This document shows, in pieces, positions 1-64,000 of a DNA stretch of 64,000 nucleotides (position 1 is the first letter of the stretch; each line of letters opens with the position of its first letter). This DNA comes from Streptomyces sindenensis. Its GTDB lineage: Bacteria; Actinomycetota; Actinomycetes; Streptomycetales; Streptomycetaceae. The position numbers and the translations under genes are program-made. The stretch is taken from contig NZ_BMSG01000006.1 in NCBI RefSeq assembly GCF_014649035.1, positions 186,001-250,000 of the forward strand, given 5' to 3'. Under the pieces are notes generated by a model. It worked only from the letters and a program-made list of their open reading frames with translations, made no database searches and had not been told where the DNA came from.

Positions 1-157
1 CCTGGAGCTGCTCCGCCAGCAGGCTCACCCCGAGCAGGATCAGCGCGCAGACGACGCCGACGACGATCGCGGGCAGAACGAGCGGCAGCAACCGCCGGGC
101 GGGGGCGGCCGGCGGCTGCGGAGGGTGCGGGGGGCTCGGGGGAGTGGGGGCGGCCAC
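1..157 (-). CDS. N-terminal part of a membrane protein (truncated by window edge)
   Basis: Only the first ~52 codons are visible. Reading leftward from a GTG at 157, the frame gives a Pro/Ala-rich N-terminus followed by a strongly hydrophobic stretch (LLPLVLPAIVVGVVCALILL) that looks like a first transmembrane helix after a short cytoplasmic tail. An in-frame stop just upstream (around 175) rules out a longer N-terminus. Most of the protein lies outside the window, so the family cannot be named. It is co-directional with the DUF368 and ThrE-like genes to its right. Confidence 0.6.
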   Translation of the reverse strand, partial: MAAPTPPSPPHPPQPPAAPARRLLPLVLPAIVVGVVCALILLGVSLLAEQLQ

Positions 158-267
158 CGGCTCACCATAGATTCACCGGGGTGACGAATCCGGTGCACAT
201 CCCCCGGGGTCACCCGGGGACGACCCGGGTGGCGGCCCATGACGTCGTGCCGGACCCCGGCCGGAGG

Positions 268-1245
268 TCACGTGCGGGCGTGCCGGCCACGCTTCGCCGC
301 GGCGGCGGGCTCCCCCGCCTGCTTGCGCTGCGCCCGGTGCTCGACCACGAGAACGCCGATGACCACGGCGGCGCCGAGCGCGAACAGGGCCAGGCTCAGG
401 CCGACCGAGCCGCTGGGCGCGAGCAGCCCGCGGTCATCGTCCTGCCAGGGCCACAGCGCGCGCAGCGAACCGGCCATCAGGCCGGTCATCACGACCAGCG
501 TCATGTGGTGGTGGTTCTCCAGCAGCCACTTCAACAGCTTGACGAAGAGCGCGAGCCCCAGGACACAGCCCAGGGCGAAGGCGGCGAGATAGCCGAAGTC
601 ACGCTCGTTGACGGCGTCGATCGTCGGCTCGTACAGGCCCATGGTCAGCAGCAGGAACGAGCCGGAGATACCGGGCAGCACCAGCGCGCAGATCGCGATC
701 GAGCCGGACAGCGCGACCACGACCGGGTGGGTCGGCATCTCGCCGGGCGGCAGCCCCGTCAGGGTGAAGGCACCCGCCGCGACGACCGCGCAGAGAGCGT
801 AGTTACCGACGGTCCAGCGCTGCCCCGAGCCGGAGTACGGCACCCACAGAGAGGCCAGCACCAGGCCGAAGAACAGGGCGTAGGCGGACTGAGGGTGCTC
901 CTCGACCAGCGGCGCGATCAGTTTCGCCGCGAGCACCAGGGCCACAGCCATGCCCACGAGCAGGGGGAGCAGGACCGTCCAGTCGACGCTCCGCAGCTCT
1001 GCCCTGGCCCGCGCGGACCCGCGGCCGCGCGGGAGATCGGACGCGCCCATCCGCAGCGCGCTGGTGAGGTGACCGGCGCCGCCGATCAGCTTCTCGTACA
1101 CGCCGGTGATCAGTGCGACGGTGCCACCGCTGACGCCGGGGACGGCCTCCGCCGTGCCGATGAGAGCGCCGCGGAAGGCGTTGAAGACGTGGTGACCGGC
1201 TGGCTTCGCCATGATCTCCTGTTTCGACTGTCGGCTCTCTGCCAT
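268..1245 (-). CDS. DUF368 membrane protein, likely polyprenyl-phosphate translocase (PopT family)
   Basis: 325 residues with about eight to nine hydrophobic segments. The two hallmark loops of DUF368 are present: VPGVSGGT at residues 35-42 and a related LPGISGS loop near residue 200. Together they suggest an internally duplicated transporter. From published work on the family, DUF368 proteins (PopT) return undecaprenyl phosphate across the membrane so that the lipid carrier can be reused in wall synthesis; that function here is inferred. The ATG at 1245 gives the longest frame; ATG at 1212 is an alternative. It lies next to an exporter and near dacB, a plausible envelope neighbourhood. Family confident, substrate inferred. 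Confidence 0.85.
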   Translation of the reverse strand: MAESRQSKQEIMAKPAGHHVFNAFRGALIGTAEAVPGVSGGTVALITGVYEKLIGGAGHLTSALRMGASDLPRGRGSARARAELRSVDWTVLLPLLVGMAVALVLAAKLIAPLVEEHPQSAYALFFGLVLASLWVPYSGSGQRWTVGNYALCAVVAAGAFTLTGLPPGEMPTHPVVVALSGSIAICALVLPGISGSFLLLTMGLYEPTIDAVNERDFGYLAAFALGCVLGLALFVKLLKWLLENHHHMTLVVMTGLMAGSLRALWPWQDDDRGLLAPSGSVGLSLALFALGAAVVIGVLVVEHRAQRKQAGEPAAAAKRGRHART

Positions 1246-1353
1246 GGTGCGGCTTCCGGCCGTTGAGGGGAGCAGGCGACCATCCTAGGCGGCGCACCGC
1301 GGTGGCCGTACGACGGAGGGGCCGGAACGCGGGAGGGCGGCACCGCCGCCCCC

Positions 1354-3057
1354 TCAGAACCCCCTGGTCCGCTTCGCCGCCCGGCGGCTCGCCCCGCCGA
1401 TCGCCCCCGGCAGCCCCATGAACAGCCGGGAGATCTCGCTCCCCAGATTCACCCCGATCGCGATGGCCAGCGCCGTCGCCACCGCCGTCGACAGCGAGGT
1501 GAGCCCGGTGACCAGCTCGTTCTGCGCCACGCCCAGCAGACCGAAGTACGTCGCCGAACCGGGCAGCAGCGGCCCGATCGCCGCCGTGATGTACGGCAGC
1601 GAGGAGTGGAACCGGTAGCGCGAGAACAGCTGGCCGAACAGGCCGACCAGCCCGGCCGCCACCGCCGTCGCCGCGACCGGTGAGATGCCCCCGGTCCGGG
1701 CCATCGCCCCGAAGATGATCCAGGCCACGCCGCCGTTCAGGGTCACCGCCAGCACGGTCGACCGCTCCTGCTGGAGCAGCACGGCGAAGGCCAGGCTCAG
1801 CGCCATCGACGCCAGGATCTGGACCACCGGCTCGTCGTAGGGCGTGAACCGGGCCTCGGGGTTGAGCTGCGCCCCGAGCTGGAGCCCCAGGTACAGGACG
1901 ATCAGCACGCCCGCGACGATCCCGATGAAGAAGTACATGACTTCGAGCAGCCGGGCCGAGGCGGTGATGTAGTAACCGGTCAGCCCGTCCTGCACGCCCG
2001 CCACCAGCGCCCGCCCCGGCAGCAGCGCGAACAGCCCACCGGTGATCACCGCGGACGGGCGGACGTCCGTCGAATGGGTCAGCGTCAGTGCAACGCCCAA
2101 CGCGGCGGGCGGCATCGCGGCCACCGTGAACTGGTAGAACTCCGGCAGCCCGCGCCCGGCGCACAGCCACGCCAGCCGGTCGCCGAGCATCGCGCCCGCC
2201 GCCGCCACCAGGAACACCAGGAACCCACCGCCGACCAGCACGGAGGCCGAACCGGCCAGCAGCCCGGCGGCCGCCGTCAGCACCCAGCCCGGATACGGGT
2301 GACGGTTACGGCGGATCTCCGCGAGCCGCCGGTAGGCCTCCTCCAGCGACACCTCGGCGTCCGTGCTGGTGATGTCGTCGACCAGCCGGAACACCGCCGC
2401 AAGACGCGTGTAGTCGGTGCCCCGGCGGCGTACGGTACGGCTCGCCGTCACCGGGTCGTCGACCAGCGACGGCTGGTGCGAGATGGACAGCAGGGTGAAC
2501 GTGACCGTCGGCTCACTGCGGTCCAGACCGTAGGACCGGGTCACCGCGAACATCGCCGCCTCGACGTCCTCGGCGCCCTCGCCGCCCGCCAGCAGCAGCT
2601 CCCCGATACGCAGCGTCAGGTCGAGCACGCGCGGCACGGCCGGACCCGTGTCGTCGTCGGTGCGCTGGATCGACTCGGCCGCCGGACGCTCCGTCACCGG
2701 CATCCGCAGCATCGTGCGCATCCGGTCCTGCCAGGGCGCCTCCTTGGTCAGCTTGACCATCGGAATGCCCTGCGCCGGGGTGAAGGCGGGCGGCGACTGC
2801 TGGGCCCGGTACGTGCTCGGCGGGGTGAAAGCGGAACTCAGCGTGTCGGAGTTCGCACCGCCTCCAACGCCGCCGCCCGAGCCGGCCGGACCGTGCTGTT
2901 CCGGCTGCACCCCGGTCGGCAGCGCGAACTCCGACGTCGGATGGTCCTCCTCGGGCGGTGACACCGGATGCATCGTCCCTGCGGGCGGAGCGAAAGCGCT
3001 CCGCGCCTCGTCGGACTGGGGCTTCTGGTCCTCAGGACCGCCCGATTCCGCCACCAC
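1354..3057 (-). CDS. Threonine/serine exporter family protein (ThrE-like)
   Basis: 567 residues. The first ~150 are polar, proline-rich and low complexity. They are followed by a conserved soluble segment (LDLTLRIGELLLAGGEGAED, typical of the DUF1212/ThrE N-terminal domain) and about ten transmembrane helices ending in a basic tail. Single-chain ThrE proteins such as that of Corynebacterium glutamicum export threonine and serine by proton-motive force. The GTG at 3057 is chosen because GAGG lies about 8 nt upstream. The substrate is unproven; a dicarboxylate or small-peptide exporter is also possible for this superfamily. Confidence 0.85.
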   Translation of the reverse strand: MVAESGGPEDQKPQSDEARSAFAPPAGTMHPVSPPEEDHPTSEFALPTGVQPEQHGPAGSGGGVGGGANSDTLSSAFTPPSTYRAQQSPPAFTPAQGIPMVKLTKEAPWQDRMRTMLRMPVTERPAAESIQRTDDDTGPAVPRVLDLTLRIGELLLAGGEGAEDVEAAMFAVTRSYGLDRSEPTVTFTLLSISHQPSLVDDPVTASRTVRRRGTDYTRLAAVFRLVDDITSTDAEVSLEEAYRRLAEIRRNRHPYPGWVLTAAAGLLAGSASVLVGGGFLVFLVAAAGAMLGDRLAWLCAGRGLPEFYQFTVAAMPPAALGVALTLTHSTDVRPSAVITGGLFALLPGRALVAGVQDGLTGYYITASARLLEVMYFFIGIVAGVLIVLYLGLQLGAQLNPEARFTPYDEPVVQILASMALSLAFAVLLQQERSTVLAVTLNGGVAWIIFGAMARTGGISPVAATAVAAGLVGLFGQLFSRYRFHSSLPYITAAIGPLLPGSATYFGLLGVAQNELVTGLTSLSTAVATALAIAIGVNLGSEISRLFMGLPGAIGGASRRAAKRTRGF

Positions 3058-3166
3058 TCGACCTCGTTCCTGCTCGACTGCACGTCACTGGGGGTCGGCC
3101 CCGTCGCACGTGTGCCCAGTATGGCCACCGGCATGGGCCCCGCACGCGAGGAAGCGCGGACAGCGA

Positions 3167-3202
3167 AACGGGCGGCACACCCGCGAAGGTGTACCGCCCG
3201 TT
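3167..3202 (-). terminator. Hairpin terminator downstream of ppa
   Basis: Inverted repeat with arms AACGGGCGG and CCGCCCGTT, one mismatch, then an inner ACACC/GGTGT stem and a 6-nt loop. It sits 45 bp past the ppa stop and lacks a clear U-tract, as is common for Streptomyces terminators. It also separates ppa from the ThrE-like gene. Confidence 0.7.
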
Positions 3203-3246
3203 CGAAGACGGCCGTCCGGCTCACAAACGGAACCGGAAGAGGGACG

Positions 3247-3741
3247 TCAGTGCGCGCCGCCCTGCGCCTCAAGACGCTTGTAGGAGGCCTCGATCTCGGC
3301 CTCCGCCTCGGCGCGGCCGACCCAGTCGGCGCCCTCGACGGACTTGCCCGGCTCCAGGTCCTTGTAGACCTCGAAGAAGTGCTGGATCTCCAGGCGGTCG
3401 AACTCCGACACGTGGTGGATGTCGCGCAGGTGCTCCACACGCGGGTCGGACGCCGGGACGCAGAGCAGCTTGTCGTCGCCGCCCGCCTCGTCGGTCATCC
3501 GGAACATGCCGATGGCGCGGCACTTGATGAGGCAACCGGGGAAGGTCGGCTCGTCCAGGATGACCAGCGCGTCCAGCGGGTCGCCGTCCTCGCCGAGGGT
3601 GTTCTCGACGAAGCCGTAGTCGGCCGGGTAGCTGGTCGAGGTGAAGAGTCGACGGTCCAGGCGGATCCGACCGGTCTCGTGGTCCACCTCGTACTTGTTC
3701 CGCGAACCCTTCGGGATCTCGATGGTGACGTCGAACTCCAC
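3247..3741 (-). CDS. ppa: Inorganic pyrophosphatase
   Basis: 164 residues; soluble family I pyrophosphatase that hydrolyses PPi to two phosphates and so drives biosynthetic reactions. Visible motifs are [11 protein letters not shown] near the N-terminus and the metal-binding GDPLDALV segment near residue 60, with full family length. The start is GTG at 3741: it gives the family N-terminus ([12 protein letters not shown]) and has a GGAGGAG ribosome site 6 nt upstream. An ATG at 3756 coincides with that ribosome site and is less likely. The divergent neighbour is dacB, 86 bp away. Confidence 0.95.
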
Positions 3742-3827
3742 GGGTGGCTCCTCCATGATCAACACATACGACTGGTGATTAAGTGTCCCCCACGCAGAAG
3801 TGTGCTCGCGAAAGGGGCTGGTCAGCG

Positions 3828-5303
3828 GTGGCCGAGCAGGTGGAAGAACCGTCGGTGCGCCCCTCGGGCCCGTGGGGCGGGCCGAAGATCCTGACGAAGA
3901 AGCGCAACGGGGCGTACACCTGGCAGGTGATCGCAGGCTCCGCAGCGCTCGGCCTGGTCGTCGCCGCCGGCGCCGTCCTCGCCGCCGGCCCCTGGGACAA
4001 CGGTCAGCGTAAGGCCGAGCGGGCACTCGCAGCCGCCGGTGACCGCACAGGTGGCGCACATCACGGCCGCCCGACGCCCGACGGCCCCCGCCCGGCCCCC
4101 AGCGCCCCGGCCGTCCTGCCCGCCCTCGGCACCACCACCCAGGACACCCCCCAGGACCCCGCCGCACTCCGCGACACCCTCGCCCCGCTCATCGGCGAGC
4201 CCGGCCTAGGCGACAAGGTCGCCGCGTCCGTCATCGACACCGCCACCGGCGAGCAGCTGTACGGGCAGGGCGCCACCACCCCGATGACCCCGGCCTCCAC
4301 CATCAAGATCGCCACCGCCACCGCGGCCCTCTCGGTCCTCGGCCCCGACCACCGCATCGCCACGACCGCCGCGCTGTCCCCCGACTCCCGCACCGTCACC
4401 CTCGTCGGCGGCGGCGACCCCACGCTCAGCAGGGCGGCCCTGCGCGCGATGGCCGCCGACACCGCCGACGCCCTGCGCGAGGAGGACCGGGACTCCGTAC
4501 GGCTGGCCTACGACATCTCCCGCTACACCGGCCCCGTGCTCCACCCGATCAGCCCCAACGAGAACATCGCGCCCGTCACGGCTCTGATGGTCAACGAGGG
4601 CCGCCTCAACGACACGGACCGCGGCACCGCCGAGCGCAGCAAGGACCCCGCGGGCGACGCCGCCCGCACCTTCGCCGCCGCGCTGGAGAAGGCCGGCGTC
4701 AAGGTCACCGGCGCCCCCCGCGAGGCCCGCGCCGACGACGAGGCCCGCACCGTCGCGACCCACCGCTCCGCCCCGCTCGACGCCCTCGTCGAGCGCACCC
4801 TCACCAACAGCGACAACGACATCGCCGAGGCCCTCGCCCGGCAGACCGCCATCGCCAAGGGCGAGAGCGCCTCGTTCGCCGGGGCCCGCCGCGCCGTCAC
4901 CAACGAGCTGAAGAAGCTCAAGGTGCCGGTGGCCGGCGCCCACTTCGCCGACGGCAGCGGCCTGGACCGCGCGGGCCGGGTCACCCCCGCCCTCCTCACC
5001 GCCCTCCTCGCCCGCGCCGCCGAACCCGACCGCCCCGGACTCCGCCCGGTCCTCACCGGCCTCCCGATCGCCGGATTCAGCGGCACCCTCGGCGGCCGGT
5101 ACGGGTCCGACGCCGAGGGCACCGGCCTGATCCGCGCCAAGACCGGCACCCTCTACGGCGTCAACTCCCTCGCCGGCACCGTCGTCGACCGCCGGGGCCG
5201 GCTGCTCGCCTTCGCCTTCCTCGCCTCCGGCAGCCTGACCGCGAGCGAGGCCGAGCCCGCCCTCGACGCCCTGGCCACCGCCGTCGCCGGAACGGGCGGC
5301 TGA
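3828..5303 (+). CDS. dacB: D-alanyl-D-alanine carboxypeptidase/endopeptidase, PBP4 (S13) family
   Basis: 491 residues from the GTG at 3828 (AAAGGGG lies 10 nt upstream; GTG at 3783 would add 15 residues). A short cytoplasmic stretch is followed by one N-terminal membrane anchor ([20 protein letters not shown]) and an extracytoplasmic penicillin-binding domain. Catalytic motifs are visible: SxxK (STIK, about residues 157-160), SxN (SDN within [12 protein letters not shown]) and KTG (AKTGTLYG) near the C-terminus. The family trims or cleaves peptidoglycan stem peptides. Product confident; the exact start is uncertain. Confidence 0.9.
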
Positions 5304-5373
5304 GCACGGGGCCCCACCCGAAGAGCGGCCCAAGACCTCACCAAGGGACGACGGGCTCACGTACGGTTGACGC

Positions 5374-6507
5374 ATGACGAGCATCGGTGGTGCCCAGATG
5401 GTCGACTGGAATCTCGCGGTGGCGACCGCGACCCGGCTCGTACGGCCCGGGCCCGACATCAGCCGCGAGGAGGCCCGCGCCGTCGTCGCGGAGCTCCGGC
5501 GGCACGCCAAGGCCTCCGAGGAGCACGTCCGGCTCTTCACCCGGATGATCCCCGAAGGCACCGAACCCGAGGACACCCCCGTCCTCGTCGTCGACCGCCC
5601 CGGCTGGATCAGGGCCAACGTCGCCGGCTTCCGCGAACTCCTCCACCCCCTGCTCGCCAAGATGGAGAGCCGCCGCTCCGGCGGACCCGGCGGAGCCGTC
5701 CTCGGCGCGGTCGGCGGCAAGGTCACCGGCGTCGAGCTGGGCATGCTGCTCTCGTTCCTCGCCTCCCGGGTGCTCGGCCAGTACGAGACGTTCGCCCCGG
5801 CCACCCGCGAGCTGCCCGCCTCCGCCACCGGGGGCGGCCGGCTCCTGCTCGTCGCCCCCAACATCGTCCACGTCGAACGCGAGCTGGACGTCGACCCGCA
5901 CGACTTCCGGCTCTGGGTCGCCCTCCACGAGGAGACCCACCGCACCCAGTTCACCGGCGTGCCCTGGCTCCGCGACCACCTCCGGGGCGAGATCCAGACG
6001 TTCCTCGACGAGACCGACGTCGACCCGATGACCTTCCTGGAACGCCTCCGCGAGGCCGCCCAGTCCCTCTCCGGCGGCCGCCCCGAGGGCGAACAGGGCG
6101 AGAGCGACACCCGCAGCCTCGTCGACATCGTCCAGACCCCCGCCCAGCGCGAGGTCCTCGGCCGCCTCACCGCCGTCATGTCCCTCCTCGAAGGGCACGC
6201 GGACTACGTCATGGACGGCGTCGGCCCCGACGTCGTCGGCTCCGTCTCCGAGATCCGCGAGAAGTTCCAGCAGCGCCGCGCCCAGGGCGCCGGCCGCCTC
6301 GACCAGGCCCTGCGCAAGCTCCTCGGCCTCGACGCCAAGCTCCGCCAGTACAAGGACGGCGAGAAGTTCGTGACGTCGGTCGTCGACGAGGTCGGCATGG
6401 ACGGCTTCAACCGGGTCTGGACCTCGCCCAACACCCTCCCGACCAAGGCCGAGATCGCCAAGCCCGCCGACTGGGTCGCGCGCGTGCACCGTAAGGCCGA
6501 ATCCTGA
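5374..6507 (+). CDS. Zinc-dependent metalloprotease-like protein (F420-biosynthesis-associated/putative hydrolase family)
   Basis: 377 residues, soluble. The key motif is HEETH at residues 185-189 within WVALHEETHRTQF, an HExxH zinc signature. The overall layout matches the actinobacterial family annotated as zinc-dependent metalloprotease or coenzyme F420 biosynthesis-associated protein; no substrate is known. A TACGGT hexamer at 5362-5367 lies 6 nt before the ATG, so the message is probably leaderless. The next gene is tilS, in the same direction after 197 bp. Confidence 0.85.
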   Translation: MTSIGGAQMVDWNLAVATATRLVRPGPDISREEARAVVAELRRHAKASEEHVRLFTRMIPEGTEPEDTPVLVVDRPGWIRANVAGFRELLHPLLAKMESRRSGGPGGAVLGAVGGKVTGVELGMLLSFLASRVLGQYETFAPATRELPASATGGGRLLLVAPNIVHVERELDVDPHDFRLWVALHEETHRTQFTGVPWLRDHLRGEIQTFLDETDVDPMTFLERLREAAQSLSGGRPEGEQGESDTRSLVDIVQTPAQREVLGRLTAVMSLLEGHADYVMDGVGPDVVGSVSEIREKFQQRRAQGAGRLDQALRKLLGLDAKLRQYKDGEKFVTSVVDEVGMDGFNRVWTSPNTLPTKAEIAKPADWVARVHRKAES

Positions 6508-6704
6508 CCACCGGGCGCCCCGGGCAGTCCCGAAGGACCGATATTCGCCCCTCAATCACCCATCCGAGGGACCATGGAGGCCCGGGAAGGCGTGCAATGC
6601 TCGATGAACAGCTTGCCTCTGTCACCATCGACGCACTCTGAGTGACGGGACTCACGCGTTCCGGCGCTCGACGCTCCTCCCGAACTCCACGAAGGGCACC
6701 GGAC

Positions 6705-7820
6705 ATGGGTCCCCATCCTGCGGTCGCGGCGATACGCCTGGCGGTCCGCCGCGTACTCCACGACGTCATCACCGAATGCCGGCGGAACGCCGACAGCCCC
6801 GCCCGGCCCGCCGAAGCGGCCAGGCGCCCCGCGCACGCCGCCGGCTCCCCCTACGCCGAGGCCGCCGCCGCGGGCGGCTCCCGCACCGCCCTCCCCGAAC
6901 GGCCCGGCACCCCGCTCGTCCTCGTCGCCTGCTCCGGCGGCGCCGACTCCATGGCGCTCGCCTCCGCGCTCGCCTTCGAGGCCCGCAAGCTCGACGTCCG
7001 GGCCGGCGGCATCACCGTCGACCACAACCTCCAGCCGGGCTCCGGCCACCGCGCCGCCGAGGTCGTCACCCGGCTCACCGCCATGGACCTCGACCCCGTC
7101 GAGGCCGTCGCCGTGCACGTCGGACGCGAGGGCGGCCCCGAGGCCGCCGCCCGCGACGCCCGCTACGCCGCGCTGGACGCCGCCGCGGAACGCCACGGCG
7201 CCGCCGCCGTCCTCCTCGGCCACACCCGTGACGACCAGGCCGAGACCGTCCTCCTCGGCCTCGCCCGCGGCTCCGGCATCCGCTCGCTCTCCGGCATGGC
7301 CGCCGCCTCCGGACCGGCCGGCCGCTACCGCCGCCCCTTCCTCCAGCTCGACCGGCAGACCGCCCGCAAGGCCTGCCTGGTCCAGTCGATCCCCGTCTGG
7401 GACGACCCGCACAACCTCGACCCCGCCTACACCCGCTCCCGGCTCCGCCACGAAGGGCTGCCCGCCCTGGAGAAGGCGCTCGGCAAAGGCGTCGTCGAAG
7501 CCCTCGCCCGTACCGCCCAGCTCTCCCGCGACGACGCCGACGCCCTGGACACCTGGGCCGCCGAGGCCGAGCTGTCCGTACGCGACGAGACCGGCCGCCT
7601 GGAGTGCGCGGGGCTCTACGCCCTGCCCCCCGCCGTACGCCGCCGGGTGCTGCGCCGCGCCCTGATCGAGGCCGGGGCACCCGCCGGCTCCCTCTTCGCC
7701 CGGCACCTCGAAGAAGTCGACCGCCTGATCACCGGCTGGCGCGGCCAGCGGGCCATCAACCTGCCCGGCCGCGTCGAAGCGCTGCGTCAGGGTGGCAGAC
7801 TGGTCATTCGGCAGAGCTGA
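6705..7820 (+). CDS. tilS: tRNA(Ile)-lysidine synthase
   Basis: 371 residues. The PP-loop ATP pyrophosphatase signature SGGADS is at residues 77-82, followed by the [12 protein letters not shown] and [12 protein letters not shown] segments typical of TilS. The enzyme ligates lysine to C34 of tRNA-Ile(CAU) so that it reads AUA. The start is ATG 6705 with GAAGGG about 8 nt upstream. The tilS-hpt-ftsH-folE order is the classic actinobacterial arrangement and supports the call. Confidence 0.95.
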
Positions 7821-7913
7821 CGCGCGAGCGGCTGAAGTGCAGACGAACCGCCGCCGGCCCGGGCACACCCGGACCGGCGGACCGGGCCGTCGGCAGCACA
7901 GAAAGAGACGTGG

Positions 7914-8468
7914 GTGAACGAGAAGGACATGGGTACCGACCTTCAGTCGGTGCTCCTCACCAAGGAAGAGATCGACGCGAAGCTCGTCGAGCTGGCCGCG
8001 AAGATCGACGCGGAGTACGCGGGCAAGGACCTGCTGATCGTCGGCGTCCTCAAGGGCGCGGTGATGGTCATGGCGGACCTGGCGCGCGCGCTGTCCACCC
8101 CCGTCACGATGGACTGGATGGCCGTCTCCTCGTACGGGGCGGGCACCCAGTCCTCCGGCGTCGTGCGGATCCTCAAGGACCTCGACACCGACATCAAGGG
8201 CAAGCACGTCCTGATCGTCGAGGACATCATCGACTCCGGGCTGACGCTGTCCTGGCTGCTGTCCAACCTGGGCTCCCGGGAGCCGGCCTCGCTGGAGGTC
8301 TGCACCCTGCTGCGCAAGCCGGATGCCGCAAAGGTCGCGATCGACGTGAAGTGGATCGGTTTCGACATCCCCAACGAGTTCGTCGTCGGCTACGGGCTGG
8401 ACTACGCGGAGAAGTACCGCAACCTGCCCTTCGTCGGCACGCTGGCCCCGCACGTCTACGGCGGCTGA
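7914..8468 (+). CDS. hpt: Hypoxanthine phosphoribosyltransferase
   Basis: 184 residues. The PRPP-binding motif is [10 protein letters not shown] around residues 102-111, and the segment [20 protein letters not shown] near the C-terminus is characteristic of HPRT. It salvages hypoxanthine and guanine to IMP and GMP. The start is GTG 7914 behind GAAAGAGA; ATG 7929 (MGTDLQSV) is a close alternative. It lies between tilS and ftsH, as in other actinobacteria. Confidence 0.95.
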
Positions 8469-8486
8469 CCCCCGGGAGGGCCGCCG

Positions 8487-8513
8487 GGGAACCCTCACCG
8501 CCTCCGGACCGTT
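8487..8513 (+). promoter_or_regulatory. Candidate SigR (oxidative/thiol stress sigma) promoter for ftsH
   Basis: GGGAAC at 8487-8492, exactly 18 nt, then GTT at 8511-8513. This matches the published Streptomyces SigR consensus (GGAAT/GGGAAC, N18-19, GTT). It starts 19 bp after the hpt stop and would give an ftsH leader of roughly 130 nt. Seen directly; function inferred. Confidence 0.65.
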
Positions 8514-8651
8514 GGAGCTTCGAAAGCAGGTTTCTCCGCTGCACCCAGCGGTCGCGGGTGCCCATGCTGAGGTACCGTCCGAAGAACACTCTTTTCAAAC
8601 AGCAGCATTTACCTACGGGCAGGAGGGACGGGGCGTCTTCGCTCCGTATGG

Positions 8652-10712
8652 ATGGACGTGAAGCGATACTTCCGTGGGCCGGTCATGTGGATCGTGCTGG
8701 CCGTCCTCGCCGTGGTCGTGTTGATGCAGGTCGTCGGCTCGTCGGGCGGCTACAAGACGGTGGACACCGGCAAGGTGATCCAGGCGATCAGCAAGGACCA
8801 GGTGGAGCAGGCCAAGCTGACCACCGGTGACGAACAAATCCTCAAGATCGAACTGAAGGACGGCCAGAAGCTCGAAGGCGAGTCCGGCAGCAAGTTCCAG
8901 GCGAGCTACATCGGCAACCAGGGCGTCGAGCTCGCCGACACGCTGCAGACGAAGTTCGAGGCGGGTGACATCGAGAAGGGTTACACCGTCTCGCCGTCGA
9001 AGCAGTCCCCGTTCGTCTCGATCCTCCTCTCGCTGCTGCCCTTCGTCCTCATCGTGGTCGTCTTCCTGTTTCTGATGAATCAGATGCAGGGCGGCGGTTC
9101 CAAGGTCATGCAGTTCGGCAAGTCCAAGGCCAAGCTGATCACCAAGGACACCCCCAAGACGACCTTCGCCGACGTGGCGGGGTCCGACGAGGCCGTCGAG
9201 GAGCTCCACGAGATCAAGGAGTTCCTCCAGGAGCCGGCGAAGTTCCAGGCCGTCGGCGCCAAGATCCCCAAGGGCGTCCTGCTCTACGGTCCGCCCGGTA
9301 CGGGCAAGACGCTGCTCGCCCGCGCCGTCGCCGGCGAGGCGGGCGTCCCGTTCTACTCGATCTCCGGGTCCGACTTCGTCGAGATGTTCGTCGGTGTCGG
9401 TGCCTCCCGCGTGCGTGACCTCTTCGAGCAGGCCAAGGCGAACGCCCCGGCGATCGTCTTCGTCGACGAGATCGACGCCGTCGGCCGCCACCGCGGCGCC
9501 GGCATGGGCGGCGGCCACGACGAGCGCGAGCAGACGCTCAACCAGCTGCTCGTCGAGATGGACGGGTTCGACGTGAAGGGCGGCGTCATCCTGATCGCCG
9601 CCACGAACCGCCCGGACATCCTCGACCCGGCGCTCCTGCGCCCGGGCCGCTTCGACCGGCAGATCGCGGTCGACCGCCCCGACATGCAGGGCCGCCTGGA
9701 GATCCTCAAGGTGCACCAGAAGGGCAAGCCCGTCGCGGAGGGCGTCGACCTCGGCGCCGTCGCCCGGCGCACGCCCGGCTTCACCGGCGCCGACCTGTCG
9801 AACGTGCTCAACGAAGCGGCGCTCCTGACGGCGCGCAGCGACAAGAAGCTCATCGACAACGAGAGCCTCGACGAGGCGATCGACCGCGTCGTGGCGGGCC
9901 CGCAGAAGCGGACCCGGATCATGTCCGAGAAGGAGAAGAAGATCACCGCGTACCACGAGGGCGGACACGCCCTGGTCGCGGCGGCCTCCCCCCAGTCGGA
10001 CCCGGTCCACAAGATCACGATCCTCTCCCGCGGCCGCGCCCTCGGTTACACGATGGTGCTCCCGGAGGAGGACAAGTACTCCACGACCCGCAACGAGATG
10101 CTCGACCAGCTGGCGTACATGCTGGGCGGGCGCGCGGCCGAGGAACTGGTCTTCCACGACCCGACCACCGGCGCGGCGAACGACATCGAGAAGGCCACGG
10201 CGACGGCCCGCGCGATGGTCACGCAGTACGGCATGACGGAGCGTCTCGGCGCGATCAAGTTCGGCGGCGACAACTCGGAGCCCTTCCTGGGCCGCGAGAT
10301 GGGCCACCAGCGCGACTACTCGGAAGAGGTCGCGGCCCTGGTCGACGAGGAGGTCAAGAAGCTCATCGAGACCGCCCACAACGACGCGTGGGAGATCCTC
10401 GTCGAGAACCGCGACATCCTCGACGCCCTGGTGCTCGAACTGCTGGAGAAGGAGACGCTGGGCAAGGACGAGATCGCCGAGATCTTCGCCCCGATCGTCA
10501 AGCGCCCGGCCCGCCCGGCCTGGACCGGATCCGCCCGGCGTACCCCGTCGACGCGTCCCCCGGTGCTCTCGCCCAAGGAGCTGGCCCTCACCAACGGCAG
10601 CGCCAACGGCTCGGCCACCCCGCCGGAGATCGCCCCGACGGCGGGCCTGACCAAGGACATCGCCCCGTCCACCGAGGCGATCCCCGAGGACCGTCCGGAC
10701 GACAACAGCTAG
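8652..10712 (+). CDS. ftsH: ATP-dependent zinc metalloprotease FtsH
   Basis: 686 residues. Two transmembrane segments (near residues 10-30 and 115-140) flank a small extracytoplasmic domain. The AAA+ module has Walker A GPPGTGKT at 213-220 and Walker [10 protein letters not shown] near 270. The protease zinc site is HEGGH at 435-439. The C-terminal ~60 residues are a low-complexity tail. It degrades misfolded membrane and regulatory proteins. The start [10 protein letters not shown] is the only credible one, yet the best ribosome site (AGGAGGG, 8621-8627) lies 24 nt upstream, which is unusually far. A SigR-type promoter lies upstream. Confidence 0.97.
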
Positions 10713-10773
10713 TCCGCGCTCCACGCCAGGTGAGACGCCCGTCACGGGCCGCCGCACCGGTTCCGGAATGCAC

Positions 10774-10814
10774 GCCGCGCCCCCCAGGTTCTAGCCTGTG
10801 GGGGCGCGGCTTTT
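10774..10814 (+). terminator. Rho-independent terminator after ftsH
   Basis: GCCGCGCCCC pairs with GGGGCGCGGC, with an inner CAGG/CCTG extension and a 6-nt loop, followed by TTTT at 10811-10814. It lies between ftsH and folE, so folE probably has its own promoter. Confidence 0.85.
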
Positions 10815-10877
10815 CCGTATGCCTGCGAGGTTCGAGCGCAATCCGCGCATCGGACGGCACAGAGGAACGAGGCACAG

Positions 10878-11483
10878 ATGACCGACCCGGTGACGCTGGA
10901 CGGCCAGGGTTCGATCGGCGAATTCGACGAGAAGCGGGCCGAGGCGGCCGTACGCGAACTGCTGCTCGCCGTCGGAGAGGACCCGGACCGCGAGGGCCTG
11001 CGGGAGACGCCGGGGCGGGTGGCGCGGGCGTACAAGGAGATTCTGGCCGGTCTGCGGCAGGAACCCGAGGACGTGCTCACCACGACGTTCGATCTCGGGC
11101 ACGACGAGATGGTCCTGGTGAAGGACATCGAGATCATGTCGCTCTGCGAACACCACCTCCTGCCCTTCCACGGCGTCGCGCACGTCGGCTACATACCGGC
11201 CGACTCCGGCAAGATCACCGGCCTGTCGAAACTGGCCCGGCTGGTGGACGTCTTCGCCCGCAGGCCCCAGGTGCAGGAACGACTCACCACGCAGGTCGCG
11301 GACTCGCTCATGCGGATCCTGGAGGCGCGGGGCGCGATCGTGGTGATCGAGGCCGAGCACATGTGCATGTCGGTGCGGGGCATCCGCAAGCCCGGGGCGA
11401 AGACCACGACGTCGGCCGTGCGGGGCCAGCTCCGCGATGCCTCGACCCGCGCCGAGGCGATGAGCCTCATACTGGCGCGCTAG
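10878..11483 (+). CDS. folE: GTP cyclohydrolase I
   Basis: 201 residues, the usual length. The zinc/active-site motif [10 protein letters not shown] begins at Cys90, and the C-terminal [16 protein letters not shown] segment is diagnostic. It converts GTP to 7,8-dihydroneopterin triphosphate, the first step of folate synthesis. Start ATG 10878 with GAGG upstream. The remaining folate genes (folP, folB, folK) lie just downstream on the opposite strand. Confidence 0.97.
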
Positions 11484-11502
11484 CTGTCAGTGGTGCCCGA
11501 TA

Positions 11503-11540
11503 CGCTCCTCGGCCTGTGATGGTGAACAGGCCGAGGAGCG
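11503..11540 (+). promoter_or_regulatory. 15-bp perfect inverted repeat covering the next gene's ribosome site
   Basis: Arms 11503-11517 (CGCTCCTCGGCCTGT) and 11526-11540 are perfect complements around an 8-nt loop. The right arm contains GAGGAG (11533-11538), which sits 6 nt before the ATG at 11545. It could be a folE terminator without a U-tract, or a hairpin hiding the ribosome site of the intein-like gene. Seen directly; role inferred. Confidence 0.7.
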
Positions 11541-11544
11541 CTGC

Positions 11545-12533
11545 ATGAGCGACGGGTTACCGAGCAGGCAGACCGTGAACGCGGTGGGAGGGCGTCTCCG
11601 GGCCCGGGAGATCGCTGTCGGCACCAGGCTGTGGACGCTGCACGGGCACCGCGCGGTACAGACGACGGTCACGGACGTGACGGCCGTCAAGGTCAGGACG
11701 GCCGTGGAGGTCGCCACGAGCCATGCGGCCTTCACGGTCTCCGGGGATCTTCTCCTGGCCACACCGGCTGGCTGGATCCGTGCCGAGGACGCGGCGGGCA
11801 GAACCATCGCGTGGACCCACGCGCGCAAGCTCTGCCGCGAACGGCTCACGTTCCGCATGGGATACGCGTTCGGCTATGTCGTGGGGGCCACCTGTGCCGA
11901 CGGCACGGTGGGCAAGAACTACGTCTCGCTCGTCGTGAACGACGAGGCGTTCGCCACCCGCTACGCGAGGTGCCTCACGGAGGCGACGGGTCTTGAAGCA
12001 CGGCTTCAGCCCGTCGTGCGGCCCTCCGGGTATCTGGGGCGGGACCTCCCGGGCTTCCGGGTCCGGGTGGTGTCCTCCTACCTCGCCGACGCCCTGCGTC
12101 AGTACGCAGGTGGCGAGGCGCACCACATGAGGCAGGCGTTTCCCCGGGTCGTGCTGCGGGACCGTGAGGTCTTCGACGGTTTCCTCGACGGGTACGCGGA
12201 CGGTGACGGGTGCCGTGCCAAGCACTGGGCCGGCCGGACCCTGGTCAGCGCCAATGTGCCGTTCCTCGTCGACCTCGCCGAGATCATCGGCGCACGGTTC
12301 ACCCCGCGAGGAACGGCCTCGCGTCGCACCTGGTCGTGGTGGACCGCTGGGCGGCCCGCGGGACCTTCCGGCCGGAGCATCACGACGCCGACCCCGTGGA
12401 ATCGAGCTGGGTGACCGTCGAGTCCGTGCGACCCCGTCCCGCGCCCGGCAAGCCGTTCACCCTGTACGGATACCGGCTCCAGCCGCATCCCACGTTCCTG
12501 GTCAACGGACATCTGGTCCGCGTGGCGGCGTGA
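11545..12533 (+). pseudogene. Stand-alone intein-like (Hint + LAGLIDADG endonuclease) gene, frameshifted
   Basis: Frame 1 (from ATG 11545) carries a Hint-like N-terminal part, including a block-B-like segment ending ATPAGWIRAED, then two LAGLIDADG-type helices: GYVVGATCADGT and FLDGYADGDG. Around 12300-12340 similarity moves to another frame, as after loss of one base, and ends at 12533 with TFLVNGHLVRVAA, which resembles an intein C-terminal block (normally ending in His-Asn). There is no flanking extein, no N-terminal Cys/Ser nucleophile in the usual place, the block B His is missing and the terminal HN is absent, so splicing is unlikely. Codon 5 is TTA (11557-11559). It could be a sequencing error rather than a true frameshift. 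Confidence 0.7.
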
Positions 12534-12579
12534 CCGGCCCGGTTGCCTCGCGGATCGGGCAGCTGGGCCGTGCCCTGCG

Positions 12580-13068
12580 TTACGCCGCCGCCGTGCCCGT
12601 GCCGTCGTGGTCGTTGCCGTCCTCCGGGAGGCGGCAGACGCGTTCCAGGAAGAGGGCGGCCGCGATGACGCCGATGCCGGCGAGGACCGCCGCGCCCGCG
12701 TAGATGGCCTGGTCGCGGCGGGGCGGGATGTCGAGGTAGCTCAGGAGGAAGACGCCCGTGCCGCCGTACATGCCGGCGACCAGGGCGGCCACCAGGGCGC
12801 TCGCCTGGCCGAAGACGACCGCGCGGGCCGCGAACAGGGGCTCGACGCCCTTGGCGCCGGGGCGGCGCTCGCGTTGGGCGCGCAGCCGGGCGCGGGTGGA
12901 GAGGGCGGTCGCGAGGAGGATCACCGCGATCACGGCGAGCACGATCGACGCGGCCAGCGGGACGCTCGGCAGGGTGCCGAAGGAGTCCCAGAGGCGGGCC
13001 CCGCCCCAGGAGAGGACACCGGCGGCGGCGAAGAGGCCCGCCAGTACCCCGAGCCGTAGTTGCTTCAC
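12580..13068 (-). CDS. DUF3180 small membrane protein
   Basis: 162 residues with four hydrophobic helices and a short charged C-terminus, matching the DUF3180 family that is habitually encoded after folK in actinobacteria. Function unknown. The GTG at 13068 (VKQLRLGVLAG) is preceded by GGCGG. It is the last gene of the leftward folP-to-folK group and converges with the intein-like gene 46 bp away. Confidence 0.85.
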   Translation of the reverse strand: MKQLRLGVLAGLFAAAGVLSWGGARLWDSFGTLPSVPLAASIVLAVIAVILLATALSTRARLRAQRERRPGAKGVEPLFAARAVVFGQASALVAALVAGMYGGTGVFLLSYLDIPPRRDQAIYAGAAVLAGIGVIAAALFLERVCRLPEDGNDHDGTGTAAA

Positions 13069-13142
13069 CGCGTGAGCCGCCCTTCGCGCCGCCTGTGCCC
13101 GGTCCGGCCGTGCGCCGGACCGCCGTCCGTCGAGCCTAACGA

Positions 13143-13754
13143 TTACTCCGGCAGGCGCAGTTCCAGGTCGGCCCGGGGCAGCACGCTGTCGCGGCCGACC
13201 CGGTCGAGGAGCTGCGCCACCGGCCCGGCGCCGGGCAGTTGGGCCTCGGGGTCCATGTCGTGCCAGGGGGCGAGGACGAAGGCCCGCTCGTGGGCGCGCG
13301 GGTGGGGGAGGGTGAGGACCGGGTCGTCGGAGAGGACATCGGCGTACGACACGATGTCGACGTCGATGGTGCGCGGGCCCCAACGCTCCTCGCGGACCCG
13401 GTCGAAGGCCTCCTCGACGGCCTGGCCGCGCTCCAGCAGGGAGGCGGGCGGCAGCGTCGTCTTCACCAGGATGACGGCGTTGAAGTAGGAGGGCTGCGAG
13501 TTCGCCTCGACGCCCCAGGGCTCGGTCTCGTAGACCGGGGAGACGGCCTTGACCCGCAGGCCCGGGGTGTCCTCCAGGGCGTCGACGGCCCCCTGGAGGG
13601 TCTCCAGGCGGTTGCCCAGGTTGGAGCCGAGGGAGATCACGGCCATCTTGGGGTTGGAGAGCGTGACGTCGGCGGCGTCCACCTGCCGGACGACGGCGGT
13701 CGGGACCGGCTGTACGGTCGGGTCGCTCTGCCCCTCGGTCGAAAATGCGGTCAT
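13143..13754 (-). CDS. folK: 2-amino-4-hydroxy-6-hydroxymethyldihydropteridine pyrophosphokinase
   Basis: 203 residues. The first ~35 residues are a variable extension. The HPPK core then begins with ISLGSNLGNR and continues with SPVYETEPWG, RWGPRTIDVDIV and LPHPRAHERAFVL, covering substrate- and ATP-binding loops of the family. It transfers pyrophosphate from ATP to the pterin alcohol before FolP acts. The ATG at 13754 overlaps the folB stop codon (ATGA), indicating translational coupling. Confidence 0.96.
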   Translation of the reverse strand: MTAFSTEGQSDPTVQPVPTAVVRQVDAADVTLSNPKMAVISLGSNLGNRLETLQGAVDALEDTPGLRVKAVSPVYETEPWGVEANSQPSYFNAVILVKTTLPPASLLERGQAVEEAFDRVREERWGPRTIDVDIVSYADVLSDDPVLTLPHPRAHERAFVLAPWHDMDPEAQLPGAGPVAQLLDRVGRDSVLPRADLELRLPE

Positions 13755-14110
13755 GCTCGGCTCCGGGTGATGGTGATGGTCACGTCGTCGAAGGGGACGG
13801 TGATCGGAGCGTCCGGCTTGTGCACCACGACCTCGACCTCCTGGACGCCTTCGTGCTTCAGGCACTGCTGGGCGATGCGCTCGGCGAGCGTCTCGATCAG
13901 ATCCACCGGTTCGCCCGTCACCACGTCGACGACCTCCTCGGCCACCACGCCGTAGTGCACGGTGCGGGCCAGGTCGTCGGTGGCTGCCGCGGGGCGGGTG
14001 TCGAGGCCGAGCACCAGGTCGACGATGAAGGTCTGGCCCTCTTCCCGCTCCCGGGGGAAGACGCCGTGGTGCCCACGGGCCTTGAGGCCGCGCAGCGCGA
14101 CACGATCCAC
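13751..14110 (-). CDS. folB: Dihydroneopterin aldolase
   Basis: 119 residues, the normal family length. It starts VDRVALRGLKARGHHGVF, where the GHHGVFP segment is characteristic, and ends with the VEVVVHKPDAPI segment. It converts dihydroneopterin to 6-hydroxymethyl-dihydropterin. GTG 14110 is preferred because AGGAG lies 8 nt upstream; the in-frame GTG at 14119 overlaps that ribosome site. It overlaps folK by 4 bp. Confidence 0.94.
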   Translation of the reverse strand: MDRVALRGLKARGHHGVFPREREEGQTFIVDLVLGLDTRPAAATDDLARTVHYGVVAEEVVDVVTGEPVDLIETLAERIAQQCLKHEGVQEVEVVVHKPDAPITVPFDDVTITITRSRA

Positions 14111-14374
14111 GCGAATCACTCCTGCTGTCGTTGGTCGAGAGGCACCCGGCCGCGTGCGGGCGGCGGGGTGCCTTCTTTCGAATCTACCTGCGAGCACCGA
14201 CAGTGCTCGCCCGTGGGTGCCCGGACAGCGCCTCACCGGGCCGGAAGCCGCCCCTACCCCTTGGTGATCGGTTCGAATCCCTATCGGTCCCGTACCCACT
14301 CGGGAGGGTGTTTCCTCCTCGGGAGAGGGATTCCTCAGCGGAGGGATTCCTCAGGGGGTTTCTCAGGGGACTCC
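14111..14374. other. Spacer between folB and the NTF2-like gene
   Basis: 264 bp without a credible gene. It holds the folB ribosome site and a run of short imperfect direct repeats (GGGATTCCTCAG-like units, 14325-14385) abutting the stop of the NTF2-like gene. A tRNA T-loop-like GGTTCGAATCC is present at 14269-14279, but no cloverleaf can be built around it. Confidence 0.5.
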
Positions 14375-14848
14375 TCAGGAAGGGGACTCCTCCTCGTCGT
14401 CCTCGTCGGACTCGGTGAGCACCGGCGACCCGTGGTGGGACCAGAGCTTCCAGCCGTCGTCGGTGCGCCGGAACACGTTCGTCGCGACGACCAGCTGGCC
14501 CACCAGCGGGCCCAGCGCGTTGCCCTCCTCGGCCGGACCGCCGCTGAGGATGTTCTCGGTGCAGGTGACCAGGGCGGTGTCGCCGGTCATCGCGATGTTG
14601 ACGTCGGTCAGGAAGAACTGGATGTACTCGGTGTTCGCCATGATCAGGGCGTAGCTGCGCAGCACCTCGCCCCGCCCCGTGAGCACCGGCCAGCCGGGGT
14701 GGACGCAGGAGACGGTGAGGTCCTCGCCGGGCAGCCAGCGGCGGGAGAGACCCTCGTGGTCGCCGCGTTCCAGCGCCTCGTAGAAGGCGGTGTTCGCCGC
14801 CTCGACCTCCGCGATGTCGGCGGCGGCCTGTGCGTGCTCCTCGTTCAC
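14375..14848 (-). CDS. NTF2-like (SnoaL/DUF4440-type) protein in the folate operon
   Basis: 157 residues. The AFYEALERGDHEGLSRRW helix, a strand with TVSCVHPGW, and the late FRRTDDGWKLWSHHGSPV segment are typical of nuclear-transport-factor-2-like folds. The C-terminus is acidic and low complexity. The GTG at 14848 overlaps the folP stop by 4 bp, so the two are co-translated. The family includes isomerases and ligand-binding proteins; no substrate can be assigned, though a pterin-related role is possible from context. Confidence 0.88.
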   Translation of the reverse strand: MNEEHAQAAADIAEVEAANTAFYEALERGDHEGLSRRWLPGEDLTVSCVHPGWPVLTGRGEVLRSYALIMANTEYIQFFLTDVNIAMTGDTALVTCTENILSGGPAEEGNALGPLVGQLVVATNVFRRTDDGWKLWSHHGSPVLTESDEDDEEESPS

Positions 14849-15705
14849 TCGGCTCCCTCGACCGCTCGGGCGACGCGGACCGCGTCGGCGGTGGCCCGCA
14901 CCTCGTGGACCCGGACCGCCCAGGCACCGGCCTGCGCGGCGAGGGCGGAGACGGCGGCGGTGGCCGCGTCGCGTTCGCGGGCGGGCGGCGGGGAGCTGCC
15001 CGGCCCGGCCAGGACGCGGCCGAGGAAACGCTTGCGGGAGGCGGCCACCAGCAGCGGGCGGCCCAGGGTGTGCAGCTCGGCCAGGTGCGCGACGAGCTTC
15101 AGGTCGTGGTCGGCGTCCTTCGCGAAGCCGAGGCCGGGGTCGATCACGACGCGTTCCGGGGCGACCCCGCCCGTGACCACCGCGTCCATCCGCCGCCGCA
15201 GCTCGTCGAGGACCTCGGCGACGACGTCCTCGTACACCGCGCGGCTGTTCATCGACTCGCTGAAGCCGCGCCAGTGCATCACGACGAACGGGACCTCGGC
15301 GGCGGCGACGGCCGGGATCATGCCCGGGTCGGCGAGGCCGCCGCTGACGTCGTTGACCAGGGCGGCCCCGGCGGCGACGGCCTGCTCGGCGACGCGGGCG
15401 CGCATGGTGTCCACGGAGACGGTGACGCCCTCGGAGGCCAGGCCCCGCACGACCGGGATCACCCGGCGCAGCTCCTCGGCCTCGTCCACCCGGCTGGCGC
15501 CGGGGCGGGTCGACTCGCCGCCCACGTCCACCAGGTCCGCGCCCTCGGAGACCAGATGCAGGCCGTGCTTGACCGCGGCCGTGGTGTCGAACCAGCGGCC
15601 GCCGTCGGAGAAGGAGTCGGGCGTCACGTTGACGACCCCCATGACCGCGCAGCGGTCCCACTCCGGCAGCCCTCGGATCGTGCCCCGCGTGCGTGACGTA
15701 CTCAT
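14845..15705 (-). CDS. folP: Dihydropteroate synthase
   Basis: 286 residues, TIM barrel. Signature segments are MGVVNVTPDSFSDGG near the N-terminus, DVGGESTRPGA, the DPGLGFAKDADHDL loop and SRKRFLG. It joins p-aminobenzoate to the pterin pyrophosphate and is the target of sulfonamides. It leads a leftward operon folP-NTF2-folB-folK-DUF3180. Confidence 0.96.
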   Translation of the reverse strand: MSTSRTRGTIRGLPEWDRCAVMGVVNVTPDSFSDGGRWFDTTAAVKHGLHLVSEGADLVDVGGESTRPGASRVDEAEELRRVIPVVRGLASEGVTVSVDTMRARVAEQAVAAGAALVNDVSGGLADPGMIPAVAAAEVPFVVMHWRGFSESMNSRAVYEDVVAEVLDELRRRMDAVVTGGVAPERVVIDPGLGFAKDADHDLKLVAHLAELHTLGRPLLVAASRKRFLGRVLAGPGSSPPPARERDAATAAVSALAAQAGAWAVRVHEVRATADAVRVARAVEGAE

Positions 15706-15745
15706 ACGACCAGACTAGGGCGTGTCGTTTCCGCCGTACGACGCG

Positions 15746-17575
15746 TTACGCCGCGCTCACCTCGTGCTCCGGGCGGGTACGCGCGGTGTGGCCGCACGGG
15801 CGGGGTGCGCGGGGCCGGAACGGGCGGGGCGGCGAGAGGTTCACGAACCCCTCCGCGCGCATCGCCGCGATCCCGATGCGGGGCAGGTCCCGGCTGGTGC
15901 GGAAGACCACGAAGCGGGGCTCCCAGCGTGGCTTGAACTTGGCGTTGAACTTGTACAGCGACTCGATCTGGAACCAGCGCGAGAGGAAGATCAGCAGGCC
16001 GCGCCAGCAGCGCAGCACCGGCCCCGCGCCGAGCCGCTCGCCGCGGGCCAGCGCCGAGCGGAACATCGCGAAGTTCAGCGAGACCCGCTCGACGCCGAGC
16101 TTCCCGGCGGCCTGGAGGGAGGCGACGATCAGGAGCTCGTTCATGCCGGGGTCGGCCGAGCGGTCGCGGCGCATCAGCTCCAGGGACATCCCGTCGCGCC
16201 CCCACGGGACGAAGTGGAGGACGGCCTTCAGGTCGCCGTGCGGGGAGTCCTCCGTGCCGGATCCGGGCAGGTGGGCGGTGGCGATCACGCAGTCGCCGTC
16301 GGCCGGGTCGCCGATGCGGCCGAGCGCCATGGAGAAGCCGCGTTCGGTGTCGGTGCCGCGCCAGTCGGCGGCGGCGCGGCGGATCCGGTCCAGCTCGGCG
16401 TCGCCGATGTCACGCGCCCGCCGGACCCGGGTCTCGTATCCGCCGCGCTCGATGCGCTTGACCATCTGCCGCACGTTCCGCATGGCCCGTCCGGCGAGGG
16501 AGAAATCCGCCACGTCGACCACCGCCTCGTCGCCCAGCTCCAGGGCGGTGAGCCCGGTCTCGCGGGTCCAGACCTGACCGCCGGTCTCGCTGCACCCCAT
16601 CACGGCGGGGGTCCAGGAGTGCGCCCGCGCCTCGTCCATGAAGCGCTCGATCGCGCCCGGCCAGGCCTCCACGTCGCCGATGGGGTCGCCGCCGGCCAGC
16701 ATCACCCCGGAGACGACCCGGTAGCAGACGGCGGCCTTGCCGCTGGGGGAGAAGACGACGGCCTTGTCGCGGCGGAGCGCGAAGTGGCCGAGCGAGTCCC
16801 GGCCGCCGTGCCGCTCCAGCAGCTCCCGCAGCCGGCTCTCGTCGTCCTCGGTGAGGCGGGCGGCCGGGTGTTCGGGGCGGAAGGCGAGGTAGATGGTGGT
16901 GACGGCGGTCAGCAGGCCGAGCGCGCCCAGCGAGTAGGCCACGGTCCAGCCGGTCCTGCCCGCGTAGTCGACGGGGCCTTCGACGCCGAACAGGCCGTAC
17001 AGGACGTGCTGGAGGCGGTCGGCGATGGACGGGGCGCCGACGACCCGCCCGGGGTGGACGCTGACGATGATCAGCCCGAGCCCCAGCGAACCGGCCCCGA
17101 GCAGCACGAAGTTGGCGAGGGCGCGCCAGCGGCTGCGCGGGTCGGGCAGCGCCCGGAACTGGTCGCGGTGACGCACCAGCAGCCAGCAGAGCGTCAGCGA
17201 GACGAGCACCCCGACGATCGAGTGGCGGTAGGCGAACTGGGCCACGGCCCCCACGGGGAGCAGGACCACCGCCGCCCGCCAGGCCCGCCGCTTGTGCCGC
17301 TTCAGCCCGTGGGCGAGCAGGAGCAGCAGCACCCCCGCGCTGAGCGAGAGCGCGGCGGCGAACGGTCCGAGCGCCCCGGGGAGCACCTCGGCGAGGGTGT
17401 GCATCCGGCTGTGGCGGAAGCGGGGGAAGACGCCGGCGGCGACGTCGATCAGCCCGACGACGGTGCAGGCGGTACCGACGAGGGACGGTACGGATTCGGG
17501 GCGCGGCCCGCGCAGCAGCCGGCGTACGCGCTGCGGAACCGATACCGACTTATCCCCATCTAGCGTGACAGACAT
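15746..17575 (-). CDS. Phosphatidylglycerol lysyltransferase-like membrane protein (DUF2156)
   Basis: 609 residues. The N-terminal ~230 residues have about seven hydrophobic helices; the C-terminal ~370 form a GNAT-like DUF2156 domain (AVCYRVVSGVMLAGGDPIGD, RFMDEARAHSWTPAVMGC). This matches the aminoacyl-PG synthase type (MprF/LysX C-terminal half) that adds lysine to phosphatidylglycerol and lowers membrane charge. There is no fused lysyl-tRNA synthetase, unlike mycobacterial LysX. Start ATG 17575 with GGGAAACG just upstream. The start of an esterase gene lies 163 bp away, divergent. Lysine as substrate is inferred. Confidence 0.85.
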   Translation of the reverse strand: MSVTLDGDKSVSVPQRVRRLLRGPRPESVPSLVGTACTVVGLIDVAAGVFPRFRHSRMHTLAEVLPGALGPFAAALSLSAGVLLLLLAHGLKRHKRRAWRAAVVLLPVGAVAQFAYRHSIVGVLVSLTLCWLLVRHRDQFRALPDPRSRWRALANFVLLGAGSLGLGLIIVSVHPGRVVGAPSIADRLQHVLYGLFGVEGPVDYAGRTGWTVAYSLGALGLLTAVTTIYLAFRPEHPAARLTEDDESRLRELLERHGGRDSLGHFALRRDKAVVFSPSGKAAVCYRVVSGVMLAGGDPIGDVEAWPGAIERFMDEARAHSWTPAVMGCSETGGQVWTRETGLTALELGDEAVVDVADFSLAGRAMRNVRQMVKRIERGGYETRVRRARDIGDAELDRIRRAAADWRGTDTERGFSMALGRIGDPADGDCVIATAHLPGSGTEDSPHGDLKAVLHFVPWGRDGMSLELMRRDRSADPGMNELLIVASLQAAGKLGVERVSLNFAMFRSALARGERLGAGPVLRCWRGLLIFLSRWFQIESLYKFNAKFKPRWEPRFVVFRTSRDLPRIGIAAMRAEGFVNLSPPRPFRPRAPRPCGHTARTRPEHEVSAA

Positions 17576-17738
17576 CGTTTCCCGTGGCTTCGCGAGAGGT
17601 TCTCTTGAGTCCGTCCGCGGGCCGGGCCCTGCGGACGATGTGCGCCCTCTAGGACGTGGGCTGCGGAGTGCGGGTTCACTCGCATTACGGAAATTTCCCG
17701 CATCCGAGCCGGTACGGAATCGCAGAGAAAGCTCATCC

Positions 17739-18869
17739 ATGGGTCTCACCAGCACAGCAGTCCTGGCGGTCGTGGCGGCGCTGGCTGTCGCGCTCTTCGC
17801 CGCCACGGTCGGACTCTGGCCGCGGCTGGCCCGGCCCGGTGCGGCCGCGGTGTCGGGCCGGGTCGGGCTGCTGCTGGCGACCCAGCTGACGCTGTTCGCC
17901 GCGGTGGGGCTGGCGGCCAACAACGCCTTCCTCTTCTACGGTTCCTGGGCCGATCTCTTCGGGCGGCACCAGGAGCTGGGCGTCGTCACCGACCACGTGG
18001 ACGGGGAGGCGGGCGCGGCCGGCTCCCGGCGCATGGCGCGCGTGGGCACCCAGCACCCGGACGTGCCGGGCGGCCGGGTGCCCTCGGTCGGCGGGCGGAT
18101 CGACAAGGTGGTGATCTCGGGGCGCAGGTCGGGCATCGAGTCCCCGGCGTACGTCTATCTGCCGCCGGAGTACTTCCGGGCGGCGCACGCCGGGCGGACG
18201 TTCCCGGCGGCCGTGGTCCTCACCGGCTACCCGGGCACGGCCGAGAACCTGCTGAAGGGGCTGCGCTACCCGCAGACCGCGCATGACCTGGTGAAGGCGG
18301 GGAAGGCCCGGCCGATGATCCTGGTGATGCTGCGGCCGACGGTCGCGCCGCCCCGGGACACCGAGTGCGTGGACGTCCCCGGCGGACCGCAGACCGAGAC
18401 GTTCTTCGCGAAGGACCTCCCGGAGGCGATCTCGGGGTCCTACCGGGCCGGGAAGGAGGCCCGTGACTGGGGCATCATCGGCAACTCCACCGGCGGCTAC
18501 TGCGCCTTGAAGATCGGGCTGCACCACCCGGACCGGTACGCGGCGAGCGCCGGGCTCTCCGCGTACTACAAGGCCGCCGAGGACCCGACGACGGGCGATC
18601 TGTTCCACGGGAGGCAGGAGCTGCGCGACCGGGCCGATCTGCTGTGGACCCTGGAGAACCGGCCGCCGTCCGGGGGGTCGTTCCTGGTGACGACGTCCCG
18701 GCAGGGCGAGGACAACCTCGGGAGCACGATGAAGTTCATCGGGAAGGTGAAGGCGCCTGCGAAGGTGTCCTCGATCGTGCTCGACAGCGGCGGGCACAAC
18801 TTCACGACCTGGCGGCGGGAGATCCCGCCCGCCCTCCAGTGGCTGAGCGCCCGGCTCGGCGAGGGCTGA
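17739..18869 (+). CDS. Membrane-anchored alpha/beta-hydrolase esterase (esterase D/antigen-85-like)
   Basis: 376 residues. Two N-terminal hydrophobic segments (roughly residues 5-25 and 42-65) precede an extracytoplasmic hydrolase domain. The nucleophile elbow is GNSTGG (Ser in G-x-S-x-G), and a late GGHNFTTWRREIP segment supplies the probable catalytic His. This fits the putative-esterase family that includes mycolyltransferase-like proteins. ATG 17739 is the first Met before the hydrophobic stretch. The substrate is unknown. Divergence from the lysyl-PG-synthase-like gene suggests a shared control region. Confidence 0.85.
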   Translation: MGLTSTAVLAVVAALAVALFAATVGLWPRLARPGAAAVSGRVGLLLATQLTLFAAVGLAANNAFLFYGSWADLFGRHQELGVVTDHVDGEAGAAGSRRMARVGTQHPDVPGGRVPSVGGRIDKVVISGRRSGIESPAYVYLPPEYFRAAHAGRTFPAAVVLTGYPGTAENLLKGLRYPQTAHDLVKAGKARPMILVMLRPTVAPPRDTECVDVPGGPQTETFFAKDLPEAISGSYRAGKEARDWGIIGNSTGGYCALKIGLHHPDRYAASAGLSAYYKAAEDPTTGDLFHGRQELRDRADLLWTLENRPPSGGSFLVTTSRQGEDNLGSTMKFIGKVKAPAKVSSIVLDSGGHNFTTWRREIPPALQWLSARLGEG

Positions 18870-18894
18870 GCCGGGGCGGCCATCCCGTCGCGTC

Positions 18895-20079
18895 CTACGC
18901 GGTCGCCACCGTCTCCACCGCGACCTCCGCGCGCGGTACGTCCTGGGCGTCGGCGTCGATCGAGCGGCGCAGGGCTTCGTGCAGCCGGGCCGGGGTCAGC
19001 ACGCCGAGGAAGCGGCCCTCGCTCTCCTTGTCGACGACCGCGATCCAGCCCGCGTCGTGCTGGAGCATGGTGGCGAACGCCTGCTTGAGGGGTGCGCCGA
19101 GCGGCAGCCAGGCCTCCATCCGGCGGGCGTGTTCGCGGACGGTTCCCTTGGCCGTGGCGTCGGCGGTCGCGTCGGCGGTCGCGTCGGCGGGGATCCAGCC
19201 GTGCAGGTTGTCCCGGCCGTCCAGGACGACCGCCCAGCGCGCGCCCTCGGACCTGAGCCGTTCGGTGGCGGTCACCAGCGGATCGTCGAGGTGGACGACC
19301 GGCGGCTGGTCGAGGTCGCCCTCCTCGATGGGCGTCACGGAGAGCCGCTTCAGGCCGCGGTCCGCACCGACGAAGTCGGCCACGTACGGGGTGGCGGGGG
19401 CGCCGAGCACGGTGGCGGGGGAGTCGAACTGCTCGATGCGGCCCTGCCCGTACACGGCGATGCGGTCGCCGAGGCGGACGGCCTCCTCGATGTCGTGTGT
19501 GACGAACAGCACGGTCTTGCGGACCTGGGCCTGGAGTTTCAGGAATTCGTTCTGGAGGCGTTCGCGGACGACCGGGTCGACCGCCCCGAAAGGCTCGTCC
19601 ATCAGGAGAACGGGCGGATCGGCGGCCAATGCGCGGGCCACGCCGACGCGTTGGCGCTGGCCGCCGGAAAGCTGTTCCGGATAGCGGTCACCATAAACGG
19701 ACGGGTCGAGTCCGACGAGGTCCAGGAGTTCGGCAGCGCGTTCGCGTCCTTTTCCGCGCTTCCAGCCCAGCAGATGGGGAACGGTCGCCGTGTTCTCCAG
19801 CACCGTCTTGTGCGGGAAGAGACCCACCTGCTGGATCACATAGCCGATACGACGGCGCAGTTGGACGGGGTCGATGGTGGATATGTCGTCCCCGTCGAGG
19901 AATATCCCGCCCTCGGTCGGTTCGATCAGCCGGTTCACCATCTTCATGGTGGTCGTCTTGCCGCATCCGGAAGGTCCGACGAGCGTGACCAGTTCACCCT
20001 CGGCGACCTCGAAGGAAAGGTCGTCGACGGCGGTGGTGCCATCGGCGTACCGCTTGGTGACGTGCTCGAAACGGATCAT
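18895..20079 (-). CDS. Glycine betaine/choline ABC transporter ATPase (OpuCA/ProV type)
   Basis: 394 residues. Walker A GPSGCGKTT, the signature LSGGQRQRVG and Walker B LLMDEPFGAVD are all present. The C-terminal ~140 residues form a CBS-domain pair, which senses ionic strength in OpuA/OpuC-type importers. Between the two CBS motifs the coding DNA has a 12-bp tandem repeat giving a DATADATADATA stretch. Start ATG 20079 has GGGGAA just upstream. It diverges from the permease/binding-protein operon 153 bp away, so ATPase and permeases are made from separate transcripts. Confidence 0.92.
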   Translation of the reverse strand: MIRFEHVTKRYADGTTAVDDLSFEVAEGELVTLVGPSGCGKTTTMKMVNRLIEPTEGGIFLDGDDISTIDPVQLRRRIGYVIQQVGLFPHKTVLENTATVPHLLGWKRGKGRERAAELLDLVGLDPSVYGDRYPEQLSGGQRQRVGVARALAADPPVLLMDEPFGAVDPVVRERLQNEFLKLQAQVRKTVLFVTHDIEEAVRLGDRIAVYGQGRIEQFDSPATVLGAPATPYVADFVGADRGLKRLSVTPIEEGDLDQPPVVHLDDPLVTATERLRSEGARWAVVLDGRDNLHGWIPADATADATADATAKGTVREHARRMEAWLPLGAPLKQAFATMLQHDAGWIAVVDKESEGRFLGVLTPARLHEALRRSIDADAQDVPRAEVAVETVATA

Positions 20080-20232
20080 GGTTCCCCATTGTGGAGGGCG
20101 TTCGGTGAAGGGCATGTTGCCGGAATGCGACACCCCTCCGCGATTGTCAGTGGTCGAGGATAGGCTCGTCAGTCATCAGTTCGATCCGGGGAGATCCCGG
20201 GCAGACGAGGGAAAGCGGGAGGTGGGGGGCGG

Positions 20233-20970
20233 ATGGCCGAGCAGAGTTGCCTGGTGACGAACGACTGGATCTGCGGGGAGTATCTGCGCTCCCGCAGCCA
20301 GGAGTTGACCGACGCGACCGTGCAGCACATCGGGATCACGGTGGTCTCGGTGCTGATCGGGCTCGCGGTGGCCTTTCCGCTGGCGTTGCTCGCCCGCCGG
20401 GGCCCGCGCTTCGCCGCACCGGTGCTCGGGCTGACGACCGTGCTCTACACCGTGCCCTCGCTGGCGATGTTCTCGCTGCTGCTGCCCCTGTTCGGGCTGT
20501 CGGCCGCGCTGGTGGTGACGGGCTTGGTGCTCTATTCGCTGACCATCCTCGTGCGCAACATCCTGGCCGGGCTCGCGGCGGTGCCGCAGGAGGCCAGGGA
20601 CGCCGCCCGCGGCATGGGGTACGGGCCGGTCCGGCTGCTGTGGGAGGTGGAGCTCCCGCTGGCGCTGCCCGCGGTGATGGCGGGGCTGCGGATAGCCACC
20701 GTGTCGACGGTCGCGCTGACCACGGTCGGCTCGCTCGTGGGCAAGGGGGGCCTCGGCAATCTCATCGAGGACGCGCTGCCCAGCTTCTTCAAGGCCCAGG
20801 TGCTCGCCGCATCGGTCCTGTGCGTGCTGCTCGCGGTGGTGGCGGACCTGCTGCTGCTCGGCCTCCAGCGGCTGCTGACGCCCTGGACCCGCATATCCGG
20901 GGCCGCGGGGGCCGCCCCGGCGAAGACGGACGCGGGACCGCCCGCCCCGGCGACCGTGGAGGTGGGCTGA
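20233..20970 (+). CDS. Compatible-solute ABC transporter permease (OpuCB-like)
   Basis: 245 residues, six hydrophobic helices. The binding-protein-dependent permease (EAA) loop is seen as DAARGMGYGPVRLLWEVELP. The protein is of the short OpuCB/OpuCD class that forms a heterodimeric channel. Start ATG 20233 with GGTGGGGGGC nearby. It is followed after 3 bp by a second permease. Confidence 0.9.
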   Translation: MAEQSCLVTNDWICGEYLRSRSQELTDATVQHIGITVVSVLIGLAVAFPLALLARRGPRFAAPVLGLTTVLYTVPSLAMFSLLLPLFGLSAALVVTGLVLYSLTILVRNILAGLAAVPQEARDAARGMGYGPVRLLWEVELPLALPAVMAGLRIATVSTVALTTVGSLVGKGGLGNLIEDALPSFFKAQVLAASVLCVLLAVVADLLLLGLQRLLTPWTRISGAAGAAPAKTDAGPPAPATVEVG

Positions 20971-20973
20971 CCC

Positions 20974-21648
20974 GTGGGAGTCATCGGCGACGCCTGGACC
21001 TGGCTGACCACCGGGTCCAACTGGTCGGGCGACGGCGGAGCCGCGCACCGGCTCGGCGAGCATCTGTACGTGAGCGGGGTCGCCCTCGCGGTGGCCTGCG
21101 CGATCGCCCTGCCGATCGCCCTGTATCTGGGGCACATCGGCAAGGGCGGCGCGCTCGCGGTGAACCTCTCCAACGTGGGGCGGGCCGTCCCGGTCTTCGC
21201 GGTGCTGGCCCTGTTCATGGTCACGTCCCTGCGCAACTCGGGGTACTGGCCCACGATCATCGCGCTGGTCCTGTTCGCGGTGCCGCCGCTGCTGACCAAC
21301 GCCTATGTCGGCATGCGGGAGGTGGACCGGGCCGTCGTGGAGGCCGCGCGCGGCATGGGGATGTCGGGCGGGCAGCTCTTCCTTCGGGTCGAGCTGCCGC
21401 TCGCCCACCCGATGATCATGGCCGGGCTGCGGTCCGCCGCCGTCCAGGTCGTGGCCACCGCGTCGATCGCCGCCATGGTCGGCCTCGGCGGTCTCGGCCG
21501 GATCATCACCGCCGGGTTCAACACCTACGACACCGCCCAGGTCTTCGCGGGCGCGGTCCTGGTCGCCGGTCTCGCCCTGGTGGTGGAGGGCGTGCTGGTG
21601 GGCCTCGACCGGCTGCTGTCCCCGCTGCGCCGCCGCAGGCCCGCGTGA
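20974..21648 (+). CDS. Compatible-solute ABC transporter permease (OpuCD-like)
   Basis: 224 residues with about six helices. The EAA-type loop reads EAARGMGMSGGQLFLRVELP, very like that of the preceding permease, so the two are paralogous halves of one channel. It starts with GTG three bases after the upstream stop. An ABC substrate-binding protein follows. Confidence 0.9.
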   Translation: MGVIGDAWTWLTTGSNWSGDGGAAHRLGEHLYVSGVALAVACAIALPIALYLGHIGKGGALAVNLSNVGRAVPVFAVLALFMVTSLRNSGYWPTIIALVLFAVPPLLTNAYVGMREVDRAVVEAARGMGMSGGQLFLRVELPLAHPMIMAGLRSAAVQVVATASIAAMVGLGGLGRIITAGFNTYDTAQVFAGAVLVAGLALVVEGVLVGLDRLLSPLRRRRPA

Positions 21649-21748
21649 GCGCACATCACCTCGTTCCGGCTCAGCTCGTTCCGCATCACCTCGTTTCAGA
21701 TCACCTTTCTTCTGGTCACTTTCCTTCTGTTCGGACGGAGAACAACAC

Positions 21749-22723
21749 ATGAGCAGGACCTCGCGGATAGCCGGAGCGGTCATCGGCATGGTGGCGCTGG
21801 CCGGGTCGCTCGCGGCCTGCGGTGGCGACAGCCTGGAGCAGGAGAAGAGCGGCTCCGGCTCCTCGGCCGGCGGCGACGGCAAGAAGGGGTCCCTGGTCGT
21901 CGGGTCGGCCTCCTTCACCGAGTCCAAGGTGCTCGCCGAGCTGTACGCCCAGGTCCTCGGCGACGCCGGGTACAGCACCTCGATCACCACGGTGAAGAAC
22001 CGCGAGCTGTACGAGCCGTCGCTGGAGAAGGGCGAGATCGACGTCGTACCGGAGTACGCGGCCACGCTCGCCGAGTTCCTCAACGCCAAGGTCAACGGGG
22101 CCGACAAGGCCCAGGCCGAGCCCGTGGCCTCCGGTGACGTCGAAGCCACGGTCTCCGCGCTGAAGCGGCTCGCCGAGCCGCTGGGTCTCACGGTCCTCCC
22201 GGCAGGGAAGGCCGTGGACCAGAACGCCTTCGCGGTGTCGAAGGAATTCGCCGAGAAGAACAGCCTCAAGACGCTTTCCGATCTGGGGAAGTCGAAGCTG
22301 AAGGTGAAGATCGCGGCGGGTGACGAGTGCGAGGTGCGGCCGTTCTGCGCACCCGGTCTGAAGAAGACGTACGGCATCGACGTCACCGGGATCGACCCCA
22401 AGGGCGTCGGCACCCCGGTGTCCAAGCAGGCCGTCCGGGACGGCAAGGTCCAGCTGGTTCTGACGACCACCACGGACGCGGTGCTGGACGGGCTGGTGTT
22501 CCTGGAGGACGACAAGAAGCTCCAGAACGCCGACAACGTGCTGCCGGTCCTGAATACCGAGGACGCGGGCGACCCGGAGATCGCCGACGCGCTGGGCGAG
22601 CTCACCGCCGCGCTCACCACGGAGGATCTCGCCGAGCTGAACCGGAAGGTCGACGCGGAGCGGGCCAAGCCGGCCGATGTGGCCAAGGAGTATCTGGAGT
22701 CGAAGGATCTGATCAAGAAGTAG
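21749..22723 (+). CDS. Glycine betaine/choline-binding lipoprotein (OpuCC-like)
   Basis: 324 residues. A signal sequence ends in the lipobox LAAC, followed by a Ser/Gly linker. The mature part begins VVGSASFTESKVLAELYAQV, the typical start of the OpuAC-like quaternary-amine-binding family, and includes IDVVPEYAATLAEF. The lipid anchor holds it at the outer membrane face, where it delivers ligand to the two permeases. The 100-bp gap upstream has short imperfect repeats of an ATCACCTCGTT-like unit. Ligand (betaine, choline, carnitine or ectoine) not determinable. Confidence 0.92.
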   Translation: MSRTSRIAGAVIGMVALAGSLAACGGDSLEQEKSGSGSSAGGDGKKGSLVVGSASFTESKVLAELYAQVLGDAGYSTSITTVKNRELYEPSLEKGEIDVVPEYAATLAEFLNAKVNGADKAQAEPVASGDVEATVSALKRLAEPLGLTVLPAGKAVDQNAFAVSKEFAEKNSLKTLSDLGKSKLKVKIAAGDECEVRPFCAPGLKKTYGIDVTGIDPKGVGTPVSKQAVRDGKVQLVLTTTTDAVLDGLVFLEDDKKLQNADNVLPVLNTEDAGDPEIADALGELTAALTTEDLAELNRKVDAERAKPADVAKEYLESKDLIKK

Positions 22724-22843
22724 TTCTTGATCAATAGGTAAAGGGCCGTGGAGAGGGCTTCCGGGGGGCCGCGAGGTAACCGGCGGGGAACAGATTCCCG
22801 GGCGGCTCCCCAAGTGGCCCGCACACACGGTAAATTTCAGGCC

Positions 22844-23995
22844 ATGCCACGTGGACGCCACCGCCATTCGCCGCCTCTCCACAGAATCCTGCCGCCCTCC
22901 GTGGTGGCGGGCGTGTCGGTCGTCGGCGCCGCCGGCGCCTGGCTGCTGGCCGAACCCCTGGCCCTGCGCGGCCTGGTGGCCGCCGTGGCGGCCGCCGCCG
23001 TCACCGGTGCGTATCTGATGCGCAGCTGGGACCGGGCCGCGGGGCTGCGGGTCGCCGAGCTGACCCGGGCCCGGGCCAGTGACGAATGGCGGGCCGAGGA
23101 GCGGATAGCCGAGCTGGAGCAGGACCTGGAGGAGTCGCGCGAGCTGCGCACCCGGCTGGAGACCAAGCTCCGGCGCAAGCGGGTGGAGCTCGCGGGACTG
23201 CGCGGGGAGCACGCCGGACTGCTCCGCCGTTACGCCAACGCCGAGACCGAGCGGGCCAGTGCGCTGGAGGGCCGCAGGCAGCTCGCCATCGAGGCCGCGG
23301 CCCCCAAGGAGCTGCTGCCCGCGCGGTCCACGCCGACCCCCGAGTCGTACCGGCGCGCGGACGAGGCCCTGATGAACCTCACGCGGAACGCGGCGCTCCA
23401 GGAGACCCGCCGCACGGTGGAGGCGGTCCGGCAGCGCCAGCTCGCCCTCGCCGAGCGGCACCGGGATGCGGAGGCGGAGAGCCCGGAGGGGAAGCAGACG
23501 GCGGCCACCGGGGCGGGCGAGCACCGGGACGACCAGCACGGCCGCCCCTCGACCACCCCGCCCGCCCCGGACACGAACGCGCAGCAGTCCGCACAGAGCA
23601 CCGCCCCGGCCACGGACGAGCAGCACACGGCCAAGAGCGACGCGCAGCACACGGACAGGAGCTCGGCGCAGAGCGCCGCCCCGGCCTCCATCGCGCCGGT
23701 GCGGGCGCCGCGAGCGATCGCCGCCGCCTCGGCCGTCGTCCCGTACGCCGCCCGCCGCCAGCTGGTCCCCCAGGGGAACTTCGACTTCTTCGGCACCCAG
23801 AACGACCAGAAGACCAAGGCCGCGATCGAGTCCGTGCAGAACGAGGACCTCGCGGACGTCGTCGGCGAGGAGGCGCTCGCCGCCCACCGCACGGCGGTCG
23901 TCGACAGCCGGGCCGTCGGCAAGGTCATCGACCTCACCGCGCACGACGAGACCGAGCAGATCGACGTGGCCCGACTGCGCGGCGCGGTCTCCTGA
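22844..23995 (+). CDS. Membrane-anchored coiled-coil protein of unknown function
   Basis: 383 residues. Two hydrophobic segments lie within residues 18-60. A long charged helix (about residues 75-145, Glu/Arg-rich, ELEQDLEESRELRTRLETKL) predicts a coiled coil. Then comes a Gln/Thr/Ala-rich disordered region, and a conserved C-terminal ~80 residues containing NFDFFGTQ and VIDLTAHDETEQID. The start is ATG 22844; an earlier in-frame ATG (22748) overlaps untranslated-looking sequence. Not recognised beyond being Streptomyces-type. It converges with the nuoD-like gene, 24 bp apart. Confidence 0.8.
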   Translation: MPRGRHRHSPPLHRILPPSVVAGVSVVGAAGAWLLAEPLALRGLVAAVAAAAVTGAYLMRSWDRAAGLRVAELTRARASDEWRAEERIAELEQDLEESRELRTRLETKLRRKRVELAGLRGEHAGLLRRYANAETERASALEGRRQLAIEAAAPKELLPARSTPTPESYRRADEALMNLTRNAALQETRRTVEAVRQRQLALAERHRDAEAESPEGKQTAATGAGEHRDDQHGRPSTTPPAPDTNAQQSAQSTAPATDEQHTAKSDAQHTDRSSAQSAAPASIAPVRAPRAIAAASAVVPYAARRQLVPQGNFDFFGTQNDQKTKAAIESVQNEDLADVVGEEALAAHRTAVVDSRAVGKVIDLTAHDETEQIDVARLRGAVS

Positions 23996-24019
23996 CGCGG
24001 GACCGCCCCGCCCGGCCCG

Positions 24020-25162
24020 CTACTTGTCGATGTCGCCGACGACGAAGAACAGCGAGCCCAGGATCGCCACCATGTCGGCGACCAGGGTGCCCGGCAGCAG
24101 CTCGGTGAGCGCCTGGATGTTGTTGAACGAGGCCGAGCGCAGCTTCAGCCGGTAGGGCGTCTTCTCGCCCTTGGACACCAGGTAGTAGCCGTTCACGCCG
24201 AGCGGATTCTCCGTCCAGGCGTAGGTGTGGCCCTCGGGGGCCTTGAGCACCTTGGGCAGCCGCTGGTTGATCGGCCCCGGCGCCAGGCCGGCCATACGGT
24301 CCAGGCAGGCGTCCGCCAGGTCCAGGGAGTTGAGGGTCTGCTCCAGCAGGCACTCGAAGCGGGCCAGGCAGTCGCCCTCGGACCGGGTCACCACCTTCAG
24401 GGTGTCCCGCAGCTCCCCGTACGCCAGATAGGGCTCGTCGCGCCGCAGGTCGAAGTCGACGCCCGAGGCGCGGGCGATCGGCCCCGACACCCCGTACGCG
24501 TGCACCGCTTCGGCGGACAGCACGCCCACGTCGCGCGTACGGCCCCGGAAGATCTCGTTGCCGAGGACGAGGTCCTCGTACACGTCCATCCGGGAGCGGA
24601 CGGAGGCGACGGCGTCCCGGACCCGGCCGGTCCAGCCCGCCGGGATGTCCTCCTTGAGGCCCCCGACCCGGTTGAACATGTAGTGCATCCGCCCGCCGGA
24701 GACCTCCTCCATCACCGCCTGGAGCTCCTCGCGCTCCCGGAACGCGTGGAAGACCGGGGTGATGCCGCCGAGTTCGAGGGGGTAGGAGCCGAGGAACATC
24801 AGATGGTTGAGGACCCGGTTCAACTCGGCGAGCAGCGTCCGCGTCCACACGGCGCGCTCGGGGACCTCCATGCCGAGCATCCGCTCGACGGCCATCACGA
24901 CGCCCAGCTCGTTCGAGAACGCGGACAGCCAGTCGTGACGGTTGGCCAGCATGACGATCTGCCGGTAGTCGCGGGCCTCGAAGAGCTTCTCCGCGCCCCG
25001 GTGCATATAGCCGATGACCGGCTCCGCGTGCTGGACGCGCTCGCCGTCCAGCACGATCCGCAGCCGGAGGACCCCGTGCGTCGAGGGGTGCTGGGGACCG
25101 ATGTTGAGCACCATGTCGGTGCTCTCCGCCGCTCCGCCGATGCCGATCGTCGTCTCCGTCAT
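24020..25162 (-). CDS. Orphan NADH-quinone oxidoreductase subunit D (NuoD2-like)
   Basis: 380 residues, slightly shorter than NuoD of complete complexes. Conserved family segments are [15 protein letters not shown] near the N-terminus, [10 protein letters not shown], and the C-terminal [15 protein letters not shown]. NuoD forms part of the quinone pocket of complex I. No other nuo gene is present, so this is an orphan paralogue; it may replace NuoD in an alternative complex or have another partner. Immediately downstream of it in transcription there is no subunit gene; upstream, 56 bp away, is a MidA-type methyltransferase. Confidence 0.92.
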
Positions 25163-25218
25163 GCGGGACAGTATTCCCTGCGGCGGCTGTGTTCCCTGCG
25201 GCCCCTGCGCCGGGGCGG

Positions 25219-26229
25219 TCACCCGGGTTCCGGCAGCCCCACCCGGTGCAGCAGCCAGCCGAAGTCGCCGAGGCCGCCGCGCGCGGTCAGCTCCGCCGCC
25301 TCGCCCGCCGCCGCCAGCGCGGTGACGTACCCCGCCGGGTCGGTGGTGGCCAGGCTCAGCGGCGGCCGGTCGCCGCCGACGCCGAGCCTGCGCAGCGCCG
25401 CCCGCTGGTCGGTCAGCTCGGTGCGCACGTCCGCCCCCGCCTCCGTGACCGCCGCCGCGCAGGCGTCCAGCGCCACATGCGCGGTCACGTCGCAGGAGCC
25501 GTCCGGCACCGGGCGCACCTCGCGCCCGCCCCGGAAGCCCGTCAGCGTCCCGAAGGGCGGGCGGGCGTCCCGCCCGTGCGCGTAGTCCACCGCCACCGCG
25601 AGACCGGCGGTCAGGGAGCCCACCGCCCCGGCCCAGCCGGCGTCCCGGGGGCGGCCGATCTCCGCCCGCTCGCCCGGCGCGGACAGCGGCCACCAGCGCT
25701 CCAGCCACGCGGCGTCCGCCCCGGTCACCGGAGCGCCCAGGCGCTCCGCACCGTCCGAGGTCCGCACCTCGACGTACCGGGGAACGCCCTCCGCGTCCGC
25801 CTCCGCCACCTCCACCGGTACGTTGTCCAGCCACTCGTTGGCGAACAGCAGCCCGGTGACCCCGGCCGGCGGTTCGGCGCACCACTCGATCCGGGTATCC
25901 AGCCCCGGCGGCCGGGCGGCGACCTCGACGGCGTACGGGGCCACGTCCGGTCCCTCCGGCCCTGCGTCCAGCGCTTCCAGCACTCCGGTCAACAGCTCGC
26001 CGCGCCCCGCCCCCACATCGACCAGCGCGACCGTCCCGGTGTTCAGCTCCCGTGCGATTCCGGTCAGCAGCCGGGCCACCGCCCCGGCGAAGAGCGGCGA
26101 GGCGTGCACCGAGGTACGGAAGTGGCCCGCGGGCCCCTTCGGGCTCCGCACCGGGCTGCGATAAAAGCCCTCATCCCCGTACAGAGCGGCCTGAGCCGCC
26201 TCCCGCCAACCGCGCCATTCGTCCGTCAC
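25219..26229 (-). CDS. MidA/NDUFAF7-family SAM-dependent methyltransferase
   Basis: 336 residues. The start is GTG ([18 protein letters not shown]) followed by GFYRSP and [12 protein letters not shown], a typical N-terminus for this family; the SAM-binding glycine motif [11 protein letters not shown] is near residue 70, and the [14 protein letters not shown] segment is diagnostic. In mitochondria the family member NDUFAF7 methylates an arginine of NDUFS2, the NuoD counterpart. Here the gene sits directly upstream of the NuoD-like gene on the same strand, suggesting the same enzyme-substrate pairing. That pairing is inferred. Confidence 0.88.
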
Positions 26230-26325
26230 GTAGGCAAGTCTCCACCTTGGGGAGTACGGTCCCAGGACCCGGATCGACCCTCCGGTTGACCCGGTCACCG
26301 ATCCCCTGTCCCTACGCTTGGTCAA

Positions 26326-27528
26326 GTGCAGCGCCTCTACGACTTCATCCGCAGACACCCGACGGGCGTCGACGTCTTCTGGGCCGTCTTCCTCCTCGGG
26401 CTCTCCGGCATGTCGATGGTCTCGGGCATGTACGACGCCGGGCGCGAGGAGATCGTCGCGGTCCCGGTCGCGCTGGGGTTCTCCACCGTCGTGGCGCTGC
26501 GCCGCAAGGCCCCGGAGAAGATGCTGCTGCTCGCCATCCTGGTGGGCGTCGTGCAGCTGGTGTTCGACGTCCGGCCGGGCATCGGGAACTTCGCGATGCT
26601 GGTGATCACGTACACCGTGGCCACGGTCGGCGAGCGCTGGGCGTCCCGGCTCGCCCTGATCTGCAGTCTGAGCGCGGCGGCTCTGTCCCAGCTGCGGTGG
26701 GAGGCGGAGCCCGGCGGGTCCTGGGCCCAGGTGATCTTCGTGACGGTCATCATGACCGTGCCGTTCGTGCTGGCCTGGGTGCTCGGGGACTCGCTGCGGA
26801 CCCGGCGCGCCTATTTCGACCAGCTGGAGGAGCGTGCCGCCCGCCTGGAGCGGGAACGCGAGGCGCAGTCCAAGGTCGCGGTCGCCGCCGAGCGGGCCCG
26901 GATCGCCCGGGAGCTGCACGACGTCGTGGCGCACAACGTGTCCGTGATGGTCGTCCAGGCCGACGGTGCCGCCTATGTCATGGACGCCGCCCCCGACCAG
27001 GCCAAGCAGGCCCTGGAGACCATCTCCAGCACCGGCCGCCAGGCGCTCGCGGAGATGCGGCGGCTGCTCGGCGTGCTGCGGACCGGTGACGCCCCGGAGA
27101 GCGGGGAGTACGTCCCCCAGCCCGACGTCGAACAGATCGAGGACCTGGTCGCGCAGGTGCGGCAGACCGGCCTGGAGGTCGATTTCAAGGTCGAGGGCAC
27201 CCCGCGTCCGCTGCCCAGCGGCGTGGAGCTGACCGCGTACCGGGTGGTGCAGGAGGCCCTGACGAACACCCGCAAGCACGGCGGGCCCGACGCCGGGGCC
27301 AGCGTCCGGCTGGTGTACTTCGACGACGGTCTCGGGCTGCTGATCGAGGACGACGGCCGGGGCGCGGCGCACGAACTGTACGAGGACGGCGGCGCGGACG
27401 GCGCCGGACACGGGATGATCGGGATGCGGGAGCGGGTCGGCATGGTGGGAGGCACCCTGGACGCGGGGCCCCGCCCCGGCGGCGGTTTCCGCATCAGCGC
27501 CCTGCTGCCGCTGAAGCCCTCGGGCTGA
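26326..27528 (+). CDS. Sensor histidine kinase, NarL/DesK type
   Basis: 400 residues. The N-terminal ~150 residues hold about five hydrophobic helices with no large sensor domain. A coiled linker leads to the HisKA_3 motif [13 protein letters not shown], with the phospho-acceptor at His198, and a C-terminal HATPase ([15 protein letters not shown]-box; DDGRG G-box). The GTG start lies 7 nt after TACGCT (26313-26318), so the mRNA is probably leaderless. Its partner is the LuxR-type regulator downstream, after a repetitive 191-bp spacer. Signal unknown. Confidence 0.92.
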
Positions 27529-27719
27529 CCGGCCCCACGGCTTGCCGGCCCCGACCACGCAGACCGGCCGGACGACGACCCCGGCCCGACCGCGACCCCG
27601 GCGACCGACCGACCAAGACCCCGACGCCCGACCCGACCCCGACGTCCGACCCGACCCCGACGTCCGACCCGACCCCGACGTCCGACCGATCGACCGACCT
27701 CAGGACAGGACTCGTTCCC
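27529..27719. repeat. Repetitive spacer between kinase and regulator
   Basis: The 191-bp gap contains an 18-bp tandem repeat (unit GACGTCCGACCCGACCCC): three complete copies at 27623-27676 plus a partial copy to about 27688, preceded by related CGACC-rich sequence. It reads as open frame (DPDV/RP-rich) but has no start or codon bias suggesting a gene. It probably separates translation of kinase and regulator. Confidence 0.75.
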
Positions 27720-28400
27720 ATGACCATGGCCATCCGCGTGATGCTCGTCGACGACCAGGTGCTGCTGCGGACCGGCTTCCGGATGGTGCTCGCCGCCCAG
27801 CCCGACATGGAGGTCGTCGCCGAGGCCGGTGACGGGGCCGAGGCGATCGAGATGCTGCGGTCCACCGCCGTCGACGTGGTTCTGATGGACGTCCGCATGC
27901 CCCGGCTGGACGGCGTCGAGGCGACCCGCCGGATCTGCGCGCAGCAGAACCCGCCGAAGGTGCTCATCCTGACCACCTTCGACCTCGACGAGTACGCCTT
28001 CTCCGGGCTGAAGGCGGGGGCCAGCGGCTTCATGCTCAAGGACGTGCCGCCCGCCGAGCTGCTCGCCGCGATCCGTTCGGTGCACAGCGGCGACGCGGTC
28101 GTCGCCCCGTCCACCACCCGCCGGCTGCTCGACCGCTTCTCGCCGATGCTGCCCAGCGGCGAGAAGGAGCCGAAGAACAAGCACGTCGGCAAGCTCACCG
28201 AACGCGAACGGGAAGTCATGCTCCTGGTCGCCCAGGGCCTCTCCAACGGGGAGATCGCGGCCCGGCTCGTACTCTCCGAGGCCACGGTGAAGACGCACGT
28301 GGGCCGCATCCTCACCAAGCTGAACCTCCGCGACCGGGTCCAGGTCGTCGTCCTCGCCTACGAGACCGGTCTGGTCAGGGCCGGCGGCGGCGCGGGCTGA
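27720..28400 (+). CDS. Response regulator, NarL/LuxR family
   Basis: 226 residues. The receiver domain has the acidic pair in MLVDDQ and phospho-acceptor Asp57 in VLMDVRMPRLDG; the conserved Lys is in FMLKDVP. The C-terminal LuxR helix-turn-helix begins LTEREREVMLLVAQGLSNGE. It is the output partner of the upstream kinase. ATG 27720 and ATG 27726 are both possible starts. Targets cannot be read from the window; genes of unknown control nearby include nuoD-midA, divergent to the kinase. Confidence 0.94.
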   Translation: MTMAIRVMLVDDQVLLRTGFRMVLAAQPDMEVVAEAGDGAEAIEMLRSTAVDVVLMDVRMPRLDGVEATRRICAQQNPPKVLILTTFDLDEYAFSGLKAGASGFMLKDVPPAELLAAIRSVHSGDAVVAPSTTRRLLDRFSPMLPSGEKEPKNKHVGKLTEREREVMLLVAQGLSNGEIAARLVLSEATVKTHVGRILTKLNLRDRVQVVVLAYETGLVRAGGGAG

Positions 28401-28421
28401 GCTGGCGGGGAGGGCGGGGGC

Positions 28422-29534
28422 TCAGCGCAGGACGCCCTCCAGGAAGTCGCTGCCGAGCCGGGCGACGACCGTCAGGTCCAGCTGGTGCAGGACATAGCGG
28501 CCCCGGCGGCGCGTGGTGACCAGGCCCGCCTTCTTGAGCACCGAGAGATGCCGCGAGACCTCGGGCGCGGTGATGCTGTGCGATTCGGCCAGTTCGCCCG
28601 TGGTGTACGGGGAGCGGGCGAGGTTGCGGCACAGCCGCATCCGCATCGGGTGGGCCAGGGCCTCCATCCGGCGCTGGAGCTGTTCCACGGAGGCGGGCGA
28701 CGGCAGGTCGGGCAGCCGGACCGGGTAGTGGATCACGGGGCGCCAGTGGTGGGCGTGCAGCACGGTCAGGTGCGGCCAGCCGAAGCTGGTGGGGACGAGG
28801 GTGAGGCCGAGGCCGGCCTCCGGGGCGACGGCCGTGGTCCGGCCCTCGGTCAGCTTGTCGATGGTGATCCGCTCCGCGGCCTCGTCCACGGTCACGGCCG
28901 AGGAGACGGCACCGATCGCGTCGGCGAGCCCCTTGCGCCGCAGCAACTCCGTCTTGTGCCGGGCGTCGGCGACCAGCTGGACGGAGACCCGCCGCCAGGT
29001 GTCGGCGAAGAACGCCTGGTCGCAGTCCTCCAGGAGCCGCCTGATCCATCCGCGTACGGAGACGGGGTCGGCCAGCAGCCGCTTGGTGAACTCCACCTGG
29101 CGCGGTCCGCGTGCCGTCGCCATGTCCAGGGCCCGGGCCCGCATGGCCGGGTCCGTCAGCGGGGACCGGGCCTCCGCCCCGTACAGGCTGGAGCAGGTGA
29201 ACTCGGTGGCCGCGGCGACGAACCGCTCGTCGTCGAGCCGGTCCAGGATGTCCAGGTCCTCCGCGAGGGTCGCCCCGGTCCTGCCGTCGCCGCCGGGGAT
29301 GCCGGAGAACGGCAGGAAGATGTCGGCGAAGGTGTTCTGCCAGAGGAACTCCGCCTCCAGCAGCCGGTCCGCGAGGTCGGGCTCCAGGGCCGCGGCGGTC
29401 GCGGTGGTCCAGCCGTGCAGCCCCGGATGGTGGCCGGGCTCGGAGAGCGCATGCAGGGCGAGGCCCAGCTCGGCCAGGGGAGAGGTCGCGAATACGACGC
29501 GGTCGGCGGGGAGTCCCGCGATGTCTATGTGCAC
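28422..29534 (-). CDS. ArsR-like winged-helix transcriptional regulator with large N-terminal domain (DUF5937 type)
   Basis: 370 residues. The N-terminal ~270 residues form an unassigned domain. The C-terminal ~80 residues contain an ArsR winged helix (RMEALAHPMRMRLCRNLA, then TAPEVSRHLSVLKKAGLV as the recognition helix and RRRGRYVLHQLD as the wing). Such long ArsR-like regulators occur in many copies in Streptomyces. GTG 29534 is chosen because GGAGGGG lies 5 nt upstream; GTG 29540 overlaps that site. A 21-bp palindrome 45 bp upstream is a probable autoregulatory operator. Confidence 0.88.
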   Translation of the reverse strand: MHIDIAGLPADRVVFATSPLAELGLALHALSEPGHHPGLHGWTTATAAALEPDLADRLLEAEFLWQNTFADIFLPFSGIPGGDGRTGATLAEDLDILDRLDDERFVAAATEFTCSSLYGAEARSPLTDPAMRARALDMATARGPRQVEFTKRLLADPVSVRGWIRRLLEDCDQAFFADTWRRVSVQLVADARHKTELLRRKGLADAIGAVSSAVTVDEAAERITIDKLTEGRTTAVAPEAGLGLTLVPTSFGWPHLTVLHAHHWRPVIHYPVRLPDLPSPASVEQLQRRMEALAHPMRMRLCRNLARSPYTTGELAESHSITAPEVSRHLSVLKKAGLVTTRRRGRYVLHQLDLTVVARLGSDFLEGVLR

Positions 29535-29578
29535 GCTCACCCCTCCATAGTGGGGGTACGGTCCCGGGCCGACGTTCC

Positions 29579-29599
29579 GATTGACGGGGGCCGTCAATC
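29579..29599. promoter_or_regulatory. 21-bp perfect palindrome, candidate ArsR-family operator
   Basis: Arms GATTGACGG and CCGTCAATC flank a GGG centre with no mismatch. It lies in the 104-bp divergent gap between the ArsR-like regulator (start 29534) and the small gene at 29639. Size and position fit a winged-helix dimer operator controlling both directions. Confidence 0.65.
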
Positions 29600-29638
29600 A
29601 ACGCGCGGGCCCGCCACGAGCCGCGCAGGCTGAAAAGC

Positions 29639-29830
29639 ATGGACGCCATCCAGCAGCACCTGCTCGACACCTACCGCGCGGCCCAGCGGTCGGAGCCCGC
29701 GCCGCCGCCCCCGGGCCGCCACGACCGCACGGTCCTGCGCGACCTGTACAGACACTGGCTCACGCACCCCCCGACTTGCCGCACCGGCGCTTCCACCCCG
29801 TCCTGCCCTCCCACCCCGTCCGGCGTCTGA
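29639..29830 (+). CDS. Small hypothetical protein
   Basis: 63 residues starting MDAIQQHLLDTYRAAQRSEP, a helical N-terminus like that of small Streptomyces proteins of unknown function. The last ~20 residues are Pro/Thr/Ser-rich and the stop lies inside a dispersed repeat (see 29815-29840), so the C-terminus may have been rewritten by that element. Divergent from the ArsR-like regulator and downstream of its palindrome. Function unknown. Confidence 0.6.
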   Translation: MDAIQQHLLDTYRAAQRSEPAPPPPGRHDRTVLRDLYRHWLTHPPTCRTGASTPSCPPTPSGV

Positions 29831-29840
29831 GGACGGAACC
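29815..29840 (+). repeat. Dispersed repeat copy (CCGTCCGGCGTNTGAGGACGG family)
   Basis: CCCGTCCGGCGTCTGAGGAC followed by GGAACC matches the repeats at 54311-54340 and, in reverse, 54414-54441 with one change. It overlaps the 3' end of the small gene. It is a REP-like extragenic element. Confidence 0.75.
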
Positions 29841-29965
29841 CCGGGGTCCAGGGGCCCGCACGGAACACGGCCCCCCGGCGACCCGGGCCCCGGGCCCCCG
29901 GGCGTCCCGGAGGCTCCGCCCCGAACGAGGCCGCCCGCCCCCCCATGAGGCCATGAGGCCGCGGC

Positions 29966-31120
29966 CTACCGCAGCAACCCCACGAACCCCGCCACCGCAT
30001 CCCGTACATCCCCCGCCGACCACTCCAGCCCCGCGCCCCCCACCGTCACCTCGGTGAACGAGGTCCCCGGCGGCAGCCCCGCCCCGCCCGTCCCCGCGAA
30101 CCAGCGCCGGAACAGGGCCACCCCCGTCTCCTCCGCCTGCCGCACCGACGCCTCGTCCAGCACCTCCGTCCCGTACGGCAGCCACACCTGGAACTGATGC
30201 GTGTGCGGCGGCTCCGGATGCACCCGGAACCACGGCACCCCCGCCGCCGCGAACCCCTCCGCCAGCGCCCCGGCCACCACCTTCGCGTGGGCCACGTACG
30301 ACGGGAGGCGCGGCAGCTCCCGCTCGAGACCGATCAGCGCGGACAGCGCCGCCGGAAACTGCTGGAAGAGCTGGCCCCCGTACCGGTGACGCCACACCCG
30401 CGCCTCCTCCACCAGCGTCGCGGGTCCCGCCAGCACCGCCCCGGACAGCCCGTCCAGCGACTTGTAGAAGGACACGTACACGCTGTCCGCGAGCCCCGCG
30501 ATCTCCGGCAGCGCGCGCCCGAAGTGCGGTGCGCACTCCCACAGCCGCGCCCCGTCGAAGTGGACGACCGCGTCCCGCTCCCGGGCCGCGTCCACCACCG
30601 CCGTCAGCTCCTCCCAGGACGGCAGGACGAACCCGGCGTCCCGCAACGGCAGCTCCAGCATCAGCGTGCCGAACGGCTCGGGGAACCCCCGGACCTCCTC
30701 CGCGTCCGGCAGCCTCGGCTCCGACGTCGGATGCACCGTGCGCAGCCCGCTCACCACCCCCAGCGCCCCGCCCTCGTGCACCTCCGGGTGGGACAGGGGA
30801 TGCAGCGCCACCGTCGCGTTGCCCGTACGCCCCGCCCAGCACCGCAGCGCGACCTGCTGGGCCATCGTCCCGGTCGGGAAGAACGTCGCCGCCTCCATCC
30901 CCAGCAGCCCGGCCGCCCGCCGCTCCAGATCGGCGACGACCCCGCCCCCGTACACATCGGTCCAGTCGTCCGGATCGTGTACGGACGGGGCGTCGGCCGC
31001 CAGCGCCGCCAGCCGTTCGCCGAGCGTGCCGTCCGCGCCCACGCGGGCCAGCACCCGCCGCGCACCCCGCCACGCGGTCAGTCTGCGCCGCCGCTGCTCC
31101 TGCTCATCCATGGTCGCCAT
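29966..31120 (-). CDS. Threonine aldolase/beta-eliminating lyase family PLP enzyme
   Basis: 384 residues, fold-type I PLP enzyme. The Schiff-base lysine is in VSFYKSLDGLSGAVLAG, and FPTGTMAQQVALRCW and VVHFDGARLWECAPHF are typical of low-specificity threonine aldolases that split threonine or allo-threonine to glycine and acetaldehyde. ATG 31120 gives the longest reasonable start; ATG 31111 is possible. It is divergent from the pantothenate/NAD operon. Exact substrate unproven. Confidence 0.87.
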   Translation of the reverse strand: MATMDEQEQRRRRLTAWRGARRVLARVGADGTLGERLAALAADAPSVHDPDDWTDVYGGGVVADLERRAAGLLGMEAATFFPTGTMAQQVALRCWAGRTGNATVALHPLSHPEVHEGGALGVVSGLRTVHPTSEPRLPDAEEVRGFPEPFGTLMLELPLRDAGFVLPSWEELTAVVDAARERDAVVHFDGARLWECAPHFGRALPEIAGLADSVYVSFYKSLDGLSGAVLAGPATLVEEARVWRHRYGGQLFQQFPAALSALIGLERELPRLPSYVAHAKVVAGALAEGFAAAGVPWFRVHPEPPHTHQFQVWLPYGTEVLDEASVRQAEETGVALFRRWFAGTGGAGLPPGTSFTEVTVGGAGLEWSAGDVRDAVAGFVGLLR

Positions 31121-31181
31121 GGGACGATCATCACCCGGACCTCCGGCGGCGCGCCCGCGCGGTTCCGTCCCGCCCGGAAAG

Positions 31182-31198
31182 TTATCCACAGGCTGTGG
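31182..31198. promoter_or_regulatory. DnaA-box-like sequence overlapping a 13-bp palindrome
   Basis: TTATCCACA (31182-31190) equals the classical DnaA box and overlaps the perfect palindrome CCACAGGCTGTGG (31186-31198). It lies in the divergent gap between the threonine-aldolase-like gene and the DUF2520-panC operon. It may be an operator rather than a replication element; a single box is weak evidence for DnaA binding. Confidence 0.4.
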
Positions 31199-31288
31199 GC
31201 AGGGGCGGGGCTTCCCCGAAACGCTGGCGTAGCATGCAGAGAAGTCGTCCGGTACCCCCCGCGGACTGGAACGGAAGGCCATCGCCGC

Positions 31289-32239
31289 GTGAACGCATCA
31301 GTTTCGAAGGAACCCCTCGACGCGAGGGACCGCCCCGCCCGTCTCACGGTCGGCGTCGTCGGCGCGGGCCGGGTCGGGCCCGCCCTCGCCGCGTCGCTCC
31401 AGCTCGCCGGGCACCGCCCGGTCGCCGTGTCCGGCGTCTCCGACGCCTCCCGCCGCCGCGCCGCGGCCCTCCTCCCCGACGTGCCCCTGGTGGAGCCCGC
31501 CGAGGTGCTGGCCCGCGCCGAGCTGGTGCTCCTGACCGTCCCCGACGACGTGCTGCCCACGCTGGTCGAGGGCCTCGTCGAGACCGGCGCCGTCCGGCCG
31601 GGCCAGCTGCTCGTCCACACCTCCGGGCGGTACGGGGCGAAGGTGCTGGACCCCGCGCTGCGGGCCGGGGCGCTGCCGCTCGCGCTGCACCCCGCGATGA
31701 CGTTCACCGGCACCGCCGTCGACGTCCAGCGGCTCGCGGGCTGCTCCTTCGGCGTCACCGCTCCCGAAGGGCTGCGGCTCGCGGCCGAGGCGCTGGTCAT
31801 CGAGATGGGCGGCGAGCCCGAGTGGATCGCCGAGGAGGCGCGCCCGCTCTACCACGCCGCCCTCGCGCTGGGCGCGAACCACCTGGTCACCCTGGTCGCC
31901 CAGTCGATGGAGCTGCTGTCCAAGGCCGGGGTCACCGCTCCCGACCGGATGCTCGGCCCGCTGCTCGGTGCCGCCCTGGACAACGCCCTGCGTTCCGGCG
32001 ACGCCGCGCTGACCGGCCCGGTCGCCCGCGGGGACGCGGGCACGGTCGCCGCCCACATCGGCGAGCTGCGCACCCACGCCCCGCAGGCGGTGGCCGGATA
32101 TGTCGCGATGGCCCGCGCCACGGCCGACCGGGCGCTCGCCCACGGCCTGCTCAAGGCCGAGCTGGCCGAGGACCTCCTCGTCGTCCTGGCCGATCAGGAG
32201 CGCCGCCCCGGCGGCGCCGGACCGGGGGAGCCCCGATGA
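31289..32239 (+). CDS. Rossmann-fold/DUF2520 oxidoreductase-like protein, pantothenate operon
   Basis: 316 residues. The N-terminal dinucleotide-binding motif is [16 protein letters not shown]; the segment [14 protein letters not shown] followed by LHPAMTFTG is typical of the Rossmann-like plus DUF2520 pair. The C-terminal helical half resembles the dimerisation domain of 6-phosphogluconate/ketopantoate reductase-like enzymes. GTG 31289 has GGAAGG 10 nt upstream. It heads an operon with panC, so a ketopantoate-reductase-like role is attractive but unproven. Confidence 0.88.
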
Positions 32240-32307
32240 CGACCACCAGCGGGACCATGGCCGGCCGGGCGACCACCGGTCGTACGGGAGCGGGGGAGAC
32301 CCGATGA
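32236..32307 (+). CDS. Possible 23-codon coupling ORF between DUF2520 gene and panC
   Basis: ATG at 32236 overlaps the DUF2520 stop (ATGA), and the ORF's own stop overlaps the panC start (ATGA again at 32304). The ribosome-site/start region GGGGGAGCCCCGATGACG is nearly duplicated 68 bp later as GGGGGAGACCCGATGACG in front of panC. The peptide is Thr/Gly/Arg-rich and looks like a product of duplication; it may serve only to couple translation. Confidence 0.4.
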
Positions 32308-33323
32308 CGCGCACCACGCGTACCACCCTGCTGCGCACCGCCGCCGAGCTGGACGCGCTGCCCCGCCCGGCCGGGGCGGAGCGGGCCGTCGTCATGACGA
32401 TGGGCGCGCTGCACGACGGCCACGCCACCCTGATCCGCGCGGCCCGGGAGGCGGCGGGACCGGACGGCCAGGTCGTGGTCACCGTCTTCGTGAACCCGCT
32501 CCAGTTCGGCGAGGCCGCCGACCTGGACCGCTATCCGCGCACCCTGGACGCCGACCTGGAGACCGCCGCAGCCGCGGGCGCCGACGCGGTCTTCGCCCCC
32601 GGCGTCGACGAGGTCTACCCGGGCGGCGAACCCCAGGTCCGGATCACCGCGGGCCCCATGGGGGAGCGCCTCGAAGGCGCGTCCCGACCCGGCCACTTCG
32701 ACGGGATGCTCACCGTCGTCGCCAAGCTCCTCCACCTCACCCGCCCCGACGAGGCGTTCTACGGGCAGAAGGACGCCCAGCAGCTCGCCCTGATCCGGCG
32801 TATGGTCCGGGACCTGAATTTCGCCGTCCGGATCACCGGCGTCCCCACCGTCCGGGACGAGGACGGCCTCGCGCTCTCCAGCCGCAACCGTTTCCTCTCC
32901 CCGCAGGAGCGGCACACCGCCCTCGCCCTGCCCCGCGCCCTGTTCGCGGCCCAGGACCGGCTCGCCGCCCAGCAGGCCCTGCACGAGCGGGCCAAGGCCA
33001 CCGCACCCGGCGGCGACCGGGCCGCCGGGCTCAACCGGCTGGGCGAGGCCCGGGCCGCCGCCGACGCCCAGGCCGTGGCGCTGGCCCGGCCGAACGGGGC
33101 GCCCGCCGCCGTCCGCGCCGCCGCCCGGACGATCCTGGAGGAGGCCGCCGCCCGCGACCGGGTCCCGCTCGTCCTGGACTACCTGGCCCTGGTGGACCCG
33201 GCGGACTTCACCGAGATCCCGGACGACCGCGAGAGCGGGGAGGCGATTCTCGCCGTCGCGGCCCGGGTCGGGAACACCCGTCTCATCGACAACATCCCCC
33301 TCACCTTCGGAGCCCTGACGTGA
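32304..33323 (+). CDS. panC: Pantothenate synthetase
   Basis: 339 residues. ATP/pantoate-binding motifs are [36 protein letters not shown] in two adjoining parts, FYGQKDAQQ and the KMSKS-like [10 protein letters not shown]. It condenses pantoate and beta-alanine. A longer than usual internal Ala/Arg-rich segment (residues ~215-260) separates the two domains. The start ATG has GGGGGAG 6 nt upstream; the stop overlaps the nadB GTG. Confidence 0.95.
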
Positions 33324-35011
33324 CCGGAATACGGCTGACCGCCCCCGCCCCCGGCTGGGCCATCGACGCGGACGTCGTGGTGGTCGGTTCCGGCGTCGCC
33401 GGGCTCACCGCCGCGCTGCGGTGCGCCGCCGCCGGCCTGGACACCGTCGTCGTCACCAAGGCCCGGCTCGACGACGGCTCGACCCGCTGGGCCCAGGGCG
33501 GCATCGCCGCGGCGCTCGGCGAGGGCGACACCCCCGAGCAGCACCTCGACGACACCCTCGTCGCGGGCGCGGGCCTCTGCGACGAGGAGGCCGTGCGCAC
33601 CCTGGTCACCGAGGGCCCCGACGCCGTACGCCGGCTGATCACCACCGGCGCCCACTTCGACACCACCGACAGCGGCGCCATCGCGCTCACCCGCGAGGGA
33701 GGCCACCACCGCCGCCGCATCGCGCACGCGGGCGGCGACGCGACCGGCGCGGAGATCTCCCGCGCCCTGGTCGAGGCGGTCCGCGAAGCCGCCCTGCACA
33801 CCATCGAGAACGCCCTCGTCCTGGACCTGCTCACGGACGCCGAAGGCCGTACGGCGGGCGTCTCCCTGCACGTCATGGGCGAGGGGCAGCACGACGGCGT
33901 GGGCGCGGTCCGGGCCCCCTCGGTGGTCCTCGCCACCGGAGGGATGGGCCAGGTCTTCTCCGCCACCACCAACCCCTCCGTCTCCACCGGCGACGGCGTG
34001 GCGCTCGCGCTGCGGGCCGGGGCGGAGGTCTCCGACCTGGAGTTCGTCCAGTTCCACCCCACGGTCCTCTTCCTCGGCGCGGACTCCGAGGGCCAGCAAC
34101 CGCTGGTCTCCGAGGCCGTACGGGGCGAGGGCGCGCATCTCGTCGACGCCGACGGCGTCCGCTTCATGCTCGGACAGCACGAGCTGGCCGAGCTGGCCCC
34201 GCGCGACATCGTCGCCAAGGGCATCACGCGCCGCATGCACGAGAAGGGCGCCGAGCACATGTATCTCGACGCCCGGCACTTCGGGGCAGCCATGTGGGAG
34301 CAGCGCTTCCCCACCATCCTGGCCGCCTGCCGGTCCCACGGCATCGACCCGGTGACCGAGCCGATCCCGGTCGCCCCGGCCGCGCACTACGCCTCCGGCG
34401 GCGTCCGCACCGACCTGCGGGGCCGCACCACCGTCCCCGGCCTGTACGCCTGCGGCGAGGTCGCCTGCACCGGAGTCCACGGGGCCAACCGCCTCGCGTC
34501 CAACTCCCTGCTGGAGGGCCTGGTCTTCGCCGAGCGCATCGCCGCCGACATCGCCGAGGTCCGCCCGCCCCGCACGGAACCGGCCGGGGCCCCCCGGGCG
34601 GCGGGCGACCCCGTCCCGCTGCTGGCCCCCGAGGCCCGTACGGCGATCCAGCGCACGATGACGCGGGGCGCCGGAGTCCTGCGCTCCGCCGACTCCCTGG
34701 CCGCCGCCGCCGAGGAGCTGGAGACCCTGCACCGGGAGGCCGCCGCCGACGCGGCGGGGGACGGGGCCAAGGCGGTCGTCCCCGGGGTCGACGCCTGGGA
34801 GGTCACCAATCTGCTCCTGGTCTCCCGGGTCCTGGTCGCCGCCGCCCGGGAACGCGAGGAGACCCGCGGCTGTCACTGGCGCGAGGACCGGCCCGACCGC
34901 GACGACGCGCACGGCCGCCGCCACCTGGTCGTCCGCATCGCGCCGGACCGCACCCCGGTCGTCCACCGCACGGAGACCGCCGCATTCCCGCCCGTACGCC
35001 CCTCGGATTGA
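33320..35011 (+). CDS. nadB: L-aspartate oxidase
   Basis: 563 residues. The FAD-binding motif [15 protein letters not shown] is near residue 20, with [22 protein letters not shown] and the flavin-linked [20 protein letters not shown] region as in NadB/SdhA proteins. It oxidises aspartate to iminoaspartate for NAD synthesis. The GTG overlaps the panC stop by 4 bp. nadA is not in the window. A 206-bp repetitive gap follows before nadC. Confidence 0.95.
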
Positions 35012-35049
35012 GCAGACTGCTGGAAGCAGCCGCTCCGCCGCCCCGCGCG

Positions 35050-35190
35050 GAGCAGCACCGGCAACACGCAGCACCGGCAACACGCAGCCACAGCAACACG
35101 CAGCACCACCCGAAGCGCCACCCGAAGCACCAGCCGCACCACCCGCAACAACACCCGCACCACCCGAAGCACCAGCCGCACCCGCGCCAC
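35050..35190 (+). repeat. Low-complexity CA/CCG repeats between nadB and nadC
   Basis: The gap 35012-35217 contains CACCGGCAACACGCAG twice in tandem and CACCCGAAGCACCAGCCGCA twice, with many CACCC/GCAAC variants between. It is purine-poor on the + strand, has no ribosome site except the one for nadC, and is open in several frames without coding bias. Confidence 0.75.
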
Positions 35191-35217
35191 CCGCCACGTC
35201 CCCGAGGAGCCGACACC

Positions 35218-36285
35218 GTGAGCACGCCCGAAGAGAATCCGCGCCCCACTCCCGTGGACGTACCGCTGATCAGCGTCGGCGCGCCCGCATCGTCCGAGGC
35301 CCCGGAGGGCGGCTGCGGCGACGGCTGCGGTTGCGGCGACGGCTTCGACCCCGACGCCCTGGAGTGCGGCCTCGACCCCGCGCTCGCCCTGCTGCTGGCG
35401 GAGGCCGGCCTCGACCCCGTCCAGGTCGAGGACGTCGCGCATGTGGCGATCGAGGAGGACCTCGACGGCGGGGTGGACGTCACGACCGTGGCGACCGTCC
35501 CCGAGGACGCCGTGGTCACCGGTGACTTCACCGCCCGCGAGGCCGGCGTGGTCGCCGGGCTGCGGGTCGCCGAGGCGGTCCTGTCGATCGTCTGCACCGA
35601 GGAGTTCGAGGTCGAGCGGCATGTCGAGGACGGCGACCGGATCGTCCCCGGCCAGAGGCTGCTGACCGTCACCACCCGCACCCGGGACCTGCTGACCGGC
35701 GAGCGCAGCGCGCTGAACCTGCTCTGCCGCCTCTCGGGCATCGCGACCGCCACGCGCGCCTGGGCGGACGTGCTGGAGGGCTCCAAGGCCAGGGTCCGCG
35801 ACAGCCGCAAGACGACGGCGGGCCTGCGCGCCCTGGAGAAGTACGCGGTGCGCTGCGGCGGCGGCGTCAACCACCGGATGTCGCTCTCGGACGCGGCCCT
35901 GGTCAAGGACAACCACGTGATCGCCGCGGGCGGGGTCGCGGAGGCGTTCCGGAGGGTGCGCGCCGAGTTCCCCGAGCTGCCCATCGAGGTCGAGGTCGAC
36001 ACGCTGGAGCAGGTCCGCGAGGTGCTGGACGCGGGCGTCGACCTGATCCTGCTGGACAACTTCACCCCGGCCGAGACCGCCGAGGCGGTCGCCCTGGTCG
36101 ACGGCCGGGCGATCCTGGAGTCCTCGGGCCGCCTCACCCTCGACTCGGCCCGCGCCTACGCCGACGCGGGCGTCGACTATCTCGCGGTCGGCGCGCTCAC
36201 CCACTCCTCGCCGATCCTCGACATCGGCCTGGACTTCCGTGACGCGGACGCGACCCCCTCGGCCGAGGACGGGGCCGACGCCTGA
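35218..36285 (+). CDS. nadC: Nicotinate-nucleotide pyrophosphorylase (quinolinate phosphoribosyltransferase)
   Basis: 355 residues, longer than the usual ~290 because of an N-terminal extension of ~55 residues that contains a Gly/Cys cluster (GGCGDGCGCGDGF). The catalytic core has RDSRKTTAGLRALEKYAV, GGGVNHRMSLSDAALVKDNH, EVEVDTLEQ and LLDNFTP. It converts quinolinate and PRPP to nicotinate mononucleotide. GTG 35218 follows GAGGAG. The stop overlaps the coaX ATG (TGATG). The Cys tail might bind metal; no role is known. Confidence 0.95.
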   Translation: MSTPEENPRPTPVDVPLISVGAPASSEAPEGGCGDGCGCGDGFDPDALECGLDPALALLLAEAGLDPVQVEDVAHVAIEEDLDGGVDVTTVATVPEDAVVTGDFTAREAGVVAGLRVAEAVLSIVCTEEFEVERHVEDGDRIVPGQRLLTVTTRTRDLLTGERSALNLLCRLSGIATATRAWADVLEGSKARVRDSRKTTAGLRALEKYAVRCGGGVNHRMSLSDAALVKDNHVIAAGGVAEAFRRVRAEFPELPIEVEVDTLEQVREVLDAGVDLILLDNFTPAETAEAVALVDGRAILESSGRLTLDSARAYADAGVDYLAVGALTHSSPILDIGLDFRDADATPSAEDGADA

Positions 36286-37082
36286 TGCTGCTCACCATCG
36301 ACGTCGGCAACACGCACACGGTCCTCGGCCTCTTCGACGGCGAGGAGATCGTCGAGCACTGGCGGATCTCCACCGACGCCCGCCGCACCGCGGACGAGCT
36401 GGCCGTCCTGCTGCAGGGCCTGATGGGCATGCATCCGCTGCTCGGCATGGAGCTGGGCGACGGCATCGAGGGCATCGCGATCTGCGCCACCGTCCCCTCG
36501 GTCCTGCACGAGCTGCGCGAGGTCACCCGCCGCTACTACGGCGACGTCCCCGCCGTGCTGGTCGAGCCCGGGGTCAAGACGGGCGTGCCGATCCTGATGG
36601 ACAACCCCAAGGAGGTCGGCGCGGACCGCATCATCAACGCGGTCGCCGCCGTCGAGCTGTACGGGGGCCCGGCGATCGTCGTCGACTTCGGCACCGCCAC
36701 CACCTTCGACGCGGTCTCCCCGCGCGGCGAGTACGCGGGCGGGGTGATCGCCCCCGGTATCGAGATCTCCGTCGAGGCGCTCGGCGTCAGGGGCGCCCAG
36801 CTCCGCAAGATCGAGCTGGCCAGGCCGCGCAGCGTGATCGGCAAGAACACCGTGGAGGCCATGCAGTCCGGCATCATCTACGGCTTCGCCGGCCAGGTCG
36901 ACGGGGTCGTGACCCGGATGAAGAAGGAGCTGGCCGCCGACCCGGACGACGTCACCGTCATCGCGACGGGCGGCCTTGCTCCGATGGTGTTGGGGGAGTC
37001 CTCGGTCATCGACGAGCACGAGCCGTGGCTGACGCTCATCGGGCTGCGCCTGGTCTACGAGCGGAACGCCTCCCGCGCCTAG
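36285..37082 (+). CDS. coaX: Type III pantothenate kinase
   Basis: 265 residues. ASKHA-fold motifs are MLLTIDVGNTHTVLGLF at the N-terminus, DFGTATTFDAV and VIATGGLAP; GADRIINAVAA is a CoaX hallmark. It phosphorylates pantothenate, the first CoA step, and follows panC and the nad genes in one transcript. Start overlaps the nadC stop. Confidence 0.96.
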   Translation: MLLTIDVGNTHTVLGLFDGEEIVEHWRISTDARRTADELAVLLQGLMGMHPLLGMELGDGIEGIAICATVPSVLHELREVTRRYYGDVPAVLVEPGVKTGVPILMDNPKEVGADRIINAVAAVELYGGPAIVVDFGTATTFDAVSPRGEYAGGVIAPGIEISVEALGVRGAQLRKIELARPRSVIGKNTVEAMQSGIIYGFAGQVDGVVTRMKKELAADPDDVTVIATGGLAPMVLGESSVIDEHEPWLTLIGLRLVYERNASRA

Positions 37083-37213
37083 AGGCAGCCGCCGAGGACC
37101 CCGGCGTACCTGCGGGAACGGCCGGGGCGGCTGCCCCGCGCCACGTTCTGCCACGCCGCGCCACCGACGACCAGTTAAACGGATTTTGTCCATTTAGCAC
37201 GTATTGTCGCGTT

Positions 37214-37828
37214 ATGCCCACGCCCTACGGTTCACGAGGCGGCATGGCGTTCAGCGCGGACGAGCTGCGGGTGCTCCGACGTGCCCTCGCCATCGCCCTC
37301 CACCCCACGCCCCTGTCCGACGAGGACGTCCAGGACTGCCTGCGGCTCGCGGGCTCCGTGGACGAGGCGGTCGGCGAGGCCGGTCGGCTGCGAGCGTTCC
37401 TCCTTGCCGATCTCGCCCGCTACCGCAACGCCCTCCCCGGCTCCGCCGCCGGCTACCTGGAGCTGCTCCAGGACGCCCTGGCGGCCGGCTACGACCCCCG
37501 CCCGGACGATCTGGCCGCCCTGCGGGCCCTGCGCGGCGGACCCCTCGCGGCGGCCCTCCTGGAACGCTGCCAGGTGCTCGCCGAGCGCTCCGTACGAGCC
37601 AGGCTCGCCGGCCGCTCCGCCGGCACCGCGGCACCCGGCCCCCGCAGCCGGCTGCTCGCCCTGCCCGGCGGCCGCGCCGCGGCTCGGGAACCGGACCGGC
37701 CCAGGACCCCGGCCGCGCCGGACAAGCCGCGGAAGCCGGGCGAGCGCCCCATGCCCAAGCCCTCCGAGGTCTTCCCGCCGCGCCGGCGGCCCGCACCGCC
37801 CCCGTCCGAGGAGCGGGCGGCCGGCTGA
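37214..37828 (+). CDS. Hypothetical protein, helical N-terminus with disordered basic tail
   Basis: 204 residues. The first ~125 are Ala/Leu/Arg-rich helices (ADELRVLRRALAIALHPTPL, DEAVGEAGRLRAFLLADLAR). The C-terminal ~80 are Pro/Arg-rich and likely disordered, ending [21 protein letters not shown] 37214 lies 6 nt after TATTGT (37202-37207) in an unusually AT-rich stretch, suggesting a leaderless start; ATG 37244 with GAGG upstream is the alternative. Family not recognised. Confidence 0.75.
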   Translation: MPTPYGSRGGMAFSADELRVLRRALAIALHPTPLSDEDVQDCLRLAGSVDEAVGEAGRLRAFLLADLARYRNALPGSAAGYLELLQDALAAGYDPRPDDLAALRALRGGPLAAALLERCQVLAERSVRARLAGRSAGTAAPGPRSRLLALPGGRAAAREPDRPRTPAAPDKPRKPGERPMPKPSEVFPPRRRPAPPPSEERAAG

Positions 37829-37908
37829 CCTCCGGCGTTTCCCGACGCGGCGCCCTCCACCGGGAGGTCGCCGCGTCCGGCCGTTCCGGGCTCGCTACTC
37901 TGGGCGGT

Positions 37909-38088
37909 ATGGACTATGTATCCGCGCTCGTGCCCCCCGTGGTGATGGCCGTCTTCTTCGTCTCCCTGATCGTGATCATCGTCAAGAGCCAGGGTGGTCC
38001 GAACAAGACCAAGGAGGACGACGCGGTGGACGCGGCGATCGCCCGCGCGGAATCCGCAAAGCAGACCGCTCGTCCGGAGAATGTCTGA
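37909..38088 (+). CDS. Small single-pass membrane protein
   Basis: 59 residues: MDYVSALVPP, one transmembrane helix (VVMAVFFVSLIVIIV), then a charged tail KSQGGPNKTKEDDAVDAAI. TACTCT at 37896-37901 ends 7 nt before the ATG, so a leaderless message is likely. A strong terminator follows. Function unknown. Confidence 0.75.
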   Translation: MDYVSALVPPVVMAVFFVSLIVIIVKSQGGPNKTKEDDAVDAAIARAESAKQTARPENV

Positions 38089-38137
38089 CCGCCGGAGCGG
38101 CTCCGCCCGCCCGCGTCTTCCCGGCGCACGTTCGCCG

Positions 38138-38169
38138 AGCGCACGGCTCGCACGAGTCGTGCGCTTTTT
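38138..38169 (+). terminator. Rho-independent terminator
   Basis: AGCGCACG pairs with CGTGCGCT, extended by a G-T wobble and CTC/GAG, with a GCAC loop, then TTTTT (38165-38169). It ends the small membrane-protein transcript 50 bp before the BlaI-type gene. Confidence 0.85.
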
Positions 38170-38203
38170 GCTGCCCAAGGAGCAGAGCATTTGGGACATC
38201 TAG

Positions 38204-38213
38204 CACTAAAGTG
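38204..38213. promoter_or_regulatory. CACTAAAGTG dyad overlapping the -10 region of the BlaI-type gene
   Basis: CACT-AA-AGTG is a perfect 10-bp dyad six nucleotides upstream of the GTG at 38219, overlapping a TAAAGT -10-like hexamer (38207-38212). The position is right for autorepression by the regulator itself. Confidence 0.45.
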
Positions 38214-38218
38214 ATCGC

Positions 38219-38701
38219 GTGCCCCGTCAATTGGGAGACCTCGAAGACGCCGTGATGACGCGCGTCTGGCAATGGAACCGACCGGTCACGGTGCGGGAAG
38301 TCCTGGAGGACCTTCAGCAGGAACGGTCCATCGCCTACACGACCGTGATGACGGTAATGGACAATCTCCATCAGAAGGGCTGGGTCCGCAGGGAAGTCGA
38401 CGGCCGCGCCTATCGATATACGGCCGTCTCCACCAGGGCCGCCTACTCGGCCGCACTGATGAACGAAGCCTGGTCACAGAGTGACAACCCCGCCGCAGCG
38501 CTTGTCGCGTTCTTCGGCATGATGTCCGCCGAGCAGCGCGAAGCGCTGCAGGACGCCGTTCGTATGGTTTCCCCCAATCTCACGGAAACCACCCCCGGCC
38601 CGACGGCCGAAACCACTCCGAGCGCCCCCGCGGAACCGACCGCCGACGCCGCCGGAGATGACTCCCCGACCGATGACGCGACGCCGGAGAGCGGGCGATA
38701 G
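38219..38701 (+). CDS. BlaI/MecI/CopY-family transcriptional repressor
   Basis: 160 residues. The first ~80 form the winged helix of the Penicillinase_R family (LGDLEDAVMTRVWQWNRPVT, YTTVMTVMDNLHQKGWV, then YRYTAV). The dimerisation part follows, and the last ~45 residues are a Thr/Pro/Ala-rich tail. Classical members control beta-lactamase or copper/proteolysis genes; no partner BlaR-type peptidase is adjacent. GTG at 38219 is probably leaderless. Confidence 0.9.
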   Translation: MPRQLGDLEDAVMTRVWQWNRPVTVREVLEDLQQERSIAYTTVMTVMDNLHQKGWVRREVDGRAYRYTAVSTRAAYSAALMNEAWSQSDNPAAALVAFFGMMSAEQREALQDAVRMVSPNLTETTPGPTAETTPSAPAEPTADAAGDDSPTDDATPESGR

Positions 38702-38710
38702 CGTCGGGGC

Positions 38711-39280
38711 ATGTCCTCAGAGCAGCCGCAAAGCGATCCGGAAACCGAACTCCATACCGACCCGTCGGTAAATAAGCCCGCCATCACCGTCCGACGGGCC
38801 AGGACGAGTGATGTCGGGTCGGTGCGACGACTCCTCGACGGGTACGTGTCCGGGGGCATCCTGCTCGACAAAGCGACCGTCACCCTTTACGAGGACATCC
38901 AGGAGTTCTGGGTCGCGGAACGCGACGAGGACGCGACCGTCATCGGCTGCGGCGCACTTCATGTCATGTGGGAAGACCTGGCAGAGGTGCGGACCCTTGC
39001 CGTCGACCCCCGCATGAAGGGCGCGGGAGTCGGGCACCAGGTGCTGGAGAAGCTCTTGCAGACCGCGCGATGGCTCGGTGTCCGCAGGGTTTTCTGTCTC
39101 ACCTTCGAAGTGGACTTCTTCGCCAAGCACGGCTTCGTCGAGATCGGAGAGACGCCCGTCGACACCGATGTCTACAGTGAGCTGCTGCGTTCCTACGACG
39201 AGGGTGTCGCGGAGTTCCTCGGTCTCGAACGAGTGAAGCCGAACACCTTGGGCAACAGCCGGATGCTTCTGCACCTGTGA
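38711..39280 (+). CDS. GNAT acetyltransferase, probable amino-acid N-acetyltransferase (NAGS-like)
   Basis: 189 residues. After a ~25-residue variable start, the GNAT core has ITVRRARTSDVGSVRRLLDG, the acetyl-CoA loop VDPRMKGAGVGHQVLEKLL and VFCLTFEVDFFAKHGFVEIG. This resembles the short actinobacterial N-acetylglutamate synthase (first arginine step), which lacks the kinase-like domain. Adjacent to lsr2 rather than arg genes, so the function is from family resemblance only. Confidence 0.82.
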   Translation: MSSEQPQSDPETELHTDPSVNKPAITVRRARTSDVGSVRRLLDGYVSGGILLDKATVTLYEDIQEFWVAERDEDATVIGCGALHVMWEDLAEVRTLAVDPRMKGAGVGHQVLEKLLQTARWLGVRRVFCLTFEVDFFAKHGFVEIGETPVDTDVYSELLRSYDEGVAEFLGLERVKPNTLGNSRMLLHL

Positions 39281-39355
39281 TCGGCAGAAGGACCTGCATC
39301 CCTATGTCCGAATCGCGCATGTTTCCCGGCTTCCCGGCCCCCTGAACCTCTCCCG

Positions 39356-39424
39356 AGGGTTTGTGTTTTCCGGGGAAAAGCGGTTTCCTTTCCGCGTACT
39401 CCATTTTCGATGAAAGGAAATCCC
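39356..39424 (+). promoter_or_regulatory. AT-rich lsr2 upstream region
   Basis: Far more AT-rich than its surroundings, with the palindrome TTTTCCGGGGAAAA (39365-39378) and the ribosome site AAAGGAAA before the lsr2 GTG. AT-rich tracts are the preferred target of Lsr2-type nucleoid proteins, so autoregulation is plausible. Confidence 0.5.
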
Positions 39425-39760
39425 GTGGCACAGAAGGTTCAGGTCCTTCTTGTCGATGACCTCGACGGTGTCGAGGCTGACGAGACCGTCACGTTCGCCC
39501 TCGACGGCAAGACGTACGAGATCGATCTCACCACGGCCAACGCGGACAAGCTTCGCGGCCTTCTCGAGCCCTACACCAAGGGTGGACGTCGCACCGGTGG
39601 CCGTGCCGCCACGGGCCGTGGCAAGGGCCGTGCCGCGGCCGGCGGTAACAAGGACACTGCGGAAATCCGCCGGTGGGCCCGGGAGAACGGCCACAATGTG
39701 AATGACCGCGGCCGTGTTCCCGCCGAGATCCGTGAGGCTTACGAGAAGGCCAACGGCTGA
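39425..39760 (+). CDS. lsr2: Lsr2 nucleoid-associated protein
   Basis: 111 residues. The N-terminal dimerisation domain (VAQKVQVLLVDDLDGVEADE) is followed by a Gly/Arg/Lys linker and the C-terminal DNA-binding domain with the AT-hook-like RGR core (NVNDRGRVPAEIREAYEKAN). Lsr2 silences AT-rich, often foreign DNA, as H-NS does in enterobacteria. GTG 39425 is preferred (AAAGGAAA 4-5 nt upstream) over an ATG at 39410. The 3' end overlaps the convergent gene by 22 bp. Confidence 0.95.
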   Translation: MAQKVQVLLVDDLDGVEADETVTFALDGKTYEIDLTTANADKLRGLLEPYTKGGRRTGGRAATGRGKGRAAAGGNKDTAEIRRWARENGHNVNDRGRVPAEIREAYEKANG

Positions 39761-40353
39761 TCCGCCGAACCCCTTGTCAGCACCCCTGTCGGCACGCCGG
39801 AACCGGCGCGTGACAACCGGACCCGATGGCATTCCGTGGCCGCCGCGTCCACCAGGCGTACGAGATCGGGAGCATCCCCACCACTGCTCCCGAAGCCTGT
39901 GAGGGCCGGTAGCGCCGATCCGGGCGCACGCCTCGGCTCTGGGGGCCGCAGCCACACAGCGGCCCCCGTCGGGCCTCCCGGGGAGCCCGGGAGGGGCGGG
40001 GCCGCGACCCGGCCCCCCGCGCCCACGGCGGTCAGGTCCGGCGCCAGGGGACCCCACTCCAGCCAGTCGAGCAGCCCCGGCAGCTCATCGGCGCCGCCCG
40101 CGGCGACCAGCAGCCCCATCCGCGCGCCGCACAGCAGCACCGGGCCGGTGCGCACACCGCGCCGCAGCACGGCGTGACCGGCCTCGGCGGGCAGCTCCAG
40201 CACATCGAAGGACTCCCCGGTGAGCAGGTGCAGCGGATCGCGCCCCGCGGTGACCCAGCCCAGCTCCCGCGCGTACCGCCGGGCGAGAGCGGCATCGGCG
40301 GAACCCGGAGCGGCATCGGGCGACGATCGGGGCTGCGGGACGGCGCGGGTCAT
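39739..40353 (-). CDS. Hypothetical protein, prim-pol N-terminal-like
   Basis: 204 residues without membrane helices. Segments such as RRYARELGWVTAGRDP, FDVLELPAEAGHAVLRRG and DELPGLLDWLEWGPLAPD resemble the Streptomyces family annotated as bifunctional DNA primase/polymerase N-terminal-like proteins, but no catalytic acidic motif is evident, so enzymatic activity is doubtful. It converges on lsr2 with a 22-bp overlap and is divergent from clpC. Function unknown. Confidence 0.7.
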   Translation of the reverse strand: MTRAVPQPRSSPDAAPGSADAALARRYARELGWVTAGRDPLHLLTGESFDVLELPAEAGHAVLRRGVRTGPVLLCGARMGLLVAAGGADELPGLLDWLEWGPLAPDLTAVGAGGRVAAPPLPGSPGGPTGAAVWLRPPEPRRAPGSALPALTGFGSSGGDAPDLVRLVDAAATECHRVRLSRAGSGVPTGVLTRGSADQPLAFS

Positions 40354-40564
40354 GTCCGATGAACCGCCGAACCGCCCCCGAAGTTACGGAAAGTCCGCGC
40401 GCGATCACTCCATGTCCCCGCCGAGGGGGCGCTCGGAAGCGTTGAGCGGCGCAAGGATGTTCGCCCGTAGCGGAGGGAACCGGGGCGCGCCGCATGGACT
40501 GTCAGTGATTGCGGGTAAGACTTCCCTAGTGGGAAGGGGCGACACGCTGGCCGAGGCGTCTCGC

Positions 40565-40578
40565 GTTCGCCATCGGCG
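40565..40578 (+). promoter_or_regulatory. Candidate ClgR operator upstream of clpC
   Basis: GTTCGC, five bases, GCG. This resembles the published Streptomyces ClgR site (GTTCGCY, N5, GCG), but the spacing is one base short. It lies 32 bp upstream of the SigR -35, a sensible activator position. ClgR is known to activate clp and lon genes in Streptomyces. Confidence 0.45.
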
Positions 40579-40609
40579 TACTGGCGATAGGGGTATCTGC
40601 CTGGCCTGC

Positions 40610-40636
40610 GGGAACATCGTCTCGCACCATCGGGTT
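40610..40636 (+). promoter_or_regulatory. Candidate SigR promoter for clpC
   Basis: GGGAAC at 40610-40615, exactly 18 nt, then GTT at 40634-40636: a full match to the SigR consensus. SigR responds to thiol-oxidative stress and is reported to raise Clp protease levels in S. coelicolor. Sequence seen; activity inferred. Confidence 0.7.
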
Positions 40637-40803
40637 GGAGCAGTTGTCAGCTGTTCGGCAGTAAGAATCCCCGCCCGGCGCGGGGTGATCCGGACGGATG
40701 TCGGCAGTTGGAATGAGCTGTCCCGTCCTGCGGGACTAGCATGCGGAAGGACTGGGAGGGGACCGACCCCTCACTGACCGACCGCTCTGAGGAGCGATTA
40801 ACG

Positions 40804-43332
<2,529 letters not shown>

Positions 43333-43365
43333 CGCGTAGGAGGGCGTGAGCCCGAGCACGTGTGA

Positions 43366-43415
43366 GGGGCTGCCCCGGAATCGGTATCCGTACCGGTCCG
43401 GGGCAGCCCCTTTTC
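43366..43415 (+). terminator. Rho-independent terminator of clpC
   Basis: GGGGCTGCCCCGGA (43366-43379) pairs perfectly with TCCGGGGCAGCCCC (43397-43410), followed by TTTT. It also faces the 3' end of the convergent NACHT gene at 43427. Confidence 0.93.
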
Positions 43416-43426
43416 GTGTTCCCGGG

Positions 43427-46400
43427 TCAGACGAGCCTGACAGTGAGCCGGTCGCCCAGTTCCGCCGCCCCGATGAGGCGGGATTCCCCCAACCCGGTCA
43501 CCTGCACTCGAAGGTTCGGCCAGGTGTGCAGGGACGTGAGGTCCAATACGCGCCGTTCAGAAGCGTCCACGATGAGGTTTGTGACTCCGGGAAAGAGCTT
43601 CCGCAGCATGCCCATGTCCTTGCCGTGGTGAGGCGCCTGCACGGTCAGATGCTCGACAGCAGGGGCGTAGTGCTTCGGGTCCGGTTGGTGCGCCCAGGGG
43701 AACGCGGTGAGGCCGAGGCGGGTGATCCGGGGGTGCTGCCGCAGCGCGGTGAGGGCGTCGTCGAACGCGGCAGCCTCGGAGATCTGCAGGATCCTGAGCG
43801 ATGTCCAGGCACCGAGTCCGTCCAGCACGAACGGACGTCGGTTGGTCACGGTCAGTTTGGTGACGCCTGGATGGGCTGCGACCTCGCTCAGCCGGTCGAC
43901 CGCGAGCTGGTCCAGGCCGAGATGCTCCAGGCGTGGAAGGCCGGTCAGAGGGGCCAGGTCCCCGAGCCGCATCGCCTGCACGTCCAGAGAAAGGGAAATG
44001 AGCTCGTCGAGTTCGGTGAGTGGCGCCAGATCCCGGATCGCGGGGCACCGTGAGATACCCAGACCCTGCAGGGAGGCCTTGAGAGGGCTCAAGCAGGAGA
44101 GCCCGGAGAGCAGGGCGTTCGGGCCGATGCCGAGTATCTCGATCCGGCGGCCTTCCACTGCCGCACCGATTTCCGCCTCGGGCAGATCCCCGTGCAGCGA
44201 CAGGGCGTACAGGGGCGGGATGTGCCGCAGTGCCCTCAGTTGCCCGAGGTCGCTCACCATGAGGACGGACCTCGGCAGATCGCAGTGGACCAGGACCTCG
44301 GTGGCGTACTCCTCGGGCGGAAAGCGGTCCCACGCGTGTACGAAGATGCGGCTGAGGCGAGGGTGGGCCCGTACCCACGCCTGGGCATGGGGGACGGCGC
44401 AGGCTCCTCCGATCCGTACGATCAGCCGGGCCACGTGCTCGGCGCCGGGACTCTCGCCGGTCACCTCCTGAGGCTTCGGCAGGAAGTCCAGCGCGGCCGG
44501 TCCCAGCCGGGTCAGCGAGCGTACGTGGGCCTCGTCGGCCGGCGGGAACAGTGCCGCCGTGCTCCGCCGGACCCGGTCCCGTACCGCCCCGTCCAGCCAG
44601 GTCGCGTGCTGGGCGCAGAGGGCGGCGAGGACATGGAGATCGGTGCGCCCGATCGTTCCCGCTCCCTGCTGCTGCCCCGCGTCCAGCAGCCCTGTCACCA
44701 ACGCGGCCAGTTCACGCCGTCCGCAGTGCCCCGCCGCCAGCAGGACCACGTCCTGCCAGGACTCCTCGTCGGCGTGGCGCAGCAGCTCGCCCAGGTGCTC
44801 GTCCTCGACGAGTTCCTTCGCGGCCAGGTAGTCCTGGAAGGTCCGGTGGATGAACTGGTAGGTGTCGTCCCCGTGCTCCTGGAGCAGGCCGCTGCGGTTG
44901 AGCAGATGGGTGAGGATCTTCTCCGGCGGGCCCTGGACGCTGACCCGCTCCATCCCGGCCAGCGCGCGCCGGAGCTGGCGCAGGGCCTGGGACCGGGTGA
45001 ACTCCGACTGGCCCTCGCGGACCAGCCACACCGCGATCCGCTGGAGGAGCTGGGTGTGCTCCTCGACCTCCAGGCCGATGCCCTCGGGCTGCCCGAGCCG
45101 GCGGCGGTCGTCGCGGTGGCCGAGGAGCATCTCCAGGGCCGAGCGGTACAGCTTCCAGCGGGTCTCCGGGAGGAGGCCGTCGCGCAGGCGGTGCAGGGCG
45201 CAGATCACCGCGCAGAGCAGCGGCGTACGCGCCAGGTCACGGAGCGTGGGGTTCTGGTCGAACTGGCGGGAGAGATCGCGTTCCAGCTCGTCCAGCCGGT
45301 CGTGGTCGTCCTGCTCGGAGAGGCGGGCCGCCCGGTGCCAGGAGGCCACGAACGCCTGGATGTCCTCGTTCCGCATCGGCAGCAGACGTAACTCCGCGAA
45401 GTCCTCGGAGCGCAGCCAGTCCGCTTCGACGGCGAGCGGACGTACGGTCACGACGCACCGGGTCTCCGGGTAGCGGGCCAGCAGCTGCGAGAGCCAGGTG
45501 TGCGCCTGCTCGCGCTCCTCCGGCGGCACCTCGTCCAGCCCGTCCACCAGCAGGAGGGCCCGGCCCGACTCCAGGACCCGGCCCGCCCAGCCCTCCGGGG
45601 CCGTATCGACCACCAGCCCCGCCGCACCCGACAGTTCGGCCGGGCCCGGGAACGTACCCCCGCGGGCCCGCAGGGTGCGCAGGGGCACCACGAAGGGGAT
45701 GAGGCCGTTCAGCGGGGCCAGCGCATCGCCCAGGGTGCGGGCCGAGGCGTGTGCGGCCAGCCACCACAGCAGCGTCGTCTTGCCCGCGCCCGCGTCGCCC
45801 CGGAGCAGCACCCGGGGGCGGTCGGCGAGGAGGTCGTCGACGCGGCGGGGGAGGGGCGGGCCCGGGGCGGCCCGGTCCTGGGTCTGGGCCTCCAGGCTGA
45901 GGTAGGCCGTGTCCAGGTCCCATTCCCGGTCGTGGCGGCTCAGCTCGTCCAGCCCGAAGATCTTCGTACGGCGGTAGGCGACGCCGAGCGCCTGCGCGTA
46001 CTCCGTCTCGTACCGCAGGTCGCGCGGGAAGCTGCCGTGGACGCGTTCCTGGCGCAGGCCGGCCCCGGTCCGCTCACAGACGAGCCGGAAGGGCTTCGCG
46101 GCGAGGACCGGCCCCAGCGGCACGCACTCGACCCGGTGGCCGTCGCGCTGCCGGGGAACCTGGCGGGCCACGCCCAGCAGCAAGTCCCCCATGAAGACGG
46201 GGCCGCCGGAGAGCCCGGAGAGGGCGGCCTGCTCGTCGTCGGGGTGGGTGGGCGGCGGGCCGTCCAGCTCACAGACCAGCAGACCGCGGAGCCGGCCCGC
46301 GACGGGCAGGACCGTCGCCGTGTACTGGTCCGCCTCCAGCCGCCGGTCCGGGCCGTACCGCTGGACACGGGGGAAGCCGGTGATCTCGCACTCCGGTATC

Positions 46401-46675
46401 GCCTGGCGGGTGTCGACCACGCCGAGCCGCACGGGCGGGACCGGGTGCACCGGCTCGACCGTCTCCAGCAGGGCCACGTCCAGCTGGTAGTCGATCCAGG
46501 CGACGGTGGCCCGTATCCGGTCCGCGTGCGCGGGGTGGGCGACGAGAACGGACCCGGACTTGACCACATGGGCGCAGGTCAGGACGAGCCGGTCGGCGAT
46601 CAGGACGCCGCTGCCCTGCTGGATCGCGGAGACGACGACCGTGCGGTCGGCGGGGTGGAGGACGGTCGGGCTCAT
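43427..46675 (-). CDS. Trypsin-NACHT-LRR protein, NLR-like predicted immune/conflict ATPase
   Basis: 1082 residues. Residues 1-~200 are a trypsin-like protease with a complete triad: His36 (LTCAHVV), Asp66 (YQLDVALLE) and Ser156 (GLSGGPVF). After a linker comes a NACHT NTPase: Walker A GDAGAGKT 293-300, Walker B LLLVDGLDE 374-382, sensor-like TVRPLAV near 411. A helical region to ~800 is followed by about eight leucine-rich-like repeats (~860-1070). No signal peptide. By analogy with bNACHT/Avs-type proteins, the repeats sense a trigger, NACHT oligomerises and the protease is the effector. It is translationally coupled to trypco2 (ATGA overlap). Residue Leu429 is a TTA codon. Antiphage role inferred. 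Confidence 0.9.
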   Translation of the reverse strand: MSPTVLHPADRTVVVSAIQQGSGVLIADRLVLTCAHVVKSGSVLVAHPAHADRIRATVAWIDYQLDVALLETVEPVHPVPPVRLGVVDTRQAIPECEITGFPRVQRYGPDRRLEADQYTATVLPVAGRLRGLLVCELDGPPPTHPDDEQAALSGLSGGPVFMGDLLLGVARQVPRQRDGHRVECVPLGPVLAAKPFRLVCERTGAGLRQERVHGSFPRDLRYETEYAQALGVAYRRTKIFGLDELSRHDREWDLDTAYLSLEAQTQDRAAPGPPLPRRVDDLLADRPRVLLRGDAGAGKTTLLWWLAAHASARTLGDALAPLNGLIPFVVPLRTLRARGGTFPGPAELSGAAGLVVDTAPEGWAGRVLESGRALLLVDGLDEVPPEEREQAHTWLSQLLARYPETRCVVTVRPLAVEADWLRSEDFAELRLLPMRNEDIQAFVASWHRAARLSEQDDHDRLDELERDLSRQFDQNPTLRDLARTPLLCAVICALHRLRDGLLPETRWKLYRSALEMLLGHRDDRRRLGQPEGIGLEVEEHTQLLQRIAVWLVREGQSEFTRSQALRQLRRALAGMERVSVQGPPEKILTHLLNRSGLLQEHGDDTYQFIHRTFQDYLAAKELVEDEHLGELLRHADEESWQDVVLLAAGHCGRRELAALVTGLLDAGQQQGAGTIGRTDLHVLAALCAQHATWLDGAVRDRVRRSTAALFPPADEAHVRSLTRLGPAALDFLPKPQEVTGESPGAEHVARLIVRIGGACAVPHAQAWVRAHPRLSRIFVHAWDRFPPEEYATEVLVHCDLPRSVLMVSDLGQLRALRHIPPLYALSLHGDLPEAEIGAAVEGRRIEILGIGPNALLSGLSCLSPLKASLQGLGISRCPAIRDLAPLTELDELISLSLDVQAMRLGDLAPLTGLPRLEHLGLDQLAVDRLSEVAAHPGVTKLTVTNRRPFVLDGLGAWTSLRILQISEAAAFDDALTALRQHPRITRLGLTAFPWAHQPDPKHYAPAVEHLTVQAPHHGKDMGMLRKLFPGVTNLIVDASERRVLDLTSLHTWPNLRVQVTGLGESRLIGAAELGDRLTVRLV

Positions 46676-47028
46676 GTACGGGAGGCCCCGTCACCGAACC
46701 CCGCCGTCGACCCGTCGTCCTCGGTGCCGATCTCCCACGCCTCGCCCGTCGCCGCGTTGCGCGGGGTCAGGGTGAAGGCGACCTTGTGCGTGCGGCCCGT
46801 GGCCCGGGACGCGTCCGCACCCGCCTCGACCACCCAGGCCTTCACCTTGCCGCCCGCCTTCGCCTCCCGGCGCAGTTCGAGGGTGAACTCCATCTGGATG
46901 TCGCCGACCGCGAAGGACACGGGGTGGTCGGTGCCCCGGGTCGCCGCGTCGATGAGCTGGTTACGGATGGACGCCACGGCGTCCGCGAGCTCGATGCCGT
47001 CCAGCGCGTGGGTGTTCTCGGCCGTCAT
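46672..47028 (-). CDS. Trypco2-family protein, partner of the trypsin-NACHT protein
   Basis: 118 residues. The segment GIELADAVASIRNQLIDA, then VSFAVGDIQMEFTLELRREA and KVKAWVVEAGADAS, matches the trypsin-co-occurring domain 2 (Trypco2) family, which is named for its habit of being encoded beside trypsin-fold conflict proteins. It likely binds or controls the protease, as inhibitor, adaptor or sensor; the mechanism is unknown. Start ATG 47028 with GGGGGA upstream. Its stop overlaps the start of the big gene, so it is made first from a two-gene operon. Confidence 0.85.
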   Translation of the reverse strand: MTAENTHALDGIELADAVASIRNQLIDAATRGTDHPVSFAVGDIQMEFTLELRREAKAGGKVKAWVVEAGADASRATGRTHKVAFTLTPRNAATGEAWEIGTEDDGSTAGFGDGASRT

Positions 47029-47483
47029 GGGTCCCCCGGGGTGCGGTGCCGCTTTCCCGTCAGCGTAGTGAAGTAGCGGGCCGAAGGTCCCGAATCGGAA
47101 GGACTTTGGGCCCACCGGCGGTGACAAGGCGCACAGCCCGAAACGGGCCTACTACGCGTGCTAGGAGAAGAGGTCGTGATCAGCCGCGGGACCTTCGGCC
47201 CGGGGTCGCCGGGCCCTTCCGAGGTTCCGGGCGATACGGCCGTTTCGCGGTGCCATGTCCGGAAAAGGGCCCATGGAACAGGCGTTAAACGTCTTTCGCG
47301 CGAAGGATTTCGTGGCCCGCCCCCACCCCTCATGGAGGGACAACCTCGGTCAATTCCCCTCACCCTCTCTACGGCTTTTCTTCGTAGATGGGGTGTTTGA
47401 GCATCGGCCGGGGGGCGGGTTACCAAGGTTGAGCAAGCCCGGACAGCACGCCGGGTCCACTCACCTTCGGAGGACTTCCTCGT
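47029..47483. other. Divergent intergenic region between trypco2 and the M23 peptidase
   Basis: 455 bp. It must hold promoters for both directions. On the minus strand TACGCT (about 47060-47065) is a -10 candidate for the trypco2 operon. Nearer the peptidase gene are a CTACG/CGTAG hairpin (47379-47397) and a G-rich stretch followed by GGTTACCAAGGTTGAGCAAG (47419-47438). I looked for a c-di-AMP (ydaO) riboswitch, common before Streptomyces wall hydrolases, and did not find its conserved core. Confidence 0.5.
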
Positions 47484-48197
47484 ATGAAGCGCGCAACGAT
47501 CCAGCACACCAACCGCCCGTCCGCCTTCCGCGTCCGTGGCGCCGTCCTGGCCGCCGGCCTGGGGGCGACCGTGGTGCTGGGTGCCGGAACGGCGTTCGCC
47601 TCCAGCGGCTCCGCCGCCGCTGCCCCCCTTGCCGTGAGCACGACCGCCGACTCGGTCGCCCAGCAGGCGGCCTCGCAGGCCAAGGCCGCGGACGCGGCTA
47701 AGAAGGCGGCCGCGAAGCAGGCCTCCGACGCCAAGAAGAAGGCCGAGGACAAGAAGAAGGCCGCGAAGAAGAACGCCGCCTCCTGGAAGGCCCCGGTCAA
47801 GAAGTACACGCTGACCGCCAGCTACGGCACCGGCGGCGCCCGCTGGGCCGCCAAGCACTCCGGCCAGGACTTCGCCGTGCCGGTCGGCACCCCGGTCGTG
47901 GCCGCCCACACCGGCACCGTCGTGAAGGCCGGCCCGAACGGCGCCGGTGACGGCCCCGCGTACGGCAACGCCGTCGTGATCAAGCACTCCAACGGCAAGT
48001 ACTCGCAGTACGCGCACCTGTCGAAGGTCAACGTCAAGATCGGCCAGAAGGTCAAGACGGGCCAGAAGATCGCCCTGTCCGGCAACACCGGCAACTCCAG
48101 CGGCCCGCACCTGCACTTCGAGATCCGCACCACCCCGAACTACGGCTCGGCGCTGAACCCGGCCGCGTTCCTCCGCTCGGTGCACGTCTCCATCTGA
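47484..48197 (+). CDS. Secreted M23 (LytM-type) metallopeptidase
   Basis: 237 residues. A basic start and hydrophobic signal peptide end near AFA-SSG. A Lys/Ala-rich helical linker (about residues 60-100) may bind wall polymers or DNA. The M23 domain has the zinc ligands in KHSGQDFAVPVGTPV (His and Asp) and HLHFEI near the C-terminus. Such enzymes cut peptidoglycan cross-bridges. Start ATG 47484 with GGAGGA upstream. It is close to sigE-cse and disA, both linked to wall homeostasis. Confidence 0.92.
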   Translation: MKRATIQHTNRPSAFRVRGAVLAAGLGATVVLGAGTAFASSGSAAAAPLAVSTTADSVAQQAASQAKAADAAKKAAAKQASDAKKKAEDKKKAAKKNAASWKAPVKKYTLTASYGTGGARWAAKHSGQDFAVPVGTPVVAAHTGTVVKAGPNGAGDGPAYGNAVVIKHSNGKYSQYAHLSKVNVKIGQKVKTGQKIALSGNTGNSSGPHLHFEIRTTPNYGSALNPAAFLRSVHVSI

Positions 48198-48418
48198 TCC
48201 GGCCGGCGTAACCGCGCGGCCCCCGGTCGCGAACCAGGCGCCCGGTGCCACTCGGCACCCGTCCGGCCGCGCAGCACAACCGAAGAGCGTTCAGTGGACC
48301 CGTTACACCCCGGTACCCGGGGCGTGCGCCCGGGTCACCCGACCGACGGCGACGTCGAGGACAGCCTCACGGCTCACTCCTCGGGGTCGCCGTCGGCGTT
48401 TCTCCGCAGACCTCCGCG
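48198..48418. other. Convergent gap, left part
   Basis: 221 bp between the M23 peptidase stop and the tandem array. No gene or clear terminator seen. Confidence 0.4.
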
Positions 48419-48551
48419 GTACGGCTCCGCAGGTCCACGCGATACGGCTCCGCAGGTCCACGCGATACGGCTCCGCAGATCCAAGCGGTACGGCTCCGTA
48501 GACCGCCGCGGCACGGCTCCATAGACCCCGCGATACGGCTCCGGTCCGACG
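48419..48551. repeat. Tandem array of a 23-bp unit between M23 peptidase and cseC
   Basis: Unit ATACGGCTCCGCAGGTCCACGCG in parts: copies at 48419-48441, 48442-48464, 48465-48487, 48488-48510, a 22-bp copy 48511-48532, and a partial copy from 48533. The first two are nearly identical; divergence increases rightward. There are no unique spacers, so it is not a CRISPR array. A 16-bp direct repeat (GTCCGACGGCTGCCGC) follows, one copy just outside and one inside the 3' end of cseC. Confidence 0.88.
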
Positions 48552-48578
48552 GCTGCCGCCCCCTCCCGGGGGCGCCGC

Positions 48579-49916
48579 TCAGTCCGACGGCTGCCGCTGG
48601 TCCGCCATCCGCAGCACCGGGAAGCTCCCCGTCACCGTCGGCGCGTGCTCCGGCAGCCACAGCACCGCGATCGCCCCGCCCGTGCCCTCCGCCGCACCCG
48701 AGGGCGCCGCGTTCCGGAAGGTCAGCCGGGCCCCGAGCACCCGTGCCTGGCCCGCCGCGATCGTCAGCCCCAGCCCGTGCCCGTGCCCGGCCCGGTCCAC
48801 GCTTCCGGTACGGAACCGGCTCGGCCCGTCCCGCAGCAGCTCCTCCGGGAACCCCGGACCGTGGTCGCGGACCCGGACCACCCGGCCCTCGACCGAGACC
48901 TCCACCGGGGTCGAGCCGTGCTTGGCGGCGTTCCCCAGCAGATTGCCGAGGATGCGCTCCAGCCGGCGCGGATCGGTGGAGACCCACGACTCATGGATCA
49001 CCCGCACGGTCACATCGGGGTTCAGCAGCCCGATCCGCCGGCTGACGAACTCCCCGAGCGGCAGCTCCTGGAGCTCCGCCCGCTCCGAGGCACTGTCCAG
49101 GCGGGCCACCTCCAGGACGTCCTCGACCAGCGTCCGCATCGCCTGGGCCCGGTCCCGTACCAGCTCGGTGGGGCGGCCCGGAGGCAGCAGCTCGGCCGCC
49201 GTGAGCAGCCCGGTCACCGGGGTACGCAGCTCATGGGCGATGTCCGCGGTGACCCGGCGCTCCGCCTCGATCCGCTCGTTCAGGGCGTCGGTCAGCGCGT
49301 CGACCGCCCGCGCCAGCTCGTCCGTCTCGTCGCGGACGACCCCGCCGACGGCCTCCCTGACCCGTACGTCCGTCTGCCCCTGGGCGACCCGGCCCGCCGC
49401 GGCCGCCGCCTTGCGCAGCCGGCGCGAGAGCTGGCCGCCGATGAGCACCCCGAGCGCGCAGCCGCCGAAGACCACCGAGACCGAGCCGATGATCAGGGCC
49501 CGGTCCAGATCGTCCATGATCGTGGCGGAGCGGGCCGCGAACCGGGTGTGCAGCGACAGGACGTTCCCGCCCGGCAGCGGCACCGCCGCCCAGACCTCGG
49601 GGACCCCGTCGGCCCCCTGCTCGACATGGGTGGCCCGGCGGTTCTTCCGCACCTCGTCACGCAGGCTCTGCGGGATCGTCGGGTCGTTGAGCTTCGCCCC
49701 GAACTTCGGGCCGCCCTTCTGCATGTTCGTCGCCTCGTAGAACCGCTGGGCGCCCAGCAGCCGCTCCAACTGCACCTCGCGGGCGTTCTCGATCATCGAG
49801 ACACGGGCCGCGTTGTGCACCACGAGGCTCAGTGCCACCGCGATGAGCGCGCCGACCGCCGCGATGGCGACGCTGATCTTCCAGCGGACACCGGTCCGCA
49901 GGGCCAGCCGCTTCAT
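48579..49916 (-). CDS. cseC: Sensor histidine kinase CseC
   Basis: 445 residues. Two transmembrane helices (about residues 14-36 and 145-168) flank a ~100-residue extracytoplasmic sensor. A HAMP segment follows, then HisKA with the phospho-acceptor His228 (DIAHELRTPVTG), and HATPase_c (NLLGNAAKHG; RDHGPGFP). In S. coelicolor, CseC senses cell-wall damage and activates CseB. It is the last gene of sigE-cseA-cseB-cseC, 55 bp after cseB. The gene is identified by operon position as well as sequence. Confidence 0.93.
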   Translation of the reverse strand: MKRLALRTGVRWKISVAIAAVGALIAVALSLVVHNAARVSMIENAREVQLERLLGAQRFYEATNMQKGGPKFGAKLNDPTIPQSLRDEVRKNRRATHVEQGADGVPEVWAAVPLPGGNVLSLHTRFAARSATIMDDLDRALIIGSVSVVFGGCALGVLIGGQLSRRLRKAAAAAGRVAQGQTDVRVREAVGGVVRDETDELARAVDALTDALNERIEAERRVTADIAHELRTPVTGLLTAAELLPPGRPTELVRDRAQAMRTLVEDVLEVARLDSASERAELQELPLGEFVSRRIGLLNPDVTVRVIHESWVSTDPRRLERILGNLLGNAAKHGSTPVEVSVEGRVVRVRDHGPGFPEELLRDGPSRFRTGSVDRAGHGHGLGLTIAAGQARVLGARLTFRNAAPSGAAEGTGGAIAVLWLPEHAPTVTGSFPVLRMADQRQPSD

Positions 49917-49971
49917 GGGCCCACCACCGGCCGCTCCCTCTGTGGCCGCCTCGGCCGCACCTGTGCCCGTC

Positions 49972-50685
49972 TCATCCGCGCAGCTTGTAGCCGAAGCCGC
50001 GGACCGTGTCGATCCGGTCCTGGCCGATCTTGGTGCGCAGCCGCTGCACATGGACGTCCACGACCCGGGTGTCCCCGCCCCAGCCGTAGTCCCAGACCCG
50101 TTCCAGCAGCCGGTCGCGGGAGAGGACCGTGCCCGGCGCGGACGAGAACTCCAGCAGCAGCCGCATCTCGGTGGGTGTCAGCGCCACCTGCTCACCGGAG
50201 CGCCGCACCTCCATGCCGTCCGTGTCGACTTCCAGATCGCCGAAGACCAGCACCCCGCCGAGCGCCTCGTCCGCCGCCTCCGTACCGCCCGGCCCCGCGC
50301 CGTCCGGTCCGGCCGCGTGGCCGAAGCGGCGCAGCACCGCCCGGATCCGGGCGACCAGGACCGCCCCGTCGAAGGGCTTCGTCACGTAGTCGTCGGCTCC
50401 GGCCTCCAGGCCGAGCACCACGTCGATCGAGTCGGCCCGCGCGGAGAGCATGATCACCGGTACGGTCGACTCGTCCCGGATGCGGCGGCACAGGCTCACC
50501 CCGTCCAGGCCCGGCACCATCACGTCGAGCAGGGCGATGTCCGGCCGGTCGGCGCGGAACGCCTCCAGCCCGGAGAGCCCGTCGGGCATCGCGGTGACCG
50601 TGAAACCGACCCGCTCCAGGGCGAGCTGGGTGGCCTCGCGGATCACGTCGTCGTCCTCGACGAAGAGGACGTGGGTCTCGGCCAT
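49972..50685 (-). CDS. cseB: Response regulator CseB
   Basis: 237 residues, OmpR/PhoB type. The acidic pocket is EDDD at 10-13 and the phospho-acceptor Asp54 lies in IALLDVMVPGLDG; the DNA-binding winged helix includes LTPTEMRLLLEF and RVVDVHVQRLRTKIG. A Gly/Pro/Ala linker of ~25 residues joins the domains. In S. coelicolor CseB activates the sigE promoter when phosphorylated by CseC. Confidence 0.95.
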   Translation of the reverse strand: MAETHVLFVEDDDVIREATQLALERVGFTVTAMPDGLSGLEAFRADRPDIALLDVMVPGLDGVSLCRRIRDESTVPVIMLSARADSIDVVLGLEAGADDYVTKPFDGAVLVARIRAVLRRFGHAAGPDGAGPGGTEAADEALGGVLVFGDLEVDTDGMEVRRSGEQVALTPTEMRLLLEFSSAPGTVLSRDRLLERVWDYGWGGDTRVVDVHVQRLRTKIGQDRIDTVRGFGYKLRG

Positions 50686-50719
50686 GGGGCTGCTTCTCGC
50701 TTTCCGTTCCTGCCCGGTG

Positions 50720-51493
50720 TCAGTCTCTGCCCGGCCGCGCCGGTTCGTCGCTCGGTTCCGGCTCCACCGGCTCCACCGGCTCCGACTGCACGGGCAGGTC
50801 GCCGTCCGTGCCCTCGACGGCCCGGCTGAAGTCGTTGTGCACCCGGTCGTGCTCGGTGAAGCGGTCGCTCGCCCAACGGTAGGTGACCACTTCCGAGCCG
50901 GACGGGGACGCCAGCGGGTCCTTCGAACCGTAGACCTGGGTCGTCACCACCAGATCCCCCCGGTCGATCGTTCCGTACACGGCGGGGACCTCGGCGGCGA
51001 AGACGTTCTTGTACGAGCCGTCGTCGTCCGCCCGGTACACGTACGTCCCGACGCTCACCGAGTCGGCGCAGCTCATCACGTTGACGACCACGTCGGCGGT
51101 CCGGCCACCGGTCATCGAGCCGTAGGAGGTGTCGATCGGATAGGCCTTGCCCGCGCAGGGCTTGAGCCCCTCCCGGACCCGCTCGCCCACCTTGGGGTCG
51201 CTCTTGAGGAGCCGTACGGCGTCGACCCGCCGCACGGGCGGGGTCGTGCCGGACGGGCTGGGCTGCTGGGTGATCTGGGCGACCGGCTGACTGCCGGCGG
51301 GACCCTCGTCCCGGGTGCCGGTGCCGCCCGAGGAGCAGCCGACGCCGAACAGCCCGAAGGCGACGAGTCCGGCCAAGGCCGTGCCACTCGCCGCCGTACC
51401 GCCCCGAAAGCGCGGCCTCCGGACCGGTCTCCCCGGCCCGTCGCCGCCCCCGAGGCCGCCACCCCCACCGCTGCTGCCACTCAGGCCGCGCAC
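50720..51493 (-). CDS. cseA: Lipoprotein CseA, negative regulator of the SigE system
   Basis: 257 residues. A Gly/Ser-rich start is followed by a signal segment with lipobox FGVGC, then a variable linker and a ~150-residue extracytoplasmic domain with one Cys pair (PCAGKA; MSCADS). In S. coelicolor CseA dampens sigE expression from outside the membrane. The GTG at 51493 lies inside the sigE coding end (13-bp overlap), so the two are translationally coupled. The acidic EPVEPVEPEP tail is low complexity. Confidence 0.88.
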   Translation of the reverse strand: MRGLSGSSGGGGGLGGGDGPGRPVRRPRFRGGTAASGTALAGLVAFGLFGVGCSSGGTGTRDEGPAGSQPVAQITQQPSPSGTTPPVRRVDAVRLLKSDPKVGERVREGLKPCAGKAYPIDTSYGSMTGGRTADVVVNVMSCADSVSVGTYVYRADDDGSYKNVFAAEVPAVYGTIDRGDLVVTTQVYGSKDPLASPSGSEVVTYRWASDRFTEHDRVHNDFSRAVEGTDGDLPVQSEPVEPVEPEPSDEPARPGRD

Positions 51494-52143
51494 CGCTCCA
51501 TCCCCCGCTCGTCGTGACGCCCGTTCCGCTGCGCCGATGTGTGTGCCTTCGCCCCCGGCACCGACGTCAGCGGCGACCGCTGGGCGGGGACACGGGCGGA
51601 GGTGGCCGGCGTCGTGCTCCGGTGCTCCCGGGCGACCGCCTCGCGACTGTCCAGCTCGCGGCTCTCCAGCTCCTGCCGCAGTCGCGCCAGGGCCCGGTGC
51701 AGCGTGCTCTTGACCGTACCGGCCGACATGCCGAGCGCCGCGGCCGTCTCCTCCGTGCTCATCTGCTCCCAGTGTCGCAGCACGACGACGCTGCGCTGCT
51801 TGGGAGCCAGAATCCCGAGGATGTCCATCAGCAGGGCGCGGTCGGCGCGCTGCTCACTGCCGTCGTCGACGCTCGCGTCGGGCAGCTGCTCGGTCGGGAC
51901 CTCTTCGAGCTTGCGCGCCCGCCACCACTCCGTACGGGTGTTGATCATGACGCGGCGCAGATAGGCGTCGGCCAGGGACTTGTCGGCGATGCCGTCCCAG
52001 CGGCCGTACGTCCGCACGAGGGCGGTCTGCAGCAGGTCCTGGGCGTCGACCGGGTCGGGGACCAGCCGGCGCGCACTGCGCAGCAGCGCGTCCTGCCGTG
52101 TGCGTACGTAGTCCTCGAACGCGAGCACCTCGCCCTGCGCCAT
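51481..52143 (-). CDS. sigE: ECF RNA polymerase sigma factor SigE
   Basis: 220 residues. Region 2 (PDPVDAQDLLQTALVRTYGRW, DAYLRRVMINTRTEWWR) and region 4 (LAPKQRSVVVLRHWEQM, GMSAGTVKSTLHRALARLR) are intact. It directs transcription of cell-envelope stress genes and heads the cse operon. It appears longer than typical ECF factors (about 170-190): roughly 45 extra Ser/Thr/Arg-rich residues precede the RCAA-like end. The ATG at 52143 and its GGAGGC ribosome site lie in one arm of a large inverted repeat. Confidence 0.95.
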   Translation of the reverse strand: MAQGEVLAFEDYVRTRQDALLRSARRLVPDPVDAQDLLQTALVRTYGRWDGIADKSLADAYLRRVMINTRTEWWRARKLEEVPTEQLPDASVDDGSEQRADRALLMDILGILAPKQRSVVVLRHWEQMSTEETAAALGMSAGTVKSTLHRALARLRQELESRELDSREAVAREHRSTTPATSARVPAQRSPLTSVPGAKAHTSAQRNGRHDERGMERCAA

Positions 52144-52212
52144 GACAACCGCCTCCGTCCCCGATGAATCCCCGTGGTCACTGCTGTCGCAGACGCTACG
52201 GAGGCGTTGTCA
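52143..52212 (-). promoter_or_regulatory. Inverted repeat enclosing the sigE ribosome site and start
   Basis: Plus-strand arms at 52143-52158 (TGACAACCGCCTCCGT) and 52198-52212 (ACGGAGGCGTTGTCA) are complementary over 15 pairs with one bulged base; the loop is 39 nt. In the sigE mRNA the GGAGGC ribosome site and the first base of the start codon would be paired. It may instead be a protein-binding palindrome. Seen directly; role inferred. Confidence 0.65.
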
Positions 52213-52312
52213 CGGCGATGTGCGGAGCAGCCGTAGGCCGGTGCACGGCTGCCCATCGGTTGTGTAACAGCGCAGGGACGAGGCCCGGGGAGCCGGGGCG
52301 GGTCCGGCGGGG

Positions 52313-53227
52313 TCAGGTCAGCGGCAGCCGGTACCGCCCGTCGGCCAGCGGCTCGACCAGACCGTCGGCGACCAGCCCGTCCAGCGCCCGGGCCCGCTGC
52401 ACCGGCTCCTCCCACACCGCGTCCAGGGCGGCCTGCGGTACGGGGTTGACCGCGTCCCGCAACACCGCCAGCAGCCGTCCGCGCACCTGGCGGTCGGTAC
52501 CGGCGTACGTCTGGCCCTTGCGCGGCGGACCCTCGTGCGCGGGCTTCCCGGCCAGCCGCCAGGCACATTGCGTGGCGATCGGGCACCGGTCGCAGTCCTC
52601 GTTGCGCGCGGTGCACACGAGGGCGCCCAGCTCCATTGTGGCCGCCGCCCACCGCGCCGCCCGCTCGTCCTCCTCGGGCAGCAGCGCCCGGGCGAGCTTG
52701 CGCTCGGCGGCCGTCGTCGCGTTCGGCGGGTACTGGACCCCGGTGGCGGCGCGGGCGAACACCCGGCGGACGTTCGTGTCGAGCACCGCGTGCCGCTGTC
52801 CGTACGCGAACGAGGCCACGGCCGCCGCCGTGTACTCGCCGATCCCGGGCAGCGCCAGCAATTGGGCGTGCTCGCTCGGTACGTCACCGCCGTGCCGTTC
52901 CGTTATCGCCTGCGCGGCCCCGTGCAGCCGCAGTGCGCGGCGCGGGTAGCCGAGCCGGCCCCAGGCGCGGACCGCCTCGCCGGGCGCCTCGGCGGCCAGG
53001 TCGGCGGGGCGGGGCCAGCGGGCGAGCCACTGTTCGTACACCGGGAGGACCCGGCTCACCGGGGTCTGCTGCAGCATGAACTCGCTGACCATCACGCCCC
53101 AGGCGCCCGCTTCGGGGCGGCGCCAGGGCAGATCGCGGGCGTGCTGCTCGAACCACCCGATGACGGGGGCGTGGAGGGAGGCGGCGGCGGGGGGCGTCTG
53201 GGGTGAGGGGGAAGTCATGGCAGTCAT
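52313..53227 (-). CDS. mutY: A/G-specific adenine glycosylase MutY
   Basis: 304 residues. HhH-GPD fold with catalytic Glu49 (VSEFMLQQT), helix-hairpin-helix LPGIGEYTAAA and catalytic Asp150 (VLDTNV). The [4Fe-4S] ligands Cys204, 211, 214 and 220 have the canonical C-x6-C-x2-C-x5-C spacing. It removes adenine opposite 8-oxoguanine. The NUDIX-like C-terminal domain of E. coli MutY is lacking, as in many actinobacteria. ATG 53227 or 53218 could start. It is followed on the same strand by nothing until sigE. Confidence 0.94.
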   Translation of the reverse strand: MTAMTSPSPQTPPAAASLHAPVIGWFEQHARDLPWRRPEAGAWGVMVSEFMLQQTPVSRVLPVYEQWLARWPRPADLAAEAPGEAVRAWGRLGYPRRALRLHGAAQAITERHGGDVPSEHAQLLALPGIGEYTAAAVASFAYGQRHAVLDTNVRRVFARAATGVQYPPNATTAAERKLARALLPEEDERAARWAAATMELGALVCTARNEDCDRCPIATQCAWRLAGKPAHEGPPRKGQTYAGTDRQVRGRLLAVLRDAVNPVPQAALDAVWEEPVQRARALDGLVADGLVEPLADGRYRLPLT

Positions 53228-53439
53228 GGCACTGACGATCCTGGCACGGAAGGCGGGGCGGGCGTCACGGACGCGGGGGTGTCGGCCCGCGCGGAGGGCC
53301 CAGGGGGTGACAACGCCACCCGTTCTGTCCCCTGTGACCGGGTCGCGGCCCTCCTCCCGTGATGATGATCGGCAAAACTTGTGAGCGGTGCGGCGGGTGG
53401 GGCCGGACTCGGTCCGGATCTCTCGTAGAGTTCGGCCTT

Positions 53440-54279
53440 GTGGGATCTATGCGCAATCCGGTCGGTCCGCTTCCCTCCAGCATCTACTGGCGACGAAGGG
53501 CGGTAGCGGGACTTCTGGTTGCGCTCCTCGCCGTGCTGATCGCCTGGGCGGTGACGTCCGGCGGCGGCAGCGGAAGTGGCAACGACGACGCCAAGTCCGG
53601 CGGCTCCGACCCCGTCGAGTCGATCACTCCCGGCCCGGGCGGCTCCGGTCCCGCGATCAGCCAACAGCCGGGCGGCCGCGACGAGTCGGACGACGAGAAC
53701 GGCTCGGGCGGTACGGACGGCTCCGACGGCTCGGGCGGTCCGGGCGGCGGCGGGTCGTCCGACGGTTCGTCAACGGGCGGTACGGGCACGGGTTCTGGCG
53801 ACTCGCCCGGTGCGGGTACGGCCGGTTCGGGCGGCGGCAGTGCGGGCCAGCAGGTCCCTGCCGGGTCCCCGCTCCCCGAGTGCAAGCCGTCGGCCGTGCA
53901 GTTGAGCCTGCGGACGAAGGTCAGTTACGGCCCCGACGACAAGCCGAAGTTCGAGCTGATCGCGAAGAACACGTCGTCGACCACGTGCAAGGCCGACTTC
54001 GGCCCGAAGAACGCGGTGCTCACGGTGACCGAGGCGGGGGGCGAGGACGACGACCCGATCTGGTCCTCGAAGGACTGCCCCGCGGCGGGTGGCCCGCTGT
54101 TCCTGAAGGTGCCGGCGGGGGCGACGGTGATCCACACGGTGGACTGGAACCGCACCCTGTCCGCGCCCGGCTGCGCGACGCCGCCGTCGGGGAAGGCGGG
54201 CCCGGGAACGTACCTCCTGGAGGCGAAGGCGCCGGGAGAGCCGGTCCAGCGAGCATCGTTCGTCCTGGCCAAGGACTGA
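53440..54279 (+). CDS. Single-pass secreted-type protein with low-complexity linker
   Basis: 279 residues from GTG 53440 (VGSMRNPVGPLPSSIYWRRR); ATG 53449 is the alternative. One N-terminal transmembrane helix follows the basic patch. Then comes a ~100-residue Gly/Ser/Asp-rich linker, and a compact C-terminal domain of ~120 residues with three visible cysteines (CKPS, TTCKADF, KDCPAAGG) plus GCATPP, probably beta-rich and disulfide-bonded, similar to DUF4232-like exported domains. TAGAGT at 53426-53431 suggests a leaderless start. Function unknown. Confidence 0.82.
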   Translation: MGSMRNPVGPLPSSIYWRRRAVAGLLVALLAVLIAWAVTSGGGSGSGNDDAKSGGSDPVESITPGPGGSGPAISQQPGGRDESDDENGSGGTDGSDGSGGPGGGGSSDGSSTGGTGTGSGDSPGAGTAGSGGGSAGQQVPAGSPLPECKPSAVQLSLRTKVSYGPDDKPKFELIAKNTSSTTCKADFGPKNAVLTVTEAGGEDDDPIWSSKDCPAAGGPLFLKVPAGATVIHTVDWNRTLSAPGCATPPSGKAGPGTYLLEAKAPGEPVQRASFVLAKD

Positions 54280-54290
54280 CGGACCCGCGC

Positions 54291-54510
54291 TCAGCCCGTC
54301 CGGCGACCACTTAAGCCCGTCCGGCGTTTGAGGACGGAACCGTCCACGTGGACGAGCGAGGCACTCATGGGTCCGGGCGGGCCGGCCCGTATGAGCACCG
54401 CCCACCGGGCAGCAGGGTTCCGCCCTCAAACGCCGGACGGGCTGGAGGCGGTCCGGGCTCAGCCCTCAAGCGCCTGGCGGGCCGGGAGGGGCGCCGGACG
54501 GGCTTGGAGG
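54291..54510. repeat. Cluster of dispersed GCCCGTCCGGCGTTTGAGG repeats in inverted orientation
   Basis: Forward copies at 54291-54305 (partial) and 54311-54341 (complete); reverse copies at 54414-54447 (complete) and, degenerate, 54464-54510. The complete forward and reverse copies make an approximately 28-bp inverted repeat with one mismatch. Between them are the 14-bp palindrome CGTCCACGTGGACG (54340-54353) and a CTCAT/ATGAG hairpin. It sits between convergent 3' ends and likely doubles as a bidirectional terminator. Confidence 0.8.
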
Positions 54511-54518
54511 GGCAGGCC

Positions 54519-55643
54519 TCAGACGTAGCGTTCCAGGATCGACGACTCCGCCAGCCGTGACAGCCCCTCGCGAACACTCCGCGCCCGCGCCTCACCGACC
54601 CCGTCGACGGTCTGGAGGTCGTCCACGCTCGCGGCAAGAAGCTTCTGCAGCCCACCGAAGTGCTCCACCAGCCGCTCGATGATCGCCCCCGGCAGCCGCG
54701 GCACCTTCGCCAGCAGCCGGAAGCCCCGCGGGGACACCGCCGAGTCCAGCGTCTCCGGCGAGCCGCTGTAGCCCAGCGCCCGCGCCACCACCGGCAGCTC
54801 CAGCAGCTCCGTGTGGCTCAGGGAGTCCAGCTCGGTCAGCGCCTCGCCCACCGTGCGCGACCGTTTCGCCGTCGGTTCGGGGACGTAATCCCGGACGACC
54901 AGCTCCCGCTCCGGCTCCACCCCGGCGATCAGTTCGTCCAGCTGGAGCGAGAGGAGCCGTCCGTCGGTGCCGAGCTCGACCACGTACTCCGCGATCTCCG
55001 TCGCGATCCGCCGCACCATCTCCAGCCGCTGCGCCACCGCCGTCACGTCCCGGACGGTGACCAGGTCCTCGATCTCCAGCGCGGACAGCGTGCCCGCGAC
55101 CTCGTCGAGGCGGAGCTTGTACCGCTCCAGCGTGGCGAGCGCCTGATTGGCCCGCGACAGGATCGCGGAGGACTCCTCCAGGACCCGCCGCTCCCCGTCC
55201 ACGTACAGCGCGATCAGCCGCATCGACTGGGAGACCGAGACCACGGGGAAACCGCACGCCTTGGAGACCCGGTCCGCCGTACGGTGCCGGGTGCCCGTCT
55301 CCTCCGTGGGGATCGAGGCGTCCGGGACCAGCTGCACGCCGGCCCGCAGGATCTTGGTCATGTCCTTGTCGAGGATCAGCGCTCCGTCGAGTTTGCACAG
55401 CTCGCGCAGGCGCGTCGCCGTGAACTCCACGTCCAGCACGAATCCGCCGGTGCACATCGACTCGACGGTCCGGTCCATGCCCAGCACGATCAGGCCGCCG
55501 GTATTGCCGCGGAGAATGCGCTCCAGGCCGTCCCGCAGGGCCATACCGGGCGCGACCGCGCTCAGCGAGGCGCGCATCAGCGCCTCGTTACCGGTGCCTT
55601 GGCCGGACTTTCCGGGCGTCGTCGCCCGGTCGTTGGCTGCCAC
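54519..55643 (-). CDS. disA: DNA integrity scanning diadenylate cyclase DisA
   Basis: 374 residues. The DAC domain has [11 protein letters not shown] and the [12 protein letters not shown] motif required for c-di-AMP synthesis; a linker helix and C-terminal HhH domain ([19 protein letters not shown]) bind branched DNA. It makes c-di-AMP, which in Streptomyces affects wall hydrolases, spore germination and ion transport. GTG 55643 has GGAGGA 6 nt upstream. It follows radA by 80 bp, the conserved radA-disA pair. Confidence 0.97.
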
Positions 55644-55723
55644 TGCACTCCTCCGGTCACAGGTTTGCGGTGCCCTTGCGTCCCCCATGCCGTGTCCACG
55701 GGCGGGCGAGACCAGGGCAAAGT

Positions 55724-57136
55724 CTACCGGCGCGCGTTGTCCTCCTGTGGTGCCTCCTGGCGAGAGCGGCGCGGGAGGACCCGCAGAGCGTCGCCCATGT
55801 CGGCGACTTCCGTGACCTTCATACCGGCCGGGACCCGCCCCGGATCGGTCGGCACGAGGGCGTGGGTGAAGCCCAGACGGTGTGCCTCGGCCAGTCTCCT
55901 CTGCACCCCGGTGACCCTTCTGACCTCGCCCGCGAGCCCCACCTCGCCGATCGCGACCAGGTTCTTCGGGAGCGGGGTGTCGCTGGCCGCGCTGGCCAGC
56001 GCGAGCGCGACCGCCAGGTCCGCGGCGGGTTCGGTGAGCTTCACGCCGCCCACCGTCGCGCTGTAGATGTCCCGCTTGCCGAGCGCGCTGATCCGGCCCC
56101 GCTGCTCCAGCACGGCGAGCATCATCGAGACCCGGGAGGTCTCCAGACCCGAGGTCGTGCGCCGGGGCGAGGGGATCTGCGAGTCGACGGTGAGGGCCTG
56201 CACCTCGGCGACCAGCGGCCGCTTGCCCTCCAGCGTCACCGTCAGACAGGTGCCCGGCACGGCCACGTCGCGGCGGGTCAGGAAGAGGCCCGACGGGTCG
56301 GCGAGGCCGGTGATGCCCTCGTCGTGCAGTTCGAAGCAGCCGACCTCGTCGGTCGCCCCGTAACGGTTCTTGACGCCGCGCACCAGCCGCAGCCGGGCGT
56401 GCCGGTCGCCCTCGAAGGACAGCACCACGTCCACCAGGTGCTCCAGCAGCCGGGGCCCCGCGATCGCGCCGTCCTTCGTCACATGGCCGACCAGCAGCGT
56501 GGCCATCCCGCGCTCCTTGGACGCCCGGATCAGCGCCCCGGCGACCTCCCGGACCTGGGCCATCCCGCCGGGCGCGCCGTCGATCTCGGGCGAGGCGACC
56601 GTCTGCACCGAGTCCAGGATCAGCAGCGACGGCTTGACCTCGTCCAGATGCGCGAGCACCGCCGACAGATCGGTCTCCGCGGCGAGGTAGAGGTGGTCGT
56701 TGATCGCCTTGATCCGGTCGGCCCGCAGCCGGACCTGGCTCGCGGACTCCTCGGCCGTCACATAGAGCGTGCGGTGGTCGTCGCTCGCCGCCTTGGCCGC
56801 CACGTCCAGCAGCAGCGTCGACTTGCCGACCCCCGGCTCGCCCGCCAGCAGCACGACCGCGCCCGGCACGAGCCCGCCACCCAGCACCCGGTCCAGCTCG
56901 CCGACACCGGTGGAACGGGCCGTGGCCGTCCGGCTGTCGACCTGGCCGATCGGCAGGGCGGCGGTGGAGACCCGGCCCGCCGCCGTCGTGCGCACGGCGG
57001 GGGCGCCGCCGAACTCCTCGACCGTCCCCCACGCCTGGCACTCGGGGCAACGGCCGAGCCATTTGGCGGTCGTCCAGCCGCATTCGGTGCAGCGGTAGGA
57101 CGGACGGTCCTTCGCGGATTTCGTACGGGCAGCCAT
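55724..57136 (-). CDS. radA: DNA repair protein RadA
   Basis: 470 residues. An N-terminal C4 zinc finger (CTECGW...CPECQAW) is followed by a RecA-like core with Walker [10 protein letters not shown], then the RadA-specific KNRFG motif seen here as KNRYG, and a C-terminal Lon-like domain. It processes recombination intermediates by branch migration. Start ATG 57136. DisA and RadA are functionally linked in other Gram-positive bacteria. Confidence 0.97.
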
Positions 57137-57355
57137 GGCGTCACCGTATAGGTGGGGTACGACAACGCCGCCCGTGCGCCCTGCGCGCACCGCCCCGCCG
57201 CGCGCAGGGCGCACGGAAGCACTCCGGAGCACTACGGGCGGGATCCGTGATCTCTGTCCGCTTTCACAACTCTTTCGAGGGATACGTTCACCCGTAAGGA
57301 TTAAATGCACTCAAGGGGCACTTGAGGCATGCGCTCCTTTGCCTACGGTCGCCGG

Positions 57356-59275
57356 GTGACGAGCAGCAGGCTGGAGACCCCGACGCACACCACCGGCGCA
57401 CACCGGGCGCACCGCCGAGGAACCGACGCCCCGGCACAGCGACCGCCCGCACGTTACGAGCCGTATCTCGACGGCCTCTTCACGTACTGCCTCTCCGTGC
57501 TCTGCGACCACGACGCGGCCACCGAAGCCCTCGGCGCCGTCCTGGCGATCGCGGACCGGCAGGAGGCCCGGGGCCCCGCGGCCGAGGAGGAACGTACATC
57601 CTGGCTGTACGCCCTGGCCCGGTGGACCTGCCTGCGGGCGCTCACCGAGCGCGGGCGCGGCCGTCAGGCCCACCGCCGCCCCCCGGGGACGGTCAAGCCG
57701 CCCCGTACGGCCAGGGCCTCCGGGACCGGCACGGCCAGGGAGTCCGAGCCCCGCACCGGGCCCGGGACCGCCCAGGGGGCGCGCGCCGCCCGGCGTACGC
57801 CGGAGCACACCGCCCCGGCCGCCTCTCCGTGGACCTCGCCCACGGCCCCCGCCACCCCCGAGGACGCCGCCACTCCCGCCCCCGCCGAGTCACCGGCCGC
57901 CGAGGCCCGCCGCCGGGAGCTCGCCACGCTCGCCTGGCCCGAGGCCGCGGGCACCACCCCGGAGCAGCGCGAAGCCCTCGAACTGGCCGTCCGCCACCGC
58001 CTCCCCCCACGCGCCGTCGCCGCCGTGCTCGGTCTGGAGCCCGCCACCGCCCGGGAGCTGCTGGCCGCCGCGGCCTGCGAGGTGGAGCGCACCCGCGCCG
58101 CGCTCGCCGTCGTCGAGGGCGGCGACTGCCCCACCGTCGCCCGGCTCACCGGCGACCACCAGGTGCTGCTCTCCGCAGCCCTGCGCCGCGAGCTCGTCCG
58201 GCACGTCGACGACTGCCCCCGCTGCCGCCGCGCCGCCGAACGGGCGGACGCGGCGGGACCCTGGCCCGGAGCGGCCCTGGCCCCGGCCGCCGCCCTGCCC
58301 CTCGTGGAGGCCCCCCGCCCCTCCGTCCGCGTCGCGATGGCCCAGGCCCACCGCTCCCGCGCCGCGGGCCCGCGCTTCGACCGGAGCGGATATCCGCTCG
58401 ACCCCAAGGACCAGGCCGCCCGCCGGGACCGGCTGCGCGCCCGGGTCGTGACGACCACGGTCGTCGCGACGGTGGTCGCCGCCCCCGTGATCGCCCTCTG
58501 GGCCGCGTACCGGGGAGCGCCGCAGACCGGCGAGGGCCACGACGGCACGTCGGTCACCGCCACGGAGGTGGACGGCGCGGGCGGTATGCGCGGCGATCCC
58601 CACCCCTCGTACGAGAACACCGGCCACGGCCGCTCCGGCGACCGTTTCGGCGCCCGCGTCCCGGACGTGACCGCCGAGGTCGTCAGCACCGGCGGCGCGC
58701 GGCACGGCGACGCCCGGCTGGCGGTGACGGCCCGGACCTCCGGGGCGGTCACGACGATCACGCTGACCGCGTCCGGCCGGGGACCGGTCGGCTGGTCGGC
58801 GTCGACGGACGCCCCGTGGCTGCGCCTCAGCCGTACGGCGGGCACGCTCGCGGCCGGACAGTCCACCACGATCGCGGTCTCGGTGATCCGGGACGCGGAG
58901 CCGGCCGGTCCGTGGCGGGCCCGGATCGCCCTGGCCCCCTCGGGCTCCGCCGTTCTCATCGACGGTCACGGGGTCACCGCCCCGACCACGGGCGGCCCGC
59001 GCCCCACCCGCCCCGGCACGCAATCGCCCCGCCCCACGGACCCGGGCCCCTCGGACCCCGGCCCGACCGATCCGGGCCCGACCGATCCCGGCCCCACCGA
59101 CCCGGGCCCGACCGACCCCGGCCCCACCGACCCCGGGCCGGGCCCGACCGACCCCACGGACCCGCCGGACCCGACCGATCCGCCCGACCCCACGGACCCG
59201 CCCGAACCGACGCCGGACCCGACCGGCCCGAGCCCCACGGACCCCGGGCCGACCGACCCGGACCCGGCGGGCTGA
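57356..59275 (+). CDS. Sigma-factor-like/zinc-finger/BACON-domain membrane protein
   Basis: 639 residues. Residues ~25-100 resemble sigma region 2 (YEPYLDGLFTYCLSVLCDHD). After a linker, residues ~175-235 look like a region-4-type helix-turn-helix (TPEQREALELAVRHRLPPRA). A zf-HC2-like motif follows (RHVDDCPRCRRAAERA), then one transmembrane helix (~residue 370-390), a BACON-like beta domain (WSASTDAPWLRLSRTAGTLA) and a PTDPG-repeat tail made by a ~15-bp DNA repeat (59038-59160). GTG 57356 is preferred because TTGAGG (57322), 16 nt, TACGGT (57344) forms a promoter ending just before it; ATG 57329 lies inside that promoter. Confidence 0.82.
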   Translation: MTSSRLETPTHTTGAHRAHRRGTDAPAQRPPARYEPYLDGLFTYCLSVLCDHDAATEALGAVLAIADRQEARGPAAEEERTSWLYALARWTCLRALTERGRGRQAHRRPPGTVKPPRTARASGTGTARESEPRTGPGTAQGARAARRTPEHTAPAASPWTSPTAPATPEDAATPAPAESPAAEARRRELATLAWPEAAGTTPEQREALELAVRHRLPPRAVAAVLGLEPATARELLAAAACEVERTRAALAVVEGGDCPTVARLTGDHQVLLSAALRRELVRHVDDCPRCRRAAERADAAGPWPGAALAPAAALPLVEAPRPSVRVAMAQAHRSRAAGPRFDRSGYPLDPKDQAARRDRLRARVVTTTVVATVVAAPVIALWAAYRGAPQTGEGHDGTSVTATEVDGAGGMRGDPHPSYENTGHGRSGDRFGARVPDVTAEVVSTGGARHGDARLAVTARTSGAVTTITLTASGRGPVGWSASTDAPWLRLSRTAGTLAAGQSTTIAVSVIRDAEPAGPWRARIALAPSGSAVLIDGHGVTAPTTGGPRPTRPGTQSPRPTDPGPSDPGPTDPGPTDPGPTDPGPTDPGPTDPGPGPTDPTDPPDPTDPPDPTDPPEPTPDPTGPSPTDPGPTDPDPAG

Positions 59276-59395
59276 GGACGGACGACGGGCTGAGGACAGA
59301 TGACGAGCTGACGAAAGACGAAAGGCGACGGGCCGAGGACGGACGACGGGCTGACGAAAGGCGACGGGCCGAGGGCAGACGACGGGCTGAGGAAA
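59276..59395 (+). repeat. Imperfect direct repeats downstream of the BACON gene
   Basis: ACGACGGGCTGAGGA-like units recur at about 59282, 59344 and 59380, mixed with GACGAAAGGCGACGGGCC units. All frames lack coding character. Confidence 0.7.
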
Positions 59396-59397
59396 GG

Positions 59398-59437
59398 CCA
59401 CGGGGCCCGGGGGGCGCGGCGCCCCCGGGCCCCGTGG
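59398..59437. terminator. Bidirectional terminator between convergent genes
   Basis: CCACGGGGCCCGGGGG (59398-59413) pairs perfectly with CCCCCGGGCCCCGTGG (59422-59437) around a short GC loop. No U-tract. It lies between the BACON protein gene and the leftward Cys-rich gene. Confidence 0.8.
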
Positions 59438-59460
59438 CCTCAGCGGTTCTTCCCCGGGCC

Positions 59461-61471
<2,011 letters not shown>

Positions 61472-62323
61472 GTGGCAGAAGCAGTGGTGCGCATCCCCGA
61501 TGCGAAGGTCGCCCTGTCGACGGCCTCGGTCTACCCCGAGTCCACGGCGACGGCCTTCGAGATCGCCGCGCGCCTGGGGTACGACGGCGTCGAGGTCATG
61601 GTCTGGACCGACCCCGTCAGCCAGGACATCGAGGCCCTGCGCCGGCTCTCCGATTACCACCGGGTCCCGATCCTGGCGGTCCACGCCCCCTGCCTCCTCA
61701 TCACCCAGCGGGTCTGGTCCACCGACCCGTGGGTCAAGCTCCAGCGGGCGAAGGCCGCCGCCGAGAAGCTCGGCGCCTCCACCGTCGTGGTGCACCCCCC
61801 GTTCCGGTGGCAGCGCAACTACGCCCGCGACTTCGTGACCGGGATCTGGCGGATGGCCGGCGAGACCGACGTCCGGTTCGCCGTCGAGAACATGTACCCC
61901 TGGCGCTACAGGGACCGCGAGATGCTCGCGTACGCCCCCGACTGGGACGTCACCAACGACGACTACCGGCACTTCACGGTCGACCTCTCGCACACCGCGA
62001 CCGCCCGCACCGAGGCGCTCGCCATGGTCGACCGGATGGGCGACCGGCTCGCCCACGTCCACCTCGCCGACGGCAAGGGCTCGGCCAAGGACGAGCACCT
62101 GGTGCCCGGCCGGGGCGACCAGCCGTGCGCGGAGCTGCTGGAGCGCCTGGCCCGTACGGGCTTCGACGGTCATGTCGTCATCGAGGTCAGCACCCGGCGT
62201 GCGATGTCCTCCGCCGAACGCGAGGCCGATCTCGCGGAGGCGCTGGCCTTCACCCGCCTCCACCTGGCCACCTCCGCCATCGCCCCCGACCCCGACCCGT
62301 CCCCGAAGATCCACCGCCCGTGA
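61472..62323 (+). CDS. Sugar phosphate isomerase/epimerase-like TIM-barrel protein
   Basis: 283 residues, xylose-isomerase-like barrel (AP endonuclease family 2). Candidate metal ligands lie in [43 protein letters not shown] and [10 protein letters not shown]. No sugar pathway gene is adjacent, so the substrate is unknown. GTG 61472 lies 6 nt after TACGCT and is likely leaderless; GTG 61484 and 61487 are alternatives. A TetR regulator follows after 40 bp in the same direction. Confidence 0.88.
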
Positions 62324-62363
62324 CCGGGGGACACGACCTGCTGCCCGTGACCGAGGTGCGGCC

Positions 62364-62984
62364 ATGACCGACGACGCTCCCGCCGCCCCGCGCCGCCGGG
62401 GCCGGCCCCCCCGCAAGGCCGCGTCCGAAGGCCCCGACGCCCGGACGCGGATCCTGGAGGCGGCCCGTACGGAATTCGCCGGGCGCGGCTACGACAAGAC
62501 GTCGATCCGGGGCATCGCCAAGGCCGCCGGGGTCGACGCGGCCCTCGTCCACCACTACTTCGGCACGAAGGACGAGGTCTTCGCGGCGGCCGTCGAGGTC
62601 ACCTTCGAGCCCGCCCTGGTGATCCCCACCGTCCTCGGCGGCCCACCGGAGGGCCTGGGGGAGCGGCTGGCGCGCTTCTTCCTCTCCGTGTGGGAGGACC
62701 CCGGCACCCGTACGCCCCTGCTGGCGATCCTGCGCTCGGCGGTCTCCCACGAGGCGGCCGCGAACGTCCTGCGCGACTTCGTGCTGCGCCGGCTGCTGGA
62801 GCGGATCGCGGCGGAGCTCGACGTACCGGACCCCACCTTCCGCGCCGAGCTGGCCGCCTCGCACATGCTCGGCATCGCGATGCTCCGGTACGTGGTCCGC
62901 GCCGAGCCGCTCGCCTCCGCGGAGCCGGAGGAGATCGTCGCGATGGTGGCGCCCACGCTCCAGAGATACTTGAGCGAGGGCTGA
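62364..62984 (+). CDS. TetR/AcrR-family transcriptional regulator
   Basis: 206 residues. A basic N-terminal arm (RRRGRPPRK) precedes the TetR helix-turn-helix ([36 protein letters not shown]). The C-terminal ligand domain is all-helical. Possibly co-transcribed with the isomerase-like gene (40-bp gap, GAGG near the start). Targets and ligand unknown. Confidence 0.92.
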
Positions 62985-63133
62985 GGAGAGGGGACCGGGC
63001 GCTGACCGCCCACCGGCCACCGCATCCCGTATTCCGGACAGCCTGTCCAGATCTTGGATCCGGGGCGTACGCTCGAAGACAGCCTTTTCTTCAACTGTCG
63101 GAGGCAGGCCCCCTGCCGAAGGAGCGAGCGACG
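62985..63133 (+). promoter_or_regulatory. ilvD upstream region
   Basis: 149 bp. A probable promoter is TGTCCA, 18 nt, TACGCT (the -10 at 63068-63073), with a GGACA/TGTCC dyad overlapping the -35. A later GACAG/CTGTC hairpin near 63079-63100 precedes the AAGGAG ribosome site (63119-63124). Confidence 0.5.
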
Positions 63134-64000
63134 ATGCCCCAGCTGAGGTCCCGCACGGTCACCCACGGACGCAACATGGCGGGCGCGCGCGCCCTTATGC
63201 GCGCGTCGGGCGTAGCGAGCGCGGACATCGGCAAGCCGATCATCGCGGTCGCCAACTCGTTCACCGAGTTCGTCCCCGGCCACACCCACCTCGCCCCGGT
63301 CGGCCGGATCGTCTCCGAGGCGATCCAGGCCGCGGGCGCGGTCCCGCGCGAGTTCAACACGATCGCCGTGGACGACGGCATCGCGATGGGCCACGGCGGC
63401 ATGCTCTACAGCCTTCCCTCCCGCGACCTGATCGCCGACTCCGTGGAGTACATGGTCGAGGCGCATTGCGCGGACGCCCTGATCTGCATCTCCAACTGCG
63501 ACAAGATCACCCCGGGCATGCTGAACGCCGCGATGCGCCTCAACATCCCGACCGTCTTCGTCTCCGGCGGCCCGATGGAGGCCGGCAAGGCCACCCTCGT
63601 CGACGGGACCGTGCGCAAACTCGACCTGGTCAACGCGATCAGCGACGCGGTCGACGAGTCCATCTCCGACGAGGACATCCTCCGCATCGAGGAGAACGCC
63701 TGCCCCACCTGCGGCAGCTGTTCCGGCATGTTCACCGCCAACTCGATGAACTGCCTGACCGAGGCCCTCGGCCTCTCCCTCCCCGGCAACGGCTCGGTCC
63801 TCGCCACCCACACCGCCCGCAAGGCGCTGTACGAGGAGGCCGGCCGCACGATCGTCGAGATCACCAAGCGCTACTACGAGCAGGACGACGCCACCGTCCT
63901 GCCCCGCTCCATCGGCACCCGCGCAGCGTTCGACAACGCGATGGCGCTGGACATCGCCATGGGCGGCTCGACCAACACGATCCTGCACCTGCTGGCCGCC
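63134..64000 (+). CDS. ilvD: Dihydroxy-acid dehydratase, N-terminal 289 residues (cut by window edge)
   Basis: It starts [20 protein letters not shown] and runs off the window. Iron-sulfur and active-site motifs are present: [10 protein letters not shown] and [19 protein letters not shown], plus [13 protein letters not shown] at the cut. It dehydrates dihydroxy-acids to the keto-acids of valine, isoleucine and leucine. About half of the expected ~615 residues are visible. ATG 63134 has AAGGAG upstream. Confidence 0.96.

Follow-up and report, generated by a model that had tools for sequence, protein, structure and literature searches.

A stand-alone LAGLIDADG endonuclease gene 3' of folE in Streptomyces, descended from an intein of FolE

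Introduction

The WHO/HO elements of yeasts encode intein-derived LAGLIDADG endonucleases that exist without an extein (PMC7282813). WHO elements lie 3' of a housekeeping gene that is conserved, and the 3' end of this gene has its own history; resistance to the elements is achieved through allelic sequence differences, and many copies are pseudogenes. The proteins carry a zinc finger, the VMA1 intein is their proposed origin, and FBA1 is a new target (PMC7282813). For yeast HO, a step from intein to free endonuclease has been inferred, although there the target gene changed.

Free-standing endonucleases are also found in phage T4, where the genes segF, segG and mobE lie beside their targets and undergo “intronless homing” with co-conversion. 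Some T4 homing endonuclease genes have a hairpin over the ribosome-binding site (PMC2988022). Among actinobacteria, Arth_1007 of Arthrobacter FB24 is described as an intein without a recognisable host protein that was shown not to splice and was called a pseudogene (PMC3196547). Our searches of the literature on Streptomyces inteins and on intein-derived or stand-alone endonucleases revealed nothing comparable to the element described below, as judged by title and the start of the abstract among the papers listed.

Results

An intein-like gene directly 3' of folE

The window, by which we mean the whole stretch of 64,000 nucleotides of Streptomyces sindenensis DNA that was analysed, carries an intein-like gene directly 3' of folE (Table 1). 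An earlier reading of the sequence alone had placed this element at the folE/folK junction. The folE side of that placement is correct, but a DUF3180-type gene precedes folK. The genes 3' of the element, on the opposite strand, we take from sequence and order to be the DUF3180-type gene, folK, folB and folP. The element consists of an ORF at 11545-12414 (+) whose frame is continued by a second ORF at 12210-12533 (+). As the sequence-only reading had proposed, a one-base frameshift separates the two parts, and aligning 8.85 kb with S. parvus (97.4% identical) shows no other indel within the ORF. A search for intact orthologues, which the same reading had recommended, found uninterrupted ORFs in S. 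parvus, S. rubiginosohelvolus, S. fimicarius and other close relatives. Thus, the frameshift belongs to the window strain or to its assembly (101 contigs) and not to the family, and it may be a sequencing error in the C run. Programmed frameshifting was set aside because the close relatives have a continuous ORF. No Rfam family matched positions 11450-12700 at gathering score.

Table 1. Coordinates of features at the folE locus of the window
Feature	Position (strand)	Basis
ftsH	8652-10712	ORF; named from sequence and gene order
folE (GTP cyclohydrolase I), former host gene and presumed target	10878..11483 (+)	ORF; FolE match in 294/295 genomes of the genus
folE stretch around the ancestral intein insertion point, codons 83-104	11124..11189 (+)	Intein junctions SL/C...HN/CEHH and scan of A/T-ending codons
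Leader hairpin, 15-bp stem, 11503-11517 with 11526-11540	11503..11540 (+)	Leader folds and covariation
Stand-alone endonuclease, intein-derived, portion 5' of the frameshift (TTA is codon 5)	11545..12301 (+)	ORF
Hint (splicing-domain) N-terminal part	11575..11814 (+)	Relatives aligned to intact inteins, and fold
First LAGLIDADG helix GYAFGYVVGATCADGTVG, catalytic acid conserved	11860..11913 (+)	Alignment to intact inteins
Second LAGLIDADG helix FDGFLDGYADGDG, acids conserved	12172..12210 (+)	Alignment to intact inteins
C run, one base shorter than in S. parvus (frameshift)	12302..12305 (+)	Alignment with S. parvus
Remainder of endonuclease and intein-like C-terminal strand GYRLQPHPTFLVNGHLVRVAA, other frame	12306..12533 (+)	ORF and alignment

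Profile searches, also recommended earlier, did match the element, but only below curated cut-offs. With the window protein, Pfam LAGLIDADG_3 gives an E value of 0.0011, below its gathering score, and NCBIfam PRK14898 matches residues 102-252 with an E value of 1.7e-8, far below its cut-off. LAGLIDADG_3 was found in 6 of 12 family members (E up to 0.01). The window protein has no match by sequence in the PDB, and a profile gave a single chance-level match there. The S. parvus copy is 54% identical to a real intein over its whole length, and 50-54% identical to three measured FolE inteins. An AlphaFold model of this copy, built from eight sequences, is of low confidence (mean pLDDT 52.5) and was therefore used for the kind of domain only. 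When compared with the PDB by Foldseek, it most closely resembles VMA inteins that bear an endonuclease (E 2e-8) and, next, mini-inteins. Upon re-alignment, inteins, BIL and hedgehog Hint domains match residues 1-323 of the model (Z 9-10.6), whereas I-DmoI matches residues 107-272 (Z about 8). Together, the sub-threshold profile matches, the identity to an intein and the low-confidence fold bear out the Hint-like N-terminus, two LAGLIDADG helices and intein-like C-terminal strand recognised by the sequence-only reading. No Pfam match to a zinc-finger domain was obtained, and the aligned ORFs stop 2 to 4 residues past the intein end.

The element is thus related to inteins over its full length, with Hint halves flanking a LAGLIDADG domain, but it is not an in-frame insertion in a host protein. 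In 20 loci it is a separate ORF that begins 58-82 nt (once 228) 3' of the folE stop codon. In one genome (locus L009, genome G066), about 160 extra bases separate the folE stop from the element leader.

Inteins inside FolE outside Streptomyces

A relative of the element resides inside FolE in a metagenome-assembled genome labelled Gemmatimonas phototrophica (L007), whose locus was found by similarity. There, the FolE N-terminus runs to ...DIEMYSL, is followed by C-VPSKQIVNAVGG...HLTHN, and resumes with CEHHLLPF... Profile searches yielded six more FolE-intein loci with the same insertion place. Three come from actinobacterial genomes in other families (L149, L150 and L151), and three are viral contigs, of which L155 and L156 have the same sequence and L157 is separate. 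Inteins in FolE, for which the sequence-only reading had advised a search in relatives, therefore exist and share one site. All six distinct FolE inteins keep Cys1, the TxxH of block B, the terminal His-Asn and Cys+1. The cysteine immediately 3' of the insertion site (SL/CEHH) is a zinc ligand of GTP cyclohydrolase I. In the folE of the window, the corresponding junction lies between 11144 and 11145, 5' of the TGC codon for this cysteine (11145-11147).

The FolE of L150 (genome G503; 1246-3837 of the reverse complement) has two intein-like inserts, one 5' of each of two conserved cysteines, and the LAGLIDADG acids of the first insert are degenerate. These loci add FolE to the hosts of inteins, with two insertion sites, 5' of two conserved cysteines. 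No report of an intein in FolE or GTP cyclohydrolase was found in a literature search that was partly judged by title and the start of the abstract.

The viral folE genes carry intact inteins at the same site, and viruses may therefore move the intein. A second viral scan returned the same three contigs. Phage records searched with the FolE intein alone gave no match. When searched with FolE plus the intein, 392 phage records matched, none over more than 80% of the query, and the best 20 of the 392 are FolE pieces without an intein or are unannotated. Plasmids searched with the stand-alone protein gave no match.

Distribution and splicing loss of the Streptomyces element

A match to the element is present in 31 of 295 Streptomyces genomes, in all of which it lies directly 3' of folE (30 with loci; the 31st, G277, as L085). 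Within the order, the element was found in 22 of 245 genomes and in one of eight genera, and a sample of 346 genomes from the phylum gave 6 matches, of which three are the in-FolE inteins of L149, L150 and L151. Thirteen of 15 further carriers from the order have a locus, and all 13 elements start 70-84 nt past the end of the FolE match. Loci L069, L077 and five more were first scored negative, yet they hold remnants or scars. No Streptomyces folE with an intein inside was found among the ~150 FolE places listed, nearly all of which match end to end. One genome (G041) has a further 217-bp piece (L024:3156-3372), 100% identical to its own element and in opposite orientation, inside folK; this piece is either a repair insertion or a misassembly.

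Element-bearing folE loci number 37, of which 22 have an ORF that is open over nearly its whole length and 15, including that of the window, are broken. Alignment to intact inteins upholds the earlier observation that the splicing residues are missing. In the window protein, Cys1 is replaced by Gly at residue 4 (hand alignment) or by Met1 (MAFFT), Leu occupies the position expected for the block B His, and Arg-Val stands in place of the terminal His-Asn. The same is true of the family, in that all 22 intact copies lack Cys1 at the aligned position, which MAFFT sets against the start codon and hand alignment against the Gly before [LP]xSK. All 22 also lack the block B His, and none ends in His-Asn (L014, L018 and L025 have cut or shifted ends). 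Nonetheless, the two LAGLIDADG motifs with their acidic nuclease residues are retained in 22 of 22.

The 22 stand-alone copies form one clade relative to the six inteins (support 100/100), such that a single escape suffices; the long intein branches leave the order among the inteins unsure in this tree. In the griseus clade (15 pairs), dN/dS is 0.107 for the nuclease part, 0.373 for the N-terminal Hint part and 0.197 for the C-terminal part. The corresponding values for the pairs used from all 22 intact copies are 0.148, 0.311 and 0.290. The loss of splicing residues, together with the lowest dN/dS in the nuclease part, indicates that splicing was dropped and that the nuclease is the part most kept by selection. 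As judged from these sequences, then, the element has lost protein splicing and kept a LAGLIDADG endonuclease under selection. The sequence-only reading described the element as decaying, which does not hold for the family, given that 22 of the 37 loci are open and under purifying selection that is strongest in the nuclease part. That reading had offered either an intein that lost its extein or a free endonuclease derived from one. The latter agrees with our data, but the extein was not simply lost, since the former host is the adjoining folE.

Presence of the element changes 20 times on the local tree. Among 32 carriers, element distances correlate with those of ftsH (r 0.71), DUF3180 (r 0.83) and the folE 3' part (r 0.80). 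The element therefore tracks its neighbours about as well as it tracks the folE 3' end, and much of its history looks vertical.

A leader hairpin and a TTA codon

A hairpin forms between the folE stop codon and the element start codon in all 31 leaders that were folded, which comprise the 22 intact copies and 9 of the 15 decayed ones, the latter picked for a complete leader. Its 3' arm holds a Shine-Dalgarno-like sequence, which in the window is GAGGAG at 11533-11538, and in several clades the start codon of the element is paired as well. Of the 14 bases that precede the start region, 7 to 14 are paired, and folding energies range from -22.9 to -37.9. One leader, that of L014, does not fold better than its simple shuffles (z -0.8). 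When 30 leaders are aligned, both sides have changed in 6 of the 10 consensus pairs. Scars occur at five of the 95 folE loci that initially counted as element-free: four retain the leader with its hairpin, and the fifth retains the sequence surrounding the start codon. The hairpin over the ribosome-binding site probably holds translation of the element low.

TTA codons in Streptomyces depend on bldA. The TTA reported earlier at codon 5 of the window element is indeed present, at 11557. Seven of the 22 intact copies have TTA at that aligned position, and 11 have a TTA codon somewhere. In some clades, this codon could be a second brake on expression.

Codon recoding at the old intein site

We compared 132 distinct folE genes (22 with intact elements, 15 with decayed elements, 5 with scars and 90 without a trace), a sample that is biased toward FolE resembling that of the window. 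The share of codons ending in A or T was scanned along folE in intervals of 12 codons. For 16 intact carriers outside the griseus clade, the top intervals fall at offsets -8 to 0 from the zinc cysteine (0.43, median 0.15), and the peak of 14 decayed carriers is likewise at the site (0.45, median 0.13). The five scar loci have their top interval elsewhere (offset +91), and trace-free folE genes show a weaker peak that is also near the site (0.19, median 0.07). With the griseus group included, the excess of A/T-ending codons at the site relative to upstream is greater in genes with a trace of the element than in those with none (p 2.6e-6). The same holds within the LPFHG type defined below (0.303 versus 0.127, p 2.2e-4). 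When close relatives are thinned, the excess is 0.23 versus 0.01-0.04, with median p values of under 1e-4, 1e-4 and 0.012 at three levels, although p is not always below 0.05 at the harshest level. On supported-branch pairs of a tree of ftsH plus the folE 5' part, trace and recoding coincide on average 5.5 times and disagree 0.4 times (median p 0.06). Among 13 new carriers, two have griseus-type folE without the excess, and 9 of the other 11 show it.

We rejected an inherently odd codon usage of folE as the cause, because the peak is missing from the gene in other genera. In 21 high-GC folE genes taken from other members of the class outside Streptomyces, the A/T-ending share is 0.039 at the site versus 0.058 around it (25 were examined and 4 were left out as not high-GC), and none of the 25 loci has an element. 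The griseus group, to which the window belongs, has a GC-rich site and no recoding (A/T-ending share 0.05-0.14) despite the low dN/dS of its nuclease, whereas the same stretch of folE is recoded in most other carrier groups. Some genes for in-FolE inteins also have A/T-ending codons beside the insertion.

Two histories within folE

The residues that follow the site assign FolE proteins to types, namely LPFHG (H), VPFRG (R) and others. The H/R dimorphism is genus-wide, spans folE codons 85-99 (11130-11174 in the window), and is linked to the 3' end of the gene and hardly to ftsH.

A tree of the folE 3' part beyond the site separates H from R in one step (support 97). In contrast, H/R requires 23 steps on a tree of ftsH alone, on which an R clade is rejected (p 3.6e-45), and 14-16 steps on a tree of ftsH plus the folE 5' part. 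The H and R types show an Fst of 0.057 for ftsH and of 0.134 for the folE 5' part, where it rises locally at codons -44 to -28. Fst is 0.385 for the site, which itself defines the two types, and 0.262 for the folE 3' part, which does not. Comparing carriers and scar loci with the closest relative that lacks a trace gives differences of 0.065 (upstream), 0.238 (site) and 0.152 (3' part), versus 0.054, 0.116 and 0.095 for trace-free genomes compared in the same way. These data demonstrate that folE is chimeric, its 3' end having a history unlike that of ftsH upstream. The discordance is measured against ftsH as the one upstream reference, to which recombination within ftsH could contribute, and the folE 5' part is intermediate.

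Traces of the element are present in none of 46 R-type folE genes (47 before one row without ftsH was dropped) versus 38 of 72 H-type genes (p 3.5e-11). The swap of folE type is not tied to a visible element in R types.

Discussion

A homing endonuclease gene derived from a FolE intein

Sequence comparison, with the full-length relationship to FolE inteins and the position beside folE, shows that the Streptomyces elements originated as a FolE intein, which came to be a separate gene in the folE 3' flank. We think it likely, on the whole, that this escaped intein is now a homing endonuclease gene, with cleavage and mobility being the inferred components. According to this model, the intein would have left FolE and settled 3' of folE, and its enzyme would still recognise and cut folE at or near the old intein site. 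An intein shields its site by the insertion itself; once the intein is outside, the folE of a carrier must be shielded by changed letters, as is seen in most carrier groups. Carrier alleles would accordingly resist through their recoded site. If a sensitive folE entered the same cell, the enzyme might cut it, and recombination repair with the carrier could copy the folE 3' end together with the adjacent endonuclease gene, which would amount to homing without splicing. In the griseus group, folE may be protected otherwise, or the enzyme may read another stretch. A broader version holds that this is a bacterial WHO-like element, with an intein in FolE elsewhere, a single escape in Streptomyces, splicing discarded, the nuclease kept, the target recoded for immunity, and the element itself repeatedly driving the replacement of folE 3' ends throughout the genus. 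We regard the case for this version as evenly poised.

The correlation of element distances with those of the neighbouring genes, and the fact that 15 of the 37 element-bearing loci are broken, that of the window included, could instead point to a relic. The element would then be an ancient, immobile copy that was inherited vertically, lost many times and is inactive now, and the odd folE codons would be only the footprint of former intein homing, with co-conversion from foreign donors. The A/T-ending codons beside some in-FolE inteins are in keeping with this possibility. However, a nuclease dN/dS of about 0.11-0.15 in intact copies, a hairpin preserved by compensatory changes and the 20 changes of presence are not expected of an inactive remnant, and we judge this explanation unlikely. 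The purifying selection that weakens the case for a relic would also be expected if the protein no longer cuts and is retained for a host function as a domesticated regulator or DNA-binding protein, as in WhiA. The long association with the locus and the absence of recoding in the griseus group would be understandable on these grounds. Yet the nuclease acids are conserved in every intact copy, and a needed host gene would hardly be so patchy (31 of 295 genomes, with 15 decayed copies and 5 scars among 132 folE genes). Nor would domestication lead one to expect the old site to be recoded in most other carriers and not in other genera. Domestication therefore seems to us rather improbable.

It is also conceivable that the place 3' of folE has another cause and that the enzyme targets another sequence, such as the intergenic region. 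The related inteins occupy one site in FolE, and a scan of the entire folE gene places the codon peak there, which makes mere coincidence of location highly implausible. We thus favor a homing endonuclease gene that escaped from a FolE intein. If this is true, it predicts which folE alleles are sensitive and which are immune, and homing without splicing becomes directly testable in Streptomyces.

Comparison with known systems

The FolE inteins (L007; L149, L150 and L151; L155/L156 and L157) resemble the Streptomyces element in family over the full length, in the gene involved and in their endonuclease motifs, which are degenerate in L150. They differ in being in-frame within FolE with all splicing residues, whereas the Streptomyces element is a separate, splicing-dead gene 3' of folE. 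Arth_1007 is similarly actinobacterial, lacks the block B His and has no recognisable host protein, but it is reported as a pseudogene (PMC3196547), whereas the Streptomyces element is a conserved gene family beside its former host gene. The genes segF, segG and mobE of T4 share with the element a free-standing gene by the target, in some cases a hairpin over the ribosome-binding site, and the same logic (PMC2988022). However, the T4 enzymes are phage GIY-YIG or HNH proteins that are not intein-derived, unlike the intein-derived LAGLIDADG protein of Streptomyces.

A duplicated folE 3' fragment behind the element, which would be a WHO feature, was absent from 42 loci, with only matches of 14-27 nt in 8 of them. 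Relative to WHO/HO, the Streptomyces element also differs in that no zinc finger was found, its neighbour is the original host gene, and it is bacterial. The two are alike in having no extein, in lying 3' of a conserved gene (folE being the inferred target) whose 3' end has its own history, in a resistance that would rest on allelic differences, and in including many pseudogenes (PMC7282813). The intein form and the escaped form both exist, as do decayed copies, scars and empty loci. If our reading is correct, the passage from intein to free endonuclease can be traced in bacteria at a single gene.
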